From Nocardioides humi (GTDB lineage Bacteria > Actinomycetota > Actinomycetes > Propionibacteriales > Nocardioidaceae), in NCBI RefSeq assembly GCF_006494775.1, contig NZ_CP041146.1, forward strand, positions 3,782,001 to 3,846,000: 64,000 nt of DNA, read 5' to 3'. The notes below the pieces were generated by a model. That model was not told where the DNA came from. It made no database searches and saw nothing but the letters and a program-made list of their open reading frames with translations. How positions within the stretch are numbered: the stretch's first letter is position 1; every line of letters starts with the position of its first letter. This document shows positions 1 to 64,000 of the stretch, one piece after another. The position numbers and the translations under genes are program-made.

Positions 1-17
1 TTCCGCGGAGGACAGAG

Positions 18-746
18 ATGACAGTTCTTGCCCCTGAGACAGGCACGGGGAGCGTCGCGCTCAGTGCCCGCGGGCTGGTCGCCGGCTACGGCGACCTGGC
101 CGTCGTACGCGACCTCGACGTGAGCGTGAGCCCGGGCGAGATCGTGGCCCTGCTCGGTCCCAATGGCGCGGGGAAGTCGACCACGCTGCTCACCCTCGCC
201 GGCCAGCTGCCTCCCATCGCCGGAGAGATCACCTGGTTAGGCACGCCTCTCACCGGCGCACTGCACCGCCGGGCCCGGGCCGGCCTCGGGTTCGTGCCCG
301 AGGAGCGCTCGGTGATCATGTCGATGTCGGTGCGCGACAACCTGCTGCTCGGCAGCGGCGGGATCGAGCCCGCGGTCGAGCTGTTCCCCGAGCTCGGCAA
401 GCTGCTCGACCGCCGGGCCGGCCTGCTCTCGGGCGGTGAGCAGCAGATGCTGACGCTCGCCCGCGCGCTGGCGCGCCGGCCGCGGGTGCTGCTCGCCGAC
501 GAGCTGTCCCTCGGCCTCGCGCCGATCATCGTCGACCGGCTGTTCGCCGCGCTCCGGGACGCGGTGGGCGAGTTCGGCATCGGCGTGCTGCTCGTCGAGC
601 AGCAGGCCCGGCGCGCGCTCGACGTCTCCGACCGCTGGTACCTCATGCGCCGTGGCGAGGTCGTCGCCGCCGGCGCCTCCGACGGCGGCCTGGAGGAGAT
701 CCAGCGCCTCTACCTCGCCGACCACGACGAGTCCGTCGCCAGCTGA
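18..746 (+). CDS. livF: LivF-type ABC transporter ATPase
   Basis: Cytoplasmic ATPase of a branched-chain amino acid/amide-type importer, 242 aa, full family length. Walker A GPNGAGKS lies at about residues 47-54, signature LSGGE at 137-141 and Walker B VLLADE at 157-162. The switch segment reads LLVEQQARRAL, usual for LivF. A GGAGGA ribosome site lies 5 bases before the ATG. The next gene, 77 bases on, carries both permease domains and the second ATPase, so the two genes would form a complete membrane machine. No substrate-binding protein is present; it may lie upstream of the window. The substrate cannot be read from sequence; the CoA-ester enzymes that follow suggest an organic acid rather than an amino acid (inference). 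Confidence 0.92.
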   Translation: MTVLAPETGTGSVALSARGLVAGYGDLAVVRDLDVSVSPGEIVALLGPNGAGKSTTLLTLAGQLPPIAGEITWLGTPLTGALHRRARAGLGFVPEERSVIMSMSVRDNLLLGSGGIEPAVELFPELGKLLDRRAGLLSGGEQQMLTLARALARRPRVLLADELSLGLAPIIVDRLFAALRDAVGEFGIGVLLVEQQARRALDVSDRWYLMRRGEVVAAGASDGGLEEIQRLYLADHDESVAS

Positions 747-823
747 CCCCGGCCCTCCCGGCCGATCCCGCCCTCTCGCCGACCGCCCGTCACGGGCCTC
801 GACACCTTCCTGGAGATCCTCCC

Positions 824-3550
824 ATGGACATCCTTCGCTACGTCCTCATCGGTCTCGGCGCCGGTGCGCTCTACGCGCTGATCGCGCAAGGCCTGGTGCT
901 GGTCTACCGCGGCTCCGGCATCCTCAACTTCGCCCAGGGCGGCTTCGTGATGGTGGGCGGCTACGCCTACTACCACGCGACCGTCGAGTTCGAGCTCCCC
1001 CGCTGGATCGGGCTCGTGTTCGCGGTACTCGTGGGCGCGGTCCTCGGGACCCTGGTCCAGGTGCTCGTGCTGCGGCCGATGCGCGAGTCCTCCGCGCTGC
1101 TGCGGGTGATCTCGACGCTGGCCGTGCTCATGGTGCTGGTCTCGGCCGCCGTGCTGATCTACGGCAGCGACCTCAAGTCGGCGCCGTCGCTGCTGCCGAC
1201 GAAGAGCATCCAGGTCGCCTCCGACGTGTTCATCGGGGCGGACCGGATGATCCTGTTCTTCCTCGGCGCGCTGTCGACCGCGGTCTTGTGGTGGGTCTAC
1301 CGGTACACGACCTTCGGCCGGGCCACCAGCGCCGTGGCGGAGAACGAGCTGGTCGCGGCCAGCCTCGGTCACTCGCCGGAGCGGATCGCCATCGTCAACT
1401 GGGCGATCGGCGCGGCCGTGGCCGCCCTCGCGGGCGCCCTGATCGCCCCGATCACCTATCTGCAGCCGCAGGTGCTGGCCATGTTGGTGATCCCGGCGCT
1501 CGCCGTCGGCCTGATCGCCAACTTCAACTCCTTCCCGATCGTCTTCGGCGGCGCCATCGGTCTCGGCGTCGTGGAGTCGCTGATGGCGCGCTATGTCAGC
1601 GCCCCGGGCTGGTCGGCCAGCGTGCCGTTCATCATCGTCGTGATCGTGATGGTGCTGCGCGGCCGCGGCATCCCGCTGCGCAGCCACGTTCTCGACCGGA
1701 TGGCCGACGTCGGAACCGGTCGGGTCCGCTGGATCCCGACCGCGATCGGCTTCGCCGTGATGGCGTGGCTGTTCACCTCGGTGTTCGACATCGCCTGGAC
1801 CAACGCCTTCACGGTGACCATCGGCTTCGCGATCCTCTGCGTCTCGATCGTGCTCGTGACCGGGTACGCCGGCCAGCTCTCCCTCGCGCAGTACGTGCTC
1901 GCCGGTTTCGGCGCCCTCGTCGCGGCGCGGCTGGTCGCGGACCAGGGCTGGCCGTTCCTGCTCGCGCTGGTCGGCGCCGTCGTCATCACCGCGCTGCTCG
2001 GCGTCCTGGTCGCCCTGCCTGCGCTGCGCACCCGGGGCATCAACCTGGCGATCGTGACCCTCGGCCTCGCCGTGGTGATCTTCAACATCGTCCTCAACAA
2101 CACGGACTACTCCGGTGGCACCAGCGGCATCGTGATCCCGCCGATCACGATCTTCGGCCAGGACGTCAGTGGCCTGCTCGCGCCCGACCGCTACGGCATC
2201 ATGGCGCTCGCACTGTTGTTCCTCGTCGCGATCGGCGTCCTCAACCTGCGTCGTGGCGCCGTCGGTCGCCGGCTGCTCGCGGTGCGCAGCAACGAGCGTG
2301 CTGCGGCCTCGCTCGGGGTGAGCGTCTTCGCCGCGAAGCTGTTCGCGTTCGGCGCCGCCGCCGGCATCGCCGCGATCGCCGGAGTCGTGCTCACCTTCCG
2401 CAGCTTCAGCGTCGTGACGATCAACTTCGACACCTTCAACTCGATCAGCGCGGTCGCGATGACCGTGGTCGGCGGCGTCGGGTACGTCGGCGGCGGTGTC
2501 GTGGGCGGCACCCTGATGCCGTCCGGCGTGGGCTCCGAGCTGCTCCACAACGTGGAGTCGATCGAGTCCTGGCTGCCCCTCATCAGCGGAGTCATGCTGC
2601 TGGTGATCCTGGTCCAGAACCCGTCGGGCCTGTGGCAGATGAATGTCGACATGGTCAAGGGCCTCGCGCACCGGTTCCGCCGGGCCAAGCCGGCGCCGGT
2701 CGTCTCGGAGGCCGCGGTCGAGGAGCGGGTCACGCCCGAGCCGGTGCGCGCCCGTCGGCTCGTCGTCGACGGGGTCCGGGTCCGCTTCGGCAACGTCGTG
2801 GCCGTCGCCGACGCCTCCTTCGTGGTCGAGCCCGGCACGGTCCACGGCCTGATCGGGCCCAACGGCGCCGGCAAGACGACCGTCATCGACGCGGTGAGCG
2901 GCTTCGTGCGCTGCGACGCGGGCCGGGTCGAGCTGGACGGCGCCAACCTCACTCGGATGACGCCGCAGGCCCGGCTCGCGGCCGGTCTCGGGCGCTCGTT
3001 CCAGTCGCTCGAGCTGTTCGAGGACCTGACACTGCGCGAGAACCTGGCCATCGCCAGCGAGGCGTGGAGCCCGCTCAAGTACGCCTCCGACTTCGTCGCG
3101 CCGGGCGCCATCAAGCTCAACGGCGCCGCCCTGGCTGCCGCTCAGGAGTTCGACCTGATGGCCGAGCTGGACCTGAAGCCCGGCCAGCTCTCCATGGGCC
3201 ACCGCCGGCTCGCGGCGATCGCGCGGGCCGTGGCGAGCACCCCGTCGGTGCTCTGCCTCGACGAGCCGGCCGCCGGCCTGAGTGACGCCGAGGCCCAGAA
3301 CCTGGCCCGGCTGCTGCGCAAGCTCGCGCAGGAGTGGGGGATGGGCGTGCTGCTGGTCGAGCACAATGTCGACATGGTGCTCGCCGCCTGTGACGAGGTC
3401 ACGGTGCTCACCGCCGGCGCCGTGCTGATGAACGGCACGCCGAGCGAGGTGCGCCACGACCCGCGGGTGCTGGAGGCCTACCTGGGTGGGGATGCCGAGG
3501 ACGACCCCGACGGTCGCGTGGCCGAGGCGCTGGTCGCCGAGGTCGGCTGA
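824..3550 (+). CDS. Fused LivH-LivM-LivG permease/ATPase of a branched-chain-type ABC importer
   Basis: A 908-aa protein joining three subunits that are normally separate. Residues 1 to about 290 are a LivH-like permease, about 300-610 a LivM-like permease, both rich in membrane helices, and about 640-900 a LivG-like ATPase. In the ATPase, Walker A GPNGAGKT begins near residue 678, Walker B is LCLDEP near 808, and the switch His lies in LLVEHNVDM. The signature is atypical, LSMGHRRLA instead of the LivG-like LSYGQQRR. The ATG at the start has GGAG upstream. With LivF just before it, one polypeptide plus one ATPase would make the whole translocator with fixed 1:1:1 stoichiometry. The frame is open and continuous, so the fusion is not an artefact of one stop codon. 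Confidence 0.9.
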   Translation: MDILRYVLIGLGAGALYALIAQGLVLVYRGSGILNFAQGGFVMVGGYAYYHATVEFELPRWIGLVFAVLVGAVLGTLVQVLVLRPMRESSALLRVISTLAVLMVLVSAAVLIYGSDLKSAPSLLPTKSIQVASDVFIGADRMILFFLGALSTAVLWWVYRYTTFGRATSAVAENELVAASLGHSPERIAIVNWAIGAAVAALAGALIAPITYLQPQVLAMLVIPALAVGLIANFNSFPIVFGGAIGLGVVESLMARYVSAPGWSASVPFIIVVIVMVLRGRGIPLRSHVLDRMADVGTGRVRWIPTAIGFAVMAWLFTSVFDIAWTNAFTVTIGFAILCVSIVLVTGYAGQLSLAQYVLAGFGALVAARLVADQGWPFLLALVGAVVITALLGVLVALPALRTRGINLAIVTLGLAVVIFNIVLNNTDYSGGTSGIVIPPITIFGQDVSGLLAPDRYGIMALALLFLVAIGVLNLRRGAVGRRLLAVRSNERAAASLGVSVFAAKLFAFGAAAGIAAIAGVVLTFRSFSVVTINFDTFNSISAVAMTVVGGVGYVGGGVVGGTLMPSGVGSELLHNVESIESWLPLISGVMLLVILVQNPSGLWQMNVDMVKGLAHRFRRAKPAPVVSEAAVEERVTPEPVRARRLVVDGVRVRFGNVVAVADASFVVEPGTVHGLIGPNGAGKTTVIDAVSGFVRCDAGRVELDGANLTRMTPQARLAAGLGRSFQSLELFEDLTLRENLAIASEAWSPLKYASDFVAPGAIKLNGAALAAAQEFDLMAELDLKPGQLSMGHRRLAAIARAVASTPSVLCLDEPAAGLSDAEAQNLARLLRKLAQEWGMGVLLVEHNVDMVLAACDEVTVLTAGAVLMNGTPSEVRHDPRVLEAYLGGDAEDDPDGRVAEALVAEVG

Positions 3551-3570
3551 GCCGGCCGGAGAGGACCGCG

Positions 3571-4137
3571 ATGACCGAGACGGCAGCCCGTCCCGTCGTC
3601 CGGGCGCCCCGCCCGGACCGGCTGGCCCATGTCGTCCTGCGCACCCGCCACCTCACGCCGATGGTGGACTGGTGGCGAGAGGTGCTGCAGGCCGAGGTGG
3701 TCTTCCGCAACGACTTCATCGCCTTCCTGACCTTCGACGAGGAGCACCATCGGATCGCGATCGTGCAGCCGCCGGAGGTGGGGGAGCCGGTGGTGGCCGG
3801 CTCCGGACTGGACCACATCGCGTTCACCTACGCCACTCTCGGGGATCTGGTCGCCACCTACGAGCGGCTGCTGGCGGCCGGGGTGCCACCCACCTGGGTG
3901 GTCAACCACGGGCCGACCCTGTCGGCGTACTACAGCGACCCCGACGGCAACCAGGCCGAGCTCCAGATCGACAGGTTCGCGACCAACGAGGAGGCGACGG
4001 CGTTCCTCGCCTCGCCCGCGTTCGCGCGGCACCCGGTCGGTCACCGGGTGGACCTGGCCGACCTCGCCCGCCGCTACCACGAGGGCGAGGACCCGGCGGT
4101 CCTGACCGCCTACAAGTACGACCACGAGAATCGCTGA
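3571..4137 (+). CDS. VOC superfamily metalloprotein (glyoxalase/extradiol dioxygenase fold)
   Basis: 188-aa protein with a vicinal-oxygen-chelate fold. The likely metal ligands are visible: His20 in DRLAHVVL, His82 in GLDHIAF and Glu130 in DPDGNQAELQ, the 2-His-1-Glu arrangement of extradiol dioxygenases and glyoxalase-type enzymes. It is shorter than a two-domain extradiol dioxygenase (about 290 aa), so ring cleavage is possible but unproven; isomerase or epimerase roles occur in the same superfamily. GGAGAGGA precedes the ATG. It starts 20 bases after the transporter gene and is followed by an SDR gene at 28 bases, consistent with one operon. Confidence 0.8.
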   Translation: MTETAARPVVRAPRPDRLAHVVLRTRHLTPMVDWWREVLQAEVVFRNDFIAFLTFDEEHHRIAIVQPPEVGEPVVAGSGLDHIAFTYATLGDLVATYERLLAAGVPPTWVVNHGPTLSAYYSDPDGNQAELQIDRFATNEEATAFLASPAFARHPVGHRVDLADLARRYHEGEDPAVLTAYKYDHENR

Positions 4138-4165
4138 ACACCGACAGGAGAGCTGAGCAGACCTG

Positions 4166-4978
4166 ATGGGAACACTGGACGGACGGATCGCCCTGGTCAC
4201 GGGCGCCGGGTCGGGACTCGGCGTCGCCTCGGCCCGGGCCCTCGCGGCCGCGGGCGCGAAGGTGCTCGTCACCGACCTGAACGCCGACACCGCGGCGGCC
4301 ACGGCCGCCGCGATCGCCGAGCAGGGCGGTACGGCGGTCGCCACCGCCCACGACATCGCCGACGAGAGCGCCTGGGCGGCCGCGGTCGAGACCGCCCGCC
4401 GTGAGCTCGGCGGCCCGGTGACGGTGCTGCACAACAATGCCGCGCTCACCATCGGCCCGGTGATGGACCGCGATCGCGACCCGCTCAACCTGGACCTCGA
4501 CGCCTGGAACACCAGCCTGTCGGTCACCCTCACCGGGTCGGCCCTGGGCTGCAAGCACGTGCTCCCCGGCATGCTGGAGGCCGGTACCGGGAGCATCATC
4601 AACATGTCGTCGACCCGCGGGATCACGGGCGCGACCTGGCGGATGAGCTACAACACCGCCAAGGCGGGGATCCTCGGCCTGACCCGCACCGTCGCCGTGC
4701 ACTACGGCGCGCAGGGAATCCGCTGCAACGCGATCGTGCCCGGCGTCTTCGACACCCCCGCGCTGCGCGGCGGGATCCCGCAGGAGCGGGTCCGCGAGGT
4801 CGAGCGCTCCCACCTGCTCAACCGGATGGGGCGTCCCGAGGAGCTCGGCAACGCCGTCGTCTTCCTCGCCTCCGACCTGTCCAGCTTCATCACCGGCGCG
4901 GTCATCCCCGTCGACGGTGGCCAATCCGGCTTCAGCGAGGGCCTCGCCCCCGCGACCAGCCGTGGAATCGAGGACTGA
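4166..4978 (+). CDS. SDR family NAD(P)-dependent oxidoreductase
   Basis: 270-aa classical short-chain dehydrogenase. Cofactor motif TGAGSGLG is at residues 12-19, NNAA at 90-93, the catalytic Ser near 148-149 and the YxxxK pair at Tyr162/Lys166 (YNTAK). An Asp at the end of beta-2 (VTDLN, near 37) favours NAD over NADP. AGGAGAG precedes the ATG. It probably oxidises a hydroxy intermediate in the pathway of the surrounding CoA-ester genes; the substrate is not evident. Confidence 0.87.
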   Translation: MGTLDGRIALVTGAGSGLGVASARALAAAGAKVLVTDLNADTAAATAAAIAEQGGTAVATAHDIADESAWAAAVETARRELGGPVTVLHNNAALTIGPVMDRDRDPLNLDLDAWNTSLSVTLTGSALGCKHVLPGMLEAGTGSIINMSSTRGITGATWRMSYNTAKAGILGLTRTVAVHYGAQGIRCNAIVPGVFDTPALRGGIPQERVREVERSHLLNRMGRPEELGNAVVFLASDLSSFITGAVIPVDGGQSGFSEGLAPATSRGIED

Positions 4979-4981
4979 CCC

Positions 4982-6103
4982 ATGAGCGCACCGAAGACCC
5001 TGGTCATCGGCGGCACCGGCCCGACCGGTCCGCACATCCTGCAGGGCCTGCTCGACCGCGGGCACGACGTCACGATGCTGCACCGCGGGGCTCACGAGCC
5101 GCCCGACCTGCCCGATGTGCGGCACCTCCACGCCGACCCGCACTTCCCCGAGACGCTGGCGGAGGCGGTGGGCGACGCCGAGTGGGACGTGGTGGTGGCG
5201 ACCTACGGCCGGATGAAGGTCACCGGTGAGTACTTCGCCGGGCGCACCGGCCAGCTGGTGTGCGTCGGCGGCGTCCCGGTGTACCGCGGCTTCATCGAGC
5301 CGCAGGGATCGCGGCCGTGGGGCATGAAGGTCAACGCCCGCGAGGACAGCCCGATGGCGGACACCGCGGAGGTGCCGGCCAAGTTCGCGATGCAGATCCT
5401 CAACGCCGAGCGCTCGGTGCTGGCACGCGCCGCGGACGGCGCCTACCGGGCGTCGTACGTGCGCTATCCGCAGATCTACGGGCCGCGCAATATCGTCCCG
5501 TGGGAGTGGGCGGTGCTGAAGCGGATCCAGGACGATCGGCCCTACATGATCCTGCCCGACGACGGCCTGTGGCTGTTCTTCCGGGCCGCGGCGCGCAACG
5601 CCGCCGCCGCGATCATGGCGATCGTGGACCAGCCCGACCTCGCGAACGGCGAGTCCTACAACGTCGCCGACGACGACCAGTTCAGCATGCGCCAGTGGGC
5701 GGAGACGGTGGCACAGATCTGCGGTGCCGAGCTCGACTTCATCGGCATCCCGTCGCTGATCGCACCGTCGGCGATGAACGAGTTCCTCGCACCGGCGAGC
5801 CGGCCGCACATGACGGTGGATGCGTCCAAGATCCGCACGCAGCTGGGCTATCGCGACGTGATCACGGCGTACGACGCTCTGGCCGAGACCGTCGCCTGGC
5901 TGCGGGAGAACCCGCCGACCCCCGAGGCATACCCGATGTACACCGGGAAGTTCGACTACGACCTCGAGGACCGCCAGGTCGCGGCGTACGCCCGGGCCGT
6001 CGAGGCCTGTCTCGCCGAGGCCCCCGACCAGGCGCCACCGCTGGCGCACCCGATGCCGCACCCCAAGGTCCCCTCGCTCACCGTCGACGAACGCGGTCGC
6101 TGA
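4982..6103 (+). CDS. NAD-dependent epimerase/dehydratase family protein (atypical SDR)
   Basis: 373-aa protein with an N-terminal nucleotide-binding motif GGTGPTGPHIL (residues 10-20) and the extended-SDR signature RYPQIYGPRN in the middle. No clear YxxxK catalytic pair is seen in the expected place, so it belongs with atypical SDRs (reductase or epimerase-like) and may not be a sugar epimerase. It starts 3 bases after the preceding SDR stop and overlaps the next gene by 1 base, so it is clearly co-transcribed with the CoA-ester genes. Confidence 0.8.
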   Translation: MSAPKTLVIGGTGPTGPHILQGLLDRGHDVTMLHRGAHEPPDLPDVRHLHADPHFPETLAEAVGDAEWDVVVATYGRMKVTGEYFAGRTGQLVCVGGVPVYRGFIEPQGSRPWGMKVNAREDSPMADTAEVPAKFAMQILNAERSVLARAADGAYRASYVRYPQIYGPRNIVPWEWAVLKRIQDDRPYMILPDDGLWLFFRAAARNAAAAIMAIVDQPDLANGESYNVADDDQFSMRQWAETVAQICGAELDFIGIPSLIAPSAMNEFLAPASRPHMTVDASKIRTQLGYRDVITAYDALAETVAWLRENPPTPEAYPMYTGKFDYDLEDRQVAAYARAVEACLAEAPDQAPPLAHPMPHPKVPSLTVDERGR

Positions 6104-6873
6104 TGGCGATCCGGCAGGAGCTCGGCGCCACCGGCGTCTTGGAGCTGGTCATCGACGCGCCACCGGTCAACGCCGTCGGCATCGCCGACCTGGCCGAGCT
6201 CGCGCGGGTCGTCGAGGGCGTCGCGGAGCGCCCCGACGTAAGCGTGGTGCTGCTGCGCGGCGAGGGCCGCGGCTTCATCGGCGGCGGCGACGTCAAGGAG
6301 GTCCAGCGACTCGAGGGCTTCGAGGGGATCCTCGGCCAGGTCACCGGGTCGACCGACCTCACCGTCGGGATCCACCGCTGCGCGGTGCCCGTCGTCGCCG
6401 CGGTCCATCGCTACTGCATCGGCCTCGGTGTGCTGGTCGCCGGAGTCTGCGACGTCGTCGTGACCGACGAGGGGTGCACCTTCGTGCTCGCCGAGGTCGA
6501 CAACGGGGCCACCGGTGGTGCGGTCCAGGCGATGGGCCTGATGCCCGACAAGCGGCTGCGCCAGGCGATGTTCACCTGCGAGCCGGTGCTGGGCCGGGAG
6601 CTGGCGACGTACGGCACCGTGGTCGCGGTCCCCGACGAGGCGGCGGTGCTCACCGAGGCCCGGCGGCTCGCCGAGGTGATGGCGAGCAAGCCCGCCACCG
6701 TGCTGCGGGCCGCGAAGCAGGCGGTCAACGCCAGCGCGCAGCGCGACATCGAGGAGCTCTACCGCGCCGAGACGGCGTTGACCCTCGAGCTCAACATGCG
6801 GGGCGACGCCCGCGCCGCCCGGGAGACCTTCGTCTCCGGCGAGCGGCGCGGCTACCTCAGTCCGCGCGACTGA
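6103..6873 (+). CDS. Enoyl-CoA hydratase/isomerase family protein (crotonase)
   Basis: 256-aa crotonase. The ATG shares its A with the stop of the preceding gene (TGATG), a translational coupling arrangement. The first oxyanion-hole region reads FIGGGDVKEV and the second YCIGLGVLVAG. The usual CoA-binding NALS segment is altered to NAVG, so activity may differ from a standard hydratase. It ends in a 17-base convergent overlap with the alpha-methylacyl-CoA racemase gene on the other strand. Confidence 0.85.
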   Translation: MAIRQELGATGVLELVIDAPPVNAVGIADLAELARVVEGVAERPDVSVVLLRGEGRGFIGGGDVKEVQRLEGFEGILGQVTGSTDLTVGIHRCAVPVVAAVHRYCIGLGVLVAGVCDVVVTDEGCTFVLAEVDNGATGGAVQAMGLMPDKRLRQAMFTCEPVLGRELATYGTVVAVPDEAAVLTEARRLAEVMASKPATVLRAAKQAVNASAQRDIEELYRAETALTLELNMRGDARAARETFVSGERRGYLSPRD

Positions 6874-8005
6874 CCGCGACCCCGGCATCGATCAGCGCGG
6901 CCGGGTCCAGGCCGGCGGCGGCGAGGACCTCGACGGTGTGCTGGCCGGGCACCGGGGGCGCGGTGGGCTCGGCCGCGGTCGACCGGGAGAAGCGCGGCGC
7001 CGGCCCGGAGTGCAGCCGGCCGTCGCGGTCGACGACGGAGCCGCGGGCCCGGACATGCGGGTGCTCCGCCGACTCGCGCAGGCTGAGGACCGGGGTGACG
7101 CAACAGTCGATGTCGGCGAAGAACGCGGTCCACTCGGTGCGGGTGCGAGCGCGGAAGGCGTCGGCGAGCACCGCCCGCGCCTCGGACCAGTGGCCGCGGT
7201 CGTACTGCCGCTCGACCGGCAGGTCGAGGCCGAGTGCCGCCACCAGGCGGGCGTAGAACTTCACCTCGCCCGCGCCGACGGCCATGTGCTCGCCGTCGGC
7301 GGTCTCGTAGACGCCGTAGTACGGCGCCGCACCGTCGAGCGCGTTGGCGCCCCGCTCGTCGACCCACAGACCCTGCGCCAGCAGACTGTGCAGACTCGAC
7401 AGCATGTGCAGCACGCCGTCCACGATGGCGACGTCGACGACCTGGCCGGTGCCGGAGCGCTCGGCCTCGCGGAGCGCGGCGAGCACGCCGGCCACGAGGT
7501 ACATCCCGCCACCGCCCCAGTCGCCGACGAAGTTCACCGGCGGCACGGGTGGGCCGTCCGCGGGCCCGACGGCGTGGAGGGCGCCGGTGAGGGAGATGTA
7601 GTTGATGTCGTGCCCGGCCATCGCGGCGAGGGGGCCGTCCTGGCCCCAGCCGGTCATCCGCGCGTAGACCAGGGCGGGGTTGCGGGCCAGGCACGCGTCC
7701 GGACCGAGGCCGAGTCGCTCCGCGACTCCGGGCCGGTAGCCCTCGGTCACGATCTGGGCGTTCTCGACGAGGGTGAGGACGGCCTCGGCCGCGTCGGGGT
7801 GCTTGAGGTCGATGGCGACCGACTGCTTGCCTCGGTTGAGGAAGTCCAGCGCGGGGTCCATCGCCTCGGTGCCCTGGGCGTCGACAGCGGGCCGGTCGAC
7901 CCGGACCACCTCGGCGCCCAGGTCGGCGAGCAGCATGGTGGCGTAGGCGCTGGGCCCCAGCGCGCCGAGCTCGAGCACGCGCAGACCTGCGAGTGGGCCG
8001 GTCAT
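6857..8005 (-). CDS. mcr: Alpha-methylacyl-CoA racemase (CaiB/BaiF superfamily)
   Basis: 382-aa member of the CaiB/BaiF superfamily. The residues used for alpha-proton exchange in Mycobacterium MCR can be aligned: His132 in GHDINY, Asp162 in VGDWGGGG and Glu247 in AVGAGEVKF. The class III CoA-transferase Asp in an IGD/VGD-FxxG context is not what this protein shows. It would interconvert R and S 2-methylacyl-CoA esters, needed before beta-oxidation of isoprenoid, steroid side-chain or branched fatty acids. GGAGGAGG precedes the ATG. It is divergent from the alpha/beta hydrolase gene. Confidence 0.82.
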   Translation of the reverse strand: MTGPLAGLRVLELGALGPSAYATMLLADLGAEVVRVDRPAVDAQGTEAMDPALDFLNRGKQSVAIDLKHPDAAEAVLTLVENAQIVTEGYRPGVAERLGLGPDACLARNPALVYARMTGWGQDGPLAAMAGHDINYISLTGALHAVGPADGPPVPPVNFVGDWGGGGMYLVAGVLAALREAERSGTGQVVDVAIVDGVLHMLSSLHSLLAQGLWVDERGANALDGAAPYYGVYETADGEHMAVGAGEVKFYARLVAALGLDLPVERQYDRGHWSEARAVLADAFRARTRTEWTAFFADIDCCVTPVLSLRESAEHPHVRARGSVVDRDGRLHSGPAPRFSRSTAAEPTAPPVPGQHTVEVLAAAGLDPAALIDAGVAVSRAD

Positions 8006-8061
8006 GGGGTTCCTCCTCCGCCGACGGGGTCAGGTGCCGGCGGCTCAGGAACCTACCACTG

Positions 8062-8103
8062 TTCGGAAAGACTCTGGCCGAGGTATTCCAAACGCTGTAT
8101 GGT
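8062..8103 (+). promoter_or_regulatory. Possible divergent promoter/operator region
   Basis: In the 148-base gap between divergent genes there is a TTCGGAA palindrome (8062-8068), a GGAA...TTCC pair (8065-8068 and 8086-8089) and a TATGGT -10-like hexamer (8098-8103) about 50 bases before the hydrolase start. The -35 match is poor. The region is unusually AT-rich for this DNA. Confidence 0.3.
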
Positions 8104-8153
8104 TATTTTGCCCGCCGCAGTCCGCGGGCCACCGCACGAGCGAGAGGTCGCCG

Positions 8154-9323
8154 ATGTCAACCGATGCACCCGTCAAGTACTCGCGGACGCCGTACCTGGT
8201 CGTCCAGCGCGACAACGCGGTCCGCAAGGACGTCTATGGAACGATCGACGACTCGGTCGTCCTCCACGCGCAGCTGCTGCGTGGTGAGCAGGACTCCGAC
8301 ACCTGTGTGGTCGCGATGCACCCCATCGGGTCGCCCGGCTACCTGCCGATGTTCTCCGGTCTCGCGCGGGCCGGCTACCACGTCGTGGCCAGCGACACCC
8401 GCTACGGCAACGGCGACGCCGCCCTGATCATGGAGAACGTGCTGCTCGACCTGGGCGCGGTCGTCAAGGACGCGCGGGAGCGACTCGGCTACCGCAAGGT
8501 GATCCTGGCCGGGTGGAGCGGCGGCGGGTCGCTGATGATGGGCTACCAGGGCGAGGCCGAGAAGCCGGTCATCACGCAGACCGGTGCGGGGGAGTACACG
8601 CCGCTGGCGGACGCCCAGCTCAGCGCGGCCGACGGTGTCATGATCCTGGCCGCGCACCGCAGCCGTCATCACCTGCTGACCGACTTCCTCGACGCGTCGA
8701 TCCTCGACGAGTCCCGGCCCGACGTCCGCGACCCGGAGCTGAACCTGTACGCCGGCGACAACCCGAACCAGCCGCCGTACTCCGCCGACTTCGTGGCTGC
8801 CTACCGGGCGGCGCAGCGGGCCCGCAGTGCCCGGATCACGGCCTATGCACAGGAGCGGCTGGCCGATCTGAAGGCGCAGGGCCGCGAGCACGAGGAGCAC
8901 TGCTTCGTCGTCCAGGGCACCATGGCCGACCCGCGCTGGCTGGACGGCGCGGTCGACCCCAACGACCGCGCCCCGGGCTCCTACCTCGGCGATCCGCGGC
9001 TGGTCAACGACGGCCCGTCGGCGCTGGGCCGCTACACGACGACCCGCAGCTGGCTGTCGCAGTGGTCCTTCGACACCGCCCAGGTGGACGCCGTCGACGC
9101 GGCCGCCCGGGTGACCAAGCCGGTGCTGATCCTGGAGAACTCGCGGGACGACGCCTGCCCGCCGGCGCACCCGAAGGCGATCTACGAGGCCCTCCCGACC
9201 GCCGAGAAGCAGTACAGCGTGATCGAGGGCGCGAACCACTACTACAGCGGTCAGAAGAAGCACCTCCAGTCGGCGATCGACCACATCGACGGGTGGATGG
9301 TGCAGAACGGCTTCGGCCGGTGA
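8154..9323 (+). CDS. Alpha/beta hydrolase
   Basis: 389-aa alpha/beta hydrolase. Nucleophile elbow AGWSGGGS gives Ser122; the acid is probably Asp332 or Asp333 in NSRDDACP and the base His362 in EGANHYYSG. The ATG at 8154 is preferred over an upstream in-frame start because GAGAGG lies 7 bases before it and the upstream extension is low-complexity. The long insert between nucleophile and acid suggests a substantial lid domain. It overlaps the downstream CoA-transferase by 4 bases (GTGA). The likely role is hydrolysis of an ester, lactone or C-C bond in the same pathway (inference). Confidence 0.83.
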   Translation: MSTDAPVKYSRTPYLVVQRDNAVRKDVYGTIDDSVVLHAQLLRGEQDSDTCVVAMHPIGSPGYLPMFSGLARAGYHVVASDTRYGNGDAALIMENVLLDLGAVVKDARERLGYRKVILAGWSGGGSLMMGYQGEAEKPVITQTGAGEYTPLADAQLSAADGVMILAAHRSRHHLLTDFLDASILDESRPDVRDPELNLYAGDNPNQPPYSADFVAAYRAAQRARSARITAYAQERLADLKAQGREHEEHCFVVQGTMADPRWLDGAVDPNDRAPGSYLGDPRLVNDGPSALGRYTTTRSWLSQWSFDTAQVDAVDAAARVTKPVLILENSRDDACPPAHPKAIYEALPTAEKQYSVIEGANHYYSGQKKHLQSAIDHIDGWMVQNGFGR

Positions 9324-10516
9324 CCGCGGCCGCACTCGAGGGGCTCCGGGTCCTGGAGGTCGGCCACATCATCAGCGGTCCTTTCTGCGGGCACCTCTTC
9401 GCTGATCAGGGCGCCGAGGTCATCAAGGTCGAGCCGGCCGAGGGTGACGCGATGCGGACCTGGGGCGGGATGTACAAGGGCGTCGGCCTGTACTGGCCGG
9501 TGATCGGGCGTGGCAAGAAGTCGGTCACCATGGACCTGCGTACGCCGGCGGACCAGGTGCTCTTCCGCGAGCTGGCGCGGACCGCCGACGTCGTGATCGA
9601 GAACTTCCGGCCGGGCACCCTGGAGCGCTGGGGGGTCGGTCCCGACGACCTGCGTGCCGTGAACCCCGACCTCATCCTGGTGCGGATCACCGGCTACGGG
9701 CAGACCGGGCCGATGCGCGACGTGGCCGGCTTCGGCTCGATCGCCGAGGCGATGAGCGGCTTCCGCCACCTCTCCGGCGAGCCGGACCGGCCTCCGGTGC
9801 GGGTCGGCGTCTCGATCGGCGACGCGCTCGCCGGGACCCAGGGCTTCGTCGGGGCCCTGCTCGCGCTGCTGGCGGGCCACCTGCGCCCGGACCGGCCGCG
9901 GGGTCAGGTCGTCGACGTCGCGCTCTACGAGGCGATGTGGATGTACATGGAGGGGATCGTCCCCGAGTTCGCCAAGCTCGGCCAGGTCCGCGGGCCGTCC
10001 GGCCCGCTGCTCCCGGGCATCGCGCCGTCGAGTGTCTACCCGACGCTGGACGGGCAGTGGGTGGTGATGGGCGCCAACAAGGACAATGTCTTCGCCCGTC
10101 TGGCCGAGGTGATGAGCCGGCCGGACTGGGTCGCCACCGACGGCCCGTACCGGGCCCACGGCCAACGCGGTGCGGCGCAGCTCGAGCTGGACGCGGCGAT
10201 CGCGGAGTGGACCGCGCGCCACGGCATCGACGAGCTGCTCGCCCTGCTGGAGGACGCCGGCGTGCCCGCGGGCCGGATCTACACCGCGCCCGACATCCTG
10301 GCCGATCCGCACTACCGCGCGCGGGAGATGGTGATCGACGTCGCCACCCCGGCGCTCGATGACGAGACGGTGCCGATGCAGGGCGTCGTGCCGAAGCTCT
10401 CGCACACCCCGGGCCGGGTCTCCCGAGGCGCGCCGCGGCTGGGTGAGCACAACGCGGAGCTCCTCGACGAGCTCCGGGCCGAGGTCGCGGAGAGGCTCGC
10501 GGCGACCGGGAGCTGA
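9320..10516 (+). CDS. CaiB/BaiF class III CoA-transferase
   Basis: 398-aa class III CoA-transferase. The nucleophilic Asp is visible as Asp168 in GVSIGDALAG, matching formyl-CoA transferase Asp169. It would move CoA onto a carboxylic acid using an acyl-CoA donor. The GTG start overlaps the hydrolase stop by 4 bases. Paired with the hydrolase it could activate a released acid; this differs from the racemase gene upstream, which has the racemase residues instead. Confidence 0.87.
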   Translation: MTAAALEGLRVLEVGHIISGPFCGHLFADQGAEVIKVEPAEGDAMRTWGGMYKGVGLYWPVIGRGKKSVTMDLRTPADQVLFRELARTADVVIENFRPGTLERWGVGPDDLRAVNPDLILVRITGYGQTGPMRDVAGFGSIAEAMSGFRHLSGEPDRPPVRVGVSIGDALAGTQGFVGALLALLAGHLRPDRPRGQVVDVALYEAMWMYMEGIVPEFAKLGQVRGPSGPLLPGIAPSSVYPTLDGQWVVMGANKDNVFARLAEVMSRPDWVATDGPYRAHGQRGAAQLELDAAIAEWTARHGIDELLALLEDAGVPAGRIYTAPDILADPHYRAREMVIDVATPALDDETVPMQGVVPKLSHTPGRVSRGAPRLGEHNAELLDELRAEVAERLAATGS

Positions 10517-10532
10517 ATCAAACGGTGAGTGG

Positions 10533-10568
10533 TTGACCCAATAACCAAAGACTGTTAGGTTCTTGGTT
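10533..10568 (+). promoter_or_regulatory. Promoter with overlapping inverted repeat
   Basis: TTGACC (10533-10538), a 17-base spacer and TAGGTT (10556-10561) form a sigma-70-type promoter for the flavin-dependent oxidoreductase gene. An inverted repeat AACCAA (10543-10548) / TTGGTT (10563-10568), 14 bases apart, brackets the -10 box and could be an operator. The transcript would have a leader of about 50 bases. Confidence 0.5.
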
Positions 10569-10619
10569 GTCCGAAAGGGTGCGCGGACGCAGCGCACGAT
10601 GCCGAGAAAGAGGGATCCC

Positions 10620-11660
10620 ATGAAGTTCAACCTGATGTCGCTGGGTGATCTCGTCACCGACCCGGTCACCGGTGAGCGCAGCACGAACGCACGGCGCTAC
10701 CAGATGTTCCCGGAGATGGCGCAGATCGCCGAGGGCGTCGGCTTCAACGGCATCAACATGGGCGAGCACCACGGCATCGAGTACATCTACTCCGCGCCGC
10801 CGGTCGTCCTCGCGGCGATCGCCGAGCGCACCAGCACGCTCCGCCTCGGCACGGCGGTCACGCTGCTCGCCAACCTCGACGCGCTGCGCGTCGCGGAGGA
10901 CTACGCGACCGTCGACGTCCTCTCCCAGGGCCGGGTCGACGTCGTGCACGGCCGGGGCAACTTCTTCGCCTCGACCTACACCCTCTTCGGCCAGGAGCTC
11001 GAGGAGTCGGCCGACCGGTTCAAGGAGAACGCCGAGCTGCTCGACCAGCTGTGGCGCGGGGAGCCCGTGCACTGGTCGGGCCGGTTCCGCCCCTCGATCA
11101 ACGGCGAGACCCTCCAGCCGGCACCGGTGCAGGCCGCGGCCGACTGCATGTGGATCGGTGGCGGCAGCTCGCTCGAGTCGGTCGAGCTCGCCGCCCGCCT
11201 CGGCTGGAAGCTGATGCTGCCCAGTGCCTTCGGCGACCCGTCCTTCTTCACCAAGGTCGTCGACCACTACCTCGCCGTGTGGGAGCAGGTCGGCCATGAC
11301 TGGGAGCCCGAGATCGGCGCCGGCTGGCACGTCTGGGTCGCGCCCGAGAGCCAGAAGGCCCGTTCGCAGTGGGAGCCCCGCTATGCGGCGTACCACGCCT
11401 GGATGAACGACCTTCTCGGCAAGGTGAACCCGTCGATCCCGAAGCAGAACCAGCGGGCGTTCAACTTCGAGTGGCTCACCACCAAGGGTCCTGCCATCGT
11501 CGGCAGCCCCGACGAGGTCGTCGAGCGGATCGCCTCGCTCTCCGAGCTGCTCAAGGTGACCACCCACCTCGCCTACATGGACATGGGCGGCATGCCCGAG
11601 GGCGAGCTCTTCGAGGCGATCCAGCTGTTCGGCGAGAAGGTCATCCCCCAGCTGGCCTGA
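10620..11660 (+). CDS. LLM class flavin-dependent oxidoreductase
   Basis: 346-aa luciferase-like (beta/alpha)8 barrel protein. Typical segments are the N-terminal strand MKFNLMSLGD, GEHHGIEY (flavin pocket) and LRLGTAVTLLANLD. Such proteins are FMN- or F420-dependent monooxygenases or dehydrogenases. The ATG at 10620 follows AAAGAGGG at about 8 bases; an upstream in-frame start would lie inside the promoter. It heads a second transcription unit that runs through SDR, thiamine enzyme, SnoaL-like and acyl-CoA dehydrogenase genes. Confidence 0.82.
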   Translation: MKFNLMSLGDLVTDPVTGERSTNARRYQMFPEMAQIAEGVGFNGINMGEHHGIEYIYSAPPVVLAAIAERTSTLRLGTAVTLLANLDALRVAEDYATVDVLSQGRVDVVHGRGNFFASTYTLFGQELEESADRFKENAELLDQLWRGEPVHWSGRFRPSINGETLQPAPVQAAADCMWIGGGSSLESVELAARLGWKLMLPSAFGDPSFFTKVVDHYLAVWEQVGHDWEPEIGAGWHVWVAPESQKARSQWEPRYAAYHAWMNDLLGKVNPSIPKQNQRAFNFEWLTTKGPAIVGSPDEVVERIASLSELLKVTTHLAYMDMGGMPEGELFEAIQLFGEKVIPQLA

Positions 11661-11704
11661 CGGTCGTCCCCTCCCGTTCGTCCCTCCACCAGCCAGGAGC
11701 TGCC

Positions 11705-12484
11705 GTGCCCGAGAAGGTCCCTGCCGGCGTCGCGTCATTCGCCCTGACCGGGAAGGTGGCCGTGGTGACCGGTGCGAGCTCTGGTCTCGGCGCCGGGTTC
11801 GCCCGGGCCCTCGCCGCGGCGGGCGCGGACGTGGTGCTCGCCGCCCGCCGAGAGGACCGGCTGACCGCGCTCGCCGAGGAGCTCCGCTCCGGTGGCACCC
11901 GCGCCCTCGCTGTGCGCTGCGACGTCGCGTCCCCCGAGGACTGCGCGGCGGTCGTCGACCGGGCCGTCGCCGAGCTCGGCGCCATCGACATCCTGGTCAA
12001 CAACGCGGGCGTCGGGACCGCCGTCCCCGCGCTGAAGGAGACCCCCGAGCAGTTCCGCGGCGTCATCGACGTCAACCTGCTCGGCGCCTACTGGATGGCG
12101 CAGGCAGCCGGCGCGGTGATGCGGCCGGGCTCCAGCATCGTCAACATCGCCAGCGTGCTGGCGCTGATCAAGTCCTTCGCCCCCCAAGCCGCGTACGCCG
12201 CCAGCAAGGCCGGACTCGTCGGCCTCACCCGGGACCTGGCCCAGCAGTGGTCGGGCCGCCGAGGCATCCGGGTCAACGCCATCGCGCCGGGCTACTTCGT
12301 CACCGACATGACCGACGAGATCCCGCGGCCGATGCTCGACGAGTTCGTCGGCCACCACTCGCCGCTCGGTCGGCTGGGCGAGCCGCACGAGCTCGACGGC
12401 GCGCTGCTCTTCCTGGCGAGCGACGCCTCGTCGTACGTCACGGGCATCACGCTCCCGGTCGACGGCGGCATGTCGGGTCACTGA
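11705..12484 (+). CDS. SDR family oxidoreductase
   Basis: 259-aa classical SDR. TGASSGLG is at residues 22-29, NNAG at 99-102, Ser150 and Tyr164/Lys168 (YAASK) complete the active site. AARRED after beta-2 favours NADP. The GTG start has AGGAGC 5 bases upstream. It lies 44 bases after the flavin oxidoreductase gene. Substrate unknown; a keto/hydroxyacyl-CoA or cyclic alcohol is plausible from context. Confidence 0.87.
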   Translation: MPEKVPAGVASFALTGKVAVVTGASSGLGAGFARALAAAGADVVLAARREDRLTALAEELRSGGTRALAVRCDVASPEDCAAVVDRAVAELGAIDILVNNAGVGTAVPALKETPEQFRGVIDVNLLGAYWMAQAAGAVMRPGSSIVNIASVLALIKSFAPQAAYAASKAGLVGLTRDLAQQWSGRRGIRVNAIAPGYFVTDMTDEIPRPMLDEFVGHHSPLGRLGEPHELDGALLFLASDASSYVTGITLPVDGGMSGH

Positions 12485-12513
12485 CCCACACCCCACCCTC
12501 GCAAGGAGGAGCG

Positions 12514-14886
12514 ATGACCTCGCCCACCACCGCGCCCGCGCTGCCGGCCCCGGCCGCCGGGAGCGACGATCTCGACCTGCTCGCCGCGATCGAGCAGCGG
12601 GTGCTCTGGCTGGCCACCGCCATGATCGACCACGCGAACCGGCGGCCGAACGCCTCGGGGCTCAAGGTCGGCGGCCACCAAGCCTCCAGCGCGTCGATGG
12701 TGAGCATCATGACCGCGCTGTGGTTCACGCGGCTGCGGCCCGAGGACCGGGTCTCGGTCAAGCCACACGCCTCGCCGGCGCTGCACGCGGTCAACCACCT
12801 GCTCGGCGACCTCGACGCGTCGTACCTGACCCGGCTGCGGGAGTTCGGCGGCCTGCAGAGCTATCCGAGCCGGACCAAGGACCCCGACCGCGTCGACTAC
12901 TCGACCGGATCGGTCGGGATCGGTGCCACGGCGCCGATCTGGGGCGCCGTGGCCCGCCGCTACGTCGACGACCGCACGCCCGTCCCCGCGCAGCGGCGGG
13001 GCCGGCAGTACTCGCTGGTCGGCGACGCCGAGCTCGACGAGGGCGCGGTCTGGGAGGCGGTGCTGGACCCCGGCACCGCCGACCTCGGCGAGGTGGTGTG
13101 GATCGTCGACCTGAACCGCCAGTCGCTCGACCGGGTGGTCCCCAATATCGCGGTGTCCCGGCTGCAGCGGATGTTCGACGCCGCGGGTTGGCAGGTGCTC
13201 ACCGTGAAGTACGGCGGCCGGCTGCAGCGACTCTTCGAGCGACCGGACGGCGTGCTGCTCGAGCAGCGCATCGACACCATGTCGAACCCGGAGTACCAGC
13301 GGTTGCTGCGCTGCGGCGCCGAGGAGATCCGGGAGCGGTTGCCCGGCGGCGGCGCCTCGGCGCCGGCGATCGCGCGGCTGCTCGCGGGGGTCGAGGACGC
13401 GGAGCTGGTCGCCGCCGTACGCGACCTGGGCGGTCACGACCTGGCCGCCCTGCTCGACGCCTTCGACCGGATCGACGACACGCGCCCGAGCGTGCTCTTC
13501 GCCTACACCGTCAAGGGCTACGGGCTGGCCAGCGCGGGCCACCCCCAGAACCACTCCAACCTGCTCAGTCCCGAGCAGCTCGCCGACCTGGCGGCACGCA
13601 CCGGGGCCGACCCGGACGACCCCTGGGCGGCCTTCGCCCCGGGTACGCCGGAGGCCGCGCTCTGCGCCGCGGCGGCCGCCCGGCTGGCGCGGCCGTCGGC
13701 CGGCACGGTCGCGCCGCCGCCGGTGCCCGCCGACCTCGGCTGGTCGCCGCAGGGCCGCACCTCGACCCAGCAGGCGCTGGGCCGCACCCTGCTCGACCTC
13801 ACCCGGTCCGCACCCGCCGTGGCCGAGCGGGTCGTCACGGTCGCGCCCGACGTGGCGTCGAGCACCAACCTCGGCGGCTGGCTGAACAAGGCCGGCACCT
13901 GGTCGAGCACCGAGAAGCGCAACTGGTTCGCCGACGACCGCGAGACCATCCTGCACTGGACGGAGCGGCCGACCGGCCAGCACATCGAGCTCGGTATCGC
14001 CGAGGTCAACCTGGTCGGCCTGCTCGGCGAGCTCGGGGCGACCTGGAGCCGCTGGGGACACCCGCTGTTCCCGATCGGGGTCGTCTACGACCCCTTCGTC
14101 GGGCGGGCGCTGGAGCCCTGGTCGTTCGGGATGTACGCCGGCGGGCAGTCGATCCTCGTGGGCACGCCGTCCGGCGTCACCCTGGGCTTCGAGGGCGGCG
14201 CCCACCAGTCGATCACGACCCCCTCGATCGGACTGGAGCAGCCGGGCTGCGTCGCCTTCGAGCCCGCCTTCGCCGTCGAGGTCGAGTGGGCGCTGCTGGA
14301 CGGTCTGTCCCGGCTCGGCCGCCCGGACGGCAGCTCGACCTACCTGCGGCTGTCGACGCGCGGCGTGGACCAGGGCCTCGCCGACCTGCCGGCGGACCCG
14401 GCGGCCCGGGAGCGGAGGCGCCGCCAGGTGCTGGCCGGCGGCTACCGGCTGCGCACCGCGCCGGGCGCGGACGTCGCGATCGTGGCGATGGGAGCGATGG
14501 TGACCGAGGCCCTCGCCGCCGCGGACCGGCTGGCCGCGAGCGGCGTCCCGGCGGACGTGCTGGTCGTGACGAGCGCCGACCGGCTGCTGCGTGCCCATCG
14601 CGCCCGCAGCGGGCTGGACGTGGCCGAGACCTGGATCCTGGACCACCTGTTCGACCGCCCGCAGGGCCTGGTCACGGTGCTCGACGGGCACCCGCACACG
14701 CTGGCCTTCCTGGCCGCCGAGAACGGTGGCCGAGGGATCCGGACGCTCGGGGTGTCCGGCTTCGGGCAGTCCGGCGACCTGCCCGAGCTGTACGCCGTGC
14801 ACGGCATCGACGCCGACGCGATCGTCCGCGCCGGCCTGGACCTGGCCGAACAGGGCCGACGAGGAGGACCCGATGGCACCCGCTGA
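12514..14886 (+). CDS. Thiamine diphosphate-dependent transketolase / pyruvate dehydrogenase E1-like enzyme
   Basis: 790-aa protein joining both halves of a ThDP enzyme in one chain. The ThDP/Mg motif starts at GDAELDEG (170-177) and ends at Asn201 in IVDLNRQ. The activating Glu is Glu497 in HIELGIAEVN. The two-domain length and phrases such as VDLNRQSLD and GGAHQSITTPSIGLEQPG resemble homodimeric AceE-type E1 more than a 660-aa transketolase. AAGGAGGA lies just upstream. It could decarboxylate a 2-keto acid or cleave an acyloin. No E2 or E3 gene is nearby, so the usual pyruvate dehydrogenase role is doubtful. Confidence 0.78.
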   Translation: MTSPTTAPALPAPAAGSDDLDLLAAIEQRVLWLATAMIDHANRRPNASGLKVGGHQASSASMVSIMTALWFTRLRPEDRVSVKPHASPALHAVNHLLGDLDASYLTRLREFGGLQSYPSRTKDPDRVDYSTGSVGIGATAPIWGAVARRYVDDRTPVPAQRRGRQYSLVGDAELDEGAVWEAVLDPGTADLGEVVWIVDLNRQSLDRVVPNIAVSRLQRMFDAAGWQVLTVKYGGRLQRLFERPDGVLLEQRIDTMSNPEYQRLLRCGAEEIRERLPGGGASAPAIARLLAGVEDAELVAAVRDLGGHDLAALLDAFDRIDDTRPSVLFAYTVKGYGLASAGHPQNHSNLLSPEQLADLAARTGADPDDPWAAFAPGTPEAALCAAAAARLARPSAGTVAPPPVPADLGWSPQGRTSTQQALGRTLLDLTRSAPAVAERVVTVAPDVASSTNLGGWLNKAGTWSSTEKRNWFADDRETILHWTERPTGQHIELGIAEVNLVGLLGELGATWSRWGHPLFPIGVVYDPFVGRALEPWSFGMYAGGQSILVGTPSGVTLGFEGGAHQSITTPSIGLEQPGCVAFEPAFAVEVEWALLDGLSRLGRPDGSSTYLRLSTRGVDQGLADLPADPAARERRRRQVLAGGYRLRTAPGADVAIVAMGAMVTEALAAADRLAASGVPADVLVVTSADRLLRAHRARSGLDVAETWILDHLFDRPQGLVTVLDGHPHTLAFLAAENGGRGIRTLGVSGFGQSGDLPELYAVHGIDADAIVRAGLDLAEQGRRGGPDGTR

Positions 14887-15364
14887 GCCCGCCCGCGCGC
14901 TCGACCCGGTCGAGCGACTGCTGGCCGTCGAGGAGTGTCGCCGGCTGATGGCCGAGTACGGCTGGCGCTTCGACCACGGCCTCAGCGTCGAGGTCGCCGA
15001 GCTGTTCACCGAGGACGGCGCCTGGCGGTCGAACACGATCGAGGCCGTCGGGCAGGCCCAGCTGCGGGCGTTCTTCGCCCGCCGGGCCGCGATGACCGAG
15101 CGGCTCACCCGGCACGTCGTCACCAACATCTCCATCGACGTGCTCGCCGCCGACCATGCCCGCGCACGTTCCTACGCCGTGGAGATCCGCGACGACCGCG
15201 GCGCGGACGGACTCGGCGTCGACACCCGCCCCGGCGTGGTCGGCGACTACCTCGACGAGCTGGTCCGCGTCGACGGACGCTGGCTGTTCCGCGAGCGCCG
15301 GGTCGTCATCGAGTTCAAGCGGGAGACCGAGGCCTTCCTGCGCCAGGAGGCCGGTCCCGCGTGA
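14873..15364 (+). CDS. SnoaL-like (NTF2 fold) protein
   Basis: 163-aa protein of the SnoaL_4/NTF2-like type: N-terminal helix VERLLAVEECRRLMAEYGW, then strands and a conserved W-F-x-R-R segment (GRWLFRERRVVIEF). This fold serves in dehydratases, isomerases and small dioxygenase subunits. The ATG lies inside the end of the thiamine enzyme gene (14-base overlap) with GAGGAGGA before it, and the stop overlaps the next start by 4 bases, so it is tightly coupled to both. Function unassigned; it may be an accessory isomerase or dehydratase. Confidence 0.75.
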   Translation: MAPAEPARALDPVERLLAVEECRRLMAEYGWRFDHGLSVEVAELFTEDGAWRSNTIEAVGQAQLRAFFARRAAMTERLTRHVVTNISIDVLAADHARARSYAVEIRDDRGADGLGVDTRPGVVGDYLDELVRVDGRWLFRERRVVIEFKRETEAFLRQEAGPA

Positions 15365-17694
15365 GTGACGTCCTGAGCTGCCCGCTCGACCTCGGCGTCG
15401 ACGCGGCCGACCTGGCGAGCGCCGTACGGAGGTGGCTGGAGCGGGCCTGCCCGCCGGAGGTCGTGCGCGCCGCGCTGACCGAGCGGTCCGCGGACGCGTC
15501 GTGGCGCCCACCCCTGCGCCACGGCCTGGTCCAGCTGGGGCTGCCCGGGCTCGCGGTTCCGGAGGCGTACGGCGGCAGCGGGGCCGGGGTCGTCGAGCTG
15601 GCCGCCGTCGCCGAGCAGCTCGGCCGGGTCCTGTGCCCCGTCCCGCACCTGTCCAGCGCGGTCCTCGCGACGCTGCCCCTGGTCCTCACCGGTGGCTCCG
15701 CCGCGGGCGAGCTGCTCACCGAGCTCGCCGCCGGCGAGCGGACGGCGGCCGTGGCGAGCGGTCCCGAGCCCTGGAGCTCGCCGCTGGTCGCGACCCGGGA
15801 GGACACCGGCTGGTTCGTCGACGGGGCCGCGCCGGCGGTGCTGGACGCCACGACCGCCGACCGGCTGCTGGCCGTCGCCACCACGCCCCACGGGCCGGGG
15901 CTGTTCCTGGTCGAGGACCGCGCCGACGGCCGGGTCGCGGGCGGCGAGACGCCGATGGACCTGACCCTGGACGTCGCGCCCGTCGTGCTGCGCCGCGCGG
16001 CGGCCCGCCCCGTCGCCGTCCCCGGACCGGGCGACCGGGAGGAGCCCGACGGCGTCGCCCAACGGCTGCGCACCGCCCACCATCTCGCGGCCCTGGTGCT
16101 GGCCGGTGAGCAGGTCGGCGGCGCGGCGCGGATCCTCGAGCTGACCGTGGAGCACGCCCGCGTCCGGCACCAGTTCGGCCGGGCCATCGGCTCGTTCCAG
16201 GCGGTCAAGCACCGGTGCGCCGACCTGCTGATGACGCTGGAGTCCATGCGCTCGGTCGTCCGGGACGGGCTGCTCCGCTGCGCCTCGGTCCTCGACGGCG
16301 GCCCGATCGACCACGACGCGGTGGCGCTGGCCGCCGACCTGGCCCGCTCGGTCGCCGCCGACGGGTACCTGCGAATCGCGACCGCGGTGATCCAGCTGCA
16401 CGGCGGCATCGGCTTCACCTGGGAGCACGACGCCCACCTGTACCTCAAGCGAGCCCGGGCCACGCAGCTCCTGCTCGGAGGGCCCGGCCGGTCCCGCGAG
16501 CGGCTGCTGCCGCTGCTCCTCGCCGATGCCGCCCGGACCGGCTCCGAGACGGGCGTGGCGACCGACACGACGCCGGTGCCGCCGGCGGTGGCGGCGTTCC
16601 TGGCGCGCCATCCGGTCGCGAGCACGCCCGACCGCGACCTGCGCGCTGCCCGGTACGACGCCGGACTGGCCGAGCAGGGTGAGGTCGAGGCTGCCTTCCT
16701 GGCCGCCGGCGCGCGGGACTGGTCCGGTCGCAACGTGATCGGACTCGGGATGGCGATGGCCACGATCCGCGCCCATGGCAACCCGGAGCAGCAGGAGGCG
16801 CACCTGCGACCGTGCTTCACCGGCGAGCACATCTGGTGCCAGCTCTTCTCCGAGCCGGGGGCCGGCTCCGACCTGGCCGGCCTGGCGACCCGCGCGGTCG
16901 CCGACGGCGACGACTTCGTGGTGACCGGACAGAAGGTGTGGACCTCGCTCGGCCATGTCGCCGACTACGGCCTGCTCCTGGCCCGGACCGACCCGGACGT
17001 GCCGAAGCACCGGGGCCTCACCTACTTCCTGTTGGACATGAGGCTTCCCGGCATCGAGGTCCGGCCGCTGCGCCAGCTCACCGGCGAGGCCGAGTTCAAC
17101 GAGGTCCGCTTCGACGGGGTGCGGGTGCCGCGCTCGGCCGTGCTGGGCGCGGTCGGCGACGGCTGGCGGGTGGCGATGACGACCCTGATGAACGAGCGGG
17201 TCGCCATCGGCGGCAGCCGGGCGCCGCGGCACGGCGGCCCGATCGCGACCGCGCTCGCGTCGTACCGCCGCGCGGTGGCGCGCGGCGTGGCGGGCCCGAT
17301 CGAGGGCGACCGGCTGGTCCGGCTGTGGTCGGCGGCGGAGGCGGCGCGGTTGACCAGCGCGCGGTCCGCGGCCGGTGGCGGCGACCCGGGACCGCAGGGC
17401 TCGATCGCCAAGCTGCAGATGGCCGAGGGCAACCAGGCGAGCTACGACTTCTGCGTCGAGCTGGCCGCGGCCGAGGGGCTCTACGTCGACGACTACGACC
17501 AGGGTGACGGCGCCACCTCCGCGGTGTTCGGCTCCACCGATCCGCGCAAGGCCTGGCTGCGCTCCTTGGCGAACTCGATCGAGGGCGGCACCTCGGAGGT
17601 GCTCCGCAACGTCCTCGGCGAGCGGGTGCTCGGCCTCCCGGGCGAGCCCCGCGTCGACCGTGACGTCCCGTGGAGCCGCACGCAGCGTTCCTAG
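15361..17694 (+). CDS. Two-domain (fused) acyl-CoA dehydrogenase, FadE34-like
   Basis: 777-aa protein containing two complete acyl-CoA dehydrogenase domains, about 1-385 and 395-777. The first half keeps the helical C-terminal region (HQFGRAIGSFQAVKH; LHGGIGFTWEHD) but has GGPGRSRE where the base-bearing loop would be, so it probably lacks the catalytic Glu. The second half has WTSLGHVADY (flavin region), EPGAGSDLAG and the base candidate Glu741 in SIEGGTSEVLRN. One active and one structural half recalls actinobacterial alpha2beta2 dehydrogenases of steroid side-chain breakdown, here fused. The GTG start overlaps the SnoaL gene by 4 bases. With the racemase it suggests a 2-methylacyl or cyclic acyl-CoA substrate (inference). 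Confidence 0.85.
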   Translation: MSDVLSCPLDLGVDAADLASAVRRWLERACPPEVVRAALTERSADASWRPPLRHGLVQLGLPGLAVPEAYGGSGAGVVELAAVAEQLGRVLCPVPHLSSAVLATLPLVLTGGSAAGELLTELAAGERTAAVASGPEPWSSPLVATREDTGWFVDGAAPAVLDATTADRLLAVATTPHGPGLFLVEDRADGRVAGGETPMDLTLDVAPVVLRRAAARPVAVPGPGDREEPDGVAQRLRTAHHLAALVLAGEQVGGAARILELTVEHARVRHQFGRAIGSFQAVKHRCADLLMTLESMRSVVRDGLLRCASVLDGGPIDHDAVALAADLARSVAADGYLRIATAVIQLHGGIGFTWEHDAHLYLKRARATQLLLGGPGRSRERLLPLLLADAARTGSETGVATDTTPVPPAVAAFLARHPVASTPDRDLRAARYDAGLAEQGEVEAAFLAAGARDWSGRNVIGLGMAMATIRAHGNPEQQEAHLRPCFTGEHIWCQLFSEPGAGSDLAGLATRAVADGDDFVVTGQKVWTSLGHVADYGLLLARTDPDVPKHRGLTYFLLDMRLPGIEVRPLRQLTGEAEFNEVRFDGVRVPRSAVLGAVGDGWRVAMTTLMNERVAIGGSRAPRHGGPIATALASYRRAVARGVAGPIEGDRLVRLWSAAEAARLTSARSAAGGGDPGPQGSIAKLQMAEGNQASYDFCVELAAAEGLYVDDYDQGDGATSAVFGSTDPRKAWLRSLANSIEGGTSEVLRNVLGERVLGLPGEPRVDRDVPWSRTQRS

Positions 17695-17724
17695 TCTCCC
17701 AGTCCCCGAGCCCCGGAGGTCCCC

Positions 17725-18163
17725 ATGTCCCGTGCCTACTTCAGCACCGTCGTCCCCCGTCCCCGTCGACGACGTGTGGGCGGTGCTCGGCCGGTTCGAG
17801 TCGATCGCCGACTTCGTCGGCAAGCTCTCGGCCGGTGAGCTCGAGGGAGGCGGCGGCCCGGTGGTGGGCGCCGTCCGCCGGCTCACCATCGCGACCGGAG
17901 GAGTCGCCCGCGAGCGCCTGGTCAGCATGGACGCGCGCGACCGCAGCTACCAGTACGAGTTCCCGGCCGAGTCGATCCCGTTCCCGGTGCGCAGCTATCT
18001 GGCGACCATCCGGGTCCGGCCGGTGACCAGCACCGGCACGACCTTCGTCGAGTGGTACGGCGACTTCGACTGCGACGCCGCGGTCGAGGAGGAGATGCGC
18101 ACGGCCTTCCTGTCCCGCTACGTGGCCTTCACCGCCGATCTGGTCGCCCACCTCGGCTGCTGA
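17725..18163 (+). CDS. SRPBCC family protein with apparent +1 frameshift near the N-terminus
   Basis: The ATG at 17725, with GGAGG 5 bases before it, begins MSRAYFSTVVP, the usual first strand of a SRPBCC/polyketide-cyclase fold. The continuation VPVDDVWAVLGRF is one frame away. Removing one C from the CCCCC run at 17754-17758 joins the two into a normal 145-aa protein. The rest shows a helix-grip core (YEFPAESIPFPVRSYLATIRV, ending FTADLVAHLG). A GTG at 17732 could start the second frame directly, with a poorer ribosome-site spacing. Function: small hydrophobic ligand binding or cyclase-like; unknown. Confidence 0.65.
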
Positions 18164-18179
18164 GCCAGGCGCCGGCGGG

Positions 18180-18986
18180 TCAGGCGATCGCGCAGGCGTC
18201 GCCGCACTCCTCGTCCCACGCGGAGGTGACGGAGTCGCCGAGCTGCTGCCAGACGTCGACGGCGGCCACGATCCGGGCGGTCGTGTCGGGGTTCACGGCG
18301 ACCTCCGCGCGCGGTGCCCGGGCGGCGGCCACGGTGGCCTCGAAGCCGGTGTGACGCGGGTCTACCACGGGCACGTCGAGGGCCTCGCGCAGCATCGGCG
18401 TCAGCCGGCTCATGCACGAGCAGCCGAGCACGATGCTCGCGGCGCCGTCCTCCTCGACCGTGCGGAGCGCGGTGGCCAGGACCCGGGCGGCGATCGGCGA
18501 GCCGGGGTCGTGGGCGGCGGCCATCGCGCCCGCGCCCCCGCCGTGCTCGCCGAGCTCGGGCTCCTCCAGCACGTAGCGGGTGCCGGTGCAGCTCGCGGCG
18601 GTGCCGGTGGCGGCGAGCACGCGGTCGTAGTAGATCTGCGTGCTGGAGGGCCACACGGTGACGATGCCGAAGGACGGCGCCGCGGAGAGCGCGGCGGCGA
18701 TGGACGACTCGCCGGCGCCGGCGGTGGGCAGCGCGGTGGTCCCGCGGATCAGGTCGACGCCGTAGTCGGCCACCGTGTTGACGAAGATGGCGTCGAACCC
18801 GGCGCGCTCGGCGGTGACCGCGGCATCGACGTACACGAGGTCCTTGATGGTGAGCCGGGCCGGGTCGGTGGCGAGCGGGACGTCCACCCGCACCAGCACG
18901 TCCTCGACGGTCACGTCCGCCGGCCAGGTCGACCGCTCGGGGATCAGGTACGTCGCGCTGGGCGGCGTCAGGTGGGCGATCCGCAT
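18180..18986 (-). CDS. Aspartate/glutamate racemase family protein
   Basis: 268-aa protein of the Asp/Glu/hydantoin racemase and maleate isomerase superfamily. The second catalytic Cys is present (VLGCSCM). The first, normally in a CFDDPG-like segment, is replaced: the equivalent stretch reads FVNTVADYGVD. Loss of one Cys argues against a two-base racemase and for a decarboxylase or one-base isomerase. The C-terminus is Cys-rich (CGDAC). It ends 16 bases from the SRPBCC stop in convergent orientation and follows the enoyl-CoA hydratase gene on the same strand after 17 bases. Confidence 0.72.
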   Translation of the reverse strand: MRIAHLTPPSATYLIPERSTWPADVTVEDVLVRVDVPLATDPARLTIKDLVYVDAAVTAERAGFDAIFVNTVADYGVDLIRGTTALPTAGAGESSIAAALSAAPSFGIVTVWPSSTQIYYDRVLAATGTAASCTGTRYVLEEPELGEHGGGAGAMAAAHDPGSPIAARVLATALRTVEEDGAASIVLGCSCMSRLTPMLREALDVPVVDPRHTGFEATVAAARAPRAEVAVNPDTTARIVAAVDVWQQLGDSVTSAWDEECGDACAIA

Positions 18987-19003
18987 GTCTCCTCCAGGTG
19001 TGG

Positions 19004-19786
19004 TCAGCTCAGCTGGGCCCGGCCGCGCCGGATGATCTGGTCGCTGCGCGTGCCGACCGCCTCGGGACTGAAGGTGGCCTCGGCCCAGGCGACGGAGCGC
19101 CGGGCCTCGATCGAGACGGCGTCGGCGAGGGTGGTCGCGGTGGTGGCCTGGTAGAGGTCGAGGAACTCGGCGGCCAGGGCCGGGTCCAGGTCCGCGGCCT
19201 GGAGCGCGAGCCGGCGGGCGGTCGGGAGCAGCTCGGCGGCGGGGACCACGTGGTTGACCAGGCCCCAGGCGAGTGCCTCGTCCGCGCCGACCATCCGGCC
19301 GGTGAGGCTCATCTCGCGGGCGCGTCGGACGCCGACCGCCTGCGGCAGCAGGTAGGTGAGGCCCCAGCCGGGCAGCACGCCGACCCGGGCGTGGGTGTCG
19401 GCGAAGGCCGCCTCCTGGGCGGCGATCAGGAAGTCGCAGTGCAGTGCGATCTCGAGGCCGCCGGTCGCGGTGGGGCCGTTGATCGCGCCCACGAGCGGGG
19501 TGGACAGCCGCGGCCAGGGCCGGGGCTCACCGGCGAACGGACCGACCGTGCGCATGTTGTCGCCGGTGCTCCCGAGCTCGCGCAGGTCGAGCCCCGCACA
19601 GAAGGAGGACCCCGCTCCGGTCAGCACGATCGCGTGCACGGCGGCGTCGGCGTCGGCGTCGCGCAGGGCGGTGGACAGCTCGGCGATCAGCGCCGAGGTG
19701 AGCGCGTTGCGACGCTCGGGCCGGTTCAGCGTGATCGTGGCGACCGGTCCGTCGTGCTCGATCCGGACCAGGCTGGCGGAGGACAT
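19004..19786 (-). CDS. Enoyl-CoA hydratase/isomerase family protein
   Basis: 260-aa crotonase. NRPERRNALT (CoA binding) and FCAGLDLREL (oxyanion hole) are clear. Of the two hydratase glutamates, the first is kept (Glu112 in GGLEIALHCD) but the second is His132 in DTHARVGVLPGWG, so water addition is uncertain; isomerase or hydrolase activity is possible. It appears leaderless: TAGTGT (19793-19798, minus strand) lies 6 bases before the ATG, with no ribosome site. A 16-base palindrome covers this promoter. Confidence 0.85.
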   Translation of the reverse strand: MSSASLVRIEHDGPVATITLNRPERRNALTSALIAELSTALRDADADAAVHAIVLTGAGSSFCAGLDLRELGSTGDNMRTVGPFAGEPRPWPRLSTPLVGAINGPTATGGLEIALHCDFLIAAQEAAFADTHARVGVLPGWGLTYLLPQAVGVRRAREMSLTGRMVGADEALAWGLVNHVVPAAELLPTARRLALQAADLDPALAAEFLDLYQATTATTLADAVSIEARRSVAWAEATFSPEAVGTRSDQIIRRGRAQLS

Positions 19787-19790
19787 GTCA

Positions 19791-19806
19791 AAACACTACA
19801 GTGTTT
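19791..19806. promoter_or_regulatory. Palindromic operator in a divergent promoter
   Basis: AAACACTACAGTGTTT: 7-base perfect arms around a 2-base centre, in the 60 bases between divergent starts. It covers the -10 box (TAGTGT) of the leftward crotonase gene and lies about 40 bases before the rightward SDR gene. The form suits a TetR-type regulator; none is adjacent, and the nearest TetR gene has a different operator at 22234-22257. Confidence 0.6.
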
Positions 19807-19846
19807 GATTATTGCACGCCAGAGTCGATGAGAGATGGAGGCCGGG

Positions 19847-20773
19847 ATGGCACAGCGATGGCAGCGGTTCGGGTTCGACTCGACGGTCGACGATGTCGTC
19901 GCCGGCGTCGACCTGACCGGCCGGCGCGCGGTCGTGACGGGAGCGACGTCGGGGATCGGGGTCGAGACGGCCCGGGCGCTTGCGCTCGCCGGCGCCGAGG
20001 TCACCCTCGCCGTCCGCCGGCCCGACGCGGCCCGCGACGTGGCGCGGGCGATCACCGAGGCGGTCCCCGGTGCGCGGCTCGACGTCGCCCGGCTGGACCT
20101 GGCCGATCTCGCGACGGTGCGGGCGTTCGCGGCGTCGTACGACGCTCCGCTCGACGTGCTGGTCAACAACGCCGGCATCATGGCGCTGCCCCGCCTGGAG
20201 CGGACCTCCTACGGCTGGGAGCTGCAGCTCGCCACCAACTTCCTCGGCCACCACGCCCTGGTCGCCGGGCTGAGCGACCGGCTGCGCGAGGGGGCCCGGG
20301 TGGTGTGCCTGAGCTCGGCGGCGCACCTGCGCTCGCCCGTGGTCCACGACGACCTGCACTTCCGGTTCCGCCCCTACGACCCGTGGCTGGCCTACGGTCA
20401 GTCCAAGACGGCCGACATCCTGCTCGCGGTCGAGACCCGGCGCCGGCTGGGGGACCGTGGTGTCCGCGCGTTCGCCGTCCATCCCGGGATCATCCACACC
20501 GAGCTCCAGCGCCACATCGACTGGGACACCACCGACCTGCCGCTCAAGTCGCCGGCCCAGGGTGCCAGCACCTCGGTGCTGGTCGCGACCGCTCCCGAGC
20601 TCGCCGAGGGCCCGGTGGCGGACCTGCCGGTGTACTGGCAGGACTGCGCGCCGGCACCGGTGGTCTCGTCTCGCCCGCGCGACTACTCCGGCGGTGTCGC
20701 GCCCTACGCTCTCGATGCCGAGGCGGCCTCCCGGTTGGCAGAGATCGCCGACCGGGTGCTCGCCGACCTGTGA
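19847..20773 (+). CDS. SDR family oxidoreductase (retinol dehydrogenase-like)
   Basis: 308-aa SDR. TGATSGIG is at residues 31-38, NNAG follows beta-4, and Tyr183/Lys187 (YGQSK) are catalytic. The VRRPDA after beta-2 indicates NADP(H). The long C-terminal part (PVYWQDCAPAPVV) is typical of retinol dehydrogenase/WW-oxidoreductase-like SDRs. The ATG at 19847 has GGAGG 5 bases before it; an ATG 12 bases earlier has no such site. Followed after 16 bases by two small genes that appear co-transcribed. Confidence 0.85.
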   Translation: MAQRWQRFGFDSTVDDVVAGVDLTGRRAVVTGATSGIGVETARALALAGAEVTLAVRRPDAARDVARAITEAVPGARLDVARLDLADLATVRAFAASYDAPLDVLVNNAGIMALPRLERTSYGWELQLATNFLGHHALVAGLSDRLREGARVVCLSSAAHLRSPVVHDDLHFRFRPYDPWLAYGQSKTADILLAVETRRRLGDRGVRAFAVHPGIIHTELQRHIDWDTTDLPLKSPAQGASTSVLVATAPELAEGPVADLPVYWQDCAPAPVVSSRPRDYSGGVAPYALDAEAASRLAEIADRVLADL

Positions 20774-20789
20774 TCCTGGAGGAGTGGAC

Positions 20790-21107
20790 GTGGAGCTGAT
20801 CATCGCCGACGGCTCGGTCGCCGTCGCCGAGCCGGAGATCCTGACCGCGCTGTCGGTGTGCACCCGCCTCGACGACGCGACGACGTACCGGATGCTCGTG
20901 GCCGAGGGCCTCTGTGCGGAGGCTGTCCCCGCCCACCCGTCCGGCGACCACGTCTGGCTCGACATCGCAGCGCTGCGCGACCGAGCCGGCGCGGAGAAAG
21001 GGGCCGACTGGCACGAGGGGTACGACGCGATGGTGGCCTATGCGCTATCTCGGGGCTGGGTCTCACCCGACGGCGCGGCGGTGCGTGCGCACGTGGAGCG
21101 GTCGTGA
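20790..21107 (+). CDS. Hypothetical protein, 105 aa
   Basis: Small acidic protein not recognised. It starts MELIIADGSVAVAEPEIL and has a helical C-terminal half ending in GWVSPDGAAVRAHVERS. The GTG at 20790 is chosen because GGAGG ends 7 bases before it; a GTG 6 bases earlier is too close. It overlaps the HtaA-domain gene by 4 bases (GTGA). No signal peptide or membrane helix, so cytoplasmic. Its place between an SDR and an HtaA-domain protein suggests a shared job, possibly haem or steroid related, but this is only context. Confidence 0.7.
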   Translation: MELIIADGSVAVAEPEILTALSVCTRLDDATTYRMLVAEGLCAEAVPAHPSGDHVWLDIAALRDRAGAEKGADWHEGYDAMVAYALSRGWVSPDGAAVRAHVERS

Positions 21108-21595
21108 CCGAGAGTCTCCCCGAGGGGCTGATGTGGGGCCTCAAGGCGACTTTTCTCGCCTACCTCGCGGGGCTTCCGGACGCCCGCTTCTCAGCGACCG
21201 GCGGCGCCGTGGTCGACGAGCGACAGCGGATCCTCTTCCCGACGGAGTCGACGGAGGAGTTCGACCCGGCGCGCGGGGAGGGCACGATCCGGTTCGCGGG
21301 CGACGTCCGCTTCGCGGGTCACCACGGCATGATGTTCGTCATGGTCGCGCAGCCGTGGCTGACCTTCCGTGCGGGTGCGGCGACGCTCAGCATCGTCGAC
21401 CCGGCCAGCCATCCCGCGATGGACCGCCGGCTCGACCTCCTCGACGTCGAGGAGCGCGGCTGGGGCGAACACCGCGGCGCCCGGCTCTACGCGCCGATGC
21501 CGGCGACGCTACGCGCCGCGGGGGTGGAGCTCTTCAACCACGCCTACCCGGCGGGAGAGCCCTTCGATCCGCTGTCGGTCCGCGTCGTCGTCTGA
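21104..21595 (+). CDS. HtaA domain protein without signal peptide
   Basis: 163 aa that match one HtaA domain, the unit found in corynebacterial surface haem-binding proteins: LMWGLKATFLAYL at the start, TGGAVVDE, FDPARGEGTIRFAGDVRFAGHHG in the core with the family His, and a final beta strand set. Unlike HtaA/HtaB it has no signal peptide, no C-terminal anchor and only one domain, so it should be cytoplasmic. GTG start overlapping the previous stop by 4 bases. Possible roles are haem or tetrapyrrole binding or lipid binding; identification rests on pattern recognition. Confidence 0.7.
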   Translation: MTESLPEGLMWGLKATFLAYLAGLPDARFSATGGAVVDERQRILFPTESTEEFDPARGEGTIRFAGDVRFAGHHGMMFVMVAQPWLTFRAGAATLSIVDPASHPAMDRRLDLLDVEERGWGEHRGARLYAPMPATLRAAGVELFNHAYPAGEPFDPLSVRVVV

Positions 21596-21624
21596 ACCGT
21601 CCGGCGCCGGCGTGGATCGGTGCG

Positions 21625-22218
21625 TCACAGCAGGATCGCTCTGGCGATCCGCTTGAGCCGCTCGACGTGGCGCACCGTGGGCTCGTCGCGCGGGTCGAAC
21701 GCCTTGGTGAGCGCCATGCCGCGCAGGCTGGTGAAGATCACCTCGCGCAGGTCGTCGTAACCGTCCCGGGCGGCGAGCTCGGGACCGAAGAAGCCGTCCA
21801 TCGCCACGCGGACGGCGCGCGCGATGTCGCGCTCGCCCTCGAGCAGGGCGTCGCGGAGGGAGGGGTGCGTGCGGGCCGCGACCCACAGCTCGGTGGCGAC
21901 CCAGAAGTAGCTCTGGGTGAAGGTGCCGGCCATGGTGTCGACGACGGCGTCGATCCGCTCGCCGGGGTCGGTGGGCCAGGTGTGCTCGGAGGGGAGCTCG
22001 CCGACGCGGGCGCGGGCGAGGTGGTGGGCCGCGGCGATGAGGAGGACGTCGCGGGAGGGGAAGTGGTGCAGCAGCCGGCCGCGGGAGACGCCGGCCCGCT
22101 CCTGGATCTGCAGCGTGGAGGCGCCGCTGTAGCCGTGCTCGAGCATCACCTCGACGGCCGCGTCGAGGATGCGGCGCTGGACGTCGAGGGACCGGCTCTG
22201 GACGGCGCGAGGGGGCAC
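21625..22218 (-). CDS. TetR family transcriptional regulator
   Basis: 197-aa TetR protein. The HTH is at about residues 15-60 (ILDAAVEVMLEHGYSG...LQIQERAGVSRGRLLHHFPSRDVLL). The GTG start is proposed because TATACT (22224-22229, minus strand) lies exactly 6 bases before it, giving a leaderless mRNA. A perfect 24-base palindrome lies just upstream, between it and the divergent thiolase gene, so it probably represses itself and the thiolase. The ligand is likely an acyl-CoA or acid of the pathway (inference). Confidence 0.87.
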   Translation of the reverse strand: MPPRAVQSRSLDVQRRILDAAVEVMLEHGYSGASTLQIQERAGVSRGRLLHHFPSRDVLLIAAAHHLARARVGELPSEHTWPTDPGERIDAVVDTMAGTFTQSYFWVATELWVAARTHPSLRDALLEGERDIARAVRVAMDGFFGPELAARDGYDDLREVIFTSLRGMALTKAFDPRDEPTVRHVERLKRIARAILL

Positions 22219-22223
22219 GGCTA

Positions 22224-22257
22224 GAGTATAGGCGAACCAGTCAGCACTGACTGGTTC
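22224..22257. promoter_or_regulatory. TetR operator and -10 box between regulator and thiolase
   Basis: GAACCAGTCAG, CA, CTGACTGGTTC: two perfect 11-base arms around 2 bases at 22234-22257. The -10 hexamer TATACT of the leftward regulator gene is at 22224-22229 on the minus strand, so the operator occupies its spacer and -35. The thiolase start is 24 bases to the right. Confidence 0.8.
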
Positions 22258-22281
22258 GTGATCCGGCTCCTGGAGGTCCCC

Positions 22282-23475
22282 ATGCCCACGCCCGTCATCG
22301 TCGACGTCGTCCGCCTCGCGTCCGGCAAGGGCAAGCCCGGCGGCGCGCTGTCCGGCACCCATCCGACCTCGCTGCTCGTCCACGTCCTGCGCTCGCTCGT
22401 CGAGCGCAACGACCTCGACCCCGCCCTGGTCGACGACGTCATCGCCGGCTGCGTCTTCCAGGCGAGCGAGCAGGCGCTGAACATCGCGCGCAACGCCGTC
22501 CTCGGCGCCGGGTTCCCCGAGAGCGTGCCGGGCACCACGCTGGACCGCCAGTGCGGCTCGAGCCAGCAGGCCGTGCACTTCGCGGCACAGGGCGTCGCCG
22601 CCGGCGCGTACGACGTCGTCATCGCCGCCGGCGTGGAGTCGATGAGCCGGGTCCCGATGGGCACGACGCCCATGGGCAAGGACCCCTACGGCCCCGAGGT
22701 GGCCGCGCGCTACCCCGAGGGCCTGGTCAACCAGGGCATCTCCGCCGAGCTGGTCGCCGCGCGCTGGAAGCTCGACCGCGAGACCCTCGACGCCTACTCC
22801 GCCGAGTCGCACCGCCGTGCCGCCGAGGCGGCCGCCGCCGGCTTCTTCGACCGCGAGATCGTGCCGATCGCCGTCACCGGCGCCGACGGCGCGACGCTCG
22901 AGCACCGCCTCGACGAGACCGTCCGCGCCACGACCACGGTGGAGGGCCTCGCGGGCCTCAAGCCCGCCTTCGCCGACGAGGTGTTCACCGAGCGCTTCCC
23001 CGAGATCGACTGGCGGATCACGCCCGGCAACTCCTCGCCGCTGACCGACGGCGCGTCCGCCGTCCTCATCATGAGCGAGGAGGCCGCGGCCAAGCTGGGT
23101 CTCACGCCCCGCGCCCGGTTCGTGTCGTACGCCGTCACCGGCGACGACCCGGTGCTCATGCTGACCGCGCCGATCCCCGCCACCCGGCAGGCGCTGCGCC
23201 GCGCCGGCCTCGGCATCGACGACCTCGACGCCTACGAGGTCAACGAGGCCTTCGCCCCCGTCCCGCTCGCCTGGGCGCAGGATCTCGCCGCCGACCCGGC
23301 GAAGCTCAACCCGCGCGGCGGCGCCATCGCCCTGGGCCACGCGCTCGGCTCGTCGGGCACCCGCCTGCTCGGCACCCTGCTCAACCACCTCGAGGCCACC
23401 GGCGGCCGGTACGGGCTGCAGACCATGTGCGAGGCCGCCGGCATGGCCAACGCCACCATCATCGAACGCATCTGA
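22282..23475 (+). CDS. Thiolase (acetyl-CoA acyltransferase)
   Basis: 397-aa thiolase. Nucleophile Cys91 in LDRQCGSSQQ, His353 in IALGHALGSSG and the second Cys383 in QTMCEAAG are all present, as for a degradative 3-ketoacyl-CoA thiolase. The ATG at 22282 has CTGGAGG 5 bases before it. It is transcribed from the TetR operator region and followed by a HSD10-like dehydrogenase after a structured 136-base gap; together they supply the last two steps of a beta-oxidation cycle. Confidence 0.92.
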   Translation: MPTPVIVDVVRLASGKGKPGGALSGTHPTSLLVHVLRSLVERNDLDPALVDDVIAGCVFQASEQALNIARNAVLGAGFPESVPGTTLDRQCGSSQQAVHFAAQGVAAGAYDVVIAAGVESMSRVPMGTTPMGKDPYGPEVAARYPEGLVNQGISAELVAARWKLDRETLDAYSAESHRRAAEAAAAGFFDREIVPIAVTGADGATLEHRLDETVRATTTVEGLAGLKPAFADEVFTERFPEIDWRITPGNSSPLTDGASAVLIMSEEAAAKLGLTPRARFVSYAVTGDDPVLMLTAPIPATRQALRRAGLGIDDLDAYEVNEAFAPVPLAWAQDLAADPAKLNPRGGAIALGHALGSSGTRLLGTLLNHLEATGGRYGLQTMCEAAGMANATIIERI

Positions 23476-23488
23476 TCTGATCTGGCCG

Positions 23489-23569
23489 AGCGTGTCGCCC
23501 ATCGAAGGCTGCGCGCAGGCCTTCGGCCCACGCTTGCCTCCGATGCGACTTCGTCGCAGGCGACACGCT
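23489..23569. repeat. Structured intergenic element with nested hairpins
   Basis: AGCGTGTCGCC (23489-23499) and GGCGACACGCT (23559-23569) form a perfect 11-base outer stem. Inside are two separate hairpins: CGAAGGC/GCCTTCG (23503-23509, 23519-23525) and TGCGAC-TTC-GTCGCA (23544-23558). The result is a three-way junction shape, 14 bases after the thiolase stop. It may end or process the thiolase transcript; there is no T-tract. Confidence 0.6.
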
Positions 23570-23611
23570 GCCGGCCTCTATCCGCCCATCTCCAACCCGT
23601 AAGGACCGACC

Positions 23612-24376
23612 ATGCAGATCTCCGACACCGTCGCCCTCGTCACCGGCGGCGCCTCCGGTCTCGGTCGCGCGACCGTCGAGGCCCTCCTCGCCAAGGGCGG
23701 CAGGGCCGTCATCCTCGACCTGCCAGGCGGCGCCGGCGAGGTCGCGGCCAAGGAGCTCGGCGACGCGGCCCGGTTCGTCCCCGCCGACGTCCGCAGCGAG
23801 GACGACGTCGCCGCCGCGATCGCCGCCGCGGCCGAGCTCGGCGAGCTCCGGGTCGTCGTCAACTGCGCCGGCACGGGCGACGCGATCAAGACCGTCGGCC
23901 GGGACAACACGCCCTACCCGTTCGACAAGTTCCAGCGGATCATCGAGATCAACCTGCTCGGCACCTTCAACGTCATCCGGCTCACCGCCGCGCACATGGC
24001 CGGCCTCGACCTGCTCGGCGAGGAGCGCGGCGTCATCGTCAACACCGCGTCGGTCGCCGCGTTCGACGGCCAGATCGGCCAGGCGGCGTACTCCGCCTCG
24101 AAGGGCGGCGTCGTCGGGATGACCCTCCCGATCGCCCGCGACCTCGCGAGCCTCGGCATCCGCGTGGTCACCATCGCGCCCGGGCTGTTCGACACCCCGC
24201 TGCTCGCGTCGCTGCCCGAGGACGCCCGCACGAGCCTCGGCCGGCAGGTGCCGCACCCCTCGCGCCTCGGCGACCCCGGCGAGTACGGCGCACTGGCCGC
24301 CCACGTCGTCGAGAACCCGATGCTCAACGGCGAGACCATCCGTCTCGACGGCGCGATCCGGATGGCTCCGCGCTGA
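23612..24376 (+). CDS. SDR family 3-hydroxyacyl-CoA dehydrogenase (HSD10-like)
   Basis: 254-aa SDR of the type II 3-hydroxyacyl-CoA dehydrogenase group. TGGASGLG is at residues 11-18, NCAG at 84-87, and Ser147, Tyr160, Lys164 are catalytic (YSASK). ILDLPG after beta-2 favours NAD. The insert [16 protein letters not shown] and the ending [14 protein letters not shown] are typical of this group. AAGGACC precedes the ATG. It follows the thiolase and probably provides its 3-keto substrate. Its 3' end overlaps the SulP gene on the other strand by 53 bases. Confidence 0.9.
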
Positions 24377-26051
24377 TCCCCGGCTCGGCCGGGTCGTGCG
24401 CGATCCGACCGGCGTGCAGTCGTGCGTGCGCGATCGCCTCCGGCGTCGTGGCGAACAGGTGCCGCTCGTGCGCGAGCTGGCGGTGCACGCCCAGCTGCTG
24501 CAGCACGGCGAGATGCTCCGGCCGCGTCCCGGAGAGCAGCACCGTGACGCCCCGCTGCTCCAGGCGCCCGATGGTGTCGGCGAGGACGTGGGCGCCGGTG
24601 GCGTCGACGGTCGTCAGGTGCGACATCCGGAGGACGACCACGCGGACCCGCCCGACCTCGGCGAGCTCGAGCAGGAAGTCGTGGGCGGCGGCGAAGAAGA
24701 GCGGTCCGTCGAGGCGGTAGGCGACGATGTGCTCGTCGAGCAGTCGCCGTTCCTCGTCGTGGTGGTCGCTCCCGTCGAGCGGCACCTCCTCCAGCCGCGC
24801 GGTGGTGGCGGTCTGGCGCAGGGCGAAGAAGCCGGCGACGGCCAGGCCGATGACGACGGCGAGGACGAGGTCGAGGACGACCGTGGCCGCGGCGGTGACC
24901 AGCAGCGTGGCGGCGTCGCCGCGGGTCGCGCGCAGCAGCGGCGCGAGGCTGGAGACCCGGACCATCTGCACGGCGGTGGCGATCAGCACCCCGGCCAGGG
25001 CGGCGAGCGGGATGTGACCGACCCACCGTGCCGCCACGAGTACGACGACCAGCAGCAGCACCGCGTGGCTGAGCGCGGCCAGCCGCGAGCTCGCCCCGGA
25101 CCGGACGTTGACGGCCGTCCGGGCGATCGCCGCGGTGGCGGGGATGCCGCCGAACAGCGGGCTGGCGACATTGGCGAGGCCCTGGCCGAGCAGCTCGCGG
25201 TCCGGGTCGTGACGCTGCCCGACGCTCATGGCGTCGGCCACCGTCGCCGACAGCAGGCTCTCCAGCGCGCCGAGCGCCGCGACCGCGACGGCGGCGAGCA
25301 CCAGCGTGTCGAGGTCGCCCCACGGCACCGACGGCAGGCGCGGCGCGGGCAGCCCGGACGGGATGCTGCCGATCGTGTCGAGCGGTCGGTCCCCGCCGCG
25401 CGCCAGCAGGGCGTTCCCGACCGTCGCCAGGACGACGAGCACCAGCGCCGCCGGGAAGCCGGCACGCACCCGGGCCATGGCGACGATGACCACGGCGATG
25501 CCGAGCGCCGTCGCCGGCGCCCCCCACGTGGGGGCCGCGGCCCAGGCCCGGACGGCGTCCCTGGTGAGCACCAGGATCCGCTCGGCGTGCGCGTCGACGC
25601 CCAGGGCGGCGGGCAGCTGCTGGAGCGCGATGATGACGGCGATCCCGGCGGTGAAGCCCTCGATGACGGAGACCGGCACGTACCGGATCGCCCGCCCCGC
25701 GCCGGTGACGGCCAGGGCCAGCAGCATCAGGCCGGCGAGCAGGCCGACCACGAGGACGCCGTCGGCGCCGTGCGCCGCGACGATGGGGATGAGGACGACG
25801 GTCATCGCGCCCGTGGGCCCGCTGACCTGGACGTGGCTGCCCCCGAACACCGCCGCGACGGCCCCGGCGACGATCGCCGTCACGATGCCCGCACCGGCGC
25901 CGACGCCCGAGCTCACCCCGAACCCGAGGGCGAGCGGCAGCGCCACCAGCGCGACCATCACGCCCGCGGTCAGGTCGCGCCGGGGACTCGCCTGCGCCCA
26001 GTCCTCCCGCCGCGGGCCGAGCTGCCGGGCGCGCGCCAGCAGGGCGCTCAT
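24324..26051 (-). CDS. SulP family anion transporter with STAS domain
   Basis: 575-aa SulP protein: an N-terminal membrane domain of many helices (to about residue 390; conserved [11 protein letters not shown] and the [16 protein letters not shown] segment) and a C-terminal cytoplasmic STAS domain (about 430-540, with [16 protein letters not shown]). SulP proteins carry sulfate, bicarbonate or C4-dicarboxylates. The ATG overlaps the ArsR stop (ATGA), so both are translated together. The ArsR partner and the neighbouring carboxykinase leave bicarbonate or dicarboxylate as likely as sulfate. Confidence 0.88.
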
Positions 26052-26383
26052 CCGGCGCCGGGGACCATCAGCTCGTCCTCGAGCTCGCTGCGGCTCTCGG
26101 CGAGCCCGACCAGGATCCGGCGGGCCGAGAGCAGCAGGTCGCGGACCTCGGGGACGCTGATCGAGTAGACGACGGCCGTGCCCTCGCGGCGCGAGACGAC
26201 GAGCGACGTACGACGGAGCACGGCGAGCTGCTGGGACAGGTTGCTGGGCTCGATCGTGATCTGCTCCAGCAGCTCGTGCACCGCGTGGTCGCGCTCGGCG
26301 AGCAGCTCGAGGATCCGGATCCGGGCGGGGTGCCCGAGGGTGCGGAAGAACTCCGCCTTGGTCTGGTAGAGCGGAACACCCAT
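26048..26383 (-). CDS. ArsR/SmtB family transcriptional regulator
   Basis: 111-aa winged-helix regulator ([17 protein letters not shown]; recognition helix [14 protein letters not shown]; wing [12 protein letters not shown]). The ATG at 26383 is chosen for GGGAGG 7 bases upstream; an in-frame ATG 27 bases earlier has none. There is no Cys pair in the recognition helix, so it is not a classical ArsR metal sensor. It is translationally coupled to the SulP transporter and divergent from the carboxykinase gene. Confidence 0.87.
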
Positions 26384-26421
26384 CGCGCGGCCTCCCTGTC
26401 GTCGTGGCACCGGCAGACGCT

Positions 26422-26451
26422 AGAGTACATGACTTGAAGAAGTGTTCATGT
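26422..26451. promoter_or_regulatory. Divergent promoter region with imperfect dyad
   Basis: TACTCT on the minus strand (26422-26427) is a -10-like box for the ArsR-SulP unit. ACATGA (26427-26432) and TCATGT (26446-26451) form a 6-base inverted repeat with CTT-GAAG-AAG between, resembling ArsR/SmtB-type operators. It sits 40 bases before the carboxykinase start, so the regulator could affect both units. Confidence 0.5.
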
Positions 26452-26490
26452 AGTGATCCCTTCCGGGATCGGGCGACACGGGAGCGAACG

Positions 26491-28314
26491 GTGGCGAACA
26501 TGCATCAGGCCATGGCCGAGGCGGGACTGACGAACCACTACGTCCAGCAGTACGTCGAGACCTGGGCGGCGATCACGGGAGCAGAGCGTGTCGAGGTCGT
26601 GTCCGCGGCTGATGACGCGCGTCTGGTCCAGGAGGCACTGGACGCGGGTGAGCTGTTTCCCGCCGGCGAGGGTCGTTACTACTCGCGTTCGTATTTCAAG
26701 GACACCGCGCGTGCTGAGGAGCGCACCATCGTCGCCACCAGTGACGAGAACGACAGGGGTGTGTACAACAACTGGAAGCCTGCTGCGGAGATGAAGCCGA
26801 AGCTGGTGGAGTTGATGACGGGTGCGTCGGTGGGCAAGACGATGTACGTGATCCCGTATCTGATGGCGCCGAAGGGCTCGCCGTTGGAGAGGTTCGCCGC
26901 GGGTGTGGAGCTGACCGACAACCGCAATGTGGTGCTGCAGATGATCCGTATGTCGCGGGTCGGTGTGGAGTTCGTCAACGATCTGGGCGAGTCCTTCGTC
27001 AAGGCCGTGCACGTGACCGGCGATCTGGAGAACCTCGGCCAGGGCACGCCTGAGGACAAGCGGTACTTCGTGACGGTGGCCGACGAGCGCACGATCTTGC
27101 ACTTCGGCTCCTCCTACGGCGGCAACGCGCTGTTGGGCAAGATCGCCCATGGTCTGCGCCAGGGCGCCTACGACGGGTGGAAGAACGGTTTTCTGGTGGA
27201 GCAGTTCATGCTGCTCGGTATCACCGACAAGGAGACCGGGGCGAAGTACAACATCTGCGGTGGGTTCCCGTCGGCCTCGGGCAAGACGAACCTTGCGATG
27301 ACGCTGGCCCCCGACGCGCTCGGTGAGCGCTACTACGTGGAGTTCTACGGCGACGACATCGCGTGGATCTGGGTGGGTGAGGACGGCAAGCTGTACGGGA
27401 TGAACCCGGAGAACGGTGTCTTCGGTGTTGCGAAGGACACCAACGAGAAGACCAACCCGACCGCGATCGACTCGATCGTTGAGGGTACGGGTGCGATCTT
27501 CACCAACGTGGCCTACAACCCCAAGACCCAGGAGGTCTGGTGGGAGGGTCGCGGCGACAAGCCGGCGGATCTGGATGGTTGGGAGGACTGGAAGGGCGAG
27601 GTGATCGCCGAGCGGGCTCCGGAGAACGCCGAGGACCCGTGGGCGCACCCCAACTCGCGGTTCACGACCACGTTGGCGAATGTCCCGAACGTCGCGAAGG
27701 ACTTCGAGGACCCGGCCGGTGTGGAGATCCACGGGATCATCTTCGGTGGCCGTACCCGCGATCGTGAGCCGTTGATCCGCGCGATCTCCGACGTCGCCGA
27801 GGGTGTGTACGACGGCCTGACCCTGGGTGCGGAGGCGACCGCCGCGGCCGACGGCCTCGAGGGTGTGCTGCGTTATGACCCGATGTCGATGCGTCCGTTC
27901 ATGTCGTACTCCGAGGCCGACTATGCCGCGCACTGGCTCGAGGTGATCGGCCGCGCCACGACGAAGCCGATCTTCGCGCACGTGAACTGGTTCCAGCGTG
28001 GTGAGGATGGCCGCTTCCTGTGGCCGGGGTATCGGGAGAACCTGCGGCCGTTGAACTGGCTCATGCAGTTCCTGGGCGGCGAGGTCGAGGGTGTGCAGAC
28101 CCCGGTCGGGGTGCTGCCGAAGCGTGAGGAGCTCAACCTCGAGGGCCTGGACGAGCAGACCCTGGCCGACCTCGACACGGTCCTGGCCATCGACGTCGAG
28201 CGCTGGCAGCAGGAGATGGGCTTCCGCGAGAAGCACCTCGCGCAGTTCGACGGGCTGCCCGAGGAGATCTGGGAAGCACACCGCCGCGTCGCCCAGGCCC
28301 TCGACAACGCCTGA
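26491..28314 (+). CDS. pckG: GTP-dependent phosphoenolpyruvate carboxykinase
   Basis: 607-aa GTP-type PEP carboxykinase, full length, interconverting oxaloacetate + GTP and PEP + CO2 + GDP. The phosphate loop is GFPSASGKTN (Lys265), in which the usual reactive Cys is Ser263. Further family blocks are YGGNALLGKIAHGLR, FYGDDIAWIW and FGGRTRDREPL. The GTG start has GGGAG 6 bases upstream; an ATG 9 bases later is less well placed. Codon use stands out: many T-ending and TTG codons (ggt, cgt, gtt, ttg) while neighbouring genes use almost only C/G-ending codons, suggesting a different history or strong expression constraints. Confidence 0.95.
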   Translation: MANMHQAMAEAGLTNHYVQQYVETWAAITGAERVEVVSAADDARLVQEALDAGELFPAGEGRYYSRSYFKDTARAEERTIVATSDENDRGVYNNWKPAAEMKPKLVELMTGASVGKTMYVIPYLMAPKGSPLERFAAGVELTDNRNVVLQMIRMSRVGVEFVNDLGESFVKAVHVTGDLENLGQGTPEDKRYFVTVADERTILHFGSSYGGNALLGKIAHGLRQGAYDGWKNGFLVEQFMLLGITDKETGAKYNICGGFPSASGKTNLAMTLAPDALGERYYVEFYGDDIAWIWVGEDGKLYGMNPENGVFGVAKDTNEKTNPTAIDSIVEGTGAIFTNVAYNPKTQEVWWEGRGDKPADLDGWEDWKGEVIAERAPENAEDPWAHPNSRFTTTLANVPNVAKDFEDPAGVEIHGIIFGGRTRDREPLIRAISDVAEGVYDGLTLGAEATAAADGLEGVLRYDPMSMRPFMSYSEADYAAHWLEVIGRATTKPIFAHVNWFQRGEDGRFLWPGYRENLRPLNWLMQFLGGEVEGVQTPVGVLPKREELNLEGLDEQTLADLDTVLAIDVERWQQEMGFREKHLAQFDGLPEEIWEAHRRVAQALDNA

Positions 28315-28327
28315 GTCTCGACAGCGC

Positions 28328-28576
28328 ATGAAGGAAGCCGGCGCATCCGTCACCGCCGCCCAGCTCGAGCCCGGCGACGTCGTCACCATTCCGGGCGTGT
28401 CCGGTCGCTGCCGGATCCAGATCGTCCGGTCGGCCGTTCCGGGCGTCGTCTGGCTCTACGTCGTCGACGCCTCGTCCGGTGTCCGGCGGCGTGGACACGT
28501 CGCCCTCCCGCTCCACCAGGTCGTGGTCCGGCACACCGGTGCCGCCTCTCCCGCGGTCGACCCCGAGGAGACCTGA
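28328..28576 (+). CDS. Hypothetical small protein, 82 aa
   Basis: Predicted small basic-core protein with beta-rich pattern (GDVVTIPGVSGRCRIQIV, VVWLYVVDASSG), similar in feel to SH3/KOW-like barrels. It begins 13 bases after the carboxykinase stop with no strong ribosome site, so it would rely on coupling. Codon use is normal for this DNA, unlike the gene before it. No known family recognised; it may not be translated. Confidence 0.45.
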   Translation: MKEAGASVTAAQLEPGDVVTIPGVSGRCRIQIVRSAVPGVVWLYVVDASSGVRRRGHVALPLHQVVVRHTGAASPAVDPEET

Positions 28577-28603
28577 TCCGAGACCTGATCCGCGCCTGAT
28601 CCG
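28572..28603 (+). repeat. Short tandem repeat CCTGATCCG x3
   Basis: CCTGATCCG occurs at 28572-28580, 28584-28592 and 28595-28603, separated by 3 and 2 bases. It includes the stop codon of the small gene. It lies between two convergent genes. Confidence 0.55.
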
Positions 28604-28632
28604 AGACCCTGCTCGGAGGGCGTCCGCCGGCG

Positions 28633-29489
28633 TCAGCCCGAGGCCGGCCGGACGAGCAGCGGCGCGAGGGCGTCGGCGGCCAGCCGGACCACGGCGGGCG
28701 GGAGGCCGGCGCGGGCGCACACGGAGAGCCGGAGCGGCTCGGGGTGGGGAGGTCGTCGCGGCGGACCAGTCCCTCGGGGGTCTGGCCGAGCGTGGCCATG
28801 AGCGCGACGCCGAGGCCGGCGCCGACGGCGGCCTGGACGCCGGCGAGCTGGATCGCCTCGGCGCCGATGACGGCCGGCACGGCGTGCGCCGCCAGGGTCT
28901 CCAGGGCGCGGCTGCGCAGGCTGCACGGGCTGTCGAAGGCGACGACCGGCACCGGCTCGGGCGCGTGGGGCGGGGACCAGGTGGGGGAGGAGTACCAGGC
29001 GAGGTCGAGCTCGCCCACGGGTACGGCGTCCGGGTCGTCGGCGTTGAGCACCAGCGCGAGATCGACGGAGCCCGCGAGGAGCCCCTCCCGCAGCCGGTTG
29101 CCGCGGTCGATCCGGAACCGGAACCGGTAGCCGGGATCGGCCTGCTCCAGGGCGGCTGCGAGTGAGGGCAGCAGCTGGGCGGCGGCGTGCTCGGTGGAGC
29201 CGAGGGTGACCTGGGTGACCTGCTCGACCGCGAAGCTGCGCAGGGTGTCGTCGTGCGCGGCCAGGATCTGCCGGGCGTGGTGCACCAGCCGCTCGCCGCC
29301 GGCGGTGAACCGGGACCCGCGCCCGTGCTTCTCGACCAGCTTCGTGCCGACCACGCCTTCCAGGCGTCGTACGTGCTGGCTCACGGCGCCCTGGCTGAGG
29401 TGGAGGTGGGTCGCCGCGCGCTGGAAACCGCCGCAGTCCGCGACGGCGACGAGGCTGCGCAGCGGGGCAATGTCCAGAATCTTGCTCAT
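28633..29489 (-). CDS. LysR family transcriptional regulator with apparent frameshift
   Basis: N-terminal HTH (PLRSLVAVADCGGFQRAATHLHLSQ, GAVSQHVRRLE) and a substrate-binding domain are clear. The frame ends wrongly after RRDDLPTP; the expected end EPLRLSVCARAGLPPAVV...LLVRPASG lies in the next frame. Adding one G to the GGGG run at 28741-28744 (C on the coding strand, context CCCCACCCCGA) restores a 285-aa protein. TACTCT (29496-29501, minus strand) is 6 bases before the ATG, so it looks leaderless. It is divergent from the monooxygenase gene and likely controls the organosulfur-like region. Confidence 0.8.
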
Positions 29490-29495
29490 GAAACA

Positions 29496-29529
29496 AGAGT
29501 AACCCGGACCGATCACGCTCCGTGATCGG
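29496..29529. promoter_or_regulatory. LysR promoter and palindromic operator
   Basis: CCGATCAC (29509-29516), 5 bases, GTGATCGG (29522-29529): perfect 8-base arms. Its core ATCAC-N5-GTGAT fits the LysR T-N11-A pattern. The regulator's -10 box TACTCT is next to it on the minus strand. The rightward monooxygenase gene starts 87 bases further. Confidence 0.65.
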
Positions 29530-29616
29530 TTCGGATCACGAACCCTCGTTGGACCGGCTGATTTAATCAAAGTAACTTGGTAGACAAACATCGAGACGAC
29601 GCGGGAGTGGGAGCGG

Positions 29617-30975
29617 ATGGCGACGAGGCGGCAGATCCACCTGGGTGCGGTGCCCTACGGCACCGGCGGACCCGGGAGCCACACGCTGTGGCTGGACCCG
29701 GACATCCCGGGCGACGCGAGCGTCAGCATCGACTGGTACACCGAGATCGCCCGGCTCGCCGAGCGCGGGCGCTTCGACCTGCTGTTCGTCGTGGACAGCC
29801 AGTTCATCACCCCGCACTCGCCGCCCCACTACCTCAACCGGCTCGAGCCGCTCACCCTGCTCAGCGCGCTCGCCGCACGCACCACCCACCTCGGTCTGGT
29901 CGGCACCGCGACGACGAGCTTCAACAGCCCCTTCAACCTGGTCCGACGGCTCGGCTCCCTCGACCTGATCAGCGGCGGCCGGGCCGGATGGAACGTGGTC
30001 ACCACCGGCGATGCGGGGACGGCCGGCAACTACGGGCTGGACGAGCACTACGACTACGACACCCGCTACGGCCGGGCCCAGGAGTTCGTCGAGCTCGCCC
30101 GCGCGCTGTGGGACTCCTACGAGGACGACGCCTTCGTCCGCGACCGCGAGACCGGCGTCTTCCTCGACCGCGACAGGCAGCACGTGCTGAACCACGACGG
30201 CACCTACTTCCGGGTGCGCGGCCCGCTCAACCTGGTGCGCTCCGCCCAGGGGCACCCGGTGGTCTTCCAGGCCGGCGACTCCGACCAGGGCCGCGACCTC
30301 GGCGCCAGCGTGGGCGAGGGCATCTTCACCCACGCACCGGACATCCCCGCCGGCCAGGCGTTCTACGACGACATCAAGGGCCGGGCGCGGACGAAGTTCG
30401 GCCGCGACCCCGAGCACCTCAAGATCCTGCCCGGGATCAAGGTCGTCGTCGGCGACACCGACGAGGAGGCCCGCGAGATCGAGGCGTTCAACAACGACCG
30501 CGACCACACCTTCGCCGCGGCGCTCGCGGAGTTCGGCCGGCCCTTCGGCTGGCACGACTTCACCCGGTACGACCTCGACGCGCCCTTCCCCGCCGAGGCG
30601 CTGAGGTACGGCGAGCGCTCGTTCTTCACCCAGGCCAAGGCGGTCACCGAGCGGGCGGTCGAGAACGGCTGGACGCTGCGCCAGACCGTCGAGGCCACCC
30701 GCTACTTCCGCAAGAGCGAGTTCGTCGGATCCCCGGCGACCGTCGCCGACAAGCTCGTCGAGTGGTGGGAGGCGCGCGCCTGCGACGGCTTCAACGTCGG
30801 CGTCGACCACCCGGCCAACTTCCGCCGCTTCGTCGACGAGGTGGTGCCGATCCTCACCGAGCGCGGCGTCTTCCGCGCCGAGTACGACGCCACGACCCTG
30901 CGCGGGCATCTCGGGCTGCCCGTCCCCGTCAACCGCCACACCACCGCTCGCGCCACCGCCGCCGCGAGCGTCTAG
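29617..30975 (+). CDS. NtaA/SnaA/DszA-type FMNH2-dependent monooxygenase
   Basis: 452-aa luciferase-like monooxygenase of the long NtaA/SnaA/DszA (SoxA) group: IHLGAVPYGTGGPGSHT at the start, then the group block SGGRAGWNVVTTGDAGTAGNYG, and PVVFQAGDSDQGRDLGA. Members oxidise nitrilotriacetate, dibenzothiophene sulfone, methionine-like thioethers and similar compounds using FMNH2 from a separate reductase. Two flavin reductase genes lie 13 kb downstream on the same strand. First gene of the transporter operon, opposite the LysR gene. Confidence 0.88.
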   Translation: MATRRQIHLGAVPYGTGGPGSHTLWLDPDIPGDASVSIDWYTEIARLAERGRFDLLFVVDSQFITPHSPPHYLNRLEPLTLLSALAARTTHLGLVGTATTSFNSPFNLVRRLGSLDLISGGRAGWNVVTTGDAGTAGNYGLDEHYDYDTRYGRAQEFVELARALWDSYEDDAFVRDRETGVFLDRDRQHVLNHDGTYFRVRGPLNLVRSAQGHPVVFQAGDSDQGRDLGASVGEGIFTHAPDIPAGQAFYDDIKGRARTKFGRDPEHLKILPGIKVVVGDTDEEAREIEAFNNDRDHTFAAALAEFGRPFGWHDFTRYDLDAPFPAEALRYGERSFFTQAKAVTERAVENGWTLRQTVEATRYFRKSEFVGSPATVADKLVEWWEARACDGFNVGVDHPANFRRFVDEVVPILTERGVFRAEYDATTLRGHLGLPVPVNRHTTARATAAASV

Positions 30976-31057
30976 ACCCCGGGCGCCCGGCCGCACCCGC
31001 CGGGCGCCCGGTCACCAGCACGAAGACACCCCGAGACACCCACGAAAGCAGAAACGC

Positions 31058-32605
31058 ATGCCTCTCCGCACCAGCAAGCCCGCCACCCACCTCAACCGGC
31101 GGACCTTCCTCGGCGCCAGCCTGGGCGCCGGGCTGATCCTGGCGCTCGAGGCCTGCGGCGGCACCTCGACGGGCACCAGCGGCGGCGCCGGCGGCACCCT
31201 CAAGTGGGCCTGGCAGCTGCCGACGACCTGGGACCCGGTCACCTCCTCCGCCGGCTCGGACGTGCAGATGCTCGCGCTGGCCTACGACCCCATCACGGCG
31301 CTCGACCAGGAGGGCAACGCGATCCCGTGGCTCGCCGAGTCGTGGACGTACGACGCGTCGGGCACCCAGGTCACCTTCACCCTCCGTGCGGGCCTGAAGT
31401 TCAGCGACGGCAGCCCGATCGACGCCACCGCGGTCGCGAAGTCGATCGAGCGCGGCCGCAGCGAGCAGGGCTCGCTCATCGCCCCGCAGATGAAGACGAT
31501 CGAGAAGGTCAGCGCGTCCGGCGACCGTGACGTCGTCCTCGAGCTGAGCGAGGTCGACTACCAGTACCCGCTGCTCTTCGCCGGCAAGACCGGCATGGTC
31601 GTCAACCCCGCGGTCTTCGAGAAGGACGCCTCGTCGCTGGCCACCCAGCCCGCCGGGTCCGGGCCCTTCGAGGTCACGAAGTACGTCCAGAACGACCACG
31701 CCTCGATGAAGAAGAACCCGAACTTCTTCGCCGCCGACGAGATCAAGGTCTCCGCCTTCGACCTCTACCCGCAGGCCGACCCGGCGACCGTCGTGGCCGC
31801 CGTCCAGTCGGGGCAGTACAACGTCGCGCGGCTCTTCGGCGCGCAGGTCCAGCAGGCCGAGGACGCCGGGCTGGAGGTGCAGATCCTCGACTCGATGTTC
31901 GTCAGCTGCCTCGACGTGCACACCGGGATGAAGCCGTTCGACGACCCCGCCGTCGTGGAGGCGCTCAAGTTCGCCATCGACCGGGAGAAGATCAAGGAGG
32001 TCGCCAACTTCGGCATCGGCGACGTGAACTACCAGCCCTTCCCGCCGGGGTACGTCGGCTACGACCCCGACCTGGGCGACATCTACGCCTACGACCCCGA
32101 CAAGTCCCGCCAGCTGCTCGCCGATGCCGGCTACACCGAGCCGATCCCGGCCGTCTTCACCAGCTCCGGCTTCGGCCCGGCCGCCGTGGAGCTGATCCAG
32201 GCGCAGCTGAAGGAGGTCGGGATCGAGGCGAAGATCGACACGATCCCGCAGACCCAGCACACCCAGCAGGTCTACATCGAGCGCTCCAAGGCCCTGACGT
32301 ACGACGGCTTCGCCGGCCGCGAGTCGCCGGTGCAGGCCTTCCAGGTGCTCTTCGGCGCCGAGGGGCTGATGAACCCCAACCGGACCACCGACCCCGAGCT
32401 CGAGGCGCAGCTGAAGAAGGTCAAGGAGACGCCGACCGACGACCCGGAGTACCCCGCCCTCCTCCAGGAGGCGACCCGGATCGCGGTCACCACGTTCCCC
32501 AACGTCTTCCTCTACCTCACGCCGTCGATCGTCGCGCGCAAGGGCGTCTCGGCGCTGCCGGACTCCCCGAGCCTGCGGCGCTTCGAGGGGGTGACCACGT
32601 CGTGA
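31058..32605 (+). CDS. ABC transporter substrate-binding lipoprotein (SBP_bac_5, Dpp/Opp type)
   Basis: 515-aa extracytoplasmic binding protein. The signal has a twin-arginine motif (NRRTFLGAS) and a lipobox-like LEAC, so it is probably exported by Tat and lipid-anchored, although Glu at -2 of the lipobox is unusual. The body is typical of family 5: [34 protein letters not shown] and FAIDREKI. Family members bind peptides, nickel, opines or other small molecules. The stop overlaps the permease start by 4 bases. Confidence 0.92.
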
Positions 32606-33651
32606 CCCTGGTCGCCTCCGCGCCGGCCCCGGCGGCGCCCGCCGTCGGCCGCGCCGGCGCGGCGGCCCGCCGTACCGTGCCGGCGCTGCGGTCGCTCGCC
32701 GGCGTGGTGGCCGTGACCGTGACCGTGCTCCTCCTCGCCTCGGTCGTCACCTTCGCGCTCGGTGCGCTCAGCGACAGCAACCCGGCCGCCGCGGCGCTGG
32801 GGGAGACCGCCACCGCGGAGGACATCGCGCGGCTCGACCACGAGTTCGGGCTGGACCGCCCGCTGCCCGAGCAGTACCTCAGCTGGGTCGGCAACGCCGT
32901 CACCGGCGACCTCGGCCGCTCCTGGTTCACGACCATCCCGGTGGCCGACAGCATCCGGCAGGCGCTGCCCGTCGACCTCTCGATCGCGGCCCTCGCGCTC
33001 GTGCTGGCGCTCCTGATCGGCGGCGGCGCCGGGATCGGCGCGGCGCTCAGCAACGGCGGCGTGTTCGACCGGGCGGTGACGCTGGTCTGCTCCCTGCTGG
33101 CCACGCTGCCGCCGTTCGTCATCGGCATGGCGCTCATCGTCGTGTTCGCCGTGAAGCTCCAGCTGCTGCCGGCCGGCGGGTACGTGCCGATCCAGGCGGA
33201 CCCGCTGGAGTGGCTGCGCTTCGCCATCCTCCCGGCGCTGGCGCTGAGCCTCGACGTGGCGGCCTCGATCGCGCGCCAGCTGCGGACCTCGCTGGTCGGC
33301 CAGCTGCGCGAGAACTACGCCGTGGGGGCGGAGATGCGCGGCTTCGGTCGGCGCCGGGTGCTCTTCGGGCACGTGCTCCGCAACGCCGCGGGACCGACGC
33401 TCGCGGTCATCGGCCTGGCCATCCCGCTGATCATCGGCGGCGCGGTGATCACCGAGAAGCTGTTCGGCCTGCCGGGCGTGGCCCAGCTGTCGCTGCAGGC
33501 GGCCGAGAAGGGCGACGTGCCCGTCGTCCTCGGCACCCTGCTGGTCACCGCCGTGGTCGTCGTGATCGCGAGTCTCGTGGTCAACCTGCTGCAGGTGCTG
33601 CTCAACCCGGTCGCCCGGCGCGGCAGCGGAGCGACGGGGGCGGCGCGATGA
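32602..33651 (+). CDS. dppB: ABC transporter permease, DppB type
   Basis: 349-aa inner permease with about six membrane helices and the EAA-loop region EMRGFGRRRVLFGHVLRN. GTG start overlapping the binding protein stop by 4 bases. The stop TGA at 33649-33651 is inside an original ATGA overlap with the next permease gene. That overlap is now split by an IS110-family element, so the second permease gene is found 1.6 kb further on. Confidence 0.9.
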   Translation: MTLVASAPAPAAPAVGRAGAAARRTVPALRSLAGVVAVTVTVLLLASVVTFALGALSDSNPAAAALGETATAEDIARLDHEFGLDRPLPEQYLSWVGNAVTGDLGRSWFTTIPVADSIRQALPVDLSIAALALVLALLIGGGAGIGAALSNGGVFDRAVTLVCSLLATLPPFVIGMALIVVFAVKLQLLPAGGYVPIQADPLEWLRFAILPALALSLDVAASIARQLRTSLVGQLRENYAVGAEMRGFGRRRVLFGHVLRNAAGPTLAVIGLAIPLIIGGAVITEKLFGLPGVAQLSLQAAEKGDVPVVLGTLLVTAVVVVIASLVVNLLQVLLNPVARRGSGATGAAR

Positions 33652-33662
33652 GAAGCCCTATG

Positions 33663-34948
33663 TCAAGCCGCTTTGTTCTGTTGGGTGATGACGCGTTGGA
33701 GTGCGCGGTGGGTTTCGGGGTTGTAGGCGAGGTTGTCTTGCCAGCAGTGCCAGATGATGTGGAGCCAGGCTCGGGCGAGGATGCGTACGGCGTGGGCGTG
33801 GTCGTGGCCTCGTGCCCTGGCGCGGTTGTAGTAGTCGGCGGCCCAGGGGTTGGCGTGTCTGCTGTCGGCGGCGAAGTCGACCACGGCGTCGCGGAGTTGT
33901 TTGTCGCAGGACCAGCGGAACCCGACGGCTCGGTGTTTGCCGGACTGGCGGGTCGAGGGTGCGGCGCCGGCCAGGCAGGTCAGCGATTCGGGGTGGGGAA
34001 TCTGGCTCGGCAGTCGCCGATCTCGGCCAGGAGGCGTGCGGCGCGGACGCGTCCGGCTTTGGGGAGGCTGGTGAAGATGTGCGCGTCGGTGTGTGCGTCG
34101 AGCTGCCGGTCGATCTGGGTCGAGAGGATCTTGATCTGCTCGACCAGAGTCAGCAGCAGCGTCACGTAGCTCGCGGTGATCGCAGCCTGGGTGGTGGCGT
34201 GGATGCCGGTGGCGCCCCTGGGCGCGTCCAGGAGCCGGGCGTGCAGCACGGCAGGGTCGGTGCGTCCGGAGTAGCCCTGTTTGGTCAGCCAGCCGCCGAG
34301 GCGTTGGGGGGTGAGCCAGTCGGCGCGGTCTTGGGTGTCGAACCGGGTCAGGAACGTCAAGGAGATCTCGGAGTCGATGTCGCGGAAGAGGCCGATGGCG
34401 CCTGGGAAGACGTTGCGCAGGTGGGCACGGAGCTGGTTGGCGACCGCGACGCGGTGTTTGACGAGGTCTTTGCGGGCACGGCAGGCGCGTCGCAGCGCGA
34501 CCGTGTCGTCGCGGTCGGGGATCAGTGGGCGCAGTCGGGTCCGGTCGGTGCGCAGGGTGTCGGCCAGGACGTAGGCGTCGAAACGGTCGTCCTTGTTGCC
34601 GGCCGATCCGTAGCGGCCGCGCAGGTTCTTGACCTGGTTCGGGGAGATCACCACCACGCTCAGCCCGGCGGCCAGCAGTGTGTCGATGACGGGTCCGTCG
34701 GGTCGTTCGATCGCGACCTCGTCGACGCCGTGACGGCGCAGGAAGCCGACCAGTTCACGCAGGCCGCTTGCGGTGTGCTCGACCGTCGTGGTGGCGACCT
34801 TGCGGCCGCGTCCGTTGACGATGCAGGCGGCGTGGTCGTCACGGGCCCAGTCGATGCCCGCGGTCACGTCGTTGGGCGCGGTCTCGGGCAGGGTCACAGA
34901 ACGTTGGCTACTCATGGATTCGGTCGGGGTTTTGCTGGCAGACTTCAC
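33663..34948 (-). CDS. IS110 family transposase (apparent frameshift)
   Basis: RuvC-like N-terminal DEDD domain: Asp33 in GIDWARDD, Glu81 in AIERPDG, Asp121 and Asp124 in NKDDRFDAYVLAD. The C-terminal Tnp domain begins IFTSLPKAGRVRAARLLAEIGD. The frame stops after FPTPNR at 33980. The expected continuation (SLTCLAGAAPSTRQSGKHR... to NPETHRALQRVITQQNKAA) is in the next frame, and one extra G in the GGGG run at 33990-33993 restores a 428-aa protein. The context CCCCACCCCGA is the same as in the LysR break. The GTG start at 34948 has GAGGAGG 5 bases before it. Confidence 0.85.
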
Positions 34949-34999
34949 GTCAGCCTCCTCGCTGCTCCAATCAGTGGGGAGGCACCCATTTCTTCGGGT

Positions 35000-35240
35000 G
35001 TCGCGATATCTCACGGTGCCGGGACGTGTCTGCCGGTTCGCTCACTGATCGGCGCTCGCGACCACGCTGATGCTCAGCAGCGGTCTTGGCGCACAGCCCT
35101 ATCGACGGTCCACACGTCCCGGGCAACCACCAGATCCTGCAGATCTCATCGTGGACGTCCTTGGCGTCAAGCGAGCAGGGCAGTGACCTGGCGGCACCCG
35201 GGGTGCATCACCGCCTCATCTGGAAGCGATGACGTCAGGA
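35000..35240 (-). ncRNA. Candidate IS110 bridge RNA
   Basis: Read on the minus strand. An 11-base stem (35112-35122 with 35020-35030) encloses a donor-loop layout. On its 5' side is ATAGGGCT (35102-35095), identical to the right end of the element (33661-33654). On its 3' side is CAGTGAG (35047-35041), complementary to the core plus left end of the element (35255-35249). Between them is an inner stem (GCGC/GCGC, GACC/GGTC, GCTGA-TGC-TCAGC at 35066-35078). Nearer the 5' end CGATGAG (35151-35145) is complementary to core plus target flank (33652-33646), as a right target guide should be. A 5' hairpin is at 35190-35215. RNA ends are not determined. Confidence 0.7.
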
Positions 35241-35250
35241 AGGTAGTCCA

Positions 35251-36141
35251 GTGAGCACCCTCCGTGCGCTGTGGCGCATCCCCAGCGCCCGGCTCGCCCT
35301 GATCGTGCTGGCCGGCGTGGCGCTCCTCGCGGTCTTCGGCGGCACGCTCGCCCCGCACGACCCGCTGAAGCAGTACACCGACGACGTGCTGCAGGGCCCG
35401 AGCGCGCAGCACCTGCTCGGCACCGACTACGTCGGCCGCGACGTGCTGAGCCGGCTGATGAGCGGCACCCGCCTGTCCGTGCTCGGCGCGGTCGAGGCGG
35501 TGCTGATCGGCGGGCTGCTCGGCATCCCGTCCGGCCTCGCGTCCGCCTGGCTGGGCCCGCGGCTGGAGTGGATCACGCTGCGGGTCAGCGACACCCTGGT
35601 GATCCTTCCGTTCACGGTCTTCGCCATCGCGGTCGCCGGCACGCTCGGCAACGGCCTGCAGCAGGCGATGATCGCGATCGGCATCCTGATCAGCCCGATC
35701 TTCTACCGCGTCACCCGGGCCGCCGCGCTCGGGCTGCGCAAGGTGCAGTACGTCGAGGCCGCCGAGCTGATGGGAGCCACCGAGTGGTGGACCCTGCGCC
35801 GGCACATCTGGAACAAGGTGCTGCCGAATGTCGCCGTCACCGCCGCGCACGCGACCGGCGCCGCCCTGCTCGTGGTGGCCTCGCTCGCCTTCCTCGGCCT
35901 CGGCGTCACGCCGCCCGCACCCACCTGGGGCGGCATGCTCTCCTCCGACCTCGGCTACCTCGCGCAGCAGCCGTGGGCGCCGATCTTCCCCGCCCTGCTG
36001 ATGATGGCGACCGTCGGCTCGCTCAACCTCCTCGCCGACGCCATCCGCGACGCCACCGGCGCGAGCGCGGCGCCGCGCCGTCGTACCCGGCCCACCCCGT
36101 CCGCCTCCCGAGAGGAGCAGCGCGATGCCGTCGCGTCCTGA
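35251..36141 (+). CDS. dppC: ABC transporter permease, DppC type
   Basis: 296-aa permease with about six helices and the EAA region EAAELMGATEWWTLRRHIWNKVLPN. The start codon is now GTG. Its first base comes from the insertion sequence end, which also supplies AGGAAGG 7 bases upstream; the undisturbed gene would have begun ATGAGCACC. All residues after the first codon appear intact, so the permease can still be made. It overlaps the next ATPase gene by 17 bases. Confidence 0.9.
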   Translation: MSTLRALWRIPSARLALIVLAGVALLAVFGGTLAPHDPLKQYTDDVLQGPSAQHLLGTDYVGRDVLSRLMSGTRLSVLGAVEAVLIGGLLGIPSGLASAWLGPRLEWITLRVSDTLVILPFTVFAIAVAGTLGNGLQQAMIAIGILISPIFYRVTRAAALGLRKVQYVEAAELMGATEWWTLRRHIWNKVLPNVAVTAAHATGAALLVVASLAFLGLGVTPPAPTWGGMLSSDLGYLAQQPWAPIFPALLMMATVGSLNLLADAIRDATGASAAPRRRTRPTPSASREEQRDAVAS

Positions 36142-37150
36142 GCAACCCGCCAGCACGCTCGAGGTGAGTGACCTCCGGATCTCCGTCGCCGACGGGCTGG
36201 TCGCCGTCCAGGACGTCTCCTTCGCGATCGCCCGCGGCGAGTCGGTCGGCCTGGTCGGCGAGTCCGGCAGCGGCAAGACGCTGACCTGCCGCGCCGCGCT
36301 CGGGCTGCTGCCGGCCACCGGCCGGGTCGACGCCGGCCGGATCGTGCTCGGCGACGGCGCCGACGCGGTCGAGCTGACCGGCGCGCGCCGCTCCACCTGG
36401 GACGGCGTCCGCGCGGGCCGGATCGGCGCGGTGTTCCAGGACCCGGCGTCGTACCTCAACCCCTCGCTGACCGTCGGCCACCAGCTCGCCGAGCAGCTGC
36501 GGGTCAAGCGCGGCCTGCGCCGGCGCGCGGCCCACGACCGGTCGGTCGAGCTGTTCGCCGAGGTCGGCCTGCACGACCCCGCCGGCGTGTTCCACCAGTA
36601 CCCGCACCAGCTCTCCGGCGGCATGCTCCAGCGGGTCCTCATCGCGATCGCGATCTCCTGCGAGCCCGAGCTGCTCATCGCCGACGAGGCCACCACCGCG
36701 CTCGACGTCGTCATCCAGGCCGAGATCCTCGCCCTGCTGCGGCGGCTGCGCGCGGCCCACGGTCTCTCGCTGCTCCTGGTCACCCACGACCTCGCCGTGG
36801 TCGCCGAGAGCTGCGAGCGGATCCTGGTCATGTACGGCGGCCAGATCGTCGAGAGCGGCCCCACCGACGAGGTCCTCGGCGACCCGCGGCATCCCTACAC
36901 CCGCGCGCTGATGGGCGTCGCGACCATCGGCGACTGGGGCCGGCGCCGGCTCGAGGTGATCCCCGGCCAGCCGCCCGCGGCGGGGGAGGAGATGCCGGGC
37001 TGCCGGTTCGCCCCGCGCTGCGGGTACGCCGCGGACGCGTGCCTGGCCGGACCGGTCCCGGTGACCGATCTCGGCGCGGGCCGCACGTCGCGGTGCGTCC
37101 GCACGACCACATCCTCGGCCACGTCGGTCGGAGAGGCGGTGCCGGCATGA
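36125..37150 (+). CDS. dppD: ABC transporter ATPase, DppD type
   Basis: 341-aa ATPase. Walker A GESGSGKT at residues 45-52, signature LSGGM at 163-167, Walker B LLIADEA with Asp187/Glu188, and switch His in VTHDLAVV. The C-terminal oligopeptide-transporter domain has the Cys cluster GCRFAPRCGYAADAC. AGAGGAG precedes the ATG. It overlaps the paired ATPase gene by 4 bases. Confidence 0.92.
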   Translation: MPSRPEQPASTLEVSDLRISVADGLVAVQDVSFAIARGESVGLVGESGSGKTLTCRAALGLLPATGRVDAGRIVLGDGADAVELTGARRSTWDGVRAGRIGAVFQDPASYLNPSLTVGHQLAEQLRVKRGLRRRAAHDRSVELFAEVGLHDPAGVFHQYPHQLSGGMLQRVLIAIAISCEPELLIADEATTALDVVIQAEILALLRRLRAAHGLSLLLVTHDLAVVAESCERILVMYGGQIVESGPTDEVLGDPRHPYTRALMGVATIGDWGRRRLEVIPGQPPAAGEEMPGCRFAPRCGYAADACLAGPVPVTDLGAGRTSRCVRTTTSSATSVGEAVPA

Positions 37151-38222
37151 GCACGACCCACGACCTCAGGATCCCCGAGCGTGCGGAGGTGACGCCCACC
37201 CCCGCGCCGCTGCTGCGGGTCCGCGGCCTCTCGGTCTCCTACGCCCCGCCGCGCAAGGGCACCCACCTCGGCACCGGCGCGGCGCTCCGCGACGCCGACC
37301 TCGAGGTCCGCCCCGGCGAGATCGTCGGCATCGTCGGCGAGACCGGCTCCGGCAAGACCACGCTCGCCCGCGCCACCGTCGGCCTGGTCGCGCCCGCTGC
37401 CGGGACCATCGAGTTCGCCGGCGACGACATCGGCGGCCTGCGCGGCCGCGCGCGGCGCGCCTTCCGCCGCTCCGGCCAGGTGCAGCTGGTCTTCCAGGAC
37501 CCGCTGCGCTCGCTCGACCCCGACCTCGCCGTCGCCGAGCTGGTCCGCGAGCCGCTCGACATCGCCGGCACGCTGACACGGACCGAGCGGCAGCAGCGGG
37601 TGGCGGAGTCGCTCCACCTCGTCGGCCTCGACCCCGAGACGGTCGCGCACCGCCGTCCGCGCGAGCTGTCCGGCGGCCAGCGCCAGCGCGTCTCCCTCGC
37701 CCGCGCCATCGCCACCCGTCCGCGGCTGCTGTTCTGCGACGAGCCGGTCTCCGCGCTCGACGTGTCCAACCGCAACCTGGTGCTCAACCTGCTCGACCGG
37801 CTCCGGGTCGAGCTCGACCTCGCCGTCGTGATCATCGCCCACGACCTCAGCTCGCTGGCCGGCATCGCCGACCGGGTCGCCGTCTTCTACCGCGGCCGGA
37901 TCGTCGAGCAGGGCCCGATCCGCGCCGTGCTGGAGGACCCCGCCCATCCCTACACGGCGCTGCTCACCGCCTCCGCCCGAGCATCGGGCACGAGGACCGG
38001 CTGCGCCCCGACCAGCTCCGGCCCGCCGCCGGCACCCCGTCCTGGCCGGCCGACCTCGGCTGTGTCTTCGCCCACCGCTGCCCGTTCGCGCACGACGCCT
38101 GCGCCGACCAGCCCGTCCCGGCCGTCGTACCGCAGGCGCCGGGCCGGCAGGTCGCCTGCCACGACGCCGTCGTGTGGCGCGAGCGACTCGACCATCCCCA
38201 CCCGCAGAAGGAGTCCGCATGA
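37147..38222 (+). CDS. dppF: ABC transporter ATPase, DppF type, with apparent frameshift near the C-terminus
   Basis: ATPase core intact: Walker A GETGSGKT, signature LSGGQRQRVSLARA, Walker B LLFCDEPVSALD, switch His in IIAHDLSSL. After HPYTALLTASA the frame runs into non-family sequence. Adding one C to CCC at 37976-37978 restores SIGHEDRLRP and the expected Cys-rich tail (CVFAHRCPFAHDAC ... VACHDAV). It then stops in an ATGA overlap with the next gene, as its neighbours do; a 358-aa protein results. The nucleotide-binding part would be made even if the indel is real. Confidence 0.82.
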
Positions 38223-39340
38223 GCCTGGAGTTCATCGGCATCACCGCCACCCAGGACGTGGGCACTCGCGGCCCGGGGGCGACCTCGGTCGGCGCCACCA
38301 CCCAGTCCGAGGCATCCGCGCCGGTCGGCCCCGTCGTCGACAAGGACTACGTCCGTCGGCTCGCCCGCACTCACGAGGAGGCCGGATTCGATCGGGTGCT
38401 GATCGCCCATCTGTCCTCGATGCCCGACGGCTTCGTCGTCGCCGACCAGGTGCTGGAGGCCACCGAGAGGCTGAAGGTGCTGCTGGCGCATCGCCCCGGC
38501 TTCTGGGCCCCGACGATCGCCGCCCGCGCCTACGCGACCCTCGACGCCTTCCACCCGGGCCGGGTCGCGATGCACGTGATCACGGGTGGCGACGACGCCG
38601 ACCAGCAGCGCGACGGCGACTTCCTCACCAAGGCCGAGCGCTACCGGCGTACCGACGACTTCCTCACGGTGGTGCGCAAGGAGTGGGAGTCGGAGGCTCC
38701 CTTCGACCACGAGGGCGAGTTCTACCGGGTCGCCGGCGCCTGGTCGTCGGTGCGGCCGGGTACCCGGATCCCCGTCTACTTCGGCGGCGCCTCCGCCGAC
38801 GCGATCCGGGTCGGCGGCAAGCACGCCGACGCGTACGCCTTCTGGGGCGAGCCGCTGGAGGGCATCAAGGAGCGCATCCGTGAGGTCCGCGCGGCCGCCG
38901 AGCCGTACGGCCGCGAGCCGCGCTTCAGCGTGAGCCTGCGGCCGATCGTGGCCGACACCGAGGCCGAGGCGTGGTCGCGTGCGGAGGAGATCCTCGCCCG
39001 CACGCGTGAGTACGTCGCCGCCGCCGGCGCGGAGAAGGTGCGCGCCTTCGGCAGCAAGGCGGTCGGCTCACAGCGCCTGCTCGCCGCCGCCGACCAGGCC
39101 GACGTGCACGACAAGCGTCTGTGGACGGCACTGGCCAAGGTCACCGGTGCCGGCGGCAACTCGACGGCGGTCGTCGGCAGCTACGAGCAGGTCGCCGAAG
39201 CGCTGCTCGACTACGTCGGCATCGGCGTCACGACGCTGCTCATCCGCGGCTTCGACCCGCTCGAGGACGCGCGGAAGTACGGCCGACTCATCGACCTTGT
39301 CCGCGCTGGCGCGGCCGACCACCCGGCGCTCGCCGGCTAG
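38219..39340 (+). CDS. SsuD-like LLM flavin-dependent monooxygenase (copy 1)
   Basis: 373-aa luciferase-like protein of the alkanesulfonate monooxygenase group: FIGITATQD at the start, HRPGFWAPTIAARAYATLD, HVITGGDDADQQRDGD (the ITGG/DxxxxRDGD block) and a C-terminal SYEQVAEALLDYVGIGVTTLLIRGFDP. Members cleave C-S bonds of sulfonates with FMNH2 and O2. The ATG has AAGGAG upstream and overlaps the true dppF stop. Clearly homologous to the next gene, so a tandem duplication. Confidence 0.88.
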   Translation: MSLEFIGITATQDVGTRGPGATSVGATTQSEASAPVGPVVDKDYVRRLARTHEEAGFDRVLIAHLSSMPDGFVVADQVLEATERLKVLLAHRPGFWAPTIAARAYATLDAFHPGRVAMHVITGGDDADQQRDGDFLTKAERYRRTDDFLTVVRKEWESEAPFDHEGEFYRVAGAWSSVRPGTRIPVYFGGASADAIRVGGKHADAYAFWGEPLEGIKERIREVRAAAEPYGREPRFSVSLRPIVADTEAEAWSRAEEILARTREYVAAAGAEKVRAFGSKAVGSQRLLAAADQADVHDKRLWTALAKVTGAGGNSTAVVGSYEQVAEALLDYVGIGVTTLLIRGFDPLEDARKYGRLIDLVRAGAADHPALAG

Positions 39341-39354
39341 CAGAAGGAGATCCC

Positions 39355-40509
39355 ATGAGCCACGCATCCCCCTACGACGACGTCGAGATCCTCGGCATGA
39401 TCGGCACCGCCGACGCCTCCGAGATCCGCCCCGGCAACGCCGCCGTCGTCGACCCCGACTACACCGCCCGGTTCGCCCGCGCCCACGAGGAGGGCGGCTT
39501 CGACCGCGTCCTCATCGGCTACGGCTCCGGCTGGGCCGAGGGCAGCCAGGTCGCGGCGTACGCCGCCGCGCACACCGAGCGCCTCGGCCTCCTCGTCGCG
39601 CACCGGCCCGGCGTCGTGCACCCGACGCTCGCGGCGCGCACGTTCACGACGCTCGACCAGTTCAGCAAGGGCCGGGTCGCGCTCAACATCGTGACCGGCA
39701 GCACCAACGCCGAGCAGCGCCGCGAAGGCGACTACGTGCCGCACGACGAGCGCTACGACCGCACCGACGAGTACCTCCAGATCCTGCGCACCGCCTGGGA
39801 CACCAAGGGGCCGCGCGACTTCGAGGGCCGCTACTACCGCTTCGAGGGCGCCACCCCGCAGGTCTTCCCCTACCAGGACCGGCATCTGGAGCTCTTCTTC
39901 GGCGGCAGCTCGCCCGCGGCGTATGTCGTCGGCGCGAGGCGCGCGGACACCTACATGCTCTGGGGCGAGCCGCTGAAGGAGACCGGCGAGCAGATCGCCA
40001 CCGTCACCGCGCGAGCCGCCGAGGCGGGACGCGCCCGGCGGCCGCGGATCTCGGTGTCCTTCCGGCCGATCCTCGGCGCGACCGACGAGGCCGCATGGGA
40101 GCGCGCGCACGGCATCCTCGACACGATCAACGGCGCGGTCGGCGCACAGTTCAAGCAGAAGATGGGCCAGCTGCATCCGCGGGATCGTGCGCCCGAGAAC
40201 GCCGGATCCCAGCGCCTGCTTGCCGTGGCCGAGAAGGGCGAGCTGCACGACCGCTGCCTGTGGACGCCCACCACCAGGGCGGTCGGCGGTGGCGGCAACT
40301 CCACCGCGCTGGTCGGCTCGCCCGAGACCGTCGCCGCCGCGATCCTCGACTACGTCGAGATCGGCGTCGACACCGTGCTGATCCGCGGCTACGACCCGCT
40401 CCAGGACGCGATCGACTACGGCCGCGACCTGCTCCCGCTGGTCCGCCAGGAGCTGGCGCACCGCGCGGCCACGCGTCGTACCGGCGTCACGGAGAAGGCG
40501 GCCGTCTGA
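39355..40509 (+). CDS. SsuD-like LLM flavin-dependent monooxygenase (copy 2)
   Basis: 384-aa paralogue of the preceding gene: HRPGVVHPTLAARTFTTLD, NIVTGSTNAEQRREGD and SPETVAAAILDYVEIGVDTVLIRGYDP match it block by block. AGAAGGAG lies 6 bases before the ATG, 14 bases after the previous stop. The two may act on different sulfonates or sulfones, or form a mixed enzyme. FMNH2 would come from the SsuE-like reductase 3 kb downstream. Confidence 0.88.
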   Translation: MSHASPYDDVEILGMIGTADASEIRPGNAAVVDPDYTARFARAHEEGGFDRVLIGYGSGWAEGSQVAAYAAAHTERLGLLVAHRPGVVHPTLAARTFTTLDQFSKGRVALNIVTGSTNAEQRREGDYVPHDERYDRTDEYLQILRTAWDTKGPRDFEGRYYRFEGATPQVFPYQDRHLELFFGGSSPAAYVVGARRADTYMLWGEPLKETGEQIATVTARAAEAGRARRPRISVSFRPILGATDEAAWERAHGILDTINGAVGAQFKQKMGQLHPRDRAPENAGSQRLLAVAEKGELHDRCLWTPTTRAVGGGGNSTALVGSPETVAAAILDYVEIGVDTVLIRGYDPLQDAIDYGRDLLPLVRQELAHRAATRRTGVTEKAAV

Positions 40510-40512
40510 TCC

Positions 40513-41676
40513 ATGAGGCCGTTGGAAGGAGTGCGGGTCGTCGAGCTGGCGCACGTCGCCGCCGGGCCGTTCGCGGGCATGCTGCTCGCGGACCTCGGCG
40601 CGGACGTGGTCAAGGTCGAGCCGCCGACCGGTGACCAGATGCGGGCCTGGCCGCCCTTCGCCACGGAAGATGACGGGAGGGGCGGCGAGGACCGGTTCAG
40701 CCACAACTTCGCGTCGGTCAACCGCAACAAGCGCTCGGTCGTCGCCGACCTCAAGGATCCCGACGACCTGGCGCGGGTGCGGGGCCTGGTGGCGGCGGCC
40801 GACGTGGTCGTCGAGAACTACCGGCCCGGCGTGCTCGACCGGCTCGGCCTCGGCTACGCAACTGTGCGTGAGGGGCACCGGGGGTTGGTCTACTGCTCGA
40901 TCTCCGGCTACGGGCTGCAGAGCCCGTATGTCGACCGCGGCGCCTACGACGTCGTCATCCAGGGCATGTCCGGGCTGATGAGCGTGACCGGCGAGCCCGA
41001 CGGCGGACCGGTCAAGGCCGGCGTGCCGGTGGGCGACTTCACCGCCGGGCTCTACGCGGCGTACACGATCGCGGCGCTGCTGCCGCGGGTGCGCGACACG
41101 GGCGGGTCGGTGCGGGTGGACTGCCCGATGCTCGACTGCCTGCTCGGGGTCTCGGCGCTGCAGACCAGCGAGTACTGGGGATCCGGCGTCGAGCCGCGCC
41201 GGCTGGGCACGGCCCACCCGCGCAACGCCCCCTACCAGGGTTTCAGTGCCGCCGACGGCGACTTCACCGTGGCGGCCGGCAACGACCGGCTCTGGGCCGC
41301 GGTCGCGTCGGTGGTCGGGCTGCCCGAGCTCGTCGACGACCCGCGCTTCCGCACCCAGCTGGACCGGGTGCGGAACCAGCACGAGCTCGAGGCCCTGCTG
41401 CAGGCGCGCTTCGCCGAGGAGAAGCGCGAGCACTGGCTGACCGCCCTCGCCGCCCGCGGCGTGCCGTGCGGCCCGGTGAACACCTTCGGCGAGATCCTCG
41501 CCGACCCGCACGTGGAGGCGACCGGGCTGGTGGCCGCCGTCGACGTACCGGTGGCCGGGCCGACGCCGACCGTGGTCTTCCCGGTGCGGGTCGAGGGCCT
41601 CTCGCCGCGACTCGACCGCGGAGCCCCGCGGCTCGGCGCCGACACCGAGGTGTACGACGAGTGGGCGGCGCGATGA
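40513..41676 (+). CDS. CaiB/BaiF class III CoA-transferase
   Basis: 387-aa class III CoA-transferase. Nucleophile Asp175 in GVPVGDFTAGLYAAY. It starts 3 bases after the monooxygenase stop and overlaps the crotonase by 4 bases. In 3-mercaptopropionate breakdown of other bacteria a class III transferase makes 3-sulfinopropionyl-CoA; such a role fits the thiol dioxygenase gene nearby but is inference. Confidence 0.88.
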   Translation: MRPLEGVRVVELAHVAAGPFAGMLLADLGADVVKVEPPTGDQMRAWPPFATEDDGRGGEDRFSHNFASVNRNKRSVVADLKDPDDLARVRGLVAAADVVVENYRPGVLDRLGLGYATVREGHRGLVYCSISGYGLQSPYVDRGAYDVVIQGMSGLMSVTGEPDGGPVKAGVPVGDFTAGLYAAYTIAALLPRVRDTGGSVRVDCPMLDCLLGVSALQTSEYWGSGVEPRRLGTAHPRNAPYQGFSAADGDFTVAAGNDRLWAAVASVVGLPELVDDPRFRTQLDRVRNQHELEALLQARFAEEKREHWLTALAARGVPCGPVNTFGEILADPHVEATGLVAAVDVPVAGPTPTVVFPVRVEGLSPRLDRGAPRLGADTEVYDEWAAR

Positions 41677-42289
41677 GCCTCGGCATCGTGCGCGGTGACG
41701 TCTGGACGGTCACCCTGGACCGCCCGGAGCGGGCCAACGCGCTCTCCGCTGAGCTGGTGGAGGCGCTGCACGGCGTGCTCGACGAGGCCGCCTCTGCACG
41801 GCCCGAGGCGCTGGTGCTGCGCGGCAACGACCGGCACTTCGCGGCCGGCTTCGACCTCGGGGGCTCTCCACGGAGACCGATGCCTCGCTGGCGCTGCGCT
41901 TCCTGCGGATCGGGCTGCTGCTCGAGCGGCTGATCGCGGCGCCGTACCGGACCGTCGCGGTCGCCGAGGGCGCCGCTGTCGGCGCTGGAGCCGATCTCGT
42001 GCTCGCCTGCGACCATCGACTGGTGGATCCCGCCGTGACGCTGCGCTTCCCCGGCTCGGCCTTCGGGGTCGCGCTCGGCACCGTGCGCCGGGCCGAGCTC
42101 GGCGCCGCCCTGACGACCGGCGTGCCGAGTACGTTGCCCGACGTGCTCCGCGCGGAGTCGCCGGCCCGCCCGCCCCACGACGGCGATGCCGAGCTCGCGG
42201 CGCTGGCCCGCTCGGTCGCCGTACCCGGCCTGCGCGACCGGATCGCGGCCTACCGGACAGCCCTGACGGAAGCCGGGATCCGTGGGTAG
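41673..42289 (+). CDS. Short enoyl-CoA hydratase/isomerase family protein with apparent frameshift
   Basis: The start MSLGIVRGDVWTVTLDRPERANALS and the oxyanion segment HFAAGFDLGG are crotonase. The frame then breaks. One extra G in the GGGGG run at 41859-41863 joins it to LSTETDASLALRFLRIG... GAAVGAGADLVLACDHRLVDPA and on to the stop at 42289, giving 205 aa. Even repaired it lacks about 50 C-terminal residues of the family. ATG overlaps the CoA-transferase stop by 4 bases. The stop codon is inside a long inverted repeat. Confidence 0.75.
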
Positions 42290-42423
42290 GCACCTACTAC
42301 GCGACACCACGGCAGGGCGCTGGCTGCGTTGCCGCCGCTCGAAAGACCCCCAGTCTGTCTTCGCGGCGGACGCCTTGCCATCACCCCACCGTGGCGCCGC
42401 TCGCTACGGCGCCTACCCACGGA
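42279..42423. repeat. 145-base nested inverted repeat
   Basis: TCCGTGGGTAGGC (42279-42291) and its perfect complement (42411-42423) form a 13-base outer stem. Inside lie CCACGG/CCGTGG (42307-42312, 42389-42394), CCGCCGC/GCGGCGG (42332-42338, 42363-42369) and GGCGCC/GGCGCC (42393-42398, 42408-42413). It spans nearly the whole gap between the crotonase and the dioxygenase gene, including the crotonase stop. It could be a terminator, a REP/MITE-like unit or an attenuator within the operon. Confidence 0.65.
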
Positions 42424-42442
42424 CCCCGGCTAAGGAGAACGC

Positions 42443-43042
42443 ATGACCCAGCAGCAGATCGTCCCCGTGGCGAGCGAGGTCCCGGAGATCGCCGCCTTCG
42501 CCGACCGGGTGGCCGACCTGGTCGCGCGCGGGCTCGACGAGCGTGCCCTCACCGCCGCGATCCGCGACGACCTCGAGGCGACCCTCGCCGCCGGCTTCGA
42601 CCTGCCCGCCGAGACGACCCGGCCGGACCCGGAGCGCTACGTCATGTACCCGCTGCACGTCGCCGCCGACGGCTCCTTCTCGATCGCCAGCGCGGTGTGG
42701 AACGTCGGCCAGGGCACGCCCGTCCACGGCCACGAGACGTGGGGCGTGGTGGGGATCTACCGCGGCGTCGAGGTCGAGACGCGCTTCGAGAAGCCGTCCG
42801 CGCCCGACGTACCGCTGGTCGCCGAGGGCACCGACGAGTGGACCGCCGGCCAGGTCACGGTGTGCTGCACCACCGACGACGACGTGCACCAGGTCCGCTG
42901 CGGTGGCGACGAGCCGGTCGTCGGCATCCACGTCTACGGCGCCGACATCGGCACCCTGCCGCGCCGTTCGTACGATCCCGAGACCGGGGCCGTGCACTGG
43001 TTCACGTCCACGTGGGCCCTGACAGAAGGAGAGGACCGATGA
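42443..43042 (+). CDS. Cupin thiol dioxygenase (cysteine / 3-mercaptopropionate dioxygenase family)
   Basis: 199-aa cupin of the type I cysteine dioxygenase family. Core block SAVWNVGQGTPVHGHETWG gives iron ligands His95 and His97; the third is His149 in DDVHQVRC. These non-haem Fe enzymes turn a thiol into a sulfinate with O2. Mercaptopropionate dioxygenases share the same three His, so the substrate is open. AAGGAGA lies 6 bases before the ATG. It overlaps the hydrolase gene by 4 bases. Its place after two SsuD-like enzymes and before FMN reductases is the main support for an organosulfur pathway. Confidence 0.83.
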   Translation: MTQQQIVPVASEVPEIAAFADRVADLVARGLDERALTAAIRDDLEATLAAGFDLPAETTRPDPERYVMYPLHVAADGSFSIASAVWNVGQGTPVHGHETWGVVGIYRGVEVETRFEKPSAPDVPLVAEGTDEWTAGQVTVCCTTDDDVHQVRCGGDEPVVGIHVYGADIGTLPRRSYDPETGAVHWFTSTWALTEGEDR

Positions 43043-43770
43043 CCGTGACTTCCTGGGACGAGCCCGTCGGGGGTACGCCGCGCGGCACCCTGGTCGTGCT
43101 GCCCGGACGCGGCGAGACCGCCGCCTCGTACGATCGGTTCGGCCGGCGGCTGTCCGCCGACGCCTGGCGGGTGCGGCTGGTGCCGGTCGACCTCGGCGAC
43201 CCGGACGGCCCCGACGCCGTCCGCGAGCAGGTGGAGAAGCTGCTCGTCGACGAGTCGCTCCCGGCCCCGAAGGTGCTGGTCGGCAGCGACTCCGGCGCGA
43301 CCCTGGCCGCGCTGCTCGCGCCGGCACTTCCGGTGGACGGCGTTGTGCTCGCGGGCATCGCCCTGCCCGGCTCGGCCGGCGGCTCGTGGGACTCGTGGGA
43401 GGACGAGGTCGACGCACGCACTGCGTGTCCCGTGCACCGGCGGGTGATCTCCGAGGACAGCGGGTTCGGCCGCGGCGGCCTCGACCAGCCGCTGCCGTGG
43501 AGCTCGGTCGAGCTGACCTCCCCCGGGCGGCCGGTCCTCGTCCTGCACGGGTCCGCCGACCCGGTGACACCGGTCGCCGACGCCCTCGCGGCGTACGACG
43601 CCCTGCGGGAGGCGCGGGTCCGGGTCGTCGACGGCGGGCGTCACGACGTACTGAACGACGCCTCGCACCGCTCGGTCGCCGCCACGGTCGTGCTCTTCCT
43701 GGAGTCGCTGCGGCTGGGGACCGACCTGCCGGACGTCGTCCGCGAGCCCGAGGGGAGCGTGACCCGATGA
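43039..43770 (+). CDS. Alpha/beta hydrolase with Asp at the nucleophile position
   Basis: 243-aa alpha/beta hydrolase. The elbow reads LVGSDSGATL, so the central residue of the G-x-Nu-x-G turn is Asp84, as in haloalkane dehalogenases and epoxide hydrolases, instead of Ser. The acid lies in LHGSADPVTP and the base in DGGRHDVLND. No cap domain of normal size is visible. GAAGGAGAGG precedes the ATG, which overlaps the dioxygenase stop. Could also be a carboxylesterase that uses a shifted Ser (Ser83 or Ser85). Confidence 0.8.
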   Translation: MTVTSWDEPVGGTPRGTLVVLPGRGETAASYDRFGRRLSADAWRVRLVPVDLGDPDGPDAVREQVEKLLVDESLPAPKVLVGSDSGATLAALLAPALPVDGVVLAGIALPGSAGGSWDSWEDEVDARTACPVHRRVISEDSGFGRGGLDQPLPWSSVELTSPGRPVLVLHGSADPVTPVADALAAYDALREARVRVVDGGRHDVLNDASHRSVAATVVLFLESLRLGTDLPDVVREPEGSVTR

Positions 43771-44264
43771 CCGTCGCTGTCGTGGTGGGCAACCCCAAGC
43801 CCGCCAGCCGCACCCTCTCCTCGGCGCTGTACGTCGCCCGCGAGCTCGCCGGCGAGCCCGACCTGGTCGTCGACCTCGCCACCCTCGGGCCGGCGCTCCT
43901 CGACTGGTCGGACGCCGGCGTCGGCGACCTCGTCGCCCAGGTGGGCGCCGCGGACCTGGTCGTCGTCGCGAGCCCGACCTACAAGTCGTCGTACACGGGG
44001 CTGCTGAAGCTGTTCCTCGACCGCTTCGCCGCCGACACCGGCCTCAACGGGCTGGCGGTGCCGCTCATGCTCGGCGGCGGCCCGGCCCACGCGCTGGCGC
44101 CGGAGTACACCCTGCGCCCGATCCTCGCCGAGCTCGGCGGGACCGTCCCCGGCCGGGCGCTGTACGTCCTCGACAGCGCGCACGACGACGACGCGTCGTA
44201 CCGGCCCTGGCTGGACGCGGTCCGCCCCTTCGTCAGCGCCTACCTGGAGAGCAGGACCGCATGA
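43767..44264 (+). CDS. NADPH-dependent FMN reductase (SsuE/MsuE-like)
   Basis: 165-aa flavodoxin-like reductase: VVVGNPKPASRTLS at the phosphate site and the family block SPTYKSSYTGLLKLFLDRF. SsuE proteins supply FMNH2 to SsuD sulfonate monooxygenases, matching the three luciferase-like genes in this operon. 4-base overlaps on both sides tie it to the hydrolase and to the second flavin reductase. Confidence 0.88.
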   Translation: MTVAVVVGNPKPASRTLSSALYVARELAGEPDLVVDLATLGPALLDWSDAGVGDLVAQVGAADLVVVASPTYKSSYTGLLKLFLDRFAADTGLNGLAVPLMLGGGPAHALAPEYTLRPILAELGGTVPGRALYVLDSAHDDDASYRPWLDAVRPFVSAYLESRTA

Positions 44265-44782
44265 CCACCCTCGCCGGCAGCTTCGCGACCAACCAGGACC
44301 TCGACCCGGACCGGCTGCGCCAGGCGTTCGGGTTCTTCCCCAGCGGCGTGGTCGCGGTCGCCGCCGAGATCGACGGTCGGCCCGTCGGCCTCGCCGCGAG
44401 CTCGTTCACGTCGGTGAGCCTCGACCCGCCGCTGGTCTCGGTCAACCTCGCCGTCACCTCGAAGACCTGGCCCGACCTCAAGCGCGCCCCGCACCTCGGC
44501 GTCACCATCCTCGCCGACCACCACGCACCCGTCTGCCGCCAGCTCGCCGGCCCCGTCGAGAGCCGCTTCGACGGGGTCGCCCACAGCGTCACCGACGACG
44601 GCGCGCTCCTCCTCGACGACGGCCTCGCCCGGTTCGACTGCACCGTCTACCGCGAGGTCGAGGCCGGCGACCACGTCCTCGTCCTGCTCGAGCTGCACGC
44701 CGTCGACCACGTCGAGCAGGGCGCCGCCCTCGCTCCGCTCGTCTTCCACCGCAGCGGGTTCAGCCGGCTCGGGCGGGGCTGA
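44261..44782 (+). CDS. Flavin reductase domain protein (HpaC-like)
   Basis: 173-aa FMN-binding split-barrel flavin reductase: RQAFGFFPSGVVAVAAEIDGRPVG, SSFTSVSLDPPLVS and HAVDHVEQGAALAPLVFHRSGF are the standard segments. It gives free reduced flavin to two-component monooxygenases. Last gene of the organosulfur-like operon; its 3' end overlaps the next, opposite-strand gene by 23 bases. Confidence 0.9.
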   Translation: MTTLAGSFATNQDLDPDRLRQAFGFFPSGVVAVAAEIDGRPVGLAASSFTSVSLDPPLVSVNLAVTSKTWPDLKRAPHLGVTILADHHAPVCRQLAGPVESRFDGVAHSVTDDGALLLDDGLARFDCTVYREVEAGDHVLVLLELHAVDHVEQGAALAPLVFHRSGFSRLGRG

Positions 44783-45524
44783 TCCGGTCCAGGATCGCCA
44801 GCTGCCGCGCCCACGCGGGCGACCCCGGGTCGATCACGGCGAAGTGGCCGCCGTCGACCTCGACCAGCGCCGCCTCGGCCCCGGCCGCCGCCGCGCGCTC
44901 GACGTACTCCCGGGACTGGCTGATCGGCACGTCCGCGTCGTCCGGGGCGTGCACGCACCACACGGGTACGGCGAGGGGGAGCTGCTGCGCGGGGTCGTAG
45001 CGGGCGTCGGCCTCGGTCGGCGGGTGGCCGAGCAGCTCGCGGACCGCACCGTCGCTGAGCCCCGCCGCGTCGGTGGCGCGCAGGTCGAGGACGCCGGCCT
45101 GGCTGATCACGTGGGTCACCGGCACCTCCTCGGGCCAGCCGAAGCGACCGCGCGCCGCCGCCCAGGTGGCGAGGTGCCCGCCCGCGGAGTGGCCGAGCGT
45201 GACGACCGTCGACGTGGCGAGGCCGAGCGTGGCGAGGTGGTCGATCCCGGCGGCGACGTCGTCGAAGGTCGCGGGCGTCCCGCCGCCGCTCCCCGGCCCG
45301 GTCCCGACCCGGCGGTACTCCAGGTTCCAGGCCGCCCAGCCCCGCGCGGCCAGGTCCGCCGCGAGCGGCGTGCCGAGCGACGCGGCGGTGTACGGCGCAC
45401 GCCAGAAGCCGCCGTGGACCACCACCACGACGCCGCGCGGCGTGCCGGCGCGCGGCAGGTGGAGGTCGCCGTACTGGCTCGGGTCGTCGCCGTAGGCGTG
45501 GCGGGTCCGCTGCATGTCCGACAT
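44760..45524 (-). CDS. Alpha/beta hydrolase (HSL/carboxylesterase type)
   Basis: 254-aa esterase-like hydrolase. HGGFW gives the HGG oxyanion hole; the nucleophile is the Ser in LGHSAGG, the acid in HAPDDADVP and the base in DGGHFAV. Resembles kynurenine formamidase/dipeptidyl-peptidase-like hydrolases. Start MSDMQRTR at 45524 is tentative; ATG at 45515 is also in frame and leaves more room for the divergent promoter. No clear ribosome site at either. Confidence 0.82.
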   Translation of the reverse strand: MSDMQRTRHAYGDDPSQYGDLHLPRAGTPRGVVVVVHGGFWRAPYTAASLGTPLAADLAARGWAAWNLEYRRVGTGPGSGGGTPATFDDVAAGIDHLATLGLATSTVVTLGHSAGGHLATWAAARGRFGWPEEVPVTHVISQAGVLDLRATDAAGLSDGAVRELLGHPPTEADARYDPAQQLPLAVPVWCVHAPDDADVPISQSREYVERAAAAGAEAALVEVDGGHFAVIDPGSPAWARQLAILDRISPARAG

Positions 45525-45551
45525 CGTCACGTACCCGGCATGATCGTGGCC

Positions 45552-46142
45552 ATGGGTCACGACCACGTCGTCCTCCGCCCCGGCGAGTCGGGTGTGAACG
45601 CCTACCGCCTGCTCACCGAGCTGGTGGTCCCGCGCCCGATCGCCTGGGTGTCGAGCGTGTCCGCCGAGGGCGTCGGCAACCTGGCGCCGCACTCGTTCTT
45701 CACGGTGGCGAGCGCGGATCCCCCGATCGTCCAGTTCACCTCGGTCGGGGCGAAGGACACGCTGCGCAACGTCCGCGAGTCCGGTGAGTTCACGATCAGC
45801 CTGGCCACGCGGGCGCTGATCGACGACGTCAACGCGACCAGTGCCCCCTACCCGCGCGAGGTGGACGAGGCGGCTGCCGTCGGTGTCGCGATGGCGCCGA
45901 GCGCGGTCGTCGTACCGCCTCGGGTGGCGGCGTCGCCGGCGTCCCTGGAGTGCCGCCTCCACGACACCCTGCCGTTGGGCGACTCCGTCCTCGTGTTCGG
46001 CGACGTCGTGGCGGTCACCGTCGACCCGGAGGTCCTGGTCGACGGCCGCCCGGCCTTCGACCTCCTCGCGCCGCTGTCGCGGCTGGGCGGCAGCGCGTGG
46101 GGACTGCCGGGTGCGGTCGTCACCCGGCCCCGGCCGCGGTGA
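45552..46142 (+). CDS. Flavin reductase family protein
   Basis: 196-aa split-barrel flavoprotein: RPGESGVNAYRLLTELVVPRPIAWVSS, NLAPHSFFTVASADPPIVQF and a C-terminal FDLLAPLSRLGGSAWG. This subgroup often binds FMN and acts with oxygenases or as a NADH:flavin reductase. An ATG at 45540 is possible too. The starts of this and the divergent esterase are only 15-36 bases apart, so their promoters must overlap or be leaderless. Confidence 0.82.
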   Translation: MGHDHVVLRPGESGVNAYRLLTELVVPRPIAWVSSVSAEGVGNLAPHSFFTVASADPPIVQFTSVGAKDTLRNVRESGEFTISLATRALIDDVNATSAPYPREVDEAAAVGVAMAPSAVVVPPRVAASPASLECRLHDTLPLGDSVLVFGDVVAVTVDPEVLVDGRPAFDLLAPLSRLGGSAWGLPGAVVTRPRPR

Positions 46143-46149
46143 GCGCCGA

Positions 46150-46737
46150 TCAGGCCCGCAGCCCGGTCGACACCAGGTCGACCAGCGCCTGGTACGCCTG
46201 CGCGTCGTCGAGCCCGGTGGCGGCGCCGATCCGGCCGTCGCCGATCGCGTCCATCACCTCGGCGACCGCGGCGCCGACGAAGCCGGCGTGGACCTGGCGG
46301 AGCGTGCCGGCGGCGACGCCCTCGGTGACGAGCGCCTGTACCCGCGCGGCGGCCTGGGCGGTGTTGGCGCGGTAGACCTCGGCGCCGGGCGGGAAGCCGG
46401 CGAGGTCGGCGTAGAACTGGGGGGAGGCGGGGGCGAGCTCGTCCGCCACCGCGGTGAGGTACGTCGCCAGGCGGTCCGCCGGGTCGGCGACCGCGTCGAT
46501 CCGCTCCTCGATCCGCTCCGCGGCGCGCTTGAAGAAGTGCCGCACCGTGGCGGTGATGACCTGCTCCTTGCTGGGCGCCACGAGGTAGAGGGTGCTGCGC
46601 GAGCAGGAGAGGCGCTGGGCGAGCTCGCCGATGCCGAAGGCGGCGAAGCCCTCGGCGAGGAAGAGGTCGACCAGCTCGTCGAGCAGGGCGTCCCGGCGCT
46701 GGCGGGAGCGCGCGGGGAGGGTTCGCTGCTGCTGCAC
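46150..46737 (-). CDS. TetR family transcriptional regulator
   Basis: 195-aa TetR protein: HTH near residues 18-62 (LLDELVDLFLAEGFAAFGIGELAQRL, SRSTLYLVAPSKEQV). GTG start; TAGCCT (46744-46749, minus strand) lies 6 bases before it, so leaderless. Divergent from an acyl-CoA dehydrogenase gene that it probably controls. Converges on the flavin reductase gene, with 7 bases between stops. Confidence 0.88.
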   Translation of the reverse strand: MQQQRTLPARSRQRRDALLDELVDLFLAEGFAAFGIGELAQRLSCSRSTLYLVAPSKEQVITATVRHFFKRAAERIEERIDAVADPADRLATYLTAVADELAPASPQFYADLAGFPPGAEVYRANTAQAAARVQALVTEGVAAGTLRQVHAGFVGAAVAEVMDAIGDGRIGAATGLDDAQAYQALVDLVSTGLRA

Positions 46738-46743
46738 GGTCGC

Positions 46744-46797
46744 AGGCTAGCAATCGACCGGGTACTCTGTTCCGTACCAGTACCGCGATTGTAGTAC
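46744..46797. promoter_or_regulatory. TetR promoter and GTAC-rich operator candidate
   Basis: TAGCCT -10 box on the minus strand (46744-46749). GGTAC (46761-46765) pairs with GTACC (46774-46778), and GTAC recurs at 46780-46783 and 46794-46797, with GTAC-CA-GTAC in the middle. Suits a TetR dimer, but GTAC is common in this DNA. Confidence 0.45.
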
Positions 46798-46821
46798 TCG
46801 AACCGTTTCCTGGAGGACCCC

Positions 46822-47994
46822 ATGCCCGCACGCCGCCTGTTGGCGACCGAGGAGACCGCGGACCTGCTCCGCCTCGCCCGCCAGCTCGCCACCGAGGAGC
46901 TGCTCCCGCGCGCGGCCGAGGCCGAGGCGACCGGCGCCTTCCCGCGCGAGGTGTTCCGGCTCCTCGGCCGGGCCGGGTTCCTCGGCCTGCCCTACCCGGA
47001 GGAGGTCGGTGGCGGCGGTCTGCCGTACGAGGTCTATCTCCAGGTGCTCGAGGAGCTCGGCGCCGTCTGGTCGAGCGTGGGCGTCGGGGTCTCGGTGCAC
47101 GCCCTGAGCTGCTTCGGGCTGGCCGCCTTCGGCACCGACGAGCAGCGCGCGAAGTGGCTCCCCGAGATGCTGGGCGGCGAGCTGCTCGGCGCCTACTGCC
47201 TCTCCGAGGCGCAGGCCGGCTCCGACCCCGCCGCGATGCGGACCCGCGCCCGCCGCGACGGCGACGAGTACGTCATCGACGGCGCCAAGGCGTGGGTCAC
47301 CCACGGCGGCCAGGCCGACTTCTACAAGGTCATGGCGCGCACCGGCGACGGGCGCGGCGACATCTCCTGCTTCCTGGTCCGCGCCGACACCCCCGGCCTG
47401 TCCGCCGACCCGCCCGAGCAGAAGATGGGCCTGATGGGCTCGACGACGGCGACCGTGCGCTTCGAGGGCGTCCGGGTCCCGGCCGACCAGCGGCTCGGCG
47501 ACGAGGGGCAGGGCCTGAAGATCGCGCTCGCCGGCCTCGACTCCGGCCGGCTCGGCATCGCCGCCGTCGCGACCGGTCTCGCCCAGGGCGCGCTCGACCG
47601 CGCGGTCGCCTACGCCCAGCAGCGCGAGTCCTTCGGCCAGCGGATCATCGACCACCAGGGCCTGGCCTTCGTGCTCGCCGACATGGAGGCCGCCGTCCAG
47701 TCCGCGCGCGCCACGCTGCTGCACGCCGCCCGGCTCCGCGACCACGGACTGCCCTTCTCCCGCGAGGCCTCGATCGCCAAGCTGGTCGCCACCGACGCCG
47801 CGATGAAGGTGACCACCGACGCCGTCCAGGTCCTCGGCGGAGCCGGCTACACGAAGGACTTCCCCGTCGAGCGGTACATGCGCGAGGCCAAGGTGATGCA
47901 GATCTTCGAGGGCACCAACCAGATCCAGCGGATGGTCATCGGCCGCTCCCTCGACCGCGACCCCGCCGCCGGCGGGATCATCTCGGTGGGCTGA
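46822..47994 (+). CDS. Acyl-CoA dehydrogenase
   Basis: 390-aa single-domain acyl-CoA dehydrogenase: YCLSEAQAGSD (flavin site), AWVTHGGQADFY, RESFGQRIIDHQGLAF and the base Glu363 in IFEGTNQIQRMVIGR. Typical of short/medium or branched-chain dehydrogenases. TGGAGG precedes the ATG. Controlled by the divergent TetR gene (inference). Oxidises an acyl-CoA to enoyl-CoA with ETF as acceptor; chain length unknown. If the organosulfur idea holds, a sulfinopropionyl-CoA desulfinase, which belongs to this family, is a further option. Confidence 0.9.
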   Translation: MPARRLLATEETADLLRLARQLATEELLPRAAEAEATGAFPREVFRLLGRAGFLGLPYPEEVGGGGLPYEVYLQVLEELGAVWSSVGVGVSVHALSCFGLAAFGTDEQRAKWLPEMLGGELLGAYCLSEAQAGSDPAAMRTRARRDGDEYVIDGAKAWVTHGGQADFYKVMARTGDGRGDISCFLVRADTPGLSADPPEQKMGLMGSTTATVRFEGVRVPADQRLGDEGQGLKIALAGLDSGRLGIAAVATGLAQGALDRAVAYAQQRESFGQRIIDHQGLAFVLADMEAAVQSARATLLHAARLRDHGLPFSREASIAKLVATDAAMKVTTDAVQVLGGAGYTKDFPVERYMREAKVMQIFEGTNQIQRMVIGRSLDRDPAAGGIISVG

Positions 47995-48008
47995 CCACCC
48001 CGACCCGA

Positions 48009-48056
48009 GCACAACCGCGCGCACAACCGCGAGCACGCCCCGGCACGCTCTAGGGT
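48009..48056 (+). promoter_or_regulatory. Direct repeats and -10 box before the GntR gene
   Basis: GCACAACCGCG is repeated at 48009-48019 and 48021-48031. TAGGGT (48051-48056) lies 6 bases before the GTG start, the leaderless promoter spacing seen at several genes here. Confidence 0.5.
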
Positions 48057-48062
48057 GACGGC

Positions 48063-48782
48063 GTGAGCGAAGCGGAGCTGCCGGAGCCGGTGGAGCGGCG
48101 GCTGCAGCGGCTCTGGGCCGAGGCGGCCGAGCGGGGCGGGCCGATGCCGAGCGAGATCGCGCTCGCCTCCTCGCTGGAGATCAGCCGCCCGGCGGTGCGC
48201 GAGGCGCTGGTCCGGCTCGAGGAGCGCGGCTTCATCCACCGGCGCAAGGGCGCCGACACGACGGTCAACAGCTCGCTGCTCGGCATCCCCGCACGCTTCG
48301 AGCAGCGGCTCGACAGCTCCGCGCTGATCGCCGCGATGGGCCGGACCCCGTCCGTGACGGTGGTGTCCGCCGACGTCGGCGAGGTGAGCCTCGACGAGGC
48401 GGACGAGTACGACGTCTCGCCGCGCCGGACCGTGCTGCGCACGACCAAGGTCTGGTCGGCCGACGGCGAGCCGGTGCTCGTCGCGCGCGACGTCGTACCG
48501 GTGCTGACCGACACCGACCCGACGGCCCTCGACCCCGCCGCGCCGATGTCGGAGCTCGCCCGCGCGCTGGTGGGGGAGCAGGTCGGTTGGGAGCTGGTCT
48601 GGCCCGGCGCCGACGGCCTGTCGCCCGAGGACGCCGGGCTGACCGGGCGCCCGGAGGGCGAGCCGGCGATGACGCTCGAGGCGACCGGGATCAGCCGCAC
48701 CGGCACGGTCTGCTACTGGACCCGCGAGGTGCACCTGCGCGGGGCGTTCCGGTACGCGATGGTCCGCCGCGCGGACTGGTAG
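48063..48782 (+). CDS. GntR family regulator with UTRA-like effector domain
   Basis: 239-aa GntR protein of the HutC type. Winged helix PMPSEIALASSLEISRPAVR...LEERGFIHRRKG, then a UTRA-like ligand domain with TVLRTTKVWSADGEPV and VPVLTD. GTG start, apparently leaderless. It converges on the amidohydrolase gene with 4 bases between stops. The OsmC-amidohydrolase operon has TGTCAGACA operators, a form HutC-type regulators bind, so it is the likely regulator of that operon. Confidence 0.87.
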   Translation: MSEAELPEPVERRLQRLWAEAAERGGPMPSEIALASSLEISRPAVREALVRLEERGFIHRRKGADTTVNSSLLGIPARFEQRLDSSALIAAMGRTPSVTVVSADVGEVSLDEADEYDVSPRRTVLRTTKVWSADGEPVLVARDVVPVLTDTDPTALDPAAPMSELARALVGEQVGWELVWPGADGLSPEDAGLTGRPEGEPAMTLEATGISRTGTVCYWTREVHLRGAFRYAMVRRADW

Positions 48783-48786
48783 CGGG

Positions 48787-50025
48787 TCAGCGCAGCAGCC
48801 GCGTCGTCGTCTCCGACTCCGCGACGACCCGGCCCTCGCGGACGACCCAGCGCGGCCGCGCGTGCTCGGTGAGGACGTCGCGCAGCCGGCCGTCCGCGTG
48901 CACGCACAGGTCGGCCGGGTTGCCCTCCGCGATCGCATGGTCCGGTACGCCGAGCACGTCGGCCGCGCGCGTGGTCACCAGGTCGAGCAGCAGCCGCTGG
49001 TCCGCCCCGGTGAGGAAGCGCAGGGTGTGGGCGGCGAGGAAGGCCACCTCCAGCATGCTGTGCCGCCCGAACGGGTAGTACGCGTCCTCGATGTCGTCCT
49101 GCCCCAGCGCCACCGGGATGCCGTCCTCGAGGAACTCCCGCACCGGCAGGTGCAGCGGCCCCGTGTGCGGGTCGGACACGAAGCCCAGCCCGGCCGCGTG
49201 CGCGAGGTCCATCAGCCGCTGCAGCGTCGGCTGGGGGTACGTCGCCAGCGCCCGCGCGTGGCAGGCGACGCCCCGCCCGTGGAGGCCGTGCTCGATCATC
49301 GCCTCGGCCAGCAGCTGCGTCGTCCGCAGTCCCGGGTCGCCGGCGTCGTCGACCAGCATCGCCACCCGCCGGCCCTGCTCCGCGGCCAGCCGGCAGGCCC
49401 ACTCGACGTGCGCGCGGGCGTCGGCGTCGGTCATCTCGATCCACGGGATCCCGCCGACGACGTCGGCGCCCATCCGCAGCGCCTCCTCGCACAGCTCCGC
49501 GGCGCCGGGGTCGCGGAGCAGGCCGTCCTGCGGGAACGCCACGACCTGCACGTCCAGCAGGTCGCGGTACTCCTCGCGCACCGCCAGCACCGCCTCCATC
49601 CCCACCAGCCGCGCGGTGGTGTCGACGTCCACGAACGCCTGGATGTGCAGCACCCCGTGCGCGACCGCCGCGTCGAGCGCGCGGCGTACGTTGGGCTCGA
49701 GCCAGGCGCGGTCGTACTGCCGCTTCACTCCGCTCGCCTCCCGCACGATCGAGCGCAGCGCGGCGCCCATGCTGCCGGAGGTGTACGCCGCCAGCGCGCC
49801 GTCGCCCGCGCGGTCGAGCGTGTGCACCTTCTCCAGGTGCATGTGCCCGTTGACGAACGACTCGGTGACCAGTCCGCCGCCCGCGTCGATGGTCCGGGCC
49901 GCGGTGGTGTCGGCCGGCACGGCGGCCGCGACGTGCACGTAGCGGCCGTCGCGGATCCCCAGCGCGACCGGCGACCCGTCGGCCAGGCGGGCGTTCGTGA
50001 CGAGCAGGTCGAGCGGCGCGCTCAT
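48787..50025 (-). CDS. Amidohydrolase family protein (cytosine deaminase-like)
   Basis: 412-aa metal-dependent amidohydrolase. Metal site HxH is in NGHMHLEKVH; CHARAL, SDPHTGPLHL and the Asp in GQDDIEDAYYPFGRHS complete the CodA-like pattern. It would deaminate or hydrolyse a cyclic amidine or amide (cytosine, creatinine-like or similar). The ATG overlaps the OsmC stop by 4 bases, so the two form an operon. Confidence 0.85.
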   Translation of the reverse strand: MSAPLDLLVTNARLADGSPVALGIRDGRYVHVAAAVPADTTAARTIDAGGGLVTESFVNGHMHLEKVHTLDRAGDGALAAYTSGSMGAALRSIVREASGVKRQYDRAWLEPNVRRALDAAVAHGVLHIQAFVDVDTTARLVGMEAVLAVREEYRDLLDVQVVAFPQDGLLRDPGAAELCEEALRMGADVVGGIPWIEMTDADARAHVEWACRLAAEQGRRVAMLVDDAGDPGLRTTQLLAEAMIEHGLHGRGVACHARALATYPQPTLQRLMDLAHAAGLGFVSDPHTGPLHLPVREFLEDGIPVALGQDDIEDAYYPFGRHSMLEVAFLAAHTLRFLTGADQRLLLDLVTTRAADVLGVPDHAIAEGNPADLCVHADGRLRDVLTEHARPRWVVREGRVVAESETTTRLLR

Positions 50026-50489
50026 GCCGCCGCCTCGAAGACGATCGACTCCTGCAGGGTGAGCGCGCGGCGGAGGGTGTTGCCGACGGGGCAGGTCTCG
50101 ACGCCGTGCCGCAGCGCCTCCTGCTGCTCGGGCGTGAGGTCGCCGTGCACGGTGACCTCGGCGATGATCCGCGAGATCCGCAGCTCCCGCTCGCCGGGAT
50201 CGAGGGGGCCGGACGTGGGCCGGTTGATCCGCAGCGAGAGCCGGATCACCGCCCGGTCGTAGTCGAAGCCCTGCTGCCGCGCGACGCCCCGCAGCGTGCC
50301 GGCCATGCAGCCGCCGAGCGCCGAGAGCACGAGCCCGAACGGGTTGGGCGCCGTACCGCCGCCCTCGAACTCGCGCGGCTCGTCGATGACGACGGAGTGC
50401 TCCCCGCCGACCACGGCGAGCGAGGCGTAGTCGGTCAGGCTGTGGACGACGACGTCGCGGTTGGCCGACGCGTGGGTCGTGGCGCTCAT
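50022..50489 (-). CDS. OsmC family peroxiredoxin-like protein
   Basis: 155-aa OsmC/Ohr fold protein. The two redox cysteines are Cys61 (ALGGCMAGT) and Cys133 (ETCPVGNTL). The family reduces organic hydroperoxides with thiols. GGGAGGAA precedes the ATG. The promoter region has two TGTCAGACA sites. Cotranscribed with the amidohydrolase gene. Confidence 0.9.
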   Translation of the reverse strand: MSATTHASANRDVVVHSLTDYASLAVVGGEHSVVIDEPREFEGGGTAPNPFGLVLSALGGCMAGTLRGVARQQGFDYDRAVIRLSLRINRPTSGPLDPGERELRISRIIAEVTVHGDLTPEQQEALRHGVETCPVGNTLRRALTLQESIVFEAAA

Positions 50490-50512
50490 GGTTCCTCCCG
50501 GAGTCCTGGGAT

Positions 50513-50548
50513 CTGTCAGACACGACAGTCCTCACCTGTCAGACAGGT
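50513..50548. promoter_or_regulatory. Double TGTCAGACA operator upstream of osmC
   Basis: CTGTCAGACA occurs at 50513-50522 and 50536-50545. The second is inside a perfect 15-base palindrome, ACCTGTC-A-GACAGGT (50534-50548). The copies are 23 bases apart, about two helical turns, so two dimers could bind the same face. Likely target of the nearby GntR/HutC-type regulator. Confidence 0.65.
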
Positions 50549-50616
50549 GTCAAGGGTCCGGAGCGCGCCCGACCGCCGGCTCGTCAGGTGTCGCCGAGCC
50601 GGCGGTCGGGAGAGGG

Positions 50617-51153
50617 TCAGGAGTTGCCGTCGACCGGTACGACGCCCGCGCGGTGCCGCTGCGCGAGCTCGGCGTAGTAGGGCGCATTGGTCTCGACCCA
50701 GAACTGCGCGCCGGTGCCCTCGATCGGCTTCCTCGCCTCGGCGGGGGCGCCGGCCGCCAGCACCCCCGCGGGGATGGCGGTGCCGGGGGTGACGACGGCG
50801 CCGGCGGCGACGAGCGAGCCGGCGCCGACGGTGGCGCCGTCGAGGACGGTGCTGGCGTTCCCGAGCAGCGACTTCTCGCCCATGGCGTCGCCGTGGAACA
50901 CGCAGCCGTGCGCCACCGTGGCGTCGGGGCCGATGTCGACGACCACGTCGGGGGCGCCGTGGACGACCGAGTTGTCCTGGATGTTCGACCCTGCGCGGAC
51001 GATGATCGTGCAGATGTCGGCGCGCAGGACGGCGCCGTACCAGACGCTGGCGCCCTTCTCGACGCGTACGTCGCCGATCAGGGTCGCGGTCGGCGCGACG
51101 AACGCCTCGGGGTGGACCTGGGGCCGGCGGCCCTCGAACTCGTAGAGGAACAC
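50617..51153 (-). CDS. Gamma-type carbonic anhydrase family protein
   Basis: 178-aa left-handed beta-helix protein with hexapeptide repeats (VAPTATLIGDVRVEKGASVW and on). Metal ligands His65 (NSVVHG), His82 and His87 (VAHGCVFHG) match gamma-carbonic anhydrases and PaaY. It may hydrate CO2 or act as a thioesterase-like helper. Lies between the OsmC and HxlR genes; its stop is 68 bases from the operator pair. Confidence 0.88.
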   Translation of the reverse strand: MFLYEFEGRRPQVHPEAFVAPTATLIGDVRVEKGASVWYGAVLRADICTIIVRAGSNIQDNSVVHGAPDVVVDIGPDATVAHGCVFHGDAMGEKSLLGNASTVLDGATVGAGSLVAAGAVVTPGTAIPAGVLAAGAPAEARKPIEGTGAQFWVETNAPYYAELAQRHRAGVVPVDGNS

Positions 51154-51169
51154 GGGGACACCGTAGGGG

Positions 51170-51658
51170 TCAGCCGCCGGGGCCCCGCAGCCGGTGCTCC
51201 GCCGAGCGCCACGGCTTGACCCAGGTCATGTCCTCGGGGCGCAGCGGCTCGCCGCAGGCGCTGCAGGTCTCGGCACGGGTGGTCTCCCGGCCGCAGGGCT
51301 CGTGCCGCAGGGTCATGTGGGCGCCCCCGTCGGGCAGGCGCGTGTGCTGCTCGCCCCAGATCGCGAGCTGCTGGAGCAGGGGGAGCAGGTCGGCGGCGGC
51401 CTCGGTGGCGACGTACCGCTGGCGGGTGCGGCCGTCGCGCACGTAGTCGACGGTGTCGAGCAGCCCCGCCTCGCGCATCGCCCGCAGCCGCCGGCTGAGG
51501 ACGGCCTCGGAGATGCCGAGGTTGTCGCGCAGCTGCTCGAAGCGGCCGCTGCCGTGCAGCACGTCGCGCACGATGAGCAGCACCCACGGGTCCCCGAGGA
51601 CGTCCAGGGAGCGGCGGATGGGGCAGTGCTCCGTCGACCAGTCGGACCGCAGCGGCAT
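51170..51658 (-). CDS. HxlR family regulator with C-terminal zinc-ribbon-like tail
   Basis: 162-aa HxlR-type winged helix (CPIRRSLDVLGDPWVLLIVRDVL with the family Cys near residue 12; SEAVLSRRLRAM). The C-terminal tail has four cysteines, CGRETTRAETCSACG, that could bind Zn, an addition seen in some actinobacterial members. TACGCT (51666-51671, minus strand) is 7 bases before the ATG, so it may be leaderless. Divergent from the MFS transporter gene. Confidence 0.88.
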   Translation of the reverse strand: MPLRSDWSTEHCPIRRSLDVLGDPWVLLIVRDVLHGSGRFEQLRDNLGISEAVLSRRLRAMREAGLLDTVDYVRDGRTRQRYVATEAAADLLPLLQQLAIWGEQHTRLPDGGAHMTLRHEPCGRETTRAETCSACGEPLRPEDMTWVKPWRSAEHRLRGPGG

Positions 51659-51703
51659 GCGTGCTAGCGTACGCGCTCTGACTTCCTTGAAGAAAGCCAT
51701 GTG

Positions 51704-52966
51704 ATGACCGCGACCTCCTCGCCCACCACGCGCCGCGGCCTCCACCCGGCCTGGGCCGTGGCGGCGGTCGCGTTCCTCGCCCTCGTCGGCGCCGCGGGCT
51801 TCCGGGCCGCGCCCGGCGCGCTGATGGTGCCGCTGCACGACGAGTTCGGCTGGTCGACCAGCGTGATGTCGCTGGCGGTCAGCATCAACCTCGTCCTCTT
51901 CGGGCTGACCGCGCCGTTCGCCGCGGCGCTGATGGACCGGTTCGGCGTACGACGGGTGGTCGCCGCGGCGCTCACCCTGGTCGCCCTCGGGGCGGGCGGC
52001 AGCGTGCTCATGACGGCGTCGTGGCAGCTGCTCGTGTGCTGGGGCGTGCTGATCGGCCTCGGCACCGGCTCGATGGCGCTGGTCTTCGCCGCGACCATCG
52101 CGAACCGGTGGTTCGAGCGGCGCCGCGGGCTCGTGATGGGCGTGCTGACCGCCGGCTCGGCGACCGGTCAGCTGGTGTTCCTACCGATCGTCGCGGCGCT
52201 GGCCGAGGGCGCCGGCTGGCGCCCGGCCTCGCTCGTCATCGCGGCGGCGGCGCTCGCCGTCGTACCCGTGGTGTGGCTGGTCGTCCGCGACCACCCCGCG
52301 GACCGCGGCGTCCTCCCGTACGGCGCCGCCGCGGACTGGGTCGCGCCGCCGCGCGCCACCGGCGGGGCGACCCGGCGCGCGCTCGAGGGCCTCGCGTACG
52401 CCGCCCGCTCGCGGGCGTTCTGGGCGCTCGCGGTCGCCTTCGCCATCTGCGGCGCGACCACCAACGGCCTGATCGGGATCCACTTCATCCCGTCGGCGCA
52501 CGACCACGGCATGTCCGCCACCACGGCCGCCGGGCTGCTCGCCGTGGTCGGCGTCTTCGACATCGTCGGCACCATCGCCTCGGGCTGGCTCACCGACCGG
52601 TTCGACCCGCGATTGCTGCTCGTCGCCTACTACCTCTTCCGCGGCCTCGGGCTGCTTCTGCTGCCGAGCCTGCTGGCGGACGCCGTCCACCCCAGCATGG
52701 TGCTGTTCATCGTGATCTACGGCCTGGACTGGGTCGCGACCGTGCCGCCGACCGCCGCGCTGTGCCGGGAGGCGTTCGGCGAGCGCGGCACCATCGTCTT
52801 CGGCTGGGTCTTCGCCTCCCACCAGCTCGGCGCGGCCGTCGCCGCCCTCGGCGCCGGTGTCATCCGCGACACGCTCGGCGCCTACACCTGGGCCTGGTGG
52901 GGCGGCGCCGCCCTCTGCGCGATCGCCGCCGTGCTGTCCCTCATCCCGCGACCCGGCTCGTCCTGA
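51704..52966 (+). CDS. MFS transporter
   Basis: 420-aa major facilitator with about 12 helices. MDRFGVRRVV is the loop 2-3 motif, repeated in the second half as TDRFDPRLLL; the long middle loop (about 200-230) is cytoplasmic. Probably controlled by the divergent HxlR gene. The substrate could be an organic acid, as in OFA/monocarboxylate-type members, but is not evident. Start ATG 51704 or the adjacent GTG; the ribosome site is weak. Confidence 0.88.
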   Translation: MTATSSPTTRRGLHPAWAVAAVAFLALVGAAGFRAAPGALMVPLHDEFGWSTSVMSLAVSINLVLFGLTAPFAAALMDRFGVRRVVAAALTLVALGAGGSVLMTASWQLLVCWGVLIGLGTGSMALVFAATIANRWFERRRGLVMGVLTAGSATGQLVFLPIVAALAEGAGWRPASLVIAAAALAVVPVVWLVVRDHPADRGVLPYGAAADWVAPPRATGGATRRALEGLAYAARSRAFWALAVAFAICGATTNGLIGIHFIPSAHDHGMSATTAAGLLAVVGVFDIVGTIASGWLTDRFDPRLLLVAYYLFRGLGLLLLPSLLADAVHPSMVLFIVIYGLDWVATVPPTAALCREAFGERGTIVFGWVFASHQLGAAVAALGAGVIRDTLGAYTWAWWGGAALCAIAAVLSLIPRPGSS

Positions 52967-52980
52967 CCCCGAAATGGCGT

Positions 52981-53028
52981 CGACCCGGCGCATCCTTACC
53001 TTTCGCGAGGTAAGGATGCGCCGGGTCG
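52981..53028. terminator. Perfect 21-base hairpin between convergent genes
   Basis: Arms 52981-53001 and 53008-53028 are perfectly complementary over 21 bases with a TTCGCG loop. It stands 14 bases after the MFS stop and 35 bases after the carboxylase stop on the other strand, so it can end both transcripts. No T-tract. The arm carries GACCCGGCGCATCC, a word that recurs at 55171-55185. Confidence 0.8.
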
Positions 53029-53062
53029 GCGTTGTCCTGAGGTCAGTTTGCGCCGGGTCGGG

Positions 53063-54841
53063 TCAGTCCTTGATCTCGCAGACGACCTCGCCGTTGCCGA
53101 TGGTGGCGCCGACCTCGGCCGACAGGCCGGTGACGGTGCCGGCCTTGTGGGCCTTGAGCGGCTGCTCCATCTTCATCGCCTCGAGGACGACGACGACGTC
53201 GCCCTCCTCGACCGCCTGGCCCTCCTCGACGGCGACCTTCACGATGGTGCCCTGCATCGGGGAGGTGACCGAGTCGCCCGAGGCCGCGGCGCCGGCCTTC
53301 TTGCCGCCCGCGCGCTTGGGCTTCTTCGCGCCGCCCGTGCCGCCACCGACGGCCAGGCCGCCGAGACCGGCGGGGAGGACGACCTCGATCCGCTTGCCGC
53401 CGACCTCGACGACCACCCTCTGCTTCTCGCCCTGGTCCTCCGCCTCGCCCGCGGCACCCCCGTAGGGCGTGATCTGGTTGTCGAAGTCGGTCTCGATCCA
53501 GGTCGTGTAGACGTCGAACGATCCCTCGCCGGAGGGATTGGACGCACCGACCCACGCCGGGTCGTTGACGATGACCTCGTGGAAGGTGATCGCGGTCGGC
53601 ATGCCGTCGACCTCGAACTCGGCGAGCGCGCGCCGGGAGCGCTCGATCGCCTGGGTCCGGCTCGACCCGGTGATGATCAGCTTGGCGATCAGCGAGTCGA
53701 ACGCGCCGGGCACGGTCTCGCCGACCTCGTAGCCGCCGTCGACGCGCACGCCCGGGCCCTGCGGCGGGTTCCAGGCGGTCAGGGTCCCGGGGGCGGGCAT
53801 GAAGTTGTTGCCGCCGTCCTCGGCGTTGATCCGGTACTCGATGGAGTGGCCGCGGATCTCCGGGTCGTCGTACCCGAGCTCCTCGCCCGCGGCGATCCGG
53901 AACATCTCACGGACCAGGTCGATGCCGGTGACCTCCTCGGACACGCAGTGCTCGACCTGGAGGCGGGTGTTGACCTCGAGGAAGGAGATGGTGCCGTCGG
54001 CCGCCACGAGGAACTCGCAGGTGCCGGCGCCGACGTACCCGGCCTCGCGCAGGATCGCCTTGGACGACTCGTAGAGGCGCTGGTTCTGCTCGTCGGTCAG
54101 GAACGGCGCGGGCGCCTCCTCGACGAGCTTCTGGTGGCGGCGCTGCAGTGAGCAGTCCCGGGTGGAGACGACCACGACGTTGCCGTGGGAGTCGGCGAGG
54201 CACTGGGTCTCGACGTGGCGGGGCTTGTCGAGGAACTTCTCGACCAGGCACTCGCCGCGGCCGAAGGCGGAGACCGCCTCGCGGGTCGCGGACTCGTAGA
54301 GCTCGGGGATCTCCTCGAGGGTGCGGGCGACCTTGAGGCCGCGGCCACCGCCGCCGAAGACCGCCTTGATGGCGACCGGGAGGCCGTGCTCCTTCGCGAA
54401 CGCGACGATCTCGTCGGCGGACTCCACCGCGTCCTTGAGGCCGGGGGCGAGCGGGGCGCCGGCGGCGAGGGCGATCTGCTTGGCCTTGGCCTTGTCGCCG
54501 AGCCCCTCGATCGCGGCGGGCGAGGGGCCGATCCAGATCAGGCCGGCGTCGAGGACGGCCTGGGCGAACTCGGCGTTCTCGGCGAGGAAGCCGTAGCCCG
54601 GGTGCACCGAGTCGGCGCCGGACTGCTTCGCGACCTCGACGATCTTGGCGATGTCGAGGTAGGTCTCCGCCGGCGTGGCACCGCCCAGGGAGTAGGCCTC
54701 GTCGGCCAGGCGCACGAACAGCGCGTTCGCGTCCGGCTCGGCGTAGACGGCGACCGAGCCGATACCGGCGTCCTTGGCCGCACGGATGACCCGCACCGCG
54801 ATCTCGCCGCGGTTGGCGATCAGGACCTTCTTCAACGACAT
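53063..54841 (-). CDS. accA3: Acyl-CoA carboxylase alpha subunit (biotin carboxylase + BCCP)
   Basis: 592-aa actinobacterial alpha subunit. The ATP-grasp biotin carboxylase part is residues 1 to about 450 ([38 protein letters not shown]), followed by a linker rich in Lys/Ala and a biotinyl domain with the biotin Lys557 in LEAMKMEQP. It carboxylates biotin with ATP and bicarbonate. GGAAGG lies before the ATG. The epsilon and beta genes are upstream on the same strand. Confidence 0.94.
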
Positions 54842-54872
54842 GGTGTGGCCTTCCAGTTTCGTGACGGCGGAG

Positions 54873-55121
54873 TCAGCGGGGCAGGGCGCTGGCGCGCCAC
54901 GCGCCGCGTCCCGGGGTCGGGTGGGTGGTCGCGGTGGCGCGCAGGCGGCGGGCCGGGTCGGTCCACTCCGAGCGCGGGGCCGCGGGCGCCGGAGCGCCAC
55001 CGCCGAGGGCGGAGAGCACGGCGACGAGCGCGGCGACCTCCTCCGGCGTGGTGCCGGGGGTGAGGACGGAAAGGAGGGGCGGTACGACGTCGCTCGTCGT
55101 GCCGGTCTGCTCCTCGGTCAT
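54873..55121 (-). CDS. accE: Acyl-CoA carboxylase epsilon subunit
   Basis: 82-aa small subunit found only with actinobacterial carboxylases. The pattern [27 protein letters not shown] and the end [12 protein letters not shown] is diagnostic. It bridges alpha and beta subunits and raises activity. Placed between the alpha and beta genes, 31 bases before the alpha start. Confidence 0.88.
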
Positions 55122-55168
55122 ACCGGTGCTCCCTGTCGGTTCGTTCGGTCTCGGTTGGTCTGTGGGGC

Positions 55169-55230
55169 GCCGACCCGGCGCATCCCTGCTTCGGTCGCTG
55201 CGCTCCCTCGCCCGGATCCGCCGGGTCGGC
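55169..55230. repeat. REP-like inverted repeat
   Basis: GCCGACCCGGCG (55169-55180) and its perfect complement (55219-55230), with ATCC/GGAT (55182-55185, 55213-55216) extending the stem. The same GACCCGGCGCATCC word forms the hairpin at 52981-53028, and a partial reverse copy (GCGCCGGGTCG) lies at 53050-53060. Confidence 0.7.
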
Positions 55231-55247
55231 TTTCCACAGTTTCAGCA

Positions 55248-55308
55248 GGCAATATTCCGCTCTGAGGTCGAAGCGCGCAGCGCTGAGACCTCAGAGCGGG
55301 ATATTGCC
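55248..55308 (-). terminator. Hairpin containing the carboxylase beta stop codon
   Basis: Arms 55248-55269 and 55287-55308 match over 22 positions with one G-T pair and a 17-base loop. The last five codons and the stop of the beta subunit gene are inside the stem. No U-tract follows. It separates the beta gene from the epsilon and alpha genes and may lower or stabilise the upstream message. Confidence 0.6.
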
Positions 55309-56877
55309 GTGCTTCTTCGGCGGCAGCGTCTCCCGCTTGGTCCGCAGCAGCCGCAGCGCCTTGACCACCTCGGCCCGGGTCTCCGACGGCTTGATCACGC
55401 CGTCGACGTACCCGCGCTCGGCGGCGATGTAGGGGTTGGCCAGCGTGGTCTCGTACTCGTCGATCAGCTCGGCCCGCTTGGCCTCGACGTCGCCGCCGGC
55501 GGCCTCGAGCTCGGCGAGGGTACGGCGGTGCACGATGTTGGCCGCGCCCTGGGCGCCCATCACGGCGATCTGGCCGGTGGGCCACGACAGGTTGATGTCG
55601 GCGCCGAGGTGCTTGGACCCCATCACGTCGTACGCGCCGCCGTAGGCCTTGCGGGTGATGATCGTGACCAGCGGGACGGTCGCCTCGGCGTAGGCGTAGA
55701 TCAGCTTCGCGCCGCGGCGGATGATGCCGAGGTGCTCCTGGTCGACGCCGGGGAGGAAGCCCGGGACGTCGACGAAGGTCAGCACCGGGATGTTGAAGGC
55801 GTCGCAGGTCCGCACGAAGCGGGCGGCCTTCTCGGAGGCGTCGATGTCGAGTGTGCCGGCGAACTGCATCGGCTGGTTGGCGACCACGCCGACCGAGCGG
55901 CCCTCGACCCGGCCGTAGCCGACGATGATGTTGGGCGCGAACAGCGGCTGCACCTCGAGGAAGTCGCCGTCGTCGAGGATCGTCGTGATGACGTCGTGCA
56001 TGTCGTACGGCTGGTTCGGCGAGTCCGGGATCAGCGCGTCGAGCGCCAGGTCCTCGGCCGTCGGCTCCAGGTCGGCCGCCTCGTCGTACGACGGCGGCTC
56101 GTCGAGGTTGTTCTGCGGGAGGAACGACAGCAGCGCCTTGACGTACTCGATGGCGTCGTCCTCGTCGTGGGCCATGTAGTGGGCGTTGCCCGACTTGGTG
56201 TTGTGGGCCCGGGCGCCGCCGAGCTCCTCCATCGAGATGTTCTCGCCGGTGACGGTCTTGATGACGTCGGGTCCGGTGATGAACATCGCCGAGGTCTGGT
56301 CGACCATGATCGTGAAGTCGGTGACCGCGGGGGAGTAGACGTGGCCGCCCGCGCAGTTGCCCATGATCATCGAGATCTGCGGGATGACGCCCGAGGCGTG
56401 CACGTTGCGGCGGAAGATCTCGCCGTACAGGCCGAGCGAGACGACGCCCTCCTGGATCCGGGCGCCGGCGCCCTCGTTGATGCCGATGATGGGGCAGCCG
56501 GACTTCATGGCGAGGTCCATGACCTTGGTGATCTTCTCGCCGTAGACCTCGCCGAGGGAGCCGCCGAAGACCGTGAAGTCCTGGGAGAACACGCACACCT
56601 GGCGGCCGTCGACGGTGCCGTAGCCGGTGATCACGCCGTCGCCGTACGGGCGGGTCCGCTCCAGGCCGAAGGCGGTCGAGCGGTGGCGGGCGAACTCGTC
56701 GAGCTCGACGAAGCTGCCCTCGTCGAAGAGCTGCTCGATCCGCTCGCGGGCGGTCTTGCGTCCCTTGGCGTGCTGCTTCTCCTGCGCCTTGGCGGCGGGA
56801 GCGTGCACGGCCTCGTCGGTGCGGCGGTCCAGGTCCGCCAGCTTGCCCGCCGTCGTGTGCAGGTCGATCTCGGTCAT
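55291..56877 (-). CDS. accD5: Acyl-CoA carboxylase beta subunit (carboxyltransferase)
   Basis: 528-aa carboxyltransferase with N and C crotonase-like halves: [38 protein letters not shown], and in the C half [12 protein letters not shown] and [21 protein letters not shown]. It transfers CO2 from biotin to propionyl- or acetyl-CoA; the propionyl-type AccD5/PccB is the closest by pattern. MTEIDLH is taken as the start; -10 GATACT and -35 TTGTGA lie just upstream, so the mRNA is nearly leaderless. Confidence 0.93.
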
Positions 56878-56884
56878 GAAACTG

Positions 56885-56917
56885 AGTATCATCCATTGAC
56901 ACTGAAGTTCACAAGTG
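56885..56917. promoter_or_regulatory. Carboxylase promoter with TetR operator
   Basis: Minus strand -10 GATACT (56885-56890), 18-base spacer, -35 TTGTGA (56909-56914). CACT...AGTG (56900-56917) with TGAAGTTCA at its centre (56903-56911) forms a dyad over the -35. It lies 10 bases before the divergent TetR gene, suggesting a shared operator. Confidence 0.6.
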
Positions 56918-56927
56918 GGGGTGGGGT

Positions 56928-57590
56928 GTGACGGAAGCGCGCGAGGAGGACCGGCGGCTGAGCCCTGCCGAGGCGATCGTCGACGCCGCCTTCCGGCTGT
57001 TCGCCGAGAACGGGTACGACGAGACCAGCGTCGGCGACATCGCCACCGCCGCCGGGGTGAGCCGCAGCTCCTTCTTCCGGCTGTTCGGGTCGAAGGAGAT
57101 GGTGATCTTCCCCGATCACGACGCGATCCTCGCCGCCGTCGAGGAGCGGCTGGCGGCCTCGACCGAGAAGAGCGCCATCCTCGCCGTCTCCGACGCCGTG
57201 CGGGTCGTCCTCTTCCACTACATCGCGGAGGGCCCGCTGGCCCGCCGGCGCTACGAGCTCACCTCGACCGTCCTCGCGCTGCGCGAGCGGGAGCTGATCA
57301 GCGGCGCCCGCTACCAGCAGCTGTTCCGCCAGTACATCAGCGCCTGGGGCGACGGCTCGGAGGAGTCCGAGCGCCGCGCCGAGCTGATGGCCGCCGCCGT
57401 GGTCGCCGCCCACAACCACGTGCTGCGGCGCTGGCTGCGCGGGGAGTGCGAGGACCCGCACGTCGAGATCGACGAGGCCATGGCGCAGGTCAACGCGCTC
57501 TTCGCGCCGGCGTCGGGGCCGCGCGCCGTGGTCGTCGTACGCACGGACCAGGACCTCGAGGCGGTCGCCGAGCGGCTCCGCTCGATGTGA
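56928..57590 (+). CDS. TetR family transcriptional regulator
   Basis: 220-aa TetR protein: HTH near residues 14-60 ([44 protein letters not shown]). GTG start with only a G-rich stretch as ribosome site. Divergent from the carboxylase beta gene across a 50-base gap with a shared dyad; a fatty-acid or acyl-CoA responsive repressor of the carboxylase is likely (inference). Confidence 0.88.
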
Positions 57591-57611
57591 GGCGCCGCGC
57601 CGCCGGCGGCG

Positions 57612-58352
57612 TCACGCGCCCCGGGCGGTGAGGCCGGCCCGCCGGGCGGTCCGGTTGATCCGCAGCACCATCGCGGCGGACGGGGTGACCGCTCCGGTGA
57701 CGTACGTCGAGAGGCGGGACGGCGAGGTCCCCACGAGCGCCGCGAACTCCCGCTGGGTCAGGCCGGTCGTCCCGATGGCGCTGCGGATGTGGGACGCCAC
57801 GGCGCGCCGCTCGTCCTCCTCCGTCAGCCGTCGGCACAGCTCGATCGCCGCCCGCATGCCGGCGGCCTCGACCGGATGGGTGGCCGGGTCGATCAGGGCG
57901 AGCTGGCCGACCGCCGTGCGCGACCACGGATCGGCCATCGCGGCGGCGACCAGCGCACGCCAGGTGGGCGCCGTGCCGTGGGTGAGCGCCTCGAGGACCT
58001 CGGCCGTCGTCCGGGCCACCAGCCGGACGGGTACGGCGTCCCCGGCCGTCAGGAGCCGGAGCACCGCGTCCGCACAGGCCCGGGCGTGCTCGGGGTCGTC
58101 ACGGAGCGGGCTGTCCGGCGCCCACGCCCATCCCGCCGTCCGGCGCAGCAGCCGGGTCGTCAGCGTGCGCCGGTCGTCGTCGACCGGGCGGAGCACCTCC
58201 TCCTGCAGGCGCGCCACCTCGGCGGCGCCCAGCCGGCCGACCAGCCGGGCGAGGTCGCGCGCGTCGTCGACGTCGGCGTTGTCGTCGTGACGGGCGAGCG
58301 CGAGGGCGTTGGCCAGCACCGCCCGCTCGACGGCTGAGACGGTCCCCTGCAT
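57612..58352 (-). CDS. Helix-turn-helix (XRE-like) regulator
   Basis: 246-aa protein. The C-terminal 60 residues are an XRE-type HTH (IRSAIGTTGLTQREFAALVG, TSPSRLSTYVTGAVTPS); the N-terminal 180 are helical with no recognised family, perhaps a sensor. Start MQGTVSAVER is tentative, with only GCCGGGG upstream. It faces a 214-base gap that contains a strong palindrome at 58499-58518. Confidence 0.75.
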   Translation of the reverse strand: MQGTVSAVERAVLANALALARHDDNADVDDARDLARLVGRLGAAEVARLQEEVLRPVDDDRRTLTTRLLRRTAGWAWAPDSPLRDDPEHARACADAVLRLLTAGDAVPVRLVARTTAEVLEALTHGTAPTWRALVAAAMADPWSRTAVGQLALIDPATHPVEAAGMRAAIELCRRLTEEDERRAVASHIRSAIGTTGLTQREFAALVGTSPSRLSTYVTGAVTPSAAMVLRINRTARRAGLTARGA

Positions 58353-58498
58353 CCCCGGCCTGTCTGTCGCTCCGGGGGTGGCCACCAGTCGCGCACGGCA
58401 CCTTCCCCCCGGAAATGCCGTGCGCTCGACGCACGCTAGACGAGAGCGCCGGGTACGACGCGGCCCGCCGCGGGAGCTCCCCGTGCGGCCGCGCGATT

Positions 58499-58518
58499 TG
58501 TCCCCCGAACGGGGGACA
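58499..58518. promoter_or_regulatory. Palindromic operator candidate
   Basis: TGTCCCCCG, AA, CGGGGGACA: perfect 9-base arms. It lies 48 bases before the SRPBCC gene and 146 before the HTH regulator gene, in the shared 214-base divergent gap. The rest of the gap shows no other clear signal. Confidence 0.6.
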
Positions 58519-58566
58519 CGGCGCCGGCGCCCGGCTGCGCGCCCGGCCAGCGGGTACGGCGCTGCC

Positions 58567-58998
58567 ATGCCGAGCGTCGAGCGCACCGTGACCGTGCCGC
58601 GTCCCCTGGAGCGGGTGTGGGCCTACCTGACCGACTTCACCACCACGGAGGAGTGGGACCCGCCCACCGTGACCACGGTGCGCACCGGCGGCGACGGCGG
58701 CGTCGGCACGACGTACCGGAACGTCTCGACCTTCCTGGGCCACGAGACCGAGGTCGAGTACCGCGTCGTCGCGTTCGTCCCGCACGAGCTGTTCGAGCTG
58801 ACCGGCTCGGGCTCCGGCGTCGACCTGCACGACACGCTGCGGTTCAGCGAGCAGGACGGCGCGACGTCGGTCACCTACCACGCGGAGATGACGCCGCACG
58901 GCGTCGCCAGGCTCGCATCGCCGCTGGTCAAGGGCGGCCTGGAGGTGCTGGGCACCCGGGTCGCCGCGAGCCTCGAGGAGCGACTGCTCCTCCTCTAG
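58567..58998 (+). CDS. SRPBCC family protein (polyketide cyclase-like)
   Basis: 143-aa helix-grip protein: first strand PSVERTVTVPRPLERVWAYL, then TTEEWDPPT and TYRNVSTFLGHE, and a long C-terminal helix LVKGGLEVLGTRVAASLEERL that closes the ligand cavity. Often binds small hydrophobic molecules. ATG with no strong ribosome site. Different from the frameshifted SRPBCC gene at 17.7 kb. Confidence 0.85.
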   Translation: MPSVERTVTVPRPLERVWAYLTDFTTTEEWDPPTVTTVRTGGDGGVGTTYRNVSTFLGHETEVEYRVVAFVPHELFELTGSGSGVDLHDTLRFSEQDGATSVTYHAEMTPHGVARLASPLVKGGLEVLGTRVAASLEERLLLL

Positions 58999-59058
58999 AC
59001 CGCGTACCGGGCACCCCGTCCCCGAGACAGGTCACCGGCGACCGGGCAGACTCGTCCT

Positions 59059-59709
59059 GTGACCACGACCAGTGCGCCGCCGCACGAGGAGTCCGCGGAG
59101 GACCCCTCGGCGTTCGAGCGGGCGCTGGGGCAGTTCCTGCTGCACTACAAGTTCGGCCTCGACGAGATCCTCACCAAGATCAACATCCTGCGCGAGGAGC
59201 TGGCGTTCCGGGGCACCGGCAACCCGATCGAGCACGTCAGCTCGCGGCTGAAGTCGCCGGAGAGCCTGCGCGCCAAGGCCGCCCGGATCGGCTGCCCGCT
59301 CGAGCTCGACGCGATCGCCGGGCAGATCACCGACATCGCCGGGGTCCGGATCGTGTGCAGCTTCATCGCGGACGCCTACCAGGTGCTCGACATGCTGACG
59401 ACCCAGCCCGATGTCACCGTGCGCACCATCAAGGACTACGTCGCGCAGCCCAAGCCCAACGGCTACCGCAGCCTGCACGCGATCGTCGAGATCCCCGTCT
59501 TCCTCTCCGACGCCGTCCGCACGGTCACCGTCGAGCTGCAGATCCGCACCGCCGCCATGGACTTCTGGGCCAGTGTCGAGCACAAGATCTACTACAAGTA
59601 CGACAAGGACGTGCCGGCCGAGCTGGTCGAGGAGCTGTCCGCCGCCGCCCGGGTCGCCCACGAGCTCGACACCCGGATGGCCGAGCTGCACCGCATCGTC
59701 CACGGCTGA
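59059..59709 (+). CDS. Small alarmone synthetase (RelA/SpoT synthetase domain)
   Basis: 216-aa single-domain (p)ppGpp synthetase. Motifs RLKSPESL, DIAGVRIVC (Asp92), PKPNGYRSLH (Tyr136 stacks on GTP/GDP) and VELQIRT (Glu159), then ASVEHK. There is no hydrolase, TGS or ACT domain, so it only makes alarmone. GTG start with CAGACT 6 bases before it, again fitting leaderless expression. Next gene is a cation/proton antiporter. Confidence 0.92.
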   Translation: MTTTSAPPHEESAEDPSAFERALGQFLLHYKFGLDEILTKINILREELAFRGTGNPIEHVSSRLKSPESLRAKAARIGCPLELDAIAGQITDIAGVRIVCSFIADAYQVLDMLTTQPDVTVRTIKDYVAQPKPNGYRSLHAIVEIPVFLSDAVRTVTVELQIRTAAMDFWASVEHKIYYKYDKDVPAELVEELSAAARVAHELDTRMAELHRIVHG

Positions 59710-59729
59710 CAGGACACTAGGCTCGGAGG

Positions 59730-61508
59730 GTGCATCACGACCTCGTCCTGATCGCCGGAGCCGGCCTGGCCATCAGCATCGCGGCGGCGGTGTTCGCCCG
59801 TCGTACCGGCGTGGCCGCACCGCTGCTCCTGGTCGCCCTCGGCATCGCCGCCAGCCTGCTCCCGGGTACGCCGACCCTCGAGGTCGACCCGGAGCTGATC
59901 CTGGCCGGCGTGCTGCCGCCGCTGCTCTACGCGTCCGCGGTGCAGCTGCCCGTGATCGACCTGCGGCGCAACCTGTCGCTGATCTCGTGGCTCTCGGTCG
60001 TGATGGTCATCGTGACCTCGGTCGTCGTGGGCCTCCTGGTGCACGCGGTGTTCCCCGCGATCCCGCTCGCCCTCGGCATCGCGCTGGGCGCGGTGGTGAG
60101 CCCGACGGACGCCGTCGCCGCGACCGCCGTCGGCCGGCGGCTCGGGCTGCCGCCGCGGCTGATGACGGTGCTGGAGGGGGAGAGCCTGGTCAACGACGCG
60201 TCCGCCCTGGTGGTGCTGCGTACGGCGATCGCCGCGGTCGGCGCCAGCAGCGCGTTCAGCCTCGGGGAGACCGCCGGCGACTTCGCGTGGGCGGTGGTCG
60301 GGGCCGGCCTGGTCGGCTGGGCGGTGGCCTGGGTGACGGTGCTGGTGCGGCAGCGGCTCGACGACCCGGTGCTCAACACCACGATCTCGTTCATCACGCC
60401 GTTCCTGGCGTACGTCCCCGCCGAGGAGTTGCACGCGTCGGGCGTGCTGGCGGTCGTCGTGGCCGGGCTGGTCACCGGGGCGATGGGGGCGCGGCGGTTC
60501 AGCGCACGCGACCGGCAGACGCAGACGACGACCTGGGCGACGATCAACTTCATCCTCGAGAGCGGGGTGTTCCTCGCCCTCGGCTACCAGCTGTCGAGCC
60601 TGGTCGAGGACGCCCGGGAGGAGACCAGCGCCGGCGAGGTCGTCGGCATGGTGAGCCTGGTGCTCGTGACCCTGGTCGTGCTCCGCCTCGTCGGCCTGGC
60701 CTGGCCCGCCCTGGTCGGCAGGCGGGGCGCCGGCGAGCGCGGCGACCGGACCCGGGAGCGGCTGGACCAGTTCGAGCAGAGGCTCGAGAGCCGGGAGCCG
60801 AAGGACGACCGGGAGGAGACCCGCCTGCAGTGGGCGCGCAAGCGGATCGCCCGGGCCAGCGCGGACGTCGCCTTCGAGGAGCGCGAGCCGATCACCGCCC
60901 GCGGCTACCTCGTGCTCGCCTGGGCCGGGATGCGCGGCGTCGTCACTCTCGCCGCGGCGCAGACCATCCCCAGCGACACCCCGCACCGCGACACCGTCGT
61001 CCTGGTGGCCTGCCTGGTCGCGATGCTCTCGCTGGCGCTGTTCGGCCTCACCCTGCCCGCCCTGATCCGGCGGATGGACTTCCCGAGCGTGGACCCCGCC
61101 GAGCGCCGCGACGACGTGCTCACCCTGATGCGGCAGATCGGCGAGGACGCGACCGACGCCCTCGGCCCCCTGGCGGAGCAGACGATCGACGGCGAGCCGC
61201 TCGATCCCGAGGTGGTGGCGGTGCTGAAGGACCGCTTCCTGCCGATGCTCCTGGCCGGCGTACGACGCGGCGCCGAGGGCAGGCCCGACCAGCGGGAGCA
61301 GGCGTTCATCATCCAGCGCCGCTACCTCGACGCCCTGCGCGACGGGCTGCTGCGCGAGCGCTCCGTGGGCGCCTTCAGCACGGAGCCTCTCCAAGCACGT
61401 CGAGGCGCTGCTCGACCGCGAGGAGCAGCGCCTCGGGTCGTCGTCCTGACCGAGGAGCCGGCCCAGGAGCCGGCCCCAGGGTTCCTCGAGGGGTCAGCCA
61501 CCGGGTGA
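59730..61508 (+). CDS. Na+/H+ antiporter (CPA1/NhaP type), C-terminus possibly frameshifted
   Basis: Membrane domain of about 12 helices to residue ~430, with the CPA1 block GESLVNDASALV (Asn155-Asp156), then a cytoplasmic tail. GTG start; TAGGCT (59718-59723) lies 6 bases upstream, so probably leaderless. Near 61377-61384 the frame appears to slip: the family-like ending SLSKHVEALLDREEQRLGSS is in the next frame and stops at 61449, while the open frame runs to 61508 through Pro/Ala/Gly-rich sequence. Exports Na+ or K+ against H+. Confidence 0.85.
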   Translation: MHHDLVLIAGAGLAISIAAAVFARRTGVAAPLLLVALGIAASLLPGTPTLEVDPELILAGVLPPLLYASAVQLPVIDLRRNLSLISWLSVVMVIVTSVVVGLLVHAVFPAIPLALGIALGAVVSPTDAVAATAVGRRLGLPPRLMTVLEGESLVNDASALVVLRTAIAAVGASSAFSLGETAGDFAWAVVGAGLVGWAVAWVTVLVRQRLDDPVLNTTISFITPFLAYVPAEELHASGVLAVVVAGLVTGAMGARRFSARDRQTQTTTWATINFILESGVFLALGYQLSSLVEDAREETSAGEVVGMVSLVLVTLVVLRLVGLAWPALVGRRGAGERGDRTRERLDQFEQRLESREPKDDREETRLQWARKRIARASADVAFEEREPITARGYLVLAWAGMRGVVTLAAAQTIPSDTPHRDTVVLVACLVAMLSLALFGLTLPALIRRMDFPSVDPAERRDDVLTLMRQIGEDATDALGPLAEQTIDGEPLDPEVVAVLKDRFLPMLLAGVRRGAEGRPDQREQAFIIQRRYLDALRDGLLRERSVGAFSTEPLQARRGAARPRGAAPRVVVLTEEPAQEPAPGFLEGSATG

Positions 61509-61544
61509 CTTCCGGGGTGACAACCGGCCGAGCGCCTCGGCAGC

Positions 61545-61560
61545 GCGGGTCCGGACCCGC
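61545..61560. promoter_or_regulatory. 16-base perfect palindrome before a small gene
   Basis: GCGGGTCCGGACCCGC, perfectly self-complementary, 12 bases before the next ATG. CACAAT (61560-61565), which follows it, sits 7 bases before the start codon and may be a -10 box. It could be an operator or the antiporter's terminator stem. Confidence 0.5.
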
Positions 61561-61572
61561 ACAATCCGACCC

Positions 61573-61764
61573 ATGTACAGCAGGCTCCCGATCGTCCGGC
61601 GCACCACGGAGTTCGACGCGCTCGTCGAGCACCGGCTCCAGCGGCTGCACCAGGAGATCGACGACGCCCGGTCCCGGCTGGCGGCGGAGCCCGAGATCGA
61701 GATCCTGACCCACCTGTGCGGGGTGCTCAGCGACCTCGGCGACACCCTGTCGCGGCGGGCGTGA
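61573..61764 (+). CDS. Hypothetical small helical protein, 63 aa
   Basis: MYSRLPIVRR then a long amphipathic helix (FDALVEHRLQRLHQEIDDARSR) and a second helix; probably a coiled-coil. One Cys (HLCGVL). No family recognised. Leaderless-type start (CACAAT, 7 bases upstream). The next gene begins 4 bases after its stop. Confidence 0.6.
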   Translation: MYSRLPIVRRTTEFDALVEHRLQRLHQEIDDARSRLAAEPEIEILTHLCGVLSDLGDTLSRRA

Positions 61765-61768
61765 GCGG

Positions 61769-62290
61769 ATGACCGCCCTCCGTGTCCTGCTCCCCGCGGT
61801 GCTGCTGGCGCTGCTCGCACTCCTCGTCCCGGCCACCGCCCCCGCGCAGGCGGACCCCTACTCACCGGCCGTGCCGGCACAGTGCCGGGTCGCCGTGCCC
61901 ACGACCGTCGCCGGCGACCGGGTGGTCGTCCGGGTCCGGGTGAGCGTCCCGGGCGACCTGTCGCCGGCGGGGACCGTGACGGTCGCGATCCGCGAGGCCG
62001 ACGGGCGTCGTACCGTCTGGCGCACCACCGCCCGCCACACCGGCCGGCCGCTGACCCTGGAGGGCCCGCGCCTCGCCCGTGGCGCGTACGTCGCCCGCGC
62101 ACGCTTCATCCCCGACAGCCCGGACCTGCTCGGCTGCCGCGACGAGACCGGCCTGGCGGTCGGCGCGGTCCCCGGCCCCGGCGGCGGCGCGCTGCCGGAC
62201 ACGGGTGGCCCGCCCCTGCTGGCGCTCCTCGCCGGCGTCGGGCTGGTCGCCGCCGGCGGCGGCCTCGTCGGCCGCGGCCGGCCGAGCTAG
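61769..62290 (+). CDS. Cell-wall anchored protein with LPxTG sortase signal
   Basis: 173 aa. Signal peptide (VLLPAVLLALLALLVPATAPAQA, cut near residue 28), an Ig-like beta domain with a Cys pair (QCRVAV ... LLGCRDE), then LPDTGG, a hydrophobic stretch LLALLAGVGLVAAGGGLV and a basic tail GRGRPS: a full sortase sorting signal. Function unknown; surface exposed. Confidence 0.85.
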   Translation: MTALRVLLPAVLLALLALLVPATAPAQADPYSPAVPAQCRVAVPTTVAGDRVVVRVRVSVPGDLSPAGTVTVAIREADGRRTVWRTTARHTGRPLTLEGPRLARGAYVARARFIPDSPDLLGCRDETGLAVGAVPGPGGGALPDTGGPPLLALLAGVGLVAAGGGLVGRGRPS

Positions 62291-62469
62291 GGACACTAGG
62301 CCTGCGGCCCGTTCCGGATCCCCCGGGTGAGAGTTCGGGGGAGGTTGTCCGGGTTCCCGTGTCCCCCGGGCGCCTTCCTCGATATCCGTTGGTGCAGGGC
62401 AAGCTCCCCCTCTCTCCTCGGGAGGCGTCGCCGTGCCCTTTTCCAGCACCGAAAGCGGAAGGTCCCCCC

Positions 62470-64000
62470 GTGAAGAAACTGCTCCCCGGTCTCGCGCTGG
62501 CGCTCGTCGCCGGCACCGCGGCCGTCGTACCCACCGTGGCGCTGGCTCCGCCGGCGACCGCGGCGCCCGGTGATCCGGGCACCCCCTCCGACCCTGTGGT
62601 CCTCTTCGAGGAGGACTTCGAGAACGGCATGGCCGACGGCCAGGTCAAGGTCCTCGGCGACTACGTCGGCGCGAACGGCGAGACGTACACCGCCGAGGGT
62701 CAGTGGGCCGACCCGGCCACCCAGAACGGCTTCGTGCTCGACGGCACCTCGACCGACGCCGACCAGCAGGCCGTCGGCAACACCGGCGGCTACGCCCAGC
62801 TGCGCGGCCTGGCGGACTCGCTGGGTCAGTTCAACGGCAGCTCGCCGAGCAACCTGAACCACGCCGTCGCCGCCTACACCGCGGGCGACCCCGGCCCGGG
62901 CCTGGTCGAGTTCCGCACCGCGGCGCCGCTGCCGCTGAACGTGGACAACCGGTTCCTCACCTTCTCGGTCAACGTCGGCGTCACCAACTGCCACGCGGCC
63001 CACCCGCTGCTGCGGTTCTACCTCGACGACGGCACCACCGAGATCCCGGTGACCAACAACGCGATGGACCCGTGCCCCAACGGCAGCCGGGCGCTGGTCT
63101 CGGACGGCTCGGTGCTCTTCACCGGCTCCGAGCTCGGCATCGTGCTCCGCAACCAGCAGGGCAGCGGCTCCGGCAACGACCACGCCTTCGACGACATCAA
63201 GGTCCTCGACGCGACGCCGCAGCTGGACAAGGCGTTCAGCCGCGCCTCCTCGGCGCCGGCCGCCACCACGACGCTGACCTTCACGGTCACCAACACCTCC
63301 GAGCTCGCGGCCAAGGAGGGCTGGGCGTTCACCGACAGCCTGCCCGCCGGCATGGAGATCGCCCCGACCCCGAACTTCGTCACCGACTGCGCCAACGGCG
63401 CGATCACCGGCGGCGGCGCCGCCGGCGACACCACCGTCGCGCTGACCGGTGACCTGACCGCGGGCCAGGAGTACTGCACGCTGTCGATCGACGTCGCCAC
63501 CCCGGGCGCCGCCGTCGGCGACACCTTCGCCAACGGTCCCGCGAACGTCGACCCCGCGGTCGGCATCAACCCGCCGGGCACCGCGACCCTCGAGATCGTC
63601 CCGCCGCAGCCGCTGATCCGCGACTGCGCCCAGCCGATCACCTTCGACACCGGCAACGAGGGCTGGCGCGTGGCGACCACCACCGGTGGCGTGACCGTCG
63701 TGACGCCCCCGGCCCCCTCCGGCTGGGATGCCACCGAGGGCAACCCCGGCGGTGCGCTGCGGACCAACGACCTCGACAGCAACTGGACCGAGTTCTGGTC
63801 CCCGGAGCTGCTGGCCAACGGCTACACCGATGACTACACCGACCTGATCGGCACGACGCTGCGGTTCGACTACCGCAACGACACCGGCATCGGCTACAAC
63901 CTCTACCTCGGCCTGCGCGGCACCAACGGCGATACCGTCTGGTTCAATTTCACCCCGCAGATCGTGAACTCCCAGGCGCCCAACCGGGTCCGGGTCCTGC
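62470..64000 (+). CDS. Secreted surface protein with DUF11-like domain (partial, runs off window)
   Basis: At least 510 aa; no stop before the window end. Signal peptide VKKLLPGLALALVAGTAAVVPTVALA... with cut near ATAAPG. A first domain (about 40-240) of beta type, then a DUF11-like repeat (KAFSRASSAPAATTTLTFTVTN; WAFTDSLPAGMEIAP), then a laminin B/concanavalin-like region (CAQPITFDTGNEGWR; TLRFDYRNDTGIG). GTG start with GGAAGG 7 bases upstream. The 179-base gap before it holds only C/G-rich imperfect hairpins. Codons are almost all C-ending. Confidence 0.85.
   Translation, partial: MKKLLPGLALALVAGTAAVVPTVALAPPATAAPGDPGTPSDPVVLFEEDFENGMADGQVKVLGDYVGANGETYTAEGQWADPATQNGFVLDGTSTDADQQAVGNTGGYAQLRGLADSLGQFNGSSPSNLNHAVAAYTAGDPGPGLVEFRTAAPLPLNVDNRFLTFSVNVGVTNCHAAHPLLRFYLDDGTTEIPVTNNAMDPCPNGSRALVSDGSVLFTGSELGIVLRNQQGSGSGNDHAFDDIKVLDATPQLDKAFSRASSAPAATTTLTFTVTNTSELAAKEGWAFTDSLPAGMEIAPTPNFVTDCANGAITGGGAAGDTTVALTGDLTAGQEYCTLSIDVATPGAAVGDTFANGPANVDPAVGINPPGTATLEIVPPQPLIRDCAQPITFDTGNEGWRVATTTGGVTVVTPPAPSGWDATEGNPGGALRTNDLDSNWTEFWSPELLANGYTDDYTDLIGTTLRFDYRNDTGIGYNLYLGLRGTNGDTVWFNFTPQIVNSQAPNRVRVL

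Follow-up and report, generated by a model that had tools for sequence, protein, structure and literature searches.

The locus described here raises the question of what the guide RNA of a mobile element reads in its host, and what becomes of a gene that is entered at its first codon. Within the window, by which we mean the whole 64,000-nucleotide stretch of Nocardioides humi DNA that was analysed, an IS110-group element (33653..35253, minus strand; 1603 bp including one core copy, as judged by comparison of copies) lies between two host genes of the plus strand, a dppB-like permease (32602..33651; PF00528 and PF19300) and a dppC-like permease (35251..36141; PF00528, BPD_transp_1, and PF12911, OppC_N from residue 4), names that were given by protein family rather than taken from the annotation. 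The site is the ATGA overlap between these genes: the dppB-like reading frame ends at 33651, and the former dppC start ATG, here called the entry codon (33648..33650, plus strand), overlaps the dppB stop TGA at 33649-33651.

The element and its copies

The copy in the window (L002) is one of four in the 6.22-Mb genome, which occupy four sites and differ solely by one base in length, two of the four being 1604 bp; four further relatives in the same genome share 73-74% nucleotide identity with the element. The core dinucleotide reads CT on the minus strand at both junctions, at 33651..33652 on the right-end (RE) side and at 35254..35255 on the left-end (LE) side. The core is taken to be CT only, because the junctions of one relative, L035 (CTCA at one end and CTGG at the other), share just these two bases; CT is also the core dinucleotide of IS621. 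A boundary guess of 33652-35238, drawn from GATGA repeats, was dropped since the copies share sequence as far as CTCACTGG.

The transposase (recombinase) gene (33663..34948, minus strand) is frameshifted and carries an internal stop in the window copy but is intact in copies L003 and L004; in L003 both DEDD_Tnp_IS110 (PF01548) and Transposase_20 (PF02371) score above cut-off. Its inferred GTG start is preceded by AGGAGG at 34959-34954. Sequence searches with one protein (E 0.001) or with a profile of 10 sequences (E 0.1) retrieved no PDB chain. The same one-base transposase frameshift occurs in the window copy and in L001, two of the four copies, and reflects either a defective copy that was mobilised in trans or a common sequencing artefact in a run of C.

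A predicted bridge RNA with covarying stems

The main text of Durrant et al. (2024; PMC11208160) places the bridge RNA of IS621 and IS110 elements in the left end, and describes a 5' hairpin, target and donor loops and a core dinucleotide. The original prediction for the present locus, an IS110 bridge RNA with guides to both ends and the target, was borne out by the recombinase domains, the left-end location, the covarying stems and the matching guides, and the left end of the window copy is well supported as the predicted bridge RNA of an IS110-group element. The RNA would extend over 35017..35233 (minus strand), its approximate ends being drawn from folds and compensatory changes. In order it comprises a 5' hairpin (35206..35234, minus strand; z -4.26; helices 1 and 2 of the consensus structure), a target-binding stem-loop with left and right guides (35127..35194, minus strand; stem 35194-35185 with 35136-35127; helix 4) and a donor-binding stem-loop, again with left and right guides (35019..35122, minus strand; helix 6). 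The 11-base stem said to enclose the donor guides is a perfect 11-bp helix, CCGGGACGTGT (35122-35112) with ACACGTCCCGG (35029-35019), that shows compensatory changes in relatives.

Comparison with close relatives had been suggested as a check, and the stems do show the compensatory changes expected of a conserved fold. In an alignment of 37 left ends of relatives, picked from 53, and with three short helices left out of the scoring, 96.5% of cells form standard pairs in the consensus structure and 28 of its 43 pairs display compensatory changes. The target stem (helix 4) is paired in 98.9% of cells, with double changes in 8 of 12 pairs, and the donor stem (helix 6) in 96.1%, with double changes in 6 of 7. 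None of 500 shuffles reached the consensus figures for pairing or compensatory changes, and when the structure is shifted by 1-3 columns the share of paired cells falls to 32-42%, a control that is flattered because the structure was derived from that same alignment. Taken as a whole, the left end is more stably folded than its shuffles (z -3.67); folded alone, the pieces holding the target loop (z -1.33) and the donor loop (z -0.14) are unexceptional, and thus it is covariation that supports these two loops. No Rfam family matched the 64,000-nucleotide window above its gathering score.

Guides match the element ends and the target

Every string named in the original prediction was found on the minus strand where it had been placed. 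The left donor guide, ATAGGGCT (35095..35102, minus strand), is identical to the right end of the element at 33661-33654, as had been claimed, and the right donor guide, CAGTGAG (35041..35047, minus strand), is indeed complementary to core plus left end (CTCACTG, 35255-35249). Of 52 distinct elements, 48 repeat a 6-mer of their right end within the donor region, and 49 carry there the complement of the 7 nt with which their left end begins. The assertion that such matches in the expected order are unlikely by chance also held, as the three guides never appeared in order in 20,000 dinucleotide-shuffled versions of the 305-base left end, the single-guide frequencies being 0.08% for ATAGGGCT, 5.9% for CAGTGAG and 10.9% for the proposed target guide, CGATGAG.

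That CGATGAG (35145..35151, minus strand) is the right target guide is supported by its covariation with the right target across relatives. In 54 insertions the guide was taken by sequence context, blind to the target; at the five positions outside the core it pairs fully with the target in 45 and, with wobble allowed, in 49. The same test over the 37 distinct bridge RNAs gave 29 fully paired, or 33 with wobble, and permuted guide-target pairings reached the observed level in 0 of 10,000 trials. Relatives with changed guides sit at correspondingly changed targets, examples of guide and target being CGATGAG/CTCATCG (the window), GCATGAG/CTCATGC, GCGTGAG/CTCACGC, GACTGAG/CTCAGTC and CTCTGAG/CTCAGAG. 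At the four sites of the near-identical copies the element always abuts CTCATCG on the right, and the left flanks differ. The outcome that had been named as a refutation, an unchanged CGATGAG next to altered flanks, was thus looked for, and the result favoured the prediction. In a larger set of 51 distinct RNAs, which includes some guides located by matching to the target, five carry a mismatch (L026, L037, L066, L095 and L135).

The left target guide required reassignment. GGGTGC in the 5' hairpin, which had been put forward as a weaker match to the other flank, is present at 35199-35194, but it arises in 13.5% of shuffles and was ruled out because relatives place the guide at 35180-35170. 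Thus, the left guides of L033, L034, L035 and L039 share 8-10 contiguous nucleotides, core included, with their left targets, and the corresponding segment of the window copy, within the target loop, is CCCTGCTCGCT (35170..35180, minus strand). Over the clade, left guides agree with left targets at a mean of 4.37 of 8 positions, against 3.63 when permuted (0 of 10,000 permutations as high). In the window copy, however, the contiguous match to the left target is confined to GCT, and a common left guide, CCTGCTCGCT, is carried by 22 of 38 distinct elements although their left targets vary, which suggests that the left guide is little used in most of the clade. L050, which carries this common guide, also has 8 contiguous identical nucleotides.

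Start codons as the address

Among the 63 transposases in the tree described below, 48 are accompanied by a right guide ending in ATGAG or GTGAG (hereafter start-type) and 14 by another guide. The target of a start-type guide is CTCAT or CTCAC, which on the opposite strand is ATG-AG or GTG-AG; judged by sequence, most right target guides in the clade read a start codon. The pairing of guide and target had been foreseen; what had gone unseen is that this target is a start codon, and that the element has an exit ribosome-binding site and an antisense frame without stops, both described below. Read outward, the left end supplies a GTG in the exact register of the lost start, or an ATG in L040, L128 and the L100 group. 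In the window this exit start codon (GTG, 35251..35253, plus strand) is in register with dppC, whose reading frame becomes 35251-36141. Across distinct sites with enough flank, the frame of the supplied start is coding-like at 42 of 58 start-type sites and at 1 of 14 other-guide sites. The two alternative frames are coding-like at 0 of the 58 start-type sites, a trivial result for one of them, whose first codon is TGA.

Both ends were available for 56 start-type insertions, of which 12 had too little flank and were left out. Of the remaining 44, 33 lie at gene starts, judged via codon composition rather than annotation, compared with 4 of 30 background GCTCATCG sites (Fisher p 2.5e-7). These 33 insertions stem from 23 distinct bridge RNAs; none is internal to a longer frame, and at 28 the TGA within the entry ATGA or GTGA closes a coding frame that comes from upstream, the stop-start overlap of an operon. 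The other 11 are at no recognisable gene start. The background comprises the first 30 GCTCATCG sites on one strand in the first 551 kb of the window genome, and represents one version of the target; 11 are coding in frame and 4 are gene starts. The bare 8-mer occurs 771 times in the genome, roughly six-fold more than its reversed control (127). It should be emphasized that survival of insertions, and not targeting, may lie behind the excess at starts, the 8-nucleotide address alone giving about 4 in 30. Among the host genes entered are that of succinate-CoA ligase alpha at L128, where positions 1-289 of the sucD profile align with residues 1-289 counted from the supplied codon, and that of argininosuccinate lyase at L044, where the argH profile aligns from residue 12.

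An exit ribosome-binding site

Ahead of the supplied start the left end reads AGGAAGGTAGTCCA-GTG in the window and AAGGATGGTGCACCA-GTG in many relatives. In the window the exit Shine-Dalgarno sequence, AGGAAGG (35237..35243, plus strand), stands 7 nt ahead of the supplied start and has a predicted dG of -7.8 kcal/mol with the anti-Shine-Dalgarno sequence. With a cut-off of -6 kcal/mol or lower, picked after the first set had been seen, such a duplex is predicted for 40 of the 43 distinct left ends of start-type elements and for 0 of 13 others; the difference in strength has a Mann-Whitney p of 1.5e-7, uncorrected for relatedness.

The same place could have served another function. Across the RE-LE junction the elements carry a promoter-like TTGACA-18 nt-TACCTT or CACCAT, recognised by its sequence; in the window the -35-like TTGACA (33661..33666, minus strand) is in the right end, where it would face the left end in a circle, and the -10-like TACCTT (35240..35245, minus strand) is in the left end, 18 nt away across the junction. 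Such a junction promoter would exist in the circle only, and a promoter and terminator scan of 33500-35500 found none on either strand. The -10-like box overlaps the place of the exit Shine-Dalgarno sequence on the opposite strand. L033, L035, L041 and L047, however, none of which has a start-type guide, retain TTGACA-18-CACCAT without adjacent Shine-Dalgarno bases, and therefore the promoter does not account for the exit site.

An open frame across the element

The frame that runs from the host start into the right end, antisense to the transposase and the bridge RNA, has its terminal stop as its sole stop in 35 of 44 distinct start-type elements, and in 0 of 15 elements with other guides. 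This stop is the TGA of GTGA or ATGA, overlapping the supplied start. Divided by three, the length of the insertion leaves a remainder of 2 (2 mod 3) in 37 of these 44 start-type elements, against 3 of the 15 others, and the elements that pass span 23 different lengths. Nine start-type elements fail: L001, L038, L109, L135 and L136, which we judge to be frameshifted copies from alignment length, frame or the length of a sister copy; L042, which has a shortened transposase; and L039, L125 and L131. In the window, the antisense frame from the host ATG (33648..34169, plus strand) stops after 173 codons through the frameshift, yet the exit Shine-Dalgarno sequence and the GTG for dppC are kept. In the intact copies the frame is as long as the element, with a single stop at codon 535 of 536 in L003.

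Frames opposed to the codons of a gene are often open anyway in GC-rich genomes. The first 190 nt of the left end, which is non-coding, are stop-free in the entry frame in 36 of 39 start-type elements, and in the other two frames in 5 and 5. Shuffles would give 15.3 of 39, and the corresponding counts for the three frames of 13 other-guide left ends are 4, 3 and 7; as 39% would be open by chance and the other elements are open in some frame, this test alone carries moderate weight. Differences between 31 start-type left ends, sorted by codon position of the antisense frame, are 0.235, 0.251 and 0.210, and 32,688 of 88,180 aligned residue pairs (37%) are out of phase. The absence of codon periodicity and the out-of-phase pairs suggest that it is the frame rather than a peptide that is kept in the left end, and a conserved antisense peptide there was dropped as a candidate; the periodicity test covers the left end, where RNA structure may mask a weak signal. 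The idea that the antisense frame is fused in frame to the downstream gene was likewise abandoned, as the length is 2 mod 3 and the TGA of GTGA ends the frame.

Two elements from Mycobacterium metagenome bins, L033 and L035, have non-start guides, left guides that match the target over 8 nt (core included), a length of 0 mod 3 and no antisense stops, and are possibly in-frame, read-through insertions.

Guide type and the other traits across the tree

A quick tree built from the 63 transposases (LG+G4) calls for 7 changes of guide type, of which well-supported branches force at least 5. Over 5 independent pairs, the mean number in which a trait follows guide type is 3.9 for the Shine-Dalgarno sequence and 4.0 for the open frame, and neither ever goes the opposite way. 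A sign test gives p 0.0625-0.5, values below 0.05 being out of reach with so few pairs, and the tree is blind to gain versus loss. In the sister pairs L035/L040 and L041/L049 guide type and traits differ jointly.

Elements found after the hypothesis had been formed give a similar picture. Of six start-type elements, five have a Shine-Dalgarno dG of -6.4 or lower, in a tally that leaves out L124, L127, L129, L130 and L132, and also L100 and L119, which were partly known earlier. L121, L122 (with a second copy, L133), L123 and L128 combine the Shine-Dalgarno sequence, the length of 2 mod 3 and the single terminal stop, the frame downstream of L121 being of 13 codons only. The length rule is broken in L125 (1 mod 3) and in its copies L135 and L136, all of which retain the Shine-Dalgarno sequence. 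L131, the most distant, on a long branch, has a GTGAG guide and none of the traits. Two new elements with other guides, L126 and L134, also have none. Among the elements known before, L039 combines a start-type guide with a weak Shine-Dalgarno sequence, an interrupted frame and a site away from a gene start, and L037 has a weak Shine-Dalgarno sequence and a guide mismatch.

A proposed route into operons and its alternatives

We propose, with a probability of about three in four, that the bridge RNA addresses host start codons, mostly those at ATGA or GTGA operon junctions, and that the element has been shaped to be transparent to translation. The sequences themselves show a right guide that reads ATGAG or GTGAG and, where two genes overlap as the dppB- and dppC-like genes do, an upstream gene that keeps its stop. 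In intact copies the host start codon opens a frame that crosses the element without a stop, opposite both the transposase gene and the bridge RNA, and that ends in a TGA overlapping the element's own GTG or ATG; this codon has a Shine-Dalgarno sequence ahead and stands at the place of the former host start. The element therefore takes the position of an extra coupled cistron, in the order gene A, ATGA, open frame, GTGA, gene B. Ribosomes coming from the host start would cover the transcript, limiting Rho-dependent polarity, and would restart gene B at the exit site; with cover and restart combined, insertion would cost the host little, and we infer that it is non-polar. With a new start codon and ribosome-binding site at its left end, the element appears able to enter an operon without silencing the gene.

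A different purpose for an open antisense frame has been suggested before. IS900 belongs to the IS110 family, and the title of a 1997 paper by Doran reportedly proposes that its start-codon targeting serves hed expression. If so, start codons would be sought as a way of having a useful antisense protein made by the host, and the exit site would be secondary. In the account of IS900 from Mycobacterium avium subsp. paratuberculosis given in PMC8141618, an element of 1,451 bp has the target CATGNNNNNNTCTCCTT and an antisense ORF, 'hed', that spans it without a ribosome-binding site or start codon of its own. Full-length antisense frames are present in the elements studied here too, and a start-codon target with an element-long antisense ORF is seen in most start-type relatives and in L003 and L004. 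This explanation nevertheless appears unlikely for the present clade, as the left end lacks codon periodicity and has many residue pairs out of phase, and the production of an antisense protein predicts no exit Shine-Dalgarno sequence and start codon in register. It is less probable still that these are ordinary bridge-RNA elements in which the Shine-Dalgarno sequence is a by-product of the junction -10 box and the open frame a consequence of high-GC codon usage. The TACCTT or CACCAT box does adjoin the Shine-Dalgarno sequence on the other strand, and openness opposite the codons of the transposase would be unsurprising in a GC-rich gene. Four elements, however, have the box without the Shine-Dalgarno sequence, the non-coding left end is open in the entry frame beyond the other two frames and shuffles, and 2 mod 3 holds over 23 different lengths. 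Least credible of all is that host transcription, by producing RNA antisense to the transposase and the bridge RNA, quiets the element and that translation is incidental. The transposase and bridge RNA do lie opposite the host transcript at start-type gene-start insertions, but such a brake leaves the missing stops, the length rule and the exit Shine-Dalgarno sequence unexplained.

The proposal of translational transparency can be set against known systems. As in the main text on IS621 (PMC11208160), the elements have a PF01548/PF02371 recombinase, a left-end RNA, the same guide orientation and order, and a junction promoter. In contrast with that text, which cites REP elements as an example target, the targets here are gene starts, and the left target guide is near-constant and weakly used in most of the clade; a word search of the main text found neither 'start codon' nor 'ribosome'. 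IS900, as described in PMC8141618, resembles the present elements in that CATGNNNNNNTCTCCTT reads as a start codon and Shine-Dalgarno sequence on the other strand and 1,451 is 2 mod 3; the exit Shine-Dalgarno sequence with its start codon and the bridge-RNA guide are differences from that description, on which alone the comparison is based. The IS1111/IS110 seekRNA elements of PMC11187229 likewise combine a DEDD transposase with a guide RNA from a non-coding region, in an account whose available text does not mention reading frames or translation. In the IS1111 group, unlike here, the guide RNA is at the opposite end of the element (PMC11208160). For IS900, both the targeting of start codons and an antisense frame as long as the element have already been reported (PMC8141618). 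In the mostly open-access literature consulted, part of it as partial text, no exit Shine-Dalgarno sequence or start codon is described for IS110 elements, and neither that exit site nor the length rule nor the link to bridge-RNA guides was found in print.

These observations would give a mobile element a route into operons, even at the starts of argH and sucD, without obvious gene loss, and they make the old question of the IS900 'hed' frame testable. The exit ribosome-binding site and open frame are mostly missing from elements with non-start guides, which suggests that guides evolve with the rest of the element. For users of bridge recombinases, the elements offer a natural guided insertion that appears to rebuild the translation of its target gene.

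A second address and distant relatives

A broader reading, which we favour less firmly, is that the clade reads gene punctuation: a start class would rebuild the ribosome-binding site and start of the next gene, a convergent-stop class would keep both stops, and the host-facing strand would be selected for the passage of ribosomes rather than for protein. The habit would be old and widespread, extending to Streptomyces and in part to Variovorax at 37-44% protein identity, and would explain the IS900 target and 'hed'.

The convergent-stop class is represented by group 2 (L066, L068, L078, L079, L083, L086 and L098), seven insertions of four distinct elements that lie between convergent frames. 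Their transposases are about 53% identical, their guides end in GCCTGAG or GGCTGAG, and the site is TGA nn CTCA. The forward frame is open for 186-457 codons (GC3 0.91-0.99) up to a TGA that starts 4-7 nt ahead of the core. The reverse TGA is at the core, with 73-217 open codons (GC3 0.88-0.97), lengths that are cut by the end of the locus in 6 of 7. Both convergent stops survive the insertion. L065 and L095 show one side of this pattern only, and L043 and L060, examined alike, show no convergent-stop pattern.

Annotated relatives on plasmids were represented by 12 of 16 matches, with L137, L138, L139, L173, L178 and L141 left out of the tests. Three elements found on Streptomyces plasmids, L175-L177, are relatives at 37-39% identity whose left ends read CTCATTAGAGGACC or CTCATTAGGAGACC. 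Their length is 2 mod 3, their antisense frame has no stop before a terminal TAA or TGA around the ATG, and their Shine-Dalgarno dG is -8.5 to -8.8; in 3 of 3 the NCBI-annotated host gene starts on the supplied ATG. In Variovorax, an annotated gene starts on the ATG supplied by L174 behind GGAGG, and the length of 1 mod 3 breaks the rule; L142 follows the length and frame rule, with a downstream frame of 13 codons and no annotated gene. L140, from a mycobacterial plasmid, has a GT core and an ATGAC guide, TGCATGAC, and conforms in length and frame, with a weak Shine-Dalgarno sequence and a downstream frame of 21 codons.

Several minor features of individual elements were also noted. At the right end of L031, TTGACACAGGGC occurs twice in tandem ahead of the core, and in L136 sequence of the left flank reappears in the right flank, as far as a second CTCACGG, an arrangement that resembles a duplication of the target. 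In L141 and L178, elements of Mesorhizobium plasmids whose boundaries are unsure, an annotated GntR regulator starts at an ATG near the left end, which in L141 is preceded by TTTGGAGATC; L178 is annotated likewise.
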